A stretch of DNA of 27,891 bases from a virus: the IMG/VR virus record IMGVR_UViG_3300046012_000358, positions 1 to 27,891 of that record. One strand, written 5' to 3'. Both the position numbers and the translations under genes were made by a program. The notes under the pieces were generated by a model. That model searched no databases. It had not been told where the DNA came from and saw only the letters and a program-made list of their open reading frames with translations. This document shows, in pieces, positions 1 to 27,891 of this stretch (position 1 is the first letter of the stretch; the number at the start of each line of letters is the position of its first letter).

Positions 1-725
1 GATATAAGATCAACCTGTCCACCGACTCCCTGTGCGGACTGTTCGATCATTTGGTCAATAGCGGCAAGATAACCAGCATAGGTAGTAACAGCAGTAGCGT
101 CATGCGACCAGTTTGCCCACCAAGGGTTAGCCGATGCACTCAAACCACCAACTGTAGTTGTAGTCGTAATCTGTGAATAAGAACTACCAGCTTGGTATTG
201 AACCAGTTCACCGATAGGCTCCATGCCGCTTCGTCCAGTAGTGGAAGATACAATGGGAGTATAGATATTACCGCCCGGGTTCTGCACATTACCCCAAAAG
301 AGGGATTTGTTAAATCCATCAATCATGGTAAGCTGAGCCTGTTCGATTTTAACTTTAGAGATTTCTTTAATTTTAGAAGCGGAAGTTACGCGGGCTTCAC
401 GGCGGTTATACCCAGCGGGGCAAGCTGCCTGACGCCAAGGGAATACAGCGGCTGTAATACCTTCAGTCGGCTGTGTACCGAGGGTATCCCAACCTTCGTA
501 CCACTCCATAGAACCCAAACCGTACATAAGCGGAATTTCGATATAGGGTTCAAGAGAATCGACCCCTTCATACATACCGTTCTTTTTAATTTCGTAATAG
601 AATGCGTTATTGCGGCTAATGTTATCAAAAATCGTATTTCCAGCGTTTGCAAAAGCAAGGGTAAGTACAGTATCAAGGTTCTGTGTGACGCTACCCGGAG
701 AGGGATAGCCGATAGTGAAAGACAA
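1..725 (-). CDS. Major capsid protein, N-terminal part (cut by window edge)
   Basis: Main shell protein of the phage head, probably HK97-fold. About 241 codons are visible and the C-terminus lies beyond base 1. The run IEIPLMYG..MEWYEGWDTL..TPTEGITAA, then WRQAA, KIEQAQLTMIDGFN and SLFWG, matches the pattern I know from phage major capsid proteins (a WY-G-DTL block followed by a KIEQA helix). WWANW and a final DLI also fit. The start must be TTG at 723-725: the frame has a TAA six bases upstream, which is the stop of the preceding gene, and the next in-frame ATG would remove about 50 conserved residues. AAAGGGA lies about 12 bases upstream. It follows a probable scaffold gene, the usual order in head modules. 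Family assignment is by recalled pattern, not by search. Confidence 0.82.
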   Translation of the reverse strand, partial: MSFTIGYPSPGSVTQNLDTVLTLAFANAGNTIFDNISRNNAFYYEIKKNGMYEGVDSLEPYIEIPLMYGLGSMEWYEGWDTLGTQPTEGITAAVFPWRQAACPAGYNRREARVTSASKIKEISKVKIEQAQLTMIDGFNKSLFWGNVQNPGGNIYTPIVSSTTGRSGMEPIGELVQYQAGSSYSQITTTTTVGGLSASANPWWANWSHDATAVTTYAGYLAAIDQMIEQSAQGVGGQVDLI

Positions 726-728
726 GGT

Positions 729-1013
729 TTAGTTGGTCCCTTTGTTGTTCGGATCGGGCATGTTATTTATTGCAGAAACGATGCCATCTTTAATGTGTTC
801 CTCGGAAACGAAGAAAGGCTTACGGATGATATTAACTGTCAATTCATGCTGTGCTTCTTCATAAGCCGCATGAGCTACAATACCGTGCCCACCTATTTCA
901 AAGTTAGAAATCCCATTATCCTCAGAAAGAGGAGTGATATTGGCTCCATGCTCGGTAAGTTGTAATTTAAGATATTCGATTTCAACGGGTGAAACTTCGG
1001 TGATGTTAAACAT
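729..1013 (-). CDS. Small head-module protein of unknown function (94 aa)
   Basis: I do not recognise this protein. It is 94 residues, mildly acidic, with no membrane segment or cysteine motif. The N-terminus (VSPVEIEYLKLQL) looks helical and the middle (ISNFEIGGHGIVAHAAYEEAQHELTVNIIRKPFFV) looks like alternating beta strands. It sits between the probable scaffold and the capsid gene, where phages often encode decoration or capsid-assembly proteins, but nothing in the sequence proves that. The start is firm: AAGGA lies 6 bases before the ATG. The stop TAA is three bases before the capsid TTG, so the two are probably translated together. Confidence 0.8.
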   Translation of the reverse strand: MFNITEVSPVEIEYLKLQLTEHGANITPLSEDNGISNFEIGGHGIVAHAAYEEAQHELTVNIIRKPFFVSEEHIKDGIVSAINNMPDPNNKGTN

Positions 1014-1049
1014 TGTTTTCCTTAGTTTTTAGTTTTGTTTAATTAAAGT

Positions 1050-1862
1050 TTAGTTCTTAAACCTAATGCCGCGAGCGGCTGCATCTACGATCTGGTCGAT
1101 GGTTAAAGCTCCTTTAGGTCTAGGCTCTTCTCTAAAATCGGGAATTTCATCAATGGCGCGGCGTTGACGCCTGCGCGGAGCCGGAGTTGGTTCATCGTCA
1201 CTATCGTCATCGTCAGTAGGACGTGAGCCACGAAGTGCTTTACCTTTTTCGACTACTTTACCACCGAGCTTTTTAACGGCGAGTTCGTACATGTCGGACA
1301 GATATTCCTGAGCCGCTTTACCCTTCAACCCCTTAGGAACTCCACCATTCCGTTTAATGATCGACTCCATCTTGCTTTCGATTTCCGGGGTCATATCGTA
1401 ATCTTCTTTAAAGGTATCGACTGCATCATCCCAATTACTGGAGCTTGAGGCATTCTCAGTGTTAGTTTTATGTTCATTAAGGTATTCCTGAATCCCCTCG
1501 TCGATGATAGGTCCAAGGGTATCAGCGAACTGCTCGTAATCTTTACCCAATTTACTCTTTAGAATCTTTGTAATGCGGCCTTCGATTTTATCGGCGGTTT
1601 TACTAGTCGGCTTTTCACCATCCTTAAGAATACCACTACGCCGCGCGAGCTGTTCGATAAGTTCAGGACCGGCTTCCTTGTCGGCTAGGGCTTCGTAAAG
1701 GTTTAAAGCGGCTGTAGCATTTGCGAGAGTTACTTCTTTACCGTTAATAGTTAAAGTCTGTTTAACTGGAGCCCCACCTCCACCACCTTTACTTCCTTCA
1801 CCGTCGTCAGACGGGGCTTCTTCCCGAAGAACTTCAAAAATTCCAAATGGCCATTTTCTCAT
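1050..1862 (-). CDS. Probable head scaffolding protein
   Basis: 270 residues, strongly charged. The first 33 residues are acidic with a glycine run. Residues of about 35-200 are predicted helical and rich in K, E and D (for example KIEGRITKILKSKLGKDYEQFADTL). A very acidic stretch (DDDDSDDE) at about residue 215 is followed by a basic patch (PRRRQRR) and a conserved-looking C-terminal helix. Length, helical charge-rich make-up, basic C-terminal region and position between portal and major capsid fit a scaffolding protein, which fills the procapsid and leaves before DNA packaging. No protease domain is visible, so it is not an obvious scaffold-protease fusion. AGGGAA lies 8 bases before the ATG. 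Function is inferred from context and composition. Confidence 0.6.
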   Translation of the reverse strand: MRKWPFGIFEVLREEAPSDDGEGSKGGGGGAPVKQTLTINGKEVTLANATAALNLYEALADKEAGPELIEQLARRSGILKDGEKPTSKTADKIEGRITKILKSKLGKDYEQFADTLGPIIDEGIQEYLNEHKTNTENASSSSNWDDAVDTFKEDYDMTPEIESKMESIIKRNGGVPKGLKGKAAQEYLSDMYELAVKKLGGKVVEKGKALRGSRPTDDDDSDDEPTPAPRRRQRRAIDEIPDFREEPRPKGALTIDQIVDAAARGIRFKN

Positions 1863-1882
1863 TTTTGTTTTCCCTGTTTTAA

Positions 1883-2107
1883 CTAAACTGCTTCATCCAT
1901 CGTCAAGTAGTATACTTGGCCGGGTTTAAACTGGTCGAACAGAGATTTGTTTGTTAAGGTAAATTGCAGTTTTCCGGAAGGGGTAGCATCGCTAAAATGC
2001 TTGTCTTCACTATCTGGAACGCTGGAGTATACTGCATTCAGTTCAATCACCTGTCCATAGTCGATGTGATTTACTGAATTAACTCTAAACTTGGCTTTGA
2101 CTCTCAT
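1883..2107 (-). CDS. Small conserved-type phage protein of unknown function (74 aa)
   Basis: 74 residues starting MRVKAKFRVNSV, with a beta-rich pattern (KLQFTLTNKSLFDQFKPGQVYYLTMDEA). Short proteins of this shape are common in phage head modules. I do not know a function. No cysteines or membrane segment. The start has AAGGA 7 bases upstream in the same leader (AAGGAAAACAAA) seen before other genes of this module. It lies between a basic 57-residue protein and the probable scaffold. Confidence 0.75.
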   Translation of the reverse strand: MRVKAKFRVNSVNHIDYGQVIELNAVYSSVPDSEDKHFSDATPSGKLQFTLTNKSLFDQFKPGQVYYLTMDEAV

Positions 2108-2128
2108 TTTGTTTTCCTTGTTGTCTAG

Positions 2129-2302
2129 TTAGTAACTAGACTTTGTTTTTGATGCTGTCAATCGTTTAAGTTTATTACCGGGTTTCTTATATTCCCCAGC
2201 TTCTTTAAGGGCGATTGCTACCGATTGTTTACGACCTCTACCACTACCTTCTAGTTCACTAACATTCTTTCCGATATTCGACTTACCCTTGAACAGCGGC
2301 AT
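2129..2302 (-). CDS. Small basic protein with KQ-VAIAL motif (57 aa)
   Basis: 57 residues, very basic, beginning MPLFKGKSNIGKNVSELEGSG and continuing with RKQSVAIALKEAGEYKK. The run (R/K)KQ-x-AIAL-x-EAG is typical of a widespread family of tiny phage proteins (similar to those grouped under DUF6496), whose role is not known to me. GGGAG is placed 8 bases before the ATG. The gene overlaps the end of the upstream gene by 20 bases. The stop TAA is followed by a short inverted repeat (CTAGT..ACTAG) and the SD leader of the next gene. Its small size hides it from long-ORF searches, but motif, SD and packing support it. Confidence 0.75.
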   Translation of the reverse strand: MPLFKGKSNIGKNVSELEGSGRGRKQSVAIALKEAGEYKKPGNKLKRLTASKTKSSY

Positions 2303-2552
2303 TGATTTTCTCCCTTCGGTTTAGCTCGCTCCAGCAGTTATGCTGTGGAAGTTCGCTATAAGGTATTTTACCATATCTAGTAGGTTGGCCTTCCTGAAAT
2401 AAGGTTAAACCAACACAATTACCCGGTTCGTCAGCATAAATCTTGTACACTACACCCGGAAAGTCGTTTAGGATTTTAGTACCACCCATATCCCGCTCTA
2501 TTCGCACTAGAACCATGTCCCCTACAAAGGACTTATGTTTCTCAGTTTCCAT
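2283..2552 (-). CDS. Hypothetical protein downstream of portal (89 aa)
   Basis: 89 residues, not recognised. The N-terminal half (DMVLVRIERDMGGTKILNDFPGVVYKIYADEPGNCVGLTLF) looks like a small beta-barrel, followed by a charged helical end (SELNRREKINAA). The ATG overlaps the portal stop by one base (TAATG), so translation is probably coupled to the portal. Downstream it overlaps the 57-residue basic gene by 20 bases. A structural or assembly role is likely from position only. Confidence 0.75.
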   Translation of the reverse strand: METEKHKSFVGDMVLVRIERDMGGTKILNDFPGVVYKIYADEPGNCVGLTLFQEGQPTRYGKIPYSELPQHNCWSELNRREKINAAVQG

Positions 2553-4429
2553 TACTGAACTCCTCCGCTTTGTCCGGGATTTTCATTTAACCCAAAAAGT
2601 ATATTACGTATATTCTCTAAACTAGGTGGAGTGCTTTGGTTAACCTGAGCAGCAGGTAATTGGCCGGGCTGTGGTCCGGGCGGCTGGGTAACAGCGGCTA
2701 CTTGTTGTTTCGCCTGAGCAATTTTACCGATCATAGCTAATTGGGCTAACTGCTGAAACTCATTAAGTACCTTACTGTTTTTATAGCCCAACCGATAAGC
2801 CGCTTCACGCAGAAGAGCAGGGGATATACTTAGTATCTCATACTGTGAAATAACCGCAAGAAATTCCAAGAATGTCTTCTTATCTTCCTGTTGATACACG
2901 GGTGAAATAGAAGAAATTTGAATACTGACATCATAATCTTCTAATCTAAAATCCTTAGAGCGTAGCTGAACCCAGTTTACATTTGTAGATTTAAGCTCGT
3001 CTAGCAAACCTTCAGGAACACGGGAAGGGACCCAAAAGCTAGCTGGAGCTTTACCTAAAGCTCTTAAAGTATTTCGAGCAAAACTGCATAGAAAGTTTGC
3101 TACTCGTACCATTTCCTTGCTTTCCCGAACTTGAGCACGCTGGTTTGTAATGGCGGCCGATGTTGCAGTTTCACGATCGGGAGAAGGCTGTAAGTCTGAA
3201 GTAGCTCCACTAACTCTATCCATATCTGCATAACTAATTTGTAGGGAACGGTCAGCAGCAACATCCATAGGACCGTCAGCTATAATTTGTAGTGCTTCAT
3301 TTACCGGGCGCTTGAATTTAATTACTGTACCATCGGGACCATAGAGAAACTTATCCATCTCATCCGGATCAACCGCATTTTCCATTACTCCGTATTTACG
3401 GGAGAATCTTTTACGATGTATCTTTTGGGCTTGTCTAATATCGTTAATTTCATCTTGTGGGTCTAGCCAGTTAAACGCGGGAGGTAATGGGTACCAGCCC
3501 TTACGGCGCTTCCCGAAACGTAGGATTGAAAATGAGGTAACATTAAAATCCTCAACTTCAAGAAGTCTATCACCGCCTTCAGCATTATCGGGGCAAATGA
3601 CTAACCGCTTTCCACTGTAGAAGTCTTCTATTCTAAGAATTTTGATGCAGTTATGCGGCACGATATCGTTATTTTCACCGACTACCACTTTACCATCTGT
3701 AACTATATTGTTAGTATCGGCAAAATCTCCACACTCCGAATCAGAATCCTCAGGAGGTTTGGTGATCTTTCCTTCTTTAATGTATTTGGACAACTGGTAG
3801 TAAGGAACGTATTCGTAGTATCCCCACCATTTACCGGTCGATAGATCCCAGTTAGCGGCTGAGCTAACCCTAAAAGTGTCAAAGGGAATTTGTTTGCAAT
3901 ATAGGTCATCGAGCGGCGTAGTTTTATTCTCATTAATGTTAGCATTGTATACCGGTTCTTTAGAGTAGTCGGTTTCAATAACCCCGAATCCGAAGAAAGC
4001 ATCGAGGATTGCAATTTCGTGCTTGTCTGAGAATCCAAAATCCTCTCGACCGATAACATAGTTTAAAGCGTCTGCTTTAAGTTGGGTACTGGAATAAGAT
4101 TTATCGTAATCGAATGTGTCACCGTAGGGATGCGGCCTAAGTTCGAAAACCGGATTGTCAAATAATAAATTAGGTAGTTTTTGTTCGATAGTTGAGTAAA
4201 TGAGGTTAACTACGTACGGACGGTTGTTAGCGTCCTGCTCAATTAAATGTTGGAAACCTTCGTAGTATTGGTATAATACGGGGATTTTAAATCGGTGCGC
4301 CCAAGACTGGTAAAGTCTATCTGCGGCTTCCCATCGGTTAATCCACTTAGTAGCTATTTCAGCTTTAGTAAGTTTATCCTTTGTATTCTGGCTGTCCCAG
4401 TTTCGGTATGCTTCAAGGTCAACACTCAT
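2552..4429 (-). CDS. Portal protein
   Basis: Forms the dodecameric ring at one head vertex through which DNA enters and leaves. At 625 residues it is within the normal range. It has a helical, tyrosine- and tryptophan-rich N-terminal part (WINRWEAADRLYQSW), a central stretch with YVVNLIYSTIEQKLPNLLFDNP and a C-terminal part with SPDRETATSAA followed by a long helix (NQRAQVRESKEMVRVANF), the pattern of portal clip, stem and crown regions. The Gln- and Pro-rich tail (QQVAAVTQPPGPQPGQLPAAQ) is typical of portal C-termini. It lies directly after the large terminase and finger-protein genes and before the scaffold and capsid genes, as expected. Start ATG at 4429 abuts the stop of the preceding gene. 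Confidence 0.88.
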   Translation of the reverse strand: MSVDLEAYRNWDSQNTKDKLTKAEIATKWINRWEAADRLYQSWAHRFKIPVLYQYYEGFQHLIEQDANNRPYVVNLIYSTIEQKLPNLLFDNPVFELRPHPYGDTFDYDKSYSSTQLKADALNYVIGREDFGFSDKHEIAILDAFFGFGVIETDYSKEPVYNANINENKTTPLDDLYCKQIPFDTFRVSSAANWDLSTGKWWGYYEYVPYYQLSKYIKEGKITKPPEDSDSECGDFADTNNIVTDGKVVVGENNDIVPHNCIKILRIEDFYSGKRLVICPDNAEGGDRLLEVEDFNVTSFSILRFGKRRKGWYPLPPAFNWLDPQDEINDIRQAQKIHRKRFSRKYGVMENAVDPDEMDKFLYGPDGTVIKFKRPVNEALQIIADGPMDVAADRSLQISYADMDRVSGATSDLQPSPDRETATSAAITNQRAQVRESKEMVRVANFLCSFARNTLRALGKAPASFWVPSRVPEGLLDELKSTNVNWVQLRSKDFRLEDYDVSIQISSISPVYQQEDKKTFLEFLAVISQYEILSISPALLREAAYRLGYKNSKVLNEFQQLAQLAMIGKIAQAKQQVAAVTQPPGPQPGQLPAAQVNQSTPPSLENIRNILFGLNENPGQSGGVQ

Positions 4430-4645
4430 TTACTTAGTTTTCTCCAGTTTTTCATTGATGCACTGTACAGTTTGGGTTTTAAAGTCTAGATGTTCAGTGG
4501 TTCGATAATGGTCTAAGGCTTCAAGAGCATTAGTAAATTTACCCCCACATAGACTACATCGCCAAATTCTAGCCCCAAAATTAATTACAAAGTTAGCGTC
4601 TCTAGCAGGTGCGGTTACACTAGCGGCCAATGATTCTTCCTCCAT
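4430..4645 (-). CDS. C2H2 zinc-finger protein between terminase and portal (71 aa)
   Basis: 71 residues with one clear classical finger: C30-x2-C33-x12-H46-x5-H52 in CSLCGGKFTNALEALDHYRTTEH. The phenylalanine four residues after the second cysteine is also typical. The rest is a short acidic, alanine-rich N-terminus and a lysine-rich C-terminus. The ATG overlaps the terminase C-terminus by 26 bases and its stop abuts the portal start, so the gene is embedded in the packaging operon. A nucleic-acid or protein contact in packaging is possible, but this is inference. Similar single-finger proteins occur in phage terminase-portal junctions, function not known to me. Confidence 0.8.
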   Translation of the reverse strand: MEEESLAASVTAPARDANFVINFGARIWRCSLCGGKFTNALEALDHYRTTEHLDFKTQTVQCINEKLEKTK

Positions 4646-6242
4646 AGTTTCTGAAACGGTTAACGCGGCGCCGCTCTAGGTGTTTACGAAAACTGAATTG
4701 AGGTATATCAACTGGTTCGCTAGGTAGTTCAGTAGTTTTAGGTATCAAGCTGTAATACCTAACTGGATCGTACGAATGGTCAGGTACATTCGGATCGCGG
4801 TCATCGCTATAAATTTCTTTACCGTTATCTGTACCAATCTTTTTATACCTAGCTGACTGAATCTGGGTGATGGCATGGGTCACTCCTTCCGGATATTTCT
4901 CGGATCGCTTTAAGAATAACATTGCGGAACTATTCAATCCAGTTATCGGATGTACTATTGCAGGGTCTAAAGCCAACATTTCACCGACTGCATTGCGGCA
5001 AGCCAGTTCGTTATTGTCGGCCGGACGCCACATTATAGGAGGTGCCTTTAAACGAGTATCTAGATATTCATCGGCTGTAGTCCAGTGACCACCGTATTTC
5101 TGCTGATTCTTTTTAAAGATTGCCGGATCGGCATAGTTACCGTGGTATTTTTCATCTTTAGATAATGCCGCTATTGCTTCACGGTGAAAAGAGATTAAAC
5201 GTTCAGGCATGTAGTATTCACGATAACATACGTGGATACCTTTAGAAATTATACCAAAATTACGATTAAGGATTGAAGGAGGGAGATAAGCAAACCACAG
5301 GCATGTAGTTGGAGCGGCATCCCCATGATCCATGACTCTGTATTTAATACCGTCTTTTTTAATTACTTCTAGGATCTTTTGAAACTCTTCCTCACTAACC
5401 CCTAAGCTAGAGGTTAGTTTGGGTCGAATGTCTGGAGCGGCTATTTCAAGTACTGACTCCCTATTAAGGTAATGTATGCTTCCACCTGCAACTCCCCACT
5501 TTCCCCAGTAATATCTATCGACCCATTTAGGATCTCTATTACGCATTGCCGCTTTAAGCGACTCAGCAATAGCTGGATTGTCATGGATCGAAGCATGGAA
5601 AAAGGAATGGGTATCTCTGTATTGGTAAGATTCTGTAGAATCAGGATGGAATCTACGGTACCACCAATGTACTGTAGTGTCGGGATTTACCAGCGACATA
5701 TTGTAACAGGGCGGCATGGGTTTACCGCTATAAGGATTCTTAGGGAACATTTCTGGGTTAAGGTGTGATGGAATTTCAGCTTGATCCCATCGCTCTATAC
5801 GTACATCCATGACTAACCAAATACCTTCGGAGATCTCCTCGTCCTGATCGCCTAGACGAGAATTTACCTCTAATCCACGAAGGGTTTCTTCGGAATAATC
5901 ATCGAGATGCATCCAGAAAAGTTCGCTACCGTTAATTAGTCTAAGGTATCCATCTTTGTCATTTCGTCGCCCGCCATAGGCTTCAGAGTACAATTCACGG
6001 GGGCAGACTTTAAAGAATGTAGACATTGTAGAAGTAGATAAATCTTTAGAGGTGTACCTAGTTCCTGCTACACGGTATTTAGGGAAAGTAGTAAGTAGAG
6101 TTAAGGCCTTCATCGAAGCACCTTGGGTTTTACCGTTACCGAATCCACCACTAAACCCTTGATCGCGATGGGTATCGTAATAGAAATCTTCCTGTACTTT
6201 ATTGATGAACGAAATTGGGATTTGGTGGTTAATGTCGGGCAT
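4620..6242 (-). CDS. terL: Terminase large subunit (ATPase and nuclease)
   Basis: DNA-packaging motor that hydrolyses ATP to push DNA through the portal and cuts concatemers. At 540 residues it has the usual two-domain order. The Walker A loop is GGFGNGKT at about residues 32-39. A Walker B-like acidic pair is DE at about 134-135. The RNase H-like nuclease domain shows D305 (YRVMDHGD), D372 (NYADPAIF) and D488/D492 (VPDHSYDPVRYYSL), consistent with three metal-binding acids. It is followed by the finger protein and portal genes. The start ATG at 6242 lies five bases after the end of the tail ORF upstream. Close confidence comes from the ATPase motif and gene order. Confidence 0.9.
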   Translation of the reverse strand: MPDINHQIPISFINKVQEDFYYDTHRDQGFSGGFGNGKTQGASMKALTLLTTFPKYRVAGTRYTSKDLSTSTMSTFFKVCPRELYSEAYGGRRNDKDGYLRLINGSELFWMHLDDYSEETLRGLEVNSRLGDQDEEISEGIWLVMDVRIERWDQAEIPSHLNPEMFPKNPYSGKPMPPCYNMSLVNPDTTVHWWYRRFHPDSTESYQYRDTHSFFHASIHDNPAIAESLKAAMRNRDPKWVDRYYWGKWGVAGGSIHYLNRESVLEIAAPDIRPKLTSSLGVSEEEFQKILEVIKKDGIKYRVMDHGDAAPTTCLWFAYLPPSILNRNFGIISKGIHVCYREYYMPERLISFHREAIAALSKDEKYHGNYADPAIFKKNQQKYGGHWTTADEYLDTRLKAPPIMWRPADNNELACRNAVGEMLALDPAIVHPITGLNSSAMLFLKRSEKYPEGVTHAITQIQSARYKKIGTDNGKEIYSDDRDPNVPDHSYDPVRYYSLIPKTTELPSEPVDIPQFSFRKHLERRRVNRFRNYGGRIIGR

Positions 6243-6247
6243 TGAAT

Positions 6248-7324
6248 TTAAATCTTTCCAAGGTATTGTCTAAAGAACTTCAAGTCAGGGTCGCTAGTTA
6301 CGGAGAGTACAGGTAAAGGTAAACTATTTATTGGACGAGCGATACTTCGCAGATCTAAGATGTACCGCCTAAAATACTCTAAAGCCGGATCTAGTAGTTT
6401 ACGGATTAAGAAGTATTCGGTAATTGTAATAAACTCGCTAAAAACTAACTCGCCTTCATCCATTAGTACATCTATTAGTTGGATGGCCTCAGAGAAAGTG
6501 CGGGAAAACAATCTATGGATAGAGTCAATAAATGTTATTGAATCGGTAAAGGACCGGCGTAGGGTGGCAATATGCGAGAAGACTTCAGTTATTGAATAAG
6601 TTTCGACTAGAAGTTTTTGAGGAGATTTTAGTATTAGATCACTAAATCCAAATGTATCTGTTAAGGTGGTAGTATAGTTTGTTCCAGCACTTGGGGCTAT
6701 GAATATTACTGCCGTAGCCATTGGATTAGATGTATCCGTAGTGAAGGTATTTGTAATAGCAGTTGTTGTATCAGAAGTTAATGAATTTCGCGAAGCTCCC
6801 CAAGTTGGGTGAAATTGGCTAGATTCTGAAACGTCATTTGTCCAGCCGCTCGACACGCTTAGAAGACTTATTCCTATAAGGTTTACACTGAGAACCGATA
6901 AAACTAAAGTTCCTACTACGGAAGGGGTCTTAGAAACAGTACTTAAACTGGTCCCGGTACCACCATTAACTGAAGTTCCGTGTTGGTTTATGTAGGATGA
7001 AGTGGCTTGCCCAGTTACTTCATAACCTACAAATTCCCACTGATCCTGCGTAGCTGTGCTAGTGAATGTATAACTATTAGTTTCTGAACTGCCTACTACG
7101 TGATAAAATGAATATATTTGGGCTTGCGCCCCTGAAGTATCCGTATCTAATTGAATCCAACCACTAGGAGGAGATATAGTTCCTCGTGGCGGAGTTCCCA
7201 GAAACAGAACTAATAGGTTTCCAGCTGTGGGAGTTGTACTAAAAACTACGGTAGCACTGGTTGTCCCTAAAGTACTACTGTGGGTTGTGTGTAAAACGCT
7301 TAATGACGTATCACATCTCCAACT
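6248..7324 (-). CDS. Tail or fibre protein lacking a recognisable start codon
   Basis: The frame is open for 359 codons from the stop of the upstream gene to TAA at 6248. The first 156 codons hold no ATG, GTG or TTG; the first is GTG at 6854-6856. Yet this part is clearly protein-like: TAGNLLVLFLG, PSGWIQLDTD, AQIYSFYHVVGSSETNSYTF and WEFVGYEVTG form the repeated beta-strand pattern of phage fibre or jelly-roll domains. The C-terminal 200 residues contain repeats of the form SFTDSITFIDS / TFSEAIQLIDV / VFSEFITITEYF. ATG at 7314-7316, right after GGAG, is followed at once by TGA; one T fewer would give MDTSLSVLH in the right frame. Options are readthrough of the upstream TAA, an unusual start, a frameshift, or a one-base sequence error or mutation. 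Confidence 0.7.
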   Translation of the reverse strand, partial: SWRCDTSLSVLHTTHSSTLGTTSATVVFSTTPTAGNLLVLFLGTPPRGTISPPSGWIQLDTDTSGAQAQIYSFYHVVGSSETNSYTFTSTATQDQWEFVGYEVTGQATSSYINQHGTSVNGGTGTSLSTVSKTPSVVGTLVLSVLSVNLIGISLLSVSSGWTNDVSESSQFHPTWGASRNSLTSDTTTAITNTFTTDTSNPMATAVIFIAPSAGTNYTTTLTDTFGFSDLILKSPQKLLVETYSITEVFSHIATLRRSFTDSITFIDSIHRLFSRTFSEAIQLIDVLMDEGELVFSEFITITEYFLIRKLLDPALEYFRRYILDLRSIARPINSLPLPVLSVTSDPDLKFFRQYLGKI

Positions 7325-7828
7325 TTAAGTTTGGTATTTATGCGTTACTTGTAGCGAATCCCCGCTAACTACATTAATGGCCGAAAAGGATTGGTAGGCC
7401 AACATTGATCCACCAGATGTAGCATTGTCGAAAATACCCTCTTCAGTAACGGCAAAAGTACCGGTGAAGCTCCACGTTTTAACAAGTTGGGTAGTATCAT
7501 TAGTTACTGTAGTGGTTACTTGGGTTGCCGTTGCCGCTCCACGGGCGCCGCCATTAGTCGTAATTTCAGAAGCTAATGTGGTTGATGTGGCAGGACTACC
7601 CTGCGTTCCAATACCTAAAGCTAGGTTTACAAAAGTACTGTAACCACCTTGCCCGGATATCCTACCGTTACCTGCTGCACGACCGACATTGGTTATTGTA
7701 TTGTGCCGATGTATGGTGCGAAGTATATTACCGTGTCTGTCGAAATGACGTATTGTAGTATTGGGTTCTCGGAAATCGAATACTTCAAGGCACCGATCGA
7801 AAACCCTAGAAAGTATACTACGTAACAC
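7325..7828 (-). CDS. Tail fibre-type structural protein (167 aa)
   Basis: 167 residues. HNTITNVGRAA near the N-terminus, then LALGIGT, a VTTTVTNDTTQLVKTWSFTGTFAVTEEGIFDN stretch and the ending SAINVVSGDSLQVTHKYQ match a common phage tail or fibre protein pattern (an N-x-V/I-T-N-x-G motif, then TFTG..-ITE-G-F, then SGDSLQVT). It probably forms part of the virion surface. The start is GTG at 7826-7828, overlapping the upstream TAG by one base. The stop TAA at 7325-7327 is followed in the same frame by a long start-less ORF, so a readthrough fusion is conceivable. The ending is the usual end of the family, which favours normal termination. Confidence 0.75.
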   Translation of the reverse strand: MLRSILSRVFDRCLEVFDFREPNTTIRHFDRHGNILRTIHRHNTITNVGRAAGNGRISGQGGYSTFVNLALGIGTQGSPATSTTLASEITTNGGARGAATATQVTTTVTNDTTQLVKTWSFTGTFAVTEEGIFDNATSGGSMLAYQSFSAINVVSGDSLQVTHKYQT

Positions 7829-8067
7829 TAGAGCTGTGAAAGAGCGTCGAACAGGTTTTTGGCTACCGAATGTTCCTGAAGTACGATTGCCTGCGATCTT
7901 TCGTTTTTAATGAAAGGTGAAACACCCAACAGGATTACAGGTTCAAGTGCGGCGAGGATTCGCATAAAATCCTGAAATTTAGGGTGGTCATTTGGGATCG
8001 CTACTGTAACGGTGGATGTGGAATTGGAAACAGCGGCTGCGGATGTTGTGATTGGGGATGGCGACAT
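7828..8067 (-). CDS. Hypothetical virion-module protein (79 aa)
   Basis: Not recognised. A Ser/Thr/Ala-rich N-terminus (MSPSPITTSAAAVSNSTSTVTV) is followed by a helical region with a hydrophobic patch (FMRILAALEPVILLGVSPFI) that is too interrupted to be a sure membrane segment, then a charged C-terminus. I chose ATG at 8065-8067 because AAAGGA lies 6 bases before it; a TTG 15 bases upstream would put that SD inside the gene. The TAG stop overlaps the GTG of the fibre gene by one base. Confidence 0.7.
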   Translation of the reverse strand: MSPSPITTSAAAVSNSTSTVTVAIPNDHPKFQDFMRILAALEPVILLGVSPFIKNERSQAIVLQEHSVAKNLFDALSQL

Positions 8068-8078
8068 GTGATTTCCTT

Positions 8079-8384
8079 TCAATCTCGATTCTCTATTTCA
8101 CCTTGTTTATTTAGTTCAACTATCATTGGCTCTAACCAGCTAAAGACCACTCTTAGGGTTCGCTTACAGTATATCTGAGCCGCTTCTACCGATTCACCCA
8201 AGGTTAAGGAAGAATCCATAGATAGGATTGTAAAACGTACTGAATTGCTTTTAATGTAAAATAGCGTCCATAGAGTTCTACCCTCGGAGTTATAGGTACC
8301 CGCCTCGCTTCGCTCGGCTGCTATGCCGAATTGTAGCTTAGCTTGTGGGGGTAATCCCGGTTTAGGTTTTACCTCTGTGGGCAT
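8079..8384 (-). CDS. Hypothetical protein (101 aa)
   Basis: 101 residues, not recognised. A proline-rich N-terminus (TEVKPKPGLPPQ) precedes a beta-rich core (TLWTLFYIKSNSVRFTIL) and a helical end (ESVEAAQIYCKRTLRVVFSWLEPMIVEL). The segment coding AERSEAG contains a GC-rich hairpin built on GCGAAGC. It overlaps the upstream gene by 16 bases, with no clear SD of its own, so translation is probably coupled. Context suggests a virion or packaging role without detail. Confidence 0.65.
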   Translation of the reverse strand: MPTEVKPKPGLPPQAKLQFGIAAERSEAGTYNSEGRTLWTLFYIKSNSVRFTILSMDSSLTLGESVEAAQIYCKRTLRVVFSWLEPMIVELNKQGEIENRD

Positions 8385-8692
8385 AACATCGTATTGACCC
8401 TAGCACCGTCGCCTTGAATCACGATCTGGAAGGATGGCGCGGCACGCTGGATATCGTCTGGGGTTAAAAGACCTTGAACTTGTATCATTAATTTAGAGAT
8501 TTGAAGTTTAATAGATTTCTCGTCATCTTCGCAAGCGTCGTAGAGTTCTCGTAAATCCCTAAAAATGTCTGACGGGGAGAATCCCTCCTTCGCCATTAAC
8601 TTGATGTGATCTAATTTCTCAGAGGTTGAATTCTTACTTGGTTCAACCGTTTGGGATATTAGAGACTTGGCCATAACTGAAAAGCCGCTCAT
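8369..8692 (-). CDS. Hypothetical protein, possible small terminase candidate (107 aa)
   Basis: 107 residues. The middle is helical and acidic (KLDHIKLMAKEGFSPSDIFRDLRELYDACEDDEKSIKLQISKLM), like a helix-turn-helix followed by a helical hairpin. The end is a beta strand-like SFQIVIQGDGARVN. Small terminase subunits have a DNA-binding helical head and a helical oligomerisation hairpin, so this is the best candidate in the window for that role, but evidence is weak. I chose the ATG at 8690-8692, which overlaps the upstream stop as TAATG and has GGGAGG 12 bases upstream. A longer form from 8734 would overlap the upstream gene by 43 bases and lacks an SD. Confidence 0.6.
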   Translation of the reverse strand: MSGFSVMAKSLISQTVEPSKNSTSEKLDHIKLMAKEGFSPSDIFRDLRELYDACEDDEKSIKLQISKLMIQVQGLLTPDDIQRAAPSFQIVIQGDGARVNTMLCPQR

Positions 8693-8883
8693 TAGGTGCT
8701 TTGCACCTCCCTTTCCTTTGCCGCTTCGCGGCATTTAGTTTCGTATTTAAAGTTCTCAGTAATGTATGTTCCACTAGGCAGATCGTCTTTAATGTGTTTA
8801 TCTCGGTAGAATTTTAAGACTGCGGTTAAGGGCGAATCCCTTAAACGCTGTTGACCGTACGTTAGTTCCTCATTGTTCTCCAT
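8692..8883 (-). CDS. Hypothetical protein (63 aa)
   Basis: 63 residues, charged, not recognised (MENNEELTYGQQRL...LKFYRDKHIKDDLPSGTYITENFKYETK). No membrane segment; one cysteine. GAGGAAG lies about 9 bases before the ATG. It overlaps the upstream gene by 14 bases and ends in TAATG shared with the next gene. The coding end contains the hairpin CCGCTTCGCGG. Confidence 0.65.
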   Translation of the reverse strand: MENNEELTYGQQRLRDSPLTAVLKFYRDKHIKDDLPSGTYITENFKYETKCREAAKEREVQST

Positions 8884-9130
8884 GTTTTAATGCTTCCTCC
8901 AATGCTGCGATTCGCGTAAATGCACTTTGTTCGTGCTGGCTAAACTTAACATCTATATATTTTTTAATGGATTCACTGAGCTCATCCCGGATGCGGTTTG
9001 AGTTCGCTGTAATGATTTCGTTTAAAGCCCCTTTACCCCTTTTGTAGACCCAAACACCGAGCGGTATCCAAACCTCTCGGAATATCTCCTTAACCCAACT
9101 AAGTTGTTCAGGAGAAACTGTTATCTGCAA
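8870..9130 (-). CDS. Hypothetical helical protein (86 aa)
   Basis: 86 residues. An amphipathic, tryptophan-rich N-terminal stretch (LSWVKEIFREVWIPLGVWVYKRGKGAL) is followed by a long charged helix (NSNRIRDELSESIKKYIDVKFSQHEQSAFTRIAALEEAL) that may form a coiled coil. The hydrophobic part is broken by charges, so I do not call it a holin. Its place between small virion genes and the tail beta-helix gene gives no firm role. Stop TAA lies inside the start of the 63-residue gene. Confidence 0.65.
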   Translation of the reverse strand: MQITVSPEQLSWVKEIFREVWIPLGVWVYKRGKGALNEIITANSNRIRDELSESIKKYIDVKFSQHEQSAFTRIAALEEALKHGEQ

Positions 9131-9133
9131 TGA

Positions 9134-9319
9134 CTAGCCGCCCGGTCCTTTAGCAAATAAAGCGAACGGATCACCGACTACTTTAATAATTGGCTTACCG
9201 TTAGCTGGGTTTAAAGTTGATGTAGGTTTAATATCCAGCGAAGTTAATTCGTTAAGGTGTGGAGCGGCGTAGTTATTGTCATCTTCATGAAGAGATTTGT
9301 TTTCAAAGGATGATTGCAT
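9134..9319 (-). CDS. Hypothetical protein (61 aa)
   Basis: 61 residues, mostly polar and probably disordered at the start (MQSSFENKSLHEDDNNYAAP), ending in KPIIKVVGDPFALFAKGPGG. Not recognised. The start is well supported: GGAGGT lies 6 bases before the ATG, and this SD is formed by the last codons and stop of the tail beta-helix gene, so the two are translationally linked. Confidence 0.65.
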   Translation of the reverse strand: MQSSFENKSLHEDDNNYAAPHLNELTSLDIKPTSTLNPANGKPIIKVVGDPFALFAKGPGG

Positions 9320-9323
9320 TGGA

Positions 9324-10124
9324 TTACCTCCAAATTTGTTGAAGAACCGGGGTGGATAATGTAATTCCAGGAGCTACCTTAAAAGGTACTGCACAATCCT
9401 CCATACGTATATCGAGGGGACCTTGATTCATGGTTCCAGCATAGCAACCAGTTTCGAAATCCTCTAAAGCTAAACCATAAATACGAGTAGAGTCTCCGGA
9501 TTCAAGGTTAACCCCGGTCGTACCTTTTTTACCTTTGCCGCATCCGAAGGCAAAACCACCGAAGTAGTTAACTCCGTTTACCTGCGCTCGGATTGACAAC
9601 GGAGCATCTCCGGATACATGACTGATTGCATCTATAAATGATCCACTAATTTGCAGGTTGAATACATTAATGTTACATGCCCATGTAGCAAACAAATCGT
9701 TACCGGTTAAAGCTCCTGCACTGATTTGGAATGCCTTTTGGCGCGGGGTCGAGAGACCGTTAGGGTTAAAGATACGAATGTTTTTAACTGAAGTAAACCA
9801 AGTTTGGACTAACTGTAAACCGATTAAATCGTGGTTATTAGTTTGGGTAAGATCGAATGCTATATCACTGATGCCGCCTCGGTACGTAGGGTTAAGTCCC
9901 TTAGAGCTTTGACCGATTTTAACTACAGCGTCACCTACGAAGTTTGGAGCGGCGATTAAGATAGTGCCGCCTTCTCCTTGTAGGTGAACATCAGGGTTAG
10001 TCCATGTAAGGGGTTTGGAGATTGTGTATTCGCCCCTAGGTAGTCTTATGGTATCTCCTATTTTAGCCGCTGTATTAATTACGTCTTGTATGTCAAATGT
10101 GTCATCTACGGCGCCGTTTTGCAT
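9324..10124 (-). CDS. Beta-helix tail spike or fibre protein (pectate-lyase-like fold)
   Basis: 266 residues. The N-terminus has DDTFDIQDVINTAAKIGDTIRLPRGEYTISKPL, the pattern that opens pectate_lyase_3-type right-handed beta-helices (D-T-x-I-Q-x-A..G-x-x-I-x-L-P-x-G-x-Y). It is followed by coils such as VHLQGEGGTILIA, VKNIRIFNPNG, INVFNLQISGSF and TRIYGLALEDF. Such proteins are receptor-binding or polysaccharide-degrading parts of phage tails. It is short for a complete tailspike, so it may be a head-bound or adaptor-type copy. No catalytic acids can be assigned by eye. I chose ATG at 10122-10124 with AAAAAGGAA upstream; a GTG at 10163 would put the SD inside the gene. It is the first gene of the minus-strand module. 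Confidence 0.75.
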   Translation of the reverse strand: MQNGAVDDTFDIQDVINTAAKIGDTIRLPRGEYTISKPLTWTNPDVHLQGEGGTILIAAPNFVGDAVVKIGQSSKGLNPTYRGGISDIAFDLTQTNNHDLIGLQLVQTWFTSVKNIRIFNPNGLSTPRQKAFQISAGALTGNDLFATWACNINVFNLQISGSFIDAISHVSGDAPLSIRAQVNGVNYFGGFAFGCGKGKKGTTGVNLESGDSTRIYGLALEDFETGCYAGTMNQGPLDIRMEDCAVPFKVAPGITLSTPVLQQIWR

Positions 10125-10608
10125 TGCGTGGTTCCTTTTTGTCGACGGTTGTTTCTTGAGCACGAAGTGCTACTTTAAAAATTCAAAAAAGCTTTAGCGC
10201 TTCGCGCTTTTAGCTCGAAAACCACTAAATCATTTTTGCATTTTTAAAATTTTTTGGAAACTTGAAATTGGTTTTATTTTTTAAAGGTGGGTGTGGGGTA
10301 ATATGGGCTGCGCCCATATGCGAAGGCCCGTACTATAAGTACTAGTACTATTGGGGGAGTACCGGTGGTACTTACGTACCATTAGGTATAGTACTAAAGT
10401 ACTTTAGTTTACAAAGTACTAGCGCTAGCACTAGCGCTAACTACGATGCTGCATCGTATGGTACTGAAGTACTTGAAAGCGTAAAGCGGCTTTAGGGTAC
10501 AAAGTTGTGGATTAAATTGTGGATATCTAAATCAGCGGGTACAGAGCGATGCCGCTTCAGGTACAATGGATTCAAGGTAGTAAACATTAAACATTAAAGG
10601 ATAAACGC
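10125..10608. other. Divergent intergenic control region
   Basis: 484 bases without a convincing gene, lying between the divergently read virion module and two small plus-strand genes. The left part (10180-10290) is AT-rich with runs of A and T and two small hairpins: AGCAC-GAA-GTGCT at 10159-10171 and AGCGC-TTC-GCGCT near 10197. The right part holds the palindrome array described separately. TACAAT at 10562-10567 could be a -10 box for the plus genes, but I see no good -35. No clear promoter for the minus operon can be picked by eye, so it may use a phage-specific or activator-dependent one. Confidence 0.7.
10301..10475. repeat. Dense array of GTAC-centred palindromes
   Basis: Perfect or near-perfect inverted repeats follow one another. 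They are ATATGGGC-TGC-GCCCATAT (10301-10319), AGTACTAGTACT (10338-10349), AGTACC-GGT-GGTACT (10358-10372), TGGTAC-TTAC-GTACCA (10366-10381), ACTAAAGTACTTTAGT (10393-10408), TAGCGCTAG-CA-CTAGCGCTA (10420-10439), TACGATGC-T-GCATCGTA (10442-10458) and AAGTACTT (10467-10474). AGTACT alone occurs six times in about 140 bases, and GTAC about a dozen times in 180 bases where fewer than one is expected. Spacing is irregular and the palindromes differ, so it is not a CRISPR array. It may be a replication origin, a set of operators, or a recombination site. Confidence 0.85.
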
Positions 10609-10755
10609 ATGGAAGCGACAATCATATCAATCGGCATCACAGTGACTACGACCTTGTTCGTGTTGCAGGTCGTAGTTCGTGAGGGCGCAAAACTCATTTT
10701 CTCGATCACCCTACAGGTCGAAAAATACCGTGCTCACAGACAGGGGAAAGCGTAA
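10609..10755 (+). CDS. Small hydrophobic protein (48 aa)
   Basis: 48 residues starting MEATIISIGITVTTTLFVLQVVV, a hydrophobic stretch long enough for one membrane helix, followed by a basic, polar C-terminus (EKYRAHRQGKA). A small membrane peptide is likely; function is unknown. AAAGGA lies 7 bases before the ATG. The stop overlaps the next start as TAATG. The gene contains a perfect 10-bp inverted repeat (10645-10676). It is the first gene read rightward from the palindrome array. Confidence 0.7.
   Translation: MEATIISIGITVTTTLFVLQVVVREGAKLIFSITLQVEKYRAHRQGKA
10645..10676. repeat. 10-bp inverted repeat inside the small membrane gene
   Basis: ACTACGACCT at 10645-10654 and AGGTCGTAGT at 10667-10676 are exact reverse complements separated by 12 bases. 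In the mRNA this could form a hairpin starting 36 bases after the start codon. It might slow ribosomes or bind a regulator. There is no T-run, so it is not an intrinsic terminator. Confidence 0.7.
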
Positions 10756-10955
10756 TGCTTAACCCGGTTGAGATAGTTAATATGCGTACCATGTACGCAA
10801 TCGAAGACACTCCGCTGCAACGAGTATACTGTGCTCTTGTCATGCGCCGCGTTATGGAATATCTCTTAATCCCACACCAGCACGCTTATCATCATGCGGC
10901 TGGTACTACGATTCCCGAAACACTCGAAAGCCTTGCACTGGAATTAGGGTTTTAA
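10755..10955 (+). CDS. Hypothetical protein (66 aa)
   Basis: 66 residues, helical, not recognised (MLNPVEIVNMRTMYAIEDTPLQRVYCALVMRRVMEYLLIP then a His-rich HQHAYHHAAG). The histidine cluster could bind metal, but no complete motif is present. Its start overlaps the stop of the 48-residue gene (TAATG), giving a two-gene unit that ends at the terminator at 10977-11010. Confidence 0.7.
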   Translation: MLNPVEIVNMRTMYAIEDTPLQRVYCALVMRRVMEYLLIPHQHAYHHAAGTTIPETLESLALELGF

Positions 10956-10976
10956 GGTTAAATGAAAAAACAAGAA

Positions 10977-11010
10977 AAAGCCTCCGGGGACTGCTTAACC
11001 CGGAGGCTTT
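10977..11010. terminator. Bidirectional intrinsic terminator between converging genes
   Basis: AAAGCCTCCGGG (10977-10988) pairs perfectly with CCCGGAGGCTTT (10999-11010) around a 10-base loop. Read on the minus strand the stem is followed by a long T-rich run, so it is a strong terminator for the gene at 11064-11609. Read on the plus strand it is followed only by TTTCC, so it is weaker for the two small genes before it. Confidence 0.9.
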
Positions 11011-11063
11011 CCGTTTGCCGCTCCGAACCGCTACCTTATATAAGGATGGCGGCTAGGAGGTTT

Positions 11064-11609
11064 TTAGAGATCTTCGGCCGAGAAATCACCGAGGGCCTTA
11101 GCCGTATCGAGGATCTTCAGTGCGCCGGGTTTCTTTGCGATGAAACCAGCCTTCCACTTATCGACGCATTCCTTAGCCGTCAATTCCATGAAAGCCTGAT
11201 TCGACTTCATAACCTGAACGATCTTGGCCTTGAGTTCCGAAGTGAGGTATTCACCGGTCGAAAGTGCCGCCGCTTTACCGTTCTGGTAGGAATCCTGAGT
11301 CGCGCGATAAAGCAGCGCCTCGAGCTGAGTGGTTTTGTCCGCAACCAGATTCTGAACTGCGGTAAAAAGCCCCGCCAGAAACTGGTTTTCAGTCCCAAAC
11401 TTCGGGTCATAAGACGGCAAAGTGTATTTCTCATACTTCAGTTCAATGGGAAAATCGTCCACGCCAGTTGCGAGATCGGTAACTTTCTGGGTTTGAGTGA
11501 TTTTCTGAATCTGGATTGTGGGGTTTTCGACGGGCGTTCCGCCGCCACCAGCCCCCACTTCACCGTTAGTTTTCGCCATCAAAACTTCATTTCTGTTAAA
11601 CGACTTCAT
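11064..11609 (-). CDS. Unknown protein of a stand-alone, probably highly expressed unit (181 aa)
   Basis: 181 residues, not recognised. A Gly-rich linker (GEVGAGGGGTPVENP) near the N-terminus is followed by a polar region (QIQKITQTQKVTDL), a short beta-like part (ELKYEKYTLPSYDPKF) and a helical domain (NQFLAGLFTAVQNLVADKTTQLEALLYRATQ... SELKAKIVQVMKSNQAFMELTAKECVDKW). Codon choice is GC-richer and more regular than in most neighbours. It has its own sigma70-type promoter (11672-11700), a leader with two hairpins, AAGGA 9 bases before the ATG, and a strong terminator, and it faces the opposite way from both flanking plus-strand sets. A second ATG 11 codons in (MAKTNG) is possible but lacks an SD. 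This looks like an independently expressed accessory gene. Confidence 0.8.
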   Translation of the reverse strand: MKSFNRNEVLMAKTNGEVGAGGGGTPVENPTIQIQKITQTQKVTDLATGVDDFPIELKYEKYTLPSYDPKFGTENQFLAGLFTAVQNLVADKTTQLEALLYRATQDSYQNGKAAALSTGEYLTSELKAKIVQVMKSNQAFMELTAKECVDKWKAGFIAKKPGALKILDTAKALGDFSAEDL

Positions 11610-11625
11610 TTTCTTTTTTCCTTTG

Positions 11626-11665
11626 ACCGCCTTCGGCGGTTTCTTTCTTCGGGAGTTTTTCTCCC
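11626..11665 (-). promoter_or_regulatory. 5' leader with two hairpins, one at the predicted mRNA end
   Basis: Seven bases after the -10 box the transcript would begin with GGGAG-AAAAA-CTCCC (11665-11651), then a second hairpin ACCGCC-GAA-GGCGGT (11640-11626), then the SD. A stem-loop at the very 5' end is a known way to protect mRNA from decay in bacteria. Here that role is inferred from the placement. Confidence 0.6.
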
Positions 11666-11671
11666 AAGACC

Positions 11672-11700
11672 ATCATCTCATGGCTTGGCTTTCGAGTCAA
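11672..11700 (-). promoter_or_regulatory. Sigma70-like promoter for the 181-residue gene
   Basis: On the minus strand, TTGACT (11700-11695) and GATGAT (11677-11672) are separated by exactly 17 bases. The -35 matches the consensus in five of six positions and the -10 in four of six. Transcription would start near 11665 and read through the two leader hairpins into the gene ending at 11064. Confidence 0.7.
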
Positions 11701-12010
11701 GAGAAATCGTACATTTTTTAGCTTTTTATTTTGCTTCGCCCGATCGCCTGAGGGCTTCGCACTTTTGAGGGCTTTTTTATGGGCTTTTTTGCTTTAACCT
11801 TAAATCCTAAAACCTTAAATCGATTTAAGTTAAACTCATTAATACAGTTTTTACGTCTAAGTCCTTTGTTTTCAACATTTTGCACTCACGTTGATTCTAA
11901 AGGGCTTACGATTCCTCCGAAAAGCTATCCCCGACAGGTCCTAACAAGTGTAGTTTGAGGGTTAAGTTCTTTGTTTTCAATGACTTAGAGTCATGTATAG
12001 GGGTTAAGGG

Positions 12011-12208
12011 TGTGTGTGTGCGCTTCTAGCTATCTTATACGTAGCTTCTCATTTTAAAGGGACTTACACTGACCCCCTGTACCGAATCGAAAAACCCGCC
12101 TTTTTCGCACTGTATTAATCGAAAAAAGCCCATTTTCAGGCCCTCGACCGAGCGTAAGTCCCTTTAGAATGTGAAGCAACGTCTAAGAGGCACCTCGGCA
12201 CACACACA
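12011..12208. repeat. Long imperfect inverted repeat, arms of about 55 bases
   Basis: Bases 12034-12068 and the reverse complement of 12155-12189 match at 31 of 35 positions without gaps, including the perfect 13-mer TAAAGGGACTTAC. Further out, GTGTGTGTG (from 12011) faces CACACACAC (to 12208) across a short unequal spacer. The 86 bases between the arms contain another inverted pair, CGAAAAA (12089-12095) and TTTTTCG (12102-12108). The whole could form a large cruciform or RNA hairpin. Confidence 0.8.
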
Positions 12209-12266
12209 GACGCCCTGCGGGCGTACCCCGCCTAAGTCGTTTATTCCCAAGGGCTTACGAAAGTTC

Positions 12267-12296
12267 TTGACGTGCCCTACGCAACCGTGGTACACT
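12267..12296 (+). promoter_or_regulatory. Sigma70-like promoter of the replication module
   Basis: TTGACG (12267-12272) and TACACT (12291-12296) are 18 bases apart, on the plus strand, 80 bases before the first gene of the module. The -10 is followed by GACCC, and the same TACACTGACCC string occurs inside the long inverted repeat at about 12067, which may be a second binding or promoter site. Confidence 0.6.
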
Positions 12297-12312
12297 GACC
12301 CTTACCCCGCTC

Positions 12313-12348
12313 AGCCGCGCCGCCCTCGGAACCGCGAGTCGGCTTTTT
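12313..12348 (+). terminator. Terminator-like hairpin between promoter and first gene (possible attenuator)
   Basis: AGCCG (12313-12317) pairs with CGGCT (12340-12344), with an inner CTCGG / CCGcGAG stem, and is followed by a TTTTT run. It lies only about 10 bases after the predicted transcription start and upstream of the gene at 12375. It could stop early transcripts unless an antitermination factor acts, or release a short RNA of about 45 bases. The inner stem has a bulge, so strength is uncertain. Confidence 0.5.
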
Positions 12349-12374
12349 AGGATTAAGGTTAAATCGGAAAAAGA

Positions 12375-12716
12375 ATGCCGTCCAAAACTCTCAGAAGTGA
12401 TTTAATGTTAACGCAAGAATCCGCCGAACGTGTCCTAGATGCCCGTGCTAGAAACATAGTTGCCAATAAACCAATGGCGCGAATGTCTAACAATGAGGCT
12501 CTGGTGTTCGCCCGTACACGCGCGATAAACCCCGATGGCACCTACCGTCCATTCAGCATTTACCTCAGGTCCAAGCTCGAACATTCAACCCAAGTTACTG
12601 TGTTAGGCGTGATAATGCCAGACCGTGACGACCTTGAAGGGATTCCGGTGCTACGCACAATACCTGCTAGCGCGTATCAGGAAATACTCGACGGTCGTCA
12701 AGTGGAAAGCATCTAA
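12375..12716 (+). CDS. Hypothetical protein, first gene of the replication module (113 aa)
   Basis: 113 residues, basic N-terminus, not recognised. MPSKTLRSDLMLTQESAERVLDARARNIVANKPMARMSNNEALVFARTRAINPDG is largely helical, and HSTQVTVLGVIMP followed by IPVLRTIPASAYQEIL is beta-like. GGA lies about 9 bases before the ATG. As the first gene after the promoter it may be an early regulator or takeover protein, but this is only position-based. Confidence 0.75.
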   Translation: MPSKTLRSDLMLTQESAERVLDARARNIVANKPMARMSNNEALVFARTRAINPDGTYRPFSIYLRSKLEHSTQVTVLGVIMPDRDDLEGIPVLRTIPASAYQEILDGRQVESI

Positions 12717-12731
12717 AGGGAGCGCAACAAT

Positions 12732-13433
12732 ATGACTCAAACTGAATTTCTCGCAAAATCCACAATCGAAGTCTGTGAGCGGTGTCAAGCTGAAACGCTG
12801 GTATCGGTCGTAGCCATGTTCGACCTGCTACCAGATGTGAAAAAACTCATGCCGCATGGTCGAAACGAGCAAGTCTGCTGGGACTGTGTAGCAGCAGCCG
12901 GGCAATCGACCAGTGCTAAGGTATGTACCTATAAAGGTTGCGGTGCTGAGTTTAACGGCGAGTTTAAGGTGTGCGAAAAATGTCGTTTCGCTCAAAATGC
13001 CTTAATCGAAACGATGTTAATCGACCCGTCTTCGCCTCAGCCGCACGTCAAACATGACGACTTCATTACAACTCTGTTAACCAACATGACGGTCGATGAA
13101 GTACGTAATAAGGTATCACGGCTCGAAGCTGTATACATGAGTTACCTGAAATGGATTAAACTCCATGCGCCGGAATCTTCATCGCGCCGCGCTAGGCAGA
13201 CCCTTGAAGAGCAAATCGAGGAAGCTCGAATCATTAACGAGGGTGGAAGCATACGCTCGAAGCAAGCCAAGAAATCAGTAACAAAAGCTGAGAAAAAGAA
13301 AAAGAAAGCTGATACCGTAATACAGAAACAAATGAGGGCTTTAGGCTGCAACGATTCGTGCATGGGAACCACGGCTTGCCCGCATGAAAAAGAAGCAAGA
13401 CGTATCTTCAATGACGATTTTGGTGATCTTTAA
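12732..13433 (+). CDS. Multi-cysteine zinc-binding protein (233 aa)
   Basis: 233 residues. Paired cysteines appear as CERC (17-20) with CWDC (about 57-60), then CTYKGC with CEKC, forming two probable zinc ribbons. A linker follows, then a lysine-rich helix (KKSVTKAEKKKKKADTVIQKQM) and a C-terminal CNDSC..ACPHE cluster that may be a third site. This make-up suggests a DNA- or RNA-binding protein. No enzyme motif is visible. AAAGGGAG lies about 10 bases before the ATG. It is followed with no gap by another small Cys/His protein. Function not known. Confidence 0.75.
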   Translation: MTQTEFLAKSTIEVCERCQAETLVSVVAMFDLLPDVKKLMPHGRNEQVCWDCVAAAGQSTSAKVCTYKGCGAEFNGEFKVCEKCRFAQNALIETMLIDPSSPQPHVKHDDFITTLLTNMTVDEVRNKVSRLEAVYMSYLKWIKLHAPESSSRRARQTLEEQIEEARIINEGGSIRSKQAKKSVTKAEKKKKKADTVIQKQMRALGCNDSCMGTTACPHEKEARRIFNDDFGDL

Positions 13434-13607
13434 ATGACATTCCAACAATCACTAGAACACTCGGCTAAGCTCAAACAACTAGAGGATTTAGCGTTTCGGT
13501 TGTTTGGTTCAGACAAAGTTGTGATTGGATCGCGTAGCTATAAATGCGATTGTTGCAACAACGTCCACCACGATTCGACTATTACCATTAAATCAAAAGA
13601 GAGTTAA
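13434..13607 (+). CDS. Small Cys/His protein before the helicase (57 aa)
   Basis: 57 residues. An N-terminal helix (QQSLEHSAKLKQLEDLAFRLFG) is followed by YKCDCCNNVHHDSTI, a compact Cys-x-Cys-Cys...His-His cluster that may hold one zinc. The ATG directly follows the stop of the previous gene, and its own stop lies 8 bases before the helicase start, so it belongs to the operon. No homologue recognised. Confidence 0.7.
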   Translation: MTFQQSLEHSAKLKQLEDLAFRLFGSDKVVIGSRSYKCDCCNNVHHDSTITIKSKES

Positions 13608-13615
13608 GCGTAGCC

Positions 13616-15109
13616 ATGCCAAACGAATACACACCATTCCCATTTCAAGCAACCGGTGTAGACTGGTTACGGTCCCAGCGTACGAACGGTTATGGGTTTA
13701 CCGCCGAACCTCTCACTGGGCTTTTAGGCGATGAAATGGGTTTAGGTAAAACCGCCCAAGCTCTTTTAGCCCTTAAACCCGAAGTCATTAAAGGTAAACG
13801 GTTCCTACTCCTAGTCCCCGGTGCCACATTGCCGCAATGGCAACGTAATTGGGATAGATGGATATTGGACTGCGAACCAGACGAGTTCGGAGCGGATGGC
13901 CTGTATGCCCTACGCGGTTCAGAATCCTCAATCCCTAAAGGGTTTTCGTGCATAGCCTCTCATTCAATGATGGCAAAGGCAAAATTCGTAGAGGCGTGCA
14001 TCGCTGCGAACTTCGATGGCTGTATTATTGACGAAGCGCATAAGTTTGGCGGACGCGACACTAAACGCATTAAACACCTTTGGGTTTTACGTAATCTCTC
14101 AAAATCTAAGTTCCAATCCGCACGGATCGCGTTGACAGGAACTCCGACCCGTAACTATGCCGGTGAAATCTATAACTTGCTACATTTCATCGCGCCGCAT
14201 CAGTTCCGTAACACGGAAGCTTTCGACCGTAAGTATCTAACGTTTGACGGTAAATCCCTATGGAACGTAGCACAATTCCATGCGGACATTAAACCGTTTT
14301 ACTTACGTCGCACCGTGGCCGAAGTCCAAAAAGATCTGCCAAAGCACCGTATCACAAAGCTCTATACGGATATCACCGATCCGTATATCAAGATGCTGTA
14401 TAATAAAGAAGTGGATGCGCTCGAAAACTTCATGGAACGCGGTTCCATGTTAAGCACCGAAACGAGCGATGGGCCACAGTCTCTGTTAGGTTACTTGGTT
14501 AAACTTCGCCACTTAACCGGCATCGCTAAAGCTAAGGAGCCGTCAATCATTGAACCAATTAGTGATTACCTCGTTGCCGCGTCACAACGTGTGGAAACTA
14601 CTAACGACTCCGCGAACGAAGTGAACGGCAACAAAGTAGCAATCGGTTTAATCCATCGGCTGGTTGCAGACCGTCTCGAAAAGTCTCTCATAAACGAGAT
14701 ACCCGATCTCAAAATCCAGCGTCTGCAAGGTGGAATGACCCCAACCGAAAAAGATAACTCAATTAAATCATTCATCGCTGAACCAGCCCCGTGCGCCATG
14801 CTTTGTAATATGGAAGCAGGCGGCGCCGGAATCGACGGTCTTCAAACTGTATGTTCCCGTAGCTACGTTTTTGAACGTATGTGGAACGGCGCAGATGAAG
14901 AACAATTCGAGAAACGTATATCCCGAACCGGACAAAAGTGGAATACGGAAACGGTTTACACTATTGCATCTGGTACGATAGACGAATTTTTCGATGATAT
15001 GGTGGAACAGAAACGCAAAATCACCGGTAACGTTCACGATGAAGATTGGGAACTAAACGGTAAAGCGATGCGAGATTTAGCGCAACGCATTGTTATGGGG
15101 AGGTTGTAG
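13616..15109 (+). CDS. SNF2-family DNA helicase/translocase
   Basis: 497 residues with the SNF2 pattern: Q-motif-like FQATGVDWL (about 10-18), Walker A GDEMGLGKT (38-46), DEAH box at 139-142 (CIIDEAH), motif III LTGTP (173-177) and motif VI near 434 (RISRTGQ). It moves along double-stranded DNA using ATP. Phage SNF2 proteins of this length usually lack extra domains, and this one appears to be just the two RecA-like lobes. It may remodel protein-DNA complexes or help replication and recombination. GAGAG lies about 10 bases before the ATG. The stop is followed by an imperfect hairpin (GCGC-TCC-GCGC at about 15111). Confidence 0.9.
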   Translation: MPNEYTPFPFQATGVDWLRSQRTNGYGFTAEPLTGLLGDEMGLGKTAQALLALKPEVIKGKRFLLLVPGATLPQWQRNWDRWILDCEPDEFGADGLYALRGSESSIPKGFSCIASHSMMAKAKFVEACIAANFDGCIIDEAHKFGGRDTKRIKHLWVLRNLSKSKFQSARIALTGTPTRNYAGEIYNLLHFIAPHQFRNTEAFDRKYLTFDGKSLWNVAQFHADIKPFYLRRTVAEVQKDLPKHRITKLYTDITDPYIKMLYNKEVDALENFMERGSMLSTETSDGPQSLLGYLVKLRHLTGIAKAKEPSIIEPISDYLVAASQRVETTNDSANEVNGNKVAIGLIHRLVADRLEKSLINEIPDLKIQRLQGGMTPTEKDNSIKSFIAEPAPCAMLCNMEAGGAGIDGLQTVCSRSYVFERMWNGADEEQFEKRISRTGQKWNTETVYTIASGTIDEFFDDMVEQKRKITGNVHDEDWELNGKAMRDLAQRIVMGRL

Positions 15110-15164
15110 TGCGCTCCGCGCTGCAACTCAAACGGTAATTAAACACAAAAGGAGAAATAAACTC

Positions 15165-15365
15165 ATGGCCGATATAAACGTAACTTACAGAAACTCAGAC
15201 GGTAGAATCACCGATTGCCGCATTACCCTGCATGTGCAGGCCATTGAACAGTGTGAGGACGTTCCGTTCGGCAGTCGTGGGGAATCCCTCGTTGTACTGC
15301 TGAAAACAGGGTTCGATGCCATTAACTGTAATCAAGGTGGCTCAGTGGAGATTGAGGCCATCTAA
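15165..15365 (+). CDS. Hypothetical protein (66 aa)
   Basis: 66 residues, not recognised, beta-rich (ADINVTYRNSDGRITDCRITLHVQAIEQCEDVPF...SLVVLLKTGFDAINCNQGGSVEIEAI). Three cysteines but no zinc motif. I chose ATG at 15165 because AAAAGGAG stands 10 bases upstream; a start at 15090 would lie inside the helicase gene and put the SD inside this one. The stop overlaps the next ATG (TAATG). Confidence 0.7.
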   Translation: MADINVTYRNSDGRITDCRITLHVQAIEQCEDVPFGSRGESLVVLLKTGFDAINCNQGGSVEIEAI

Positions 15366-15526
15366 TGCTAATTCCAATCTCTCTCATCGCCGCGCTCGGT
15401 TATTCGGTATACCATATATTCAAAAACTACCGTAACTTCGAACCGCTTGGTCGTAACGAAGCTGTCCGGCAATTGCTACGCTCAAGTAATACAGTGGTGC
15501 CTACAAAGCAATCGGACATTTCCTAA
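15365..15526 (+). CDS. Small protein with N-terminal membrane segment (53 aa)
   Basis: 53 residues. LIPISLIAALGYSVYHIF at the N-terminus could span a membrane once, followed by a basic tail (KNYRNFEPLGRNEAVRQLL). Function unknown. Start overlaps the stop of the previous gene by one base, indicating coupled translation. Together with the genes at 10609, 16220 and 20230 it makes a set of very small membrane proteins. Confidence 0.65.
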   Translation: MLIPISLIAALGYSVYHIFKNYRNFEPLGRNEAVRQLLRSSNTVVPTKQSDIS

Positions 15527-15542
15527 GGATCTCCCTAGAGAA

Positions 15543-15914
15543 ATGAGCACACTACGACAATACAAATGTACCTGCGGTACCTGTAAGTATTGCTTACGTA
15601 GCGAACGCAATCAACGCTACAAGGCAAAACGACAGAAAATTCGAGCGGTTAAATTCGAAAGGCACGAATGCCCCGCCGATAAACTGTGCCGCAAATGTAA
15701 GGCCCGGAACCGCAACAGAATACAGTATTACAGGCAAGTCAATAAACCATTACCGGCCGAATACGATACTAGATTAAAAAAAGGAGAGATTTCAGATGCT
15801 GCGCTCGATAGAAAACTCGGAGAATACCTTAACCGCATTTCGTGCGAAAGACCAATCGAGTTCACCCGTACCTCACCAATCGGGGAGGCAATACAGCGCT
15901 ATGCTTCAGTTTAA
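15543..15914 (+). CDS. Basic zinc-knuckle protein, probably nucleic-acid binding (123 aa)
   Basis: 123 residues, strongly basic. Two cysteine groups are present: CTCGTCKYC at about 10-18 and CPADKLCRKC at about 45-54. A long run of Arg and Lys lies between and after them (RSERNQRYKAKRQKIRAVKFERH; KARNRNRIQYYR). This looks like a double zinc knuckle binding DNA or RNA. AAGGA lies about 17 bases and TAGAGAA directly before the ATG at 15543. A longer ORF from 15447 would overlap the previous gene deeply and is less likely. The 3' part overlaps another possible reading frame. Confidence 0.7.
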   Translation: MSTLRQYKCTCGTCKYCLRSERNQRYKAKRQKIRAVKFERHECPADKLCRKCKARNRNRIQYYRQVNKPLPAEYDTRLKKGEISDAALDRKLGEYLNRISCERPIEFTRTSPIGEAIQRYASV

Positions 15915-16050
15915 CTTGCCAGCGGTTAAAACCCCGCAACATTGTATGCCGCTCGATTGGCAGTACGCTTGGAAAGGACAGCGGGAAAACTACACAGGCA
16001 AGCCAATACAACTTGGCTTTAACTTTAAAGGAGGTTTGGGAGTATGCTGA
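15901..16050 (+). CDS. Hypothetical protein (49 aa, possibly 84 aa)
   Basis: The 49-residue form starts at 15901 (MLQFNLPAVKTPQHCMPLDWQYAWKGQREN), overlapping the previous gene by 14 bases, with GGGAGG 12 bases upstream. An in-frame ATG at 15796 has a better-placed GGAG (9 bases) and would give 84 residues, but would overlap the previous gene by 119 bases. Which start is used is open. No homologue recognised. Confidence 0.55.
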   Translation: MLQFNLPAVKTPQHCMPLDWQYAWKGQRENYTGKPIQLGFNFKGGLGVC

Positions 16051-16223
16051 GCTTTTTTATCGAAGAGCAACCCGAGTCTGCTCTATATACTTGGATATTC
16101 TCAATTAAAAATGGCATAAACGAGTATATTGCGGGGACGGCGGGTAGGATTAAAATTTCCGATGCACAGTTCGTGAGAGACGCTCTTAATGAGTACTCCC
16201 TGTGTATGGGAGAATCAAAATGA
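16044..16223 (+). CDS. Hypothetical protein (59 aa)
   Basis: 59 residues starting MLSFFIEEQPESALYTWIFSI and ending with DALNEYSLCMGESK. Not recognised and mildly acidic, with a hydrophobic but interrupted N-terminus. The start is well supported by AAAGGAGG 9 bases upstream of the ATG, within the end of the preceding gene. The TGA stop overlaps the next ATG (ATGA). Confidence 0.7.
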   Translation: MLSFFIEEQPESALYTWIFSIKNGINEYIAGTAGRIKISDAQFVRDALNEYSLCMGESK

Positions 16224-16333
16224 TGCATCAAATTCAGCAATTCGCAGACTCCCACGTTTACAGCTTTGCCGCTCTGTGTATCCTAACTGGCATAGCTATA
16301 ATCCTTTCAGCATTAGGTAACAGCAAAAAGTAG
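16220..16333 (+). CDS. Very small single-span membrane protein (37 aa)
   Basis: 37 residues: a short polar N-terminus (MMHQIQQFADSHV), one hydrophobic segment (YSFAALCILTGIAIILSAL) and a lysine end (GNSKK), the layout of a small inner-membrane peptide. It overlaps the stop of the previous gene by four bases (ATGA). Function not known; lysis or superinfection roles are possible for such peptides but unsupported here. Confidence 0.6.
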   Translation: MMHQIQQFADSHVYSFAALCILTGIAIILSALGNSKK

Positions 16334-16335
16334 GA

Positions 16336-16557
16336 GTGGCTAAAACAAAGCGGCATAAACCGCGTTTCAAGGTTTCAGTAACTGAATACCGCGTTCCACG
16401 ATACGGGGATTTTTACCTAGCTTCATCGGATAATATTGTGGAATGCCGCATTAAGCACTATAAGTTAAACGAAGCAGAACAGCAGAAACGGTGGATCATT
16501 AAAATCGAGTATTTAAATAAGCCAAAAGCTAAAGAACCTGCCACTGCGTGCGCGTAG
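16336..16557 (+). CDS. Hypothetical basic protein (73 aa)
   Basis: 73 residues, Lys/Arg-rich, with beta-like segments (RFKVSVTEYRVPRYGDFYLASSDNIVECRIKHYKL; RWIIKIEYLNKP). Not recognised. The start is GTG at 16336; the only purine-rich stretch (AAAAAGTAGGA) runs directly into it, so the start is uncertain, but the frame has a stop 18 bases upstream and no ATG inside. It follows the 37-residue membrane peptide by 2 bases. Confidence 0.6.
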   Translation: MAKTKRHKPRFKVSVTEYRVPRYGDFYLASSDNIVECRIKHYKLNEAEQQKRWIIKIEYLNKPKAKEPATACA

Positions 16558-16606
16558 CGGCATATTTTGGAGCATTTAGCCAAATCTCGAATAAAGGAAA
16601 ACAAAA

Positions 16607-16849
16607 ATGGAAAGCACACTCATAAAAATTGTTAAAGAAGCTCTCTCAACTCCGGAAGTTAAAGCCGGGATCGAGGTGATTCTTGAAAGTGCACCTATTG
16701 AAAATGCAACAGCCGGGGCTTTATTTTTCTTAGCCGCCGACGCGAAAGGGACTAAAAAAGAAATGGTCCTGTGTACCATCATGTACATAGAATCGCTCGA
16801 AAAAGAAATCGCCAACCTCAAGGCTGCGCTAACTGCACAGCCGCTGTAA
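16607..16849 (+). CDS. Hypothetical helical protein (80 aa)
   Basis: 80 residues, helical throughout (MESTLIKIVKEALSTPEVKAGIEVILESAP; TKKEMVLCTIMYIESLEKEIANLKAAL), with a possible coiled coil at the C-terminus. Not recognised. AAAGGAAAACAAAA precedes the ATG, the same extended leader used by several virion genes, which suggests strong translation. It is followed by the structured element at 16854-16926. Confidence 0.75.
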   Translation: MESTLIKIVKEALSTPEVKAGIEVILESAPIENATAGALFFLAADAKGTKKEMVLCTIMYIESLEKEIANLKAALTAQPL

Positions 16850-16853
16850 AAAG

Positions 16854-16926
16854 CCTAAAACTAGCGGACTTTAATCGGTACTTCGATGAAATCAGTGCGA
16901 AGTACCTAAAGCCCTTGAGTTTTAGG
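16854..16926. repeat. Two-tier stem-loop in a 127-base intergenic gap
   Basis: The outer stem is CCTAAAACT (16854-16862) with AGTTTTAGG (16918-16926). Six bases of internal loop follow on each side, then CTTTA with TAAAG, a three-base bulge, and a perfect 9-bp stem GGTACTTCG (16877-16885) with CGAAGTACC (16898-16906) closing a 12-base loop. In total 23 base pairs form one extended arm. There is no T-run, so it is not an intrinsic terminator. It may be a structured RNA, an RNase or protein site, or a DNA cruciform. The loop stem carries the GTAC core found in the array at 10.3 kb. Confidence 0.8.
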
Positions 16927-16976
16927 GGAAATTCAAAAACCAAAACAAGGAAAAGCGCACAGCGCAAACGACCAAT

Positions 16977-17453
16977 ATGATGAACCTATCTTGCCTGTAC
17001 TACTACGAAAAAAAGGCTTACGTCTTTAACCCGGATACGAAAAAGTCTGAACCCCAACTCCGTCCAGACGGTAGCCACGTAGCTAACGGTAACTATGTTA
17101 GCTTCCTTCAGGTGATTTCCACCTATTGGGAATGCGTGGACGCCTCACAGGAAAAATGGCAGTTGAACATTTTCCTCAATGGCGGCTCGGTTTCCATCGA
17201 CCGGCAAACTGGTCAACGGATTCAGAAGTTTGGCTACACTGTAGTTTTGCCTGAAAGTCAGGGCAAGAAATTCATGGAGCGCTTCATTGCGTGGAGCGAG
17301 GCGTTTGGTATTATGGCCATTTCCACCGGACGGCCAGCACAGCTTTCCAACACTGATCGTACACCGACACAACGTAGTTCGCGTGCCGCTGTACGTGAAG
17401 ACGACTTCATCGACCCGGACACGGAAAACTCGGATCTCCCTGTAGTCGAATAA
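16977..17453 (+). CDS. Unknown, probably highly expressed protein with acidic tail (158 aa)
   Basis: 158 residues. A beta-rich body (YYEKKAYVFNP; NGNYVSFLQVISTYWECVDASQEKWQLNIFLNGGSVSIDRQTGQRIQKFGYTVVLP) is followed by a helix (KKFMERFIAWSEAFGIM), a polar linker and an acidic end (REDDFIDPDTENSDLPVVE). An OB-like body with a disordered linker and acidic tail recalls single-stranded DNA-binding proteins, but no known SSB motif is plain, so I leave it unnamed. Codon choice is GC-richer than in neighbours. AAGG lies far upstream and two ATGs stand together at 16977. A structured element precedes it and a 7-bp hairpin (CCACTTT / AAAGTGG, 17468-17492) follows. Confidence 0.75.
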   Translation: MMNLSCLYYYEKKAYVFNPDTKKSEPQLRPDGSHVANGNYVSFLQVISTYWECVDASQEKWQLNIFLNGGSVSIDRQTGQRIQKFGYTVVLPESQGKKFMERFIAWSEAFGIMAISTGRPAQLSNTDRTPTQRSSRAAVREDDFIDPDTENSDLPVVE

Positions 17454-17538
17454 CCCTTGGTCATTTCCCACTTTGGACTCTAACTAAAGTGGAATTAAAC
17501 TAGCAGTGAGGGCGAAGCCCTGAAAAGAGACTCATGAG

Positions 17539-17799
17539 GTGGAAAACAAACGAGAAGTAAAAACCAATTTCGACCGCTCAGTTAATGTAGCGAAACAACT
17601 GAGACGAGTCGAACGTAGAAATGCGAAACGTGCAGCAAAAGCTATGGTACGTGACGCTACACGTAAAACTGCATCACCCATACATCCCAATAACCCATAC
17701 GGATATCGTAACATCAGGCCGCTTACAGTACCAACCCCGGAAACCATGCCCGCCGGTCCTTTAACCAAAGCGGCTAATGCTGGGGGCCGTAATGTTTAG
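17539..17799 (+). CDS. Hypothetical basic protein (86 aa)
   Basis: 86 residues. The first 50 are an Arg/Lys-rich helix (NVAKQLRRVERRNAKRAAKAMVRDATRK); the rest is proline-rich (PIHPNNPYGYRNIRPLTVPTPETMPAGP). It may bind nucleic acid. The start is GTG at 17539 with AAGAGA 8 bases before it. An overlapping ATG at 17534 is in another frame. The hairpin AGGGC-GAA-GCCCT lies just upstream of the SD. Confidence 0.65.
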   Translation: MENKREVKTNFDRSVNVAKQLRRVERRNAKRAAKAMVRDATRKTASPIHPNNPYGYRNIRPLTVPTPETMPAGPLTKAANAGGRNV

Positions 17800-17992
17800 G
17801 TTAGATATAACCCTTCGGGTTGCAGTTAGACCGGATGTTCCTACATCCAAAATCGATATGCAAATACTGGAGGCAGTAGAAAAACACGTTAAATTTAAAC
17901 CTTTATCCCACGTAGAGAAAACAGAACTTGCAGCCCCGCGCGGTTTCAAACGCTTCCGAGTTACAAAAGCGTTTGGAATGAGGGACAAATAA
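17792..17992 (+). CDS. Hypothetical basic protein (66 aa)
   Basis: 66 residues: MFRLDITLRVAVRPDVPTSKIDMQILEAVEKHVKFKPLSHVEKTELAAPRGFKRFRVTKAFG. A beta-alpha-beta pattern, not recognised. ATG at 17792 overlaps the previous gene by 8 bases and has GGGGG 6 bases before it; an in-frame ATG at 17777 would add five residues. The TAA stop at 17990 is shared with an out-of-frame ATG. Confidence 0.65.
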   Translation: MFRLDITLRVAVRPDVPTSKIDMQILEAVEKHVKFKPLSHVEKTELAAPRGFKRFRVTKAFGMRDK

Positions 17993-18007
17993 TGCTGGAG
18001 TCGATGC

Positions 18008-18325
18008 ATGATGGGAAGTAATCCAATCCGTATGTCCCTGCCTATAAAAGGTAAGCCACATATTCGAATAACCGCGTTCAGTCGAAAAGACGATATACCT
18101 AGCTTAACTTTAACCATTACCTGCCCCGCGTGTAGCGGAACTAAACAGCTAACGGTAAAGGCAATTGAGTTCGACAGTTGGATGCTGAACAGAACCTTAA
18201 TCCAAAATGCCCTGCCGACCCTCACTACATCTGAGCGAGAATCCATAATTAGCGGATACTGTGAGAAATGTTGGGAAACTATATTTAAAGAAGAGAAAGA
18301 GGAGAAAGATGATACTGACAATTAA
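18008..18325 (+). CDS. Zinc-ribbon protein (105 aa)
   Basis: 105 residues. CPAC at about 39-42 and CEKC at about 84-87 form a probable zinc ribbon, with a beta-rich N-terminal part and a very acidic, lysine-glutamate C-terminus (KEEKEEKDDTDN). GGAG is 7 bases before the first of two ATGs. It overlaps the next gene by 17 bases. Function unknown. Confidence 0.7.
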   Translation: MMGSNPIRMSLPIKGKPHIRITAFSRKDDIPSLTLTITCPACSGTKQLTVKAIEFDSWMLNRTLIQNALPTLTTSERESIISGYCEKCWETIFKEEKEEKDDTDN

Positions 18326-18620
18326 CGTAACTGAAGAAGATATCAAGCATGGCAAACCTAGAATTTGTAGCGATTGCCCTGTAGCTCTAGCAATACTTCG
18401 GGCAATTTGTACAGCAGCCCCCAGTGATAGCGATTTCTACGCGATAAAGGTAACATCTCATTGCTGTTTCATGTGGCTCGACCCTAGTCAAGATAGGATT
18501 CACACATTACTTCCGTATGAGGCAATAAACTTTATAGACAAACTTGATCGTACAATGTTAGTTAAACCCTTCACGTTTGACTTAAAGATCCCTGATGAGT
18601 TCACCAATCAAAAAACCTAG
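18309..18620 (+). CDS. Conserved small phage protein with CPVALAI motif (103 aa)
   Basis: 103 residues. MILTINVTEEDIKHGKPRICSDCPVALAILRA, followed later by INFIDKLDRTMLVKPFTFDL, matches a small protein seen in many phages (I-x-V-T-x-E-x-I-x-x-G....C-P-x-A-L-A, then F-I-x-x-x-D-x-G-x-x-V-x-P-F-x-F). Its role is not known to me. I chose ATG at 18309 with AGGAGAAAG just before it; a start at 18261 would add a Lys/Arg-rich stretch that merely reads the previous gene out of frame. Confidence 0.72.
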   Translation: MILTINVTEEDIKHGKPRICSDCPVALAILRAICTAAPSDSDFYAIKVTSHCCFMWLDPSQDRIHTLLPYEAINFIDKLDRTMLVKPFTFDLKIPDEFTNQKT

Positions 18621-18807
18621 AGAACGTAAACCTCCTGCCGCGTTACCCGTTGAATTGTTCCTAACGCGGCAGGAACAGTATGTATTCTACAAAATGTGTT
18701 CAAAGTACAATCTAAGCCCTAACGCAATGCTTAAAAGCATCGTTTTAAATAGCCTCAACAACGAGGTAACGATAATTACGGAGCCACTAATTAAACTTAA
18801 TGATTGA
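18595..18807 (+). CDS. Ribbon-helix-helix-like protein, possible regulator (70 aa)
   Basis: 70 residues. A basic, proline-rich N-terminus (KKPRERKPPAALP) is followed by VELFLTRQEQYVFYKMCSKYNLSPNAMLKSIVLNSLNN, the strand-helix-turn-helix layout of Arc/MetJ-type (ribbon-helix-helix) DNA-binding proteins. Such proteins bind inverted repeats as dimers. The gene itself contains a perfect 13-bp inverted repeat 38 bases after the start codon (18633-18674), which could be an operator or an mRNA hairpin. It overlaps the previous gene by 26 bases. The fold call is by pattern only. Confidence 0.65.
   Translation: MSSPIKKPRERKPPAALPVELFLTRQEQYVFYKMCSKYNLSPNAMLKSIVLNSLNNEVTIITEPLIKLND
18633..18674. repeat. 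13-bp perfect inverted repeat in the RHH-like gene
   Basis: TCCTGCCGCGTTA (18633-18645) and TAACGCGGCAGGA (18662-18674) are exact reverse complements with a 16-base spacer. It is GC-rich and lies inside a coding region, where such a pair is not expected. It is not followed by a T-run. It may be a binding site for the encoded protein or a hairpin that controls translation. Confidence 0.8.
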
Positions 18808-19264
18808 GCTCAGCCCAATGGATTTTAACCGATTTCACGCTAAATTTTTAAGATACTCAGATGAATCTATTTGCTGGCCTTGGCAGGGAAAACCTAGACC
18901 GGACGGATACGGTGAATTTACGTATAATTACATAGATGGGAAACATAGAACCATTAAGTTAGCTCATATTGTAGCGTATGCTCTGCATTATAAAACTGAG
19001 ATTAACCAATTCGTACTGCACAAATGTGACAACCCCATTTGTGTAAATCCGCACCATTTATTTTTAGGGGATCAAGCAGCCAATATGCAAGACAAGCAGT
19101 TTAAAGGCAGGGAAAAGCGCTCAAGTTTTTCGGCTAAACTAGTTTCTCAAATAGAGGATGAAATAAAAGCTGGAAAAACACATAGACAAATCGCCCATGA
19201 ATACATGATTAGTCAAGCTACTGTGTCATTTATACGAAATGGCAAAGTCAGATGCAAGAAATAA
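18800..19264 (+). CDS. HNH homing-type endonuclease with C-terminal HTH
   Basis: 154 residues. CWPWQG (25-30), GYGEF, KLAHIVAYALH, then VLHKCDNPICVNPHHLFLGD (72-91) and NMQDKQFKGR form the HNH_3 pattern of free-standing phage homing endonucleases; H74, C76, C81, N83 and H85-H86 are the active-site and zinc region. The C-terminal stretch AKLVSQIEDEIKAGKTHRQIAHEYMISQATVSFIRNG is a helix-turn-helix that would bind DNA. Such genes are usually selfish elements that cut DNA lacking them. It overlaps genes on both sides by a few bases, so it is well embedded rather than a recent crude insertion. Confidence 0.88.
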   Translation: MIELSPMDFNRFHAKFLRYSDESICWPWQGKPRPDGYGEFTYNYIDGKHRTIKLAHIVAYALHYKTEINQFVLHKCDNPICVNPHHLFLGDQAANMQDKQFKGREKRSSFSAKLVSQIEDEIKAGKTHRQIAHEYMISQATVSFIRNGKVRCKK

Positions 19265-20205
19265 TTCTTGACGCCTCTCAAATAGAGGTATTTGAGCATT
19301 GTCCATACAAATGGTATTTAGGTTACAAGAAACACCTTACCCCCGTACTAACTAACCCCGCGTTATCTAGTGGAACGTTTTACCACGAAGTCCTTAAGTA
19401 TTATTACTCCCAACCATTACAGCCCAGCCAAACTCGAAGCGCGGCTATAGGTCCGTCTCTAGCATTCGCACAAGACCTTATTAAAGCCACGTGCGTAACT
19501 GAATACCTAAAAGAGCTTGGGGTACGTAGTGTGGATTTTCCAAAGGTTAAAAAAGACCCTAAGTTTCACTACGACCGCCTGAAACAATACCTCATATCCA
19601 ACATGTGTGAAGACGATACCTCAGAAGTCATAGCGTGCGAACAGGGTTTCAGTAGCTTGCTGTACGAAGATGGAAACCGTCGGTACATCCTAGAAGGGAT
19701 GATTGACCTTATTTCTCGTGAGAGATTTACAGGTTTAACTATAACAGATCATAAAACTCAAAGCCGCTACTACGATAAGTACGAAGTTAACCACCAAGCA
19801 ATGAACTACCTTTCGTTCACAGGTGCAAATTATTTTAGGTATAACTACATAGGCTTACAGGATAATGAAGGTCCTAATACCTTTAGAAGAGATATCTACA
19901 AACCGCGGCCCGGTATGATTGAACAGTGGCGACGAGACGTGCTTCGCACATTCCACGAAATGTACAGCTTTATTCAAGATACAAGGCATTCAACTTTGCA
20001 CATAATAGATTTACCCAATGGTAGAGAAGAAGCCGGGTTTGAAATAACGAACGAAACTTTTCCCCGTAGGCGCGCTTCGTGCGATACAAAGTTTGGAGTT
20101 TGCCAGTTTCACAAAATCTGTGAGGAACCAGATGGCAGTAAGTACATTCCTGCAATCCTTACAGCATATAAGGAGAAAGACATCAAATGGAAAGCTTGGT
20201 CGTGA
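19252..20205 (+). CDS. Cas4/RecB-like PD-(D/E)XK nuclease with Fe-S cysteines
   Basis: 317 residues. The core is H45 (GTFYHEVL), D152 (EGMIDL), D166-x-K168 (TDHK) and Q182-x3-Y (QAMNY), the RecB-type nuclease motifs. Cysteines C17 (EHCPYKWYL) and C277, C284, C290 (CDTKFGVCQFHKIC) form the one-plus-three arrangement that binds a 4Fe-4S cluster in Cas4 and AddB. The family trims DNA ends, giving single strands for recombination. There are no cas1 or cas2 genes nearby, so this is a replication or recombination nuclease, not CRISPR adaptation. It overlaps the HNH gene by 13 bases; the nearby RecA-like ATPase is a common phage partner. Confidence 0.88.
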   Translation: MQEIILDASQIEVFEHCPYKWYLGYKKHLTPVLTNPALSSGTFYHEVLKYYYSQPLQPSQTRSAAIGPSLAFAQDLIKATCVTEYLKELGVRSVDFPKVKKDPKFHYDRLKQYLISNMCEDDTSEVIACEQGFSSLLYEDGNRRYILEGMIDLISRERFTGLTITDHKTQSRYYDKYEVNHQAMNYLSFTGANYFRYNYIGLQDNEGPNTFRRDIYKPRPGMIEQWRRDVLRTFHEMYSFIQDTRHSTLHIIDLPNGREEAGFEITNETFPRRRASCDTKFGVCQFHKICEEPDGSKYIPAILTAYKEKDIKWKAWS

Positions 20206-20229
20206 AAATTCCCGGCAAGGTTTGTATTA

Positions 20230-20382
20230 ATGTTTAAACTTATTTTATCTACAATAGTCCTTATTTTACAAATTCTGTTAATAATCGGCGGAATGTACAT
20301 GTATATAATCCACGGTCTTAAAGACCCTGAATTCATAGTAGTATTACTTTTTATGCTGTTGGCTTTTCAAAAATCTAAATGA
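20230..20382 (+). CDS. Small membrane protein with two spans (50 aa)
   Basis: 50 residues: MFKLILSTIVLILQILLIIGGMYMYII, a short polar turn (HGLKDPE), then FIVVLLFMLLAF and QKSK. Two membrane helices in a hairpin are likely. Such peptides in phages may be holin-like or act on the host membrane; nothing here decides. AAGG lies 9 bases before the ATG, and the TGA overlaps the next start (ATGA). Confidence 0.65.
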   Translation: MFKLILSTIVLILQILLIIGGMYMYIIHGLKDPEFIVVLLFMLLAFQKSK

Positions 20383-20573
20383 CATCTCCAGAAACTCACT
20401 GGGCCAACCACGTACGTTCAGCTAAAAAACTAGATATCGGTAATAATCATAAATGTACACAATGCGAAGGTTACGGGTATGACTGTATTAAAGCAGAGTA
20501 CTTATATGTGCGTGGATTAGGTCCACCAGAATTTTGCACTAGGTGTGGTGGTTCAGGAATGGAGCCAACGTGA
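20379..20573 (+). CDS. DnaJ-type zinc-finger protein (64 aa)
   Basis: 64 residues. CTQCEGYG (26-33) and CTRCGGSG (53-60) are two CxxCxGxG repeats as in the DnaJ cysteine-rich domain, which bind one zinc together. No J-domain is present. Similar stand-alone proteins are common in phages and may bind nucleic acid or unfolded protein. Starts four bases before the end of the membrane peptide gene (ATGA). Confidence 0.72.
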   Translation: MTSPETHWANHVRSAKKLDIGNNHKCTQCEGYGYDCIKAEYLYVRGLGPPEFCTRCGGSGMEPT

Positions 20574-20589
20574 GCGAGCGAAGTGAAGC

Positions 20590-20844
20590 ATGAGCGACTT
20601 TAACCCAACCCAAAACGGAAACAACGAACAAAGAGATATACCACCAATAACCCGGCACATAGTTATGTGTGAACTAATGACTCTTGCCGCTATCTTTATC
20701 GAGTATAACCAAAAAAATCCGGCCAAACTTGCAATTACTAGAATACAGCAGCTAGCTCAGGGTAAAAACTTACAGGTATTTAAGGGAGACGATTACATGA
20801 AAAAGCTAGATATCCTGCTTAAAGGAGCAGAGAGGCTTAAATGA
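20590..20844 (+). CDS. Hypothetical helical protein (84 aa)
   Basis: 84 residues, helical, not recognised (RHIVMCELMTLAAIFIEYNQKNPAKLAITRIQQLAQG; DYMKKLDILLKGAERLK). The first 20 residues are polar and likely disordered. The purine stretch GAGCGAAG is before the ATG at 20590. The stop overlaps the next ATG. Confidence 0.68.
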   Translation: MSDFNPTQNGNNEQRDIPPITRHIVMCELMTLAAIFIEYNQKNPAKLAITRIQQLAQGKNLQVFKGDDYMKKLDILLKGAERLK

Positions 20845-20996
20845 AAAAACCAAAGTTAGTGGCTAAGCCCAGTACTATGCCTAGTATACCTTCATCTCTC
20901 AAACTAAATTCTACAAGATATTCTAATATACATCTAAGAGATTCGGTACGATTTACGGCTAAAAAGCCTAGTTTAAGTGAGTTAGACCATAGATGA
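20841..20996 (+). CDS. Small basic protein (51 aa)
   Basis: 51 residues, rich in Lys, Ser and Pro, no clear fold (MKKPKLVAKPSTMPSIPSSLKLNSTRYSN...). AAAGGAG lies 13 bases before the ATG; the start overlaps the previous stop (ATGA) and its stop overlaps the next start (ATGA). Low complexity makes it less certain than its neighbours, but the chain of ATGA overlaps supports it. Confidence 0.55.
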   Translation: MKKPKLVAKPSTMPSIPSSLKLNSTRYSNIHLRDSVRFTAKKPSLSELDHR

Positions 20997-21154
20997 CAAT
21001 CGAAGAACGTCTAGAAGCATTAGAGGAAAACTCACATCCTCCGTATGACTTCACTAATTTAATCCAACAATTAATTTTACAAGGTACTGAGGTAGCAAAT
21101 CTTAAAGAGCAAGTATCCGAACTTCAAAAGAATTTTGAGAGATTGCAAAAATGA
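20993..21154 (+). CDS. Small coiled-coil protein (53 aa)
   Basis: 53 residues. The C-terminal half (EVANLKEQVSELQKNFERLQK) has heptads of hydrophobic residues and should form a coiled coil; the start (IEERLEALEENS) is also helical. It is linked by ATGA overlaps to the genes before and after. Function unknown. Confidence 0.65.
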   Translation: MTIEERLEALEENSHPPYDFTNLIQQLILQGTEVANLKEQVSELQKNFERLQK

Positions 21155-21465
21155 CTTTAAACGAAATTCAGGAACTATTTCTAACTAATTCAGCTTTTCC
21201 TGAAGCGCACGAACGGCAAGATATCCGCTATTTTGGGCTAGCCTTAGCGGGTGAAGCTGGAGAAGTAGCGGATGAAATTAAGAAACTAATACGAGATGAT
21301 AACTATATAATGACGGATTATAGAGATTTACAAATTAAAAAAGAATTAGCTAACCTATTTTATTATGTCTGCCGCACAGCCACCGAGCTAGATATCTCCA
21401 TGGAGAATCTAGCTGAACTTCAATTAAAGTTGTGCGAAGAGAAAAGAAAGGCGCGAAGCGCATGA
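21151..21465 (+). CDS. MazG-like nucleotide pyrophosphohydrolase family protein (104 aa)
   Basis: 104 residues. GLALAGEAGEVADEIKKL (29-46) with E35, E38 and E42 is the first MazG metal motif (ExxE), and KKELANLFYYV (63-73) is the second. The family removes pyrophosphate from NTPs or dNTPs and cleans nucleotide pools or lowers ppGpp. In the second motif (E-x-x-D) the aspartate is replaced by asparagine (E65-L-A-N68), so activity may be weak or altered. A second nucleotide-pool type protein lies two genes downstream. Confidence 0.78.
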   Translation: MTLNEIQELFLTNSAFPEAHERQDIRYFGLALAGEAGEVADEIKKLIRDDNYIMTDYRDLQIKKELANLFYYVCRTATELDISMENLAELQLKLCEEKRKARSA

Positions 21466-21758
21466 GCCGCACCGTATTTGACCACACCCATTCATACAAA
21501 GCGATAAACGCAAATAAACGTGTATTCAAGTGTGTAGTAGCAGGATGCCGCCACACAATCCCAGCTTCAATGATTGAAGGGCGTAAAGCCCTTTGCTCAG
21601 TATGTGGAGAGGATATAACTGTAACTTACGCCCATACAAAACGTATGGTCATTAAATGCATTAACGACTGTAGCAAACCTAAACTACCTAAATTTGAAGC
21701 GATGACCGATACATCAATAGATGCCCTACTAGGTAGAGTTAAAACAAAAGTAAGGTAA
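21462..21758 (+). CDS. Zinc-ribbon protein (98 aa), C-terminus may extend in another frame
   Basis: 98 residues. CVVAGCRH, CSVCG and CINDC give three cysteine pairs, probably a zinc ribbon plus a knuckle. ATG at 21462 overlaps the MazG-like stop (ATGA). Directly after its end, a different frame (from GGT at 21754) reads KPRKAKTEETQTEPEGAQPS then DIPGI and a stop. That is a typical charged C-terminal tail, and would join this protein if one base were removed in the GTAAGG stretch. So the true protein may be about 124 residues. Confidence 0.65.
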   Translation: MSRTVFDHTHSYKAINANKRVFKCVVAGCRHTIPASMIEGRKALCSVCGEDITVTYAHTKRMVIKCINDCSKPKLPKFEAMTDTSIDALLGRVKTKVR

Positions 21759-21814
21759 ACCCCGTAAAGCTAAAACTGAAGAAACTCAAACAGAACCTGA
21801 AGGAGCACAGCCTA

Positions 21815-22309
21815 GTGACATTCCCGGAATTTGATGATTTCTACGATAAACTATTAGTTGAAACCGTTAAAATGCGGGATAGTAAAGGTAAAGAATACGC
21901 TCACTCCGCCGACCGTTTTGCAAACTTTGATCGAGCCGCTGAACGACTTGGCATATCCCGAACAATGGTTGCAAACGTTTACCTTCATAAGCACTTAGAC
22001 GCAATTGACTCTTATATCCTAAACCGTAAAACGTATAGTGGAGAAAACATCAGGGGCCGCATCGTCGATGCCATTACGTATTTAGGTTTAATTGCTGGAA
22101 TGATTGAGGAAGATACTGATAACTCGTCGCGTAGAACGGCAAGCAACTCCGTTAGCGGTAACTTTAGTGATTCCAGTATTATACAAAGGTGCTTCAACGA
22201 AACTCCAAGTCCCAACCGCTATGTATGTAGCCGACCTAAGGGACACGTAGGACCACATCACATTGTTGACTTTGAAGGTACTGTACTGGAAAGTTGGCCT
22301 AATGCCTAA
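21815..22309 (+). CDS. DUF1599-like (nucleotide-modification-associated) protein with Cys/His tail
   Basis: 164 residues. The N-terminal domain KGKEYAHSADRFANFDRAAERLGISR..YLHKHLDAIDSYI..GRIVDAITYLGLIAG matches the phage family with K-x-x-DY-x-x-x-x-D-x-F-x-N-F and KH-x-x-x (DUF1599 / Nmad1-like), related in fold to MazG and tied to nucleotide handling. The C-terminus has CFNETPSPNRYVCSRPKGHVGPHH, a Cys-x12-Cys-x4-GH-x-GPH motif common in phage proteins. The start is GTG at 21815 with AAGGAG 9 bases before it. It overlaps the next gene by 8 bases. Confidence 0.68.
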   Translation: MTFPEFDDFYDKLLVETVKMRDSKGKEYAHSADRFANFDRAAERLGISRTMVANVYLHKHLDAIDSYILNRKTYSGENIRGRIVDAITYLGLIAGMIEEDTDNSSRRTASNSVSGNFSDSSIIQRCFNETPSPNRYVCSRPKGHVGPHHIVDFEGTVLESWPNA

Positions 22310-23144
22310 ATTAACTAAAGATATACCAATTGAGCAAACTTCCCTATTTCTATTTGTAGGCCCGTCTGATTCTGGTAAATCCTATGCCGCATCATCCTTT
22401 GGCCTTAAATCCAAAGAGTACGGCGGTGACGACGATAGACCGGCTTATTTAATGGATTGCGATGGTAGAGTAGCCGCATTACGAGGTAGACCCGTACAAT
22501 ACGATACATATTCCAATGTAGAGGGGGCTATAGGTATTCTAAACCGTTTAGCTGAAATACGCGAGGTATGTGTTAAGTTTAACAAAGCCCCGTTCCATAC
22601 ATTGATAGCTCCAGATTCTTTTACGGGATTCTGTGATTTTGCTATGGCCGATTCGCTAGATATAACGATACAGCAAAATAAAAATAAAAAACCAGCTGAC
22701 ATGAAAGGTCGCCTTAAAGGGGAGCTTCAAATGCTGACCTTCGACGACTACAACTACGAAGCCGAAGCGGTTCGTCAATTACTTTGGGAAAATTTACTAG
22801 ATATTAAAAAATATGCAAATGTTATTGTAACCGCGCACGAAGTAAAGAACTGGAAAACAATTCCGGCCGCAACTCCTAATGGGTTGCCCACCAAGATCCA
22901 AGATGGGTTAAAGTTGCTTGCTACAGATAAAATCTCTGAAAAGTTACCTACTAAATTTGACGAAGTATATCACTTTAAATCTAAAGAAGTAGTTAGCTCT
23001 CAGCAGTTTTTGCGCCGCCAAGTAGTATTTCAAGATGAGCTAGCTAGAAGTTCCTATCCTCAATTAAGAGCACTGGGGACTAAGCCGCAAGATATTACGG
23101 ATAAGGAATTCTACACCTACTGGAAGGAGTTAATTTCGAAGTGA
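22302..23144 (+). CDS. RecA-like ATPase, Sak4-type recombinase candidate
   Basis: 280 residues. Walker A is GPSDSGKS at 20-27 after a hydrophobic strand (SLFLFVG), and AYLMDCDGR follows as a second conserved stretch. HTLIAPDSFTGF holds the probable Walker B acid. This is the phage AAA_24 / Sak4 type, small RecA-like proteins that help annealing or strand exchange. Together with the Cas4-like nuclease and the SSB-like protein it could form a recombination system. I chose ATG at 22302 because the longer frame from 22263 lies wholly inside the previous gene. The stop overlaps the next start. Confidence 0.75.
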   Translation: MPKLTKDIPIEQTSLFLFVGPSDSGKSYAASSFGLKSKEYGGDDDRPAYLMDCDGRVAALRGRPVQYDTYSNVEGAIGILNRLAEIREVCVKFNKAPFHTLIAPDSFTGFCDFAMADSLDITIQQNKNKKPADMKGRLKGELQMLTFDDYNYEAEAVRQLLWENLLDIKKYANVIVTAHEVKNWKTIPAATPNGLPTKIQDGLKLLATDKISEKLPTKFDEVYHFKSKEVVSSQQFLRRQVVFQDELARSSYPQLRALGTKPQDITDKEFYTYWKELISK

Positions 23145-23404
23145 ATAAAGAACAGCTATTTCCAATTTCGCGACGGCGGGCCAAAAGAGGGAAAGAAGTA
23201 CCGGACCGTCGATATCGCCCTGCTGGAGGTAGAGTAATCACCACTACTCAAAAGTCCGCTGTAATGCGTGTTGCAATGTCAGTTCTTCCGGAACCTGAAT
23301 TTGATAATGTTGTTGTATACGAACTATATAACGCCATTATTGATTTCATACAAACCTTTTTAGAGGATAATAACATCAATGCCAGCCAAGAAGAAAACAG
23401 CTAA
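23141..23404 (+). CDS. Hypothetical protein (87 aa)
   Basis: 87 residues. A basic N-terminus (FPISRRRAKRGKEVPDRRYRPAGGR) is followed by an acidic helical C-terminus (NVVVYELYNAIIDFIQTFLEDNN). Not recognised. The start is GTG at 23141, overlapping the ATPase stop (GTGA). It overlaps the next gene by 26 bases. Confidence 0.68.
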   Translation: MNKEQLFPISRRRAKRGKEVPDRRYRPAGGRVITTTQKSAVMRVAMSVLPEPEFDNVVVYELYNAIIDFIQTFLEDNNINASQEENS

Positions 23405-23591
23405 ACCCGCCGTGGAATCCACGGTCGAAAAGATCACCGAATCCCGCGACCAGAAACTTGCTCGTCTCGCACCCAAGCGCGTGAACATCGCGCTAAATCG
23501 CATCCGCCTGATTGGCAATCTCGCCGCCTATCGTCCGACCGACGCGCAGGTAGACAAGATCTGCCAAACCTTAGCCGAATCACCTGCTTAA
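23379..23591 (+). CDS. Small basic protein with optimised codons (70 aa)
   Basis: 70 residues. A Lys/Ala-rich start (MPAKKKTAKPAVESTVEKITESRDQKLARLAPKRV) leads to a helical body (NIALNRIRLIGNLAAYRPTDAQVDKICQTLAE). The base composition of its codons (many C-ending) differs from flanking genes, suggesting high expression. It may bind DNA in a histone-like way, but no known motif is present. GAGG is about 12 bases before the ATG. Confidence 0.7.
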   Translation: MPAKKKTAKPAVESTVEKITESRDQKLARLAPKRVNIALNRIRLIGNLAAYRPTDAQVDKICQTLAESPA

Positions 23592-23610
23592 TGGTAAACT
23601 AGGGCATGAA

Positions 23611-23964
23611 ATTTTTGACTTTAGACAATATAATAATGGCCCGTTAAACGAGATTAATTGCGGCACAACCGGCTGTGCAATAGGTGAGTGCCCCATAGTA
23701 TTCCCAGAGGATTGGGAATTTAACAGTCTGGTATGTATTAGTTGGTTTACACCAACTCTTAAAGGTGTGGACATATCCCCAGAAACTGCCGCAATGGCAT
23801 TTTTCGGGATAAGATTCGAGGAATACACGTGGTTGTTTATACCTAGTTTAAGTATAGCCCCTTGGAACATTATGAGTTTAGATGTTGACGCGTCGAAAGA
23901 ACTAGTGGCGAATGGTATTCTAAACTTTGTAGCTTATAAAGAGGCAAATGAAAGTAACCGTTGA
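23611..23964 (+). CDS. Conserved-type protein without a normal start codon (about 118 codons)
   Basis: The frame is open from 23575 to the stop at 23962 but has no ATG, GTG or TTG before GTG at 23767. The earlier part is clearly protein-like: FDFRQYNNGPLNEINCGTTGC followed by AIGECPIVFPEDW is close to a phage protein pattern (NCGT-x-x-CA-x-G....FP). I set 23611 (ATT, a rare start, with AGGG 7 bases before) as a provisional 5' end. A nearby ATG at 23606 is out of frame by one; six T instead of five at 23612-23616 would give MKFFDFRQY in frame. So either an unusual start, frameshifting, or a one-base sequence error is involved. The role is unknown. Confidence 0.6.
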   Translation: MFDFRQYNNGPLNEINCGTTGCAIGECPIVFPEDWEFNSLVCISWFTPTLKGVDISPETAAMAFFGIRFEEYTWLFIPSLSIAPWNIMSLDVDASKELVANGILNFVAYKEANESNR

Positions 23965-24172
23965 TTTCGGAGAAGAGCTTTCTCCATTGGTTCAGGAACA
24001 CTTAGACAAAGGTACAGTAATACAAAACCAAATTCGTAGTGCGGTACTTTACTACAATAAGATGAAAGAAGCCGAAGCTAAAGGTAATACATGTGGTTAC
24101 GGAGATAAAAGCAGGTTTCGAAGCTACAATACAGCACTTAGCCCAAGCGATATGTTTGAGATTTTAGACTAA
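23948..24172 (+). CDS. Hypothetical protein (74 aa)
   Basis: 74 residues. MKVTVDFGEELSPLVQEHLDKGTVIQNQIRSAVLYYNKMKEAEAKG has a strand followed by two helices, loosely like a ribbon-helix-helix, then a polar C-terminus. AGAGGCAA is directly before the ATG. Overlaps the previous gene by 17 bases. Not recognised. Confidence 0.65.
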   Translation: MKVTVDFGEELSPLVQEHLDKGTVIQNQIRSAVLYYNKMKEAEAKGNTCGYGDKSRFRSYNTALSPSDMFEILD

Positions 24173-24173
24173 T

Positions 24174-24578
24174 GTGCCGTTTACATTAAAGAAAAGCGAT
24201 CTTCATAAACCTACCGCCGCTTGGTACTCGGAGTACTTACGCTCCGATCGTTGGAAGGCTTTTCGTAAAAAGATTATAGCTGAACGTGGTGATCTATGTG
24301 AAGTCTGCAAGATTATTCCGCATTTCAGCCTGCATCACAGGACTTACATAAGGTTATGGCAAGAGTTGCCAGAGGACGTACTATTAGTGTGTAAGGATTG
24401 TCACGATGGCATACATAAACAGAATAGATTAGACAATAAACCAATTCCATGCATTAGCCTCATATATGAAGAATCAATACACAAGGTTAAAAATACACTT
24501 AAAAGCATCAAACATATAGCAAATTATACTCAAGACAAGCAACAGAAAACAAAACAAACAAAAAGCGCCCTGCGCTAA
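24174..24578 (+). CDS. HNH endonuclease (134 aa)
   Basis: 134 residues. C42-x2-C45, then LHHRTY (H54-H55), LPEDVLLVCKDCHDGIH with C73-x2-C76 and H77, H81 form the zinc-framed HNH_1 fold (similar to McrA/5-methylcytosine-type and packaging HNH proteins). The start SEYLRSDRWKAFRKKIIAERG is typical of the family. The long Lys/Gln tail (QDKQQKTKQTKSALR) is unusual. It may be a homing-type or replication-linked nickase. The start is GTG at 24174 without a strong SD, one base after the previous stop. Confidence 0.82.
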   Translation: MPFTLKKSDLHKPTAAWYSEYLRSDRWKAFRKKIIAERGDLCEVCKIIPHFSLHHRTYIRLWQELPEDVLLVCKDCHDGIHKQNRLDNKPIPCISLIYEESIHKVKNTLKSIKHIANYTQDKQQKTKQTKSALR

Positions 24579-24593
24579 AGGAAACAAATCATT

Positions 24594-24983
24594 ATGGGTT
24601 TCAAACTCACAAAAGCCGATCTCAAAAAGTCCGCACTTTGCACCCCCGGAATGCACTCATTTACGCTTGTTAAGGTAAACGAGCCATACCTTAAAGAAGG
24701 AAAAAACGGCCCGACTACAGTACAGCAGTGCGATTTTGAATCCGCCGAAGGTTACGTAGTCCCGGTGTGGTTTAATACTGTGGTCATGTCCAACCTTTTC
24801 GAATTCGTAGCTGCGGCTGATAACGTTGTATTCGATATGGAAAAGTTCGAAGATGTCGATATCGAACTCAAGGATTATGTCGGCAAGAAAGTTGCCGCTT
24901 CAGTCTCCCACCGTGTCGATAACAACAATAAACCGCAGGCACAGATCGACAACTTCTACAGCGCCGACAAGGTTCCGTTCTAG
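24594..24983 (+). CDS. SSB-like / DUF669-type protein (129 aa)
   Basis: 129 residues, beta-rich (GMHSFTLVKVNEPYLKEGKNGPTTVQQCDFESAEGYVVPVWFNTVV), ending IDNFYSADKVPF. The tail resembles the acidic-hydrophobic tip (D..-I-P-F) of single-stranded DNA-binding proteins and the DUF669 group found next to phage recombinases. Codon choice is GC-rich, fitting an abundant protein. AAAGGAAACAAATCATT precedes the ATG, and a hairpin (AGCGC-CCT-GCGCT) ends the preceding gene. The tail has only two acids near the tip, so the partner contact may differ from cellular SSB. Confidence 0.65.
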   Translation: MGFKLTKADLKKSALCTPGMHSFTLVKVNEPYLKEGKNGPTTVQQCDFESAEGYVVPVWFNTVVMSNLFEFVAAADNVVFDMEKFEDVDIELKDYVGKKVAASVSHRVDNNNKPQAQIDNFYSADKVPF

Positions 24984-24985
24984 CC

Positions 24986-25279
24986 TTGGCTAAACTCAGT
25001 GCAGCAGAAGAAATTAAATCCTTAAAAGCTAAAATTAAACAGTTGGAGGAGCGGGAAGAGGAGCACGCTTCAATACTAGCTAAACTCATAAACGAAAATA
25101 GCTTTGTCACAGCAGAACGCGATGGGGTGAGGGAAGCACTTAAAACTGAACAAAACAAAGGCTTGCAACTTTCAGTAGCTTTTGGTGCTGTGCGTGGAGC
25201 ACTCACTAATGCTTTAGCTACACTAGCGCTTAGCAACATACATCCTAAAATCGACGTAGACGTTAAGGTTAGTAACTAA
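24986..25279 (+). CDS. Coiled-coil protein (97 aa)
   Basis: 97 residues. SAAEEIKSLKAKIKQLEEREEEHASILAKLINEN is a coiled coil, followed by further helix and a short VDVDVKV end. Function unknown. The start is TTG at 24986; no ATG is available and AAGG lies 13 bases upstream, so the start is a moderate call. It is the last gene before the strong terminator. Confidence 0.62.
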   Translation: MAKLSAAEEIKSLKAKIKQLEEREEEHASILAKLINENSFVTAERDGVREALKTEQNKGLQLSVAFGAVRGALTNALATLALSNIHPKIDVDVKVSN

Positions 25280-25283
25280 AACT

Positions 25284-25331
25284 AAGGTGCCGCTCTGTGC
25301 CCGAACGCAGAGCGGCACCTTTCATTTTATT
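25284..25331 (+). terminator. Strong intrinsic terminator after the SSB-like operon
   Basis: AAGGTGCCGCTCTG (25284-25297) and CAGAGCGGCACCTT (25308-25321) form a perfect 14-bp stem with a 10-base loop, followed by TCATTTTATT. It should end transcripts from the left. The next gene starts only 11 bases after the stem, so that gene needs readthrough, antitermination, or a promoter not visible here. Confidence 0.9.
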
Positions 25332-25481
25332 ATGAACGAGAAACCTGAAACTCTAAAACTAGTTGAAATCCGTTGCCCCCATTGCGGGGCGCGGCTTCAA
25401 ATAGAGGAACCACAAGATCCCTGTAAAGCATATTGTACAGGGTGCAGTAAAGAGTTTGCAGTTGTGGAGCTAAAACTATAG
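25332..25481 (+). CDS. Small zinc-ribbon protein (49 aa)
   Basis: 49 residues. CPHC (15-18) and CTGC (35-38) form a single zinc ribbon (RCPHCGARLQIEEP...YCTGCSKEF). The ATG at 25332 stands directly after the terminator stem and T-rich run with no SD, so it may be translated from readthrough transcripts. A GTG at 25287 would put the terminator inside the gene and is unlikely. Role unknown. Confidence 0.65.
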   Translation: MNEKPETLKLVEIRCPHCGARLQIEEPQDPCKAYCTGCSKEFAVVELKL

Positions 25482-25664
25482 ATGGAAGTTACTACTTGGT
25501 GCCCAAACTGTGGAGTTGAAATAATTTACGAGTCGTACACTTTAGCAAATTTAAGACACTGCCCGGACTGTGATACCACATTTACAATAATCTCTAAACC
25601 CGAAACTACAAAATCCCGGCAAGAGGCTGCGGACAGATTGAAACAGTTGAACAAGGTTAAATGA
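25482..25664 (+). CDS. Small zinc-ribbon protein next to the polymerase (60 aa)
   Basis: 60 residues. CPNC (7-10) and CPDC (27-30) form a zinc ribbon, with a helical C-terminus (SRQEAADRLKQLNK). It begins immediately after the previous stop and its TGA overlaps the polymerase ATG (ATGA). The two tandem zinc ribbons may be related to each other and may assist the polymerase; this is inference from position. Confidence 0.7.
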   Translation: MEVTTWCPNCGVEIIYESYTLANLRHCPDCDTTFTIISKPETTKSRQEAADRLKQLNKVK

Positions 25665-27891
25665 ACTTAATAAACTCAGCCGGTTACGATCAAGCCGATT
25701 TAATGATTGTGTCAGACTACTGCCGTAAGGCAGACGAAACTAACAATCAGTGTCTTAGCGGCTATTACGAACGTAAAATAAACGACTACTTAGCCGACTC
25801 TAATTTTAATGGTTCACAAGTATACCGTACATGTATATTTAAAGTATATGAAAAGGGGCTTGGAGTAGGATCTTGGAAACAAGACAAAAAACTGTTAGCC
25901 GCTTTCTTCGAACTACACGGTATTTCGTCCAATTTCTTCAGGGATATGCTTATAGACGAAATCAATACAATCAAACCTTCAGTGATTGTAGCTATGGGGG
26001 AATTTGCCCTACAAACCCTCACAGGACGATTCAGCATAAGTAACTATCGCGGCTCGGTTTTGGAACCCTCTTCGGAGGTTAAAAGTTTACTAAGACTTCC
26101 GCATAACCTTAAAATCGTTGCTACAGAACACTTAAACGTAGAACACACCCGAGAAGAGCAAAAGTTTCTGTTAAGAATGGACTTCGGTAAGGCCGTTGAC
26201 TTACTGTTTAATCCCCATAAATCCCTAGACCAGCACCACATTGTTATCGCTAAATCCTTAAACGATTATCTACAATACCGGACTAAGGTAAAGGACTCTT
26301 CTGAAATGACGACCGACGTAGAAGCGCACCGCGGTTTTATCACGTGTGCTTCAACCTCGTTTGACGGCTACAGTGGGTGCACTATACCTATGATCGGTTC
26401 AGGCATAGACCCGTATACCCAAGCTCAACTAAGTAAATGTCTAGCTAATGATTTGGCCGATACAAGAATTGCTAAACAAAATCAGAACATAGCATTCGAT
26501 AAACGCATGTACCAGCGATTTGGGTATATAGTCAATCCCATTAACTGGGATACACTACTTGCCGCTTCAGTCATAGCAGCGGAATTTCCAAAGCGGCTAG
26601 GGTTTTTAACGTCAATGTATTGTGACGGTAGTTATCATAAGGATGAAGGGAAGGAATTCGATCCTTCAAAACAATCCTACGATCAATTATACATATACTG
26701 CGCTAAAGATTCTATTACTACTAGACAAATAGCAATTAAGCAAAAAGTCGATCTTGAAGAAATGGGTGCACTAGATTTCTTCCGAGATTTAATGATGCGC
26801 TGGTTTGACATATATTATGATATTGAGTCAGTTGGCTTCATGCAAGACCCCGGTAAGTGTAAGGAACTTAAGGCCAAATACGAAACATTGTATGATGTTA
26901 AAGAGCTAGAACTTAAAGCGATCACTGGAGCACCATACCTAAATCTTAACTCCCCGTCCCAAATAGGTAAATTCATGGACGATTACGGGTTTCCTGTAAT
27001 GCGGCATAGGGTAGAAAGCGGCTTCATGGTTGTCAATACAGACGCTGAGTCCTTACGTAAAATGCGAGTAATGAGTCCTAACGAATATAAAAATTCTAAA
27101 CTACCTTACCAACACGCTCTGCGCTTTATTAATCTTATTCTAATGCTTCGTAGAATCGACAAAATTCTGCAGTACGTAGATGTTGGGGTTCACCCAGACG
27201 GTAGAATACGCGCCTCGTTTAAATTAGGTTCAAACGCCGGTGGGCGTACCTCAAATTCTAAAAGTCTTGATACCCAATACATTTGGACCCTAGATAAGAA
27301 GGGTGAAATAATCGCTAAGCCCACCAAACTTGGAAACTCCCTTCAAACCGTGACTAAACACGGTTTCATTATTGAAGGTGCCGAAGAGGACGGTTCGGAT
27401 GATGACGATATCGAAGATGGTATTATAGGTAAAGATGTTCGAGAAATGTATAAAGCAGATCCCCATTACGTAATTGTAGAGATTGACCGAAGTCAAGCTG
27501 AGGCCCGTGTTGTAGACCTTATGGCTGAAGATTACGAAGGTTTAGAAGAGTATAGTAAACTAGATAAACACAGTAAGAACGCTTCCATTCTATTCCCTGA
27601 GCGATATGCGTCTTGGGAGGAGGTTAAAAAACTTTACAAGAGTGGGGATGACCAAGCGGCTTACGATAGACAAATTGGTAAGAAAACCAAGCACGCTACT
27701 AATTACGATATGGGAGAATTTAGACTTTCAAATTTAGCAAATATAACTACGGGGCTAGCTAAAACTTGCCTTAAAAGAATGCATGACGCCAATACTCAAA
27801 TCCGCGCTGTATTTCACGCTTCAGTAGAAGCAGAGGTTCGGAAAAACCGGCGGATGGATAACCCTTACGGCCGACCTAGAATGTTCTATAA
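25661..27891 (+). CDS. Family A DNA polymerase with N-terminal UDG-like domain (cut by window edge)
   Basis: 743 codons are visible. Residues 1-185 look like a uracil-DNA-glycosylase-type domain: IKPSVIVAMGEFALQTLTGR, then SISNYRG. The catalytic motif 1 position has SDYCRKADE where active enzymes have a GE-x-PG block, and the HPS-like loop reads EHLN, so it is probably inactive. The 3'-5' exonuclease has D219-x-E221, F279-D280 and Y346-x3-D350. The polymerase part has GGRTSNSKSLDTQ, motif A with D609 (EIDRSQAEAR) and motif B R670-x3-K674...Y682. A long insertion with an acidic run (EEDGSDDDDIED) lies between the template-binding block and motif A. Motif C is beyond the window. AAGG lies 6 bases before the ATG. 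Confidence 0.9.
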   Translation, partial: MNLINSAGYDQADLMIVSDYCRKADETNNQCLSGYYERKINDYLADSNFNGSQVYRTCIFKVYEKGLGVGSWKQDKKLLAAFFELHGISSNFFRDMLIDEINTIKPSVIVAMGEFALQTLTGRFSISNYRGSVLEPSSEVKSLLRLPHNLKIVATEHLNVEHTREEQKFLLRMDFGKAVDLLFNPHKSLDQHHIVIAKSLNDYLQYRTKVKDSSEMTTDVEAHRGFITCASTSFDGYSGCTIPMIGSGIDPYTQAQLSKCLANDLADTRIAKQNQNIAFDKRMYQRFGYIVNPINWDTLLAASVIAAEFPKRLGFLTSMYCDGSYHKDEGKEFDPSKQSYDQLYIYCAKDSITTRQIAIKQKVDLEEMGALDFFRDLMMRWFDIYYDIESVGFMQDPGKCKELKAKYETLYDVKELELKAITGAPYLNLNSPSQIGKFMDDYGFPVMRHRVESGFMVVNTDAESLRKMRVMSPNEYKNSKLPYQHALRFINLILMLRRIDKILQYVDVGVHPDGRIRASFKLGSNAGGRTSNSKSLDTQYIWTLDKKGEIIAKPTKLGNSLQTVTKHGFIIEGAEEDGSDDDDIEDGIIGKDVREMYKADPHYVIVEIDRSQAEARVVDLMAEDYEGLEEYSKLDKHSKNASILFPERYASWEEVKKLYKSGDDQAAYDRQIGKKTKHATNYDMGEFRLSNLANITTGLAKTCLKRMHDANTQIRAVFHASVEAEVRKNRRMDNPYGRPRMFY

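Follow-up and report, generated by a model that had tools for sequence, protein, structure and literature searches.

Between positions 10301 and 10475 of a 27,891-base IMG/VR virus record (the whole stretch analysed here, referred to as the window), inverted repeats mostly centred on GTAC are crowded together, which raises the question of what this region does for the phage that carries it. A sequence-only reading had counted eight inverted repeats of 8-20 bases, six AGTACT and about a dozen GTAC, and our recount bore this out. All eight repeats were located (10301-10319, 10338-10349, 10358-10372, 10366-10381, 10393-10408, 10420-10439, 10442-10458 and 10461-10474) and a ninth lies at 10482-10494, so that the array spans 10301-10494. 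AGTACT occurs at 10338, 10344, 10390, 10398, 10415 and 10468, and GTAC was found 11 times in 10301-10475, or 12 times in the best 175-bp window, against the 0.6 per 175 bp expected from shuffles (95.2 per 27,891 bp). The density is local: the whole window holds 117 GTAC, and the approximately 103 outside the array are near expectation. In 300 first-order Markov versions of the whole 27,891-base window, the densest 175 bp never exceeded 6 GTAC (12 observed), whereas the 7 centres of 8-bp palindromes observed were matched in 3 of the 300, indicating that, of the two signals, the GTAC excess (0/300) is by far the stronger.

The array, whose elements are given without strand, contains the hairpin ATATGGGC-TGC-GCCCATAT (10301-10319), the left flank of the core described below, GTACTATAAGTACTAGTACTA (10330-10350), with the palindrome AGTACTAGTACT at 10338-10349, the GTAC palindromes to the right, AGTACCGGTGGTACT, TGGTACTTACGTACCA and ACTAAAGTACTTTAGT (10358-10408), and the further palindromes TAGCGCTAGCACTAGCGCTA, TACGATGCTGCATCGTA and GTACTGAAGTACTT (10420-10474). 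Spacing of the GTAC units is mixed (6-17 bp, 8-9 being commonest). The units, initially read as not being copies of one unit, are nevertheless related in part: 10386-10404 and 10456-10474 share 89% identity over 19 nt, and there are further partial repeats. The array spacer is devoid of any ORF of at least 60 aa; a coding array with a 9-bp period was considered and rejected, because stops break the core frame in relatives and the spacings in the window are not multiples of 3.

On its left, the array is bordered by a minus-strand late gene (9324-10163) and, on its right, by small plus-strand ORFs (10604-10955), one of which encodes, by our own reading, 49 aa. The late genes to the left, all on the minus strand, comprise a tail-like protein, a TerS-like protein of 121 aa (8369-8734), the terminase large subunit (TerL; 4620-6242, phrog_2, 6.9e-13), the portal and the start of the major capsid gene. 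To the right, a minus-strand gene for a 181-aa protein (11064-11609) is followed by plus-strand early genes for a SNF2-type helicase, a Cas4-like exonuclease, a Sak4-like protein and PolA. A location between divergent modules, as initially proposed, is correct only locally: the minus strand is resumed by the gene at 11064-11609, and the main late/early divergence falls at about 11.6-12.4 kb. Farther downstream, 18800-19264 probably encodes an HNH homing-type endonuclease.

The initial interpretation as an evolved cis-acting phage site (origin, operators, or packaging or recombination site) fits in its general terms but had overlooked the most constrained part of the site, a single-copy, non-palindromic core inside the array, TTGGGGGAGTACCGGT (10351-10366, plus strand). 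Its family form, TTKGGGGAnnACCnGT, is syntenic in about 24 relatives, gathered by a TerL search plus a core-pattern search, and its GGGG, CC and GT carry 1.4-1.8 bits per position. TerL identity among these relatives, or to the window, is about 38-59%. In these phages the core and the late genes are on opposite strands, and the core lies upstream of the small TerS-like gene, at a distance of roughly 0.4-1.8 kb. Searching DNA with the core only, without TerL as bait, yielded 4 further phages with an array, all with the group's TerS-like gene; 3 also carry its TerL in the available stretch, and the stretch of the fourth is too short. The other matches of this search were discarded as chance occurrences in coding sequence, as were many core-pattern matches in GC-rich contigs. 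A wider search added two more members, L142 and L148, and four distant ones (L035, L024, L038 and L050) keep only TTTGGGGGAGT, inside inverted repeats in the same interval. We conclude that the array is real and that it sits on a short DNA site which recurs, in the same position, in about two dozen related phages, all uncultivated; it is therefore probably a working control site, most likely the starting point of DNA packaging or copying.

The sequences around the core are organised asymmetrically, one side being AT-rich and the other usually bearing short palindromes or repeats. In the window, the AT-rich flank faces the late genes (10170-10290, no strand) and ranks among the 3% least stable 190-bp blocks (family median, 4%). 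The core flanks are often inverted repeats, and flanks taken from one phage are more complementary than flanks combined from different phages (p about 0.0004); this hairpin is absent in L099, L107, L111 and L113. The nearest relative, L002/L009 (54% identity to the window in TerL and 48% in the helicase), has no GTAC array at the homologous place, yet shares TTTGGGGGA--ACCGGTGGT-CT with the window. Its hairpin at 6081-6101 of L002, ATGAGTCCC-TGC-GGGACTCAT, has the TGC loop of 10301-10319 on a different stem. L012 carries a second, inverted core-like sequence, TTTTGGGGAGTAGCGTT, which faces the core from about 200 bp away (4482-4505, minus strand; 4686-4709, plus strand).

Neither of the two outcomes that would have counted against the initial reading was seen: GTAC is not dense in the rest of the window, and about half of the relatives have a significant palindrome array at the same place, often with core flanks that are self-complementary. 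GTAC itself is not conserved. The side away from the late genes held more 6-bp palindromes than 95% of the phage's own sequence in 13 of 25 phages, and no significant palindrome excess was seen beside the core in the remaining 12. GTACTA is the commonest or leading 6-mer in the window and in L014, L015, L020, L031, L043, L084, L011, L028, L099 and L107; elsewhere the word is TAGCTA (L111), AACGTTAA (L018 and L021), CTAGAC (L027), a TGATAATGA repeat (L017, L053 and L060), of the TTAATTAA type (L142) or CTTAAG (L148). L084 has 7 GTAC units exactly 9 bp apart, the first being the core's own (+8, 17, 26, 35, 44, 53 and 62), and in L011 and L014, where the units begin at or close to the core, the spacing is mostly in multiples of 9 bp. 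The GTAC or non-GTAC character did not cluster on the TerL or the TerS-like tree. Both trees required 8 changes, no fewer than with shuffled labels (mean 7.6-7.9), indicating that the palindrome word turns over fast. A fixed core with an exchangeable array, in which the palindromic word (GTAC, AGCT, TTAA, CTAG, CTTAAG and others) is replaced wholesale between relatives, perhaps to suit a dimeric DNA-binding protein that is host-specific or evolves fast, might account for this pattern, although we regard it as rather doubtful. It would amount to a natural experiment, with DNA-binding specificity exchanged while the site is kept.

Two further features were noted around the 181-aa protein gene, whose family is present in 25 loci and, in relatives, sits on the same side of the core as the array, and whose product, modelled as a beta-hairpin plus long helices, gave no structural or sequence match. 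In L008, L018, L027, L031, L043, L007, L028 and L099, the spacer upstream of this gene, on the array side, repeatedly holds the most AT-rich and least stable stretch of the locus, at a distance of about 1.2-1.35 kb from the core; this stretch may be the divergent promoter region or an origin. A second shared motif, CCCTTTAGAATCAAC / TCCTTTGTTTTCAAC, clusters in the spacer that separates the 181-aa gene from the early genes, at 11862-11876 (plus), 11890-11904 (minus) and 11967-11981 (plus) in the window and as 4 exact copies in L002; over the whole window its count is not above chance (6 versus 3.6 expected).

Perfect stems are enriched 5.6x at the site and one-mismatch stems 2.6x, and near-palindromes showed no wobble excess, with G-T at 1.6x (15 versus 9.6 expected), A-C at 2.5x and other mismatches at about 2.4-3.6x, so that pairing with RNA-like covariation was not supported. 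Nothing in Rfam scored above chance (best, 19.7 bits; cut-off, 100). Taken together, these results favour a symmetric double-stranded DNA site over RNA. An alternative, a noncoding RNA whose structure is more stable on the late strand, would agree with the folding of the 60 bases on either side of the core in some phages (z down to -5.5 on that strand) and with the G-U pairs that, by our reading, close the late-strand hairpin in L031, L032 and L043. Given the lack of an overall wobble excess and of an Rfam match, the four phages without a hairpin and the wide variation in stem sequence and shape, we consider an RNA very improbable.

As to the role of such a DNA site, our best guess, a tentative one drawn from sequence comparison, is pac-like packaging initiation. 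It is favoured over other roles by location: in the order core, TerS-like gene, TerL, portal and capsid, the core occupies the same position as the pac sites of P1, P22 and SPP1. The composite cis-acting site would consist of the conserved core of about 16 bp, usually within an inverted repeat, the AT-rich flank on the late-gene side and, opposite, the palindrome or repeat array, a putative protein-binding site offering binding units for a dimeric protein. Phage packaging proteins would gather on the array, the large terminase would make the first cut in concatemeric DNA at or near the core, and heads would then be filled by headful. The constancy of the place and strand of the core in the approximately 24 relatives, its single copy and its proximity to the start of the packaging genes argue for this reading. 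So do the contigs, in part: they run through the core in every record examined, the nearest contig end lies 0.45-19 kb from it in 8 contigs of at least 40 kb, and the two ends of the 42.6-kb L084 contig overlap by 120 bp, closing it into a circle, which is compatible with circular permutation. Such crossing, together with one genome circle, argues against a fixed cos end and fits either a pac site or an origin; a cos site with fixed genome ends was rejected because contigs continue across the core and end at varied distances. On the other side, the TerS-like protein, a candidate small terminase encoded between the core and TerL and with a family in 48 loci, had no sequence match among terminases, and no solved fold matched its structure model (pLDDT 71). 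About half of the relatives lack a palindrome excess, and the array type is unlinked to the TerS-like and TerL trees, though a slowly changing TerS reading the array predicts such a link. An origin would be equally consistent with the tandem units and the AT-rich flank. Because the TerS-like protein is not tied to terminases and its tree leaves the array type unaccounted for, packaging is held to a tentative grade, and a replication origin, still a doubtful one, is nearly as likely.

At such an origin the AT-rich flank would serve as unwinding element, the core as loading or priming site and the array as iterons for a phage or host initiator. This would suit the low stability of the flank (median, within the least stable 4% of blocks), the tandem units of about 9 bp that start at or close to the core in L084, L011 and L014, and the PolA and DUF3987 primase-helicase encoded by these phages, but the site lies in the late rather than the replication module, no initiator gene was recognised, and many relatives have a stronger AT minimum with conserved repeats 1.2-1.35 kb off. 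Moreover, the turning point of the cumulative GC skew in G001 is about 2.5 kb from the site, although the skew follows gene strand and is therefore confounded. Less probable still is a cluster of operators or a leader for late transcription, at which a dimeric regulator would coat the palindromes downstream of the 181-aa gene and switch the lysis/structural operon. The site does precede lysis and structural genes, as lambda late promoters do, and tandem palindromes spaced at 8-9 bp are well suited to cooperative binding by dimers, such as that of ribbon-helix-helix proteins on the 7-bp repeats of pSM19035 parS (PMC9499535). However, promoters are not in excess (3 found versus 2.9 expected), the core and the next late gene are separated by anything from about 60 to 270 bp, the principal region of divergent promoters is apparently at 11.6-12.4 kb, and RHH_1 (PF01402) had no match in the window, where 18595-18807 looks RHH-like by eye but without a Pfam match. 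Finally, only the core might be functional, the palindromes accruing by template switching or slippage in a tolerant, largely neutral spacer. Words that turn over faster than any gene without tracking phylogeny, and the 12 of 25 phages without significant excess, would agree with this. Nevertheless, many distant members have GTACTA as their most frequent word, beginning with the GTAC of the core itself, and the enrichment of perfect over one-mismatch stems (5.6x versus 2.6x) speaks against it, so that we judge a neutral array distinctly unlikely.

The relatives come from metagenomes and form an unclassified group with complete genomes of about 40-48 kb, which encode PolA and a DUF3987 primase(-helicase) whose counterpart in Pseudomonas phages 119X and PaMx41 is 22-23% identical. 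Isolates yielded no close relative: a DNA search of isolated phages was empty and TerL identity reached at most 27%. The core is absent from the intergenic region of 119X/PaMx41, the isolate matched by the primase at 22.8%. The spacer upstream of the annotated small terminase of PaMx41 (L115, 1870-2249) has CTAATCCTGG-like repeats and G-runs, again without the core, and is perhaps an analogous arrangement. Literature searches returned no description of such a site. The site provides a recognisable cis-element for an unclassified group of soil and environmental phages, usable to find members and to map the start of packaging or replication.

Among known systems, lambda cos resembles this site in lying near the start of a packaging/structural operon, but here contigs traverse the core, at least one genome is circular and there is no sign of fixed ends. 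Iteron origins (lambda ori, plasmid iterons) likewise combine short repeats in an array with a neighbouring AT-rich stretch and a conserved core; their repeats usually exceed the present ones in length (about 17-22 bp), whereas the present units are palindromes of about 8-9 bp without a cognate initiator found. RHH arrays (pSM19035 parS heptads, MetJ met boxes) also consist of short tandem units spaced 7-9 bp, but the pSM19035 heptads are non-palindromic and placed at promoters (PMC9499535), unlike the palindromic units described here, and no RHH_1 protein was detected in the window. The pac site of P1 measures 161 bp and has 7 mostly palindromic hexamers (TGATCA/G) around the cut site (PMC10028697). 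It lies inside pacA and repeats a single invariant word, with a Dam site, to either side of the cut, whereas the present site is intergenic, its word varies among relatives and its cut is a predicted one. Nevertheless, the two have in common a length of about 160 bp, several mostly palindromic 6-bp units, a cleavage region (putative here) and a place near the small-terminase gene (PMC10028697), for which the TerS-like gene is our candidate.
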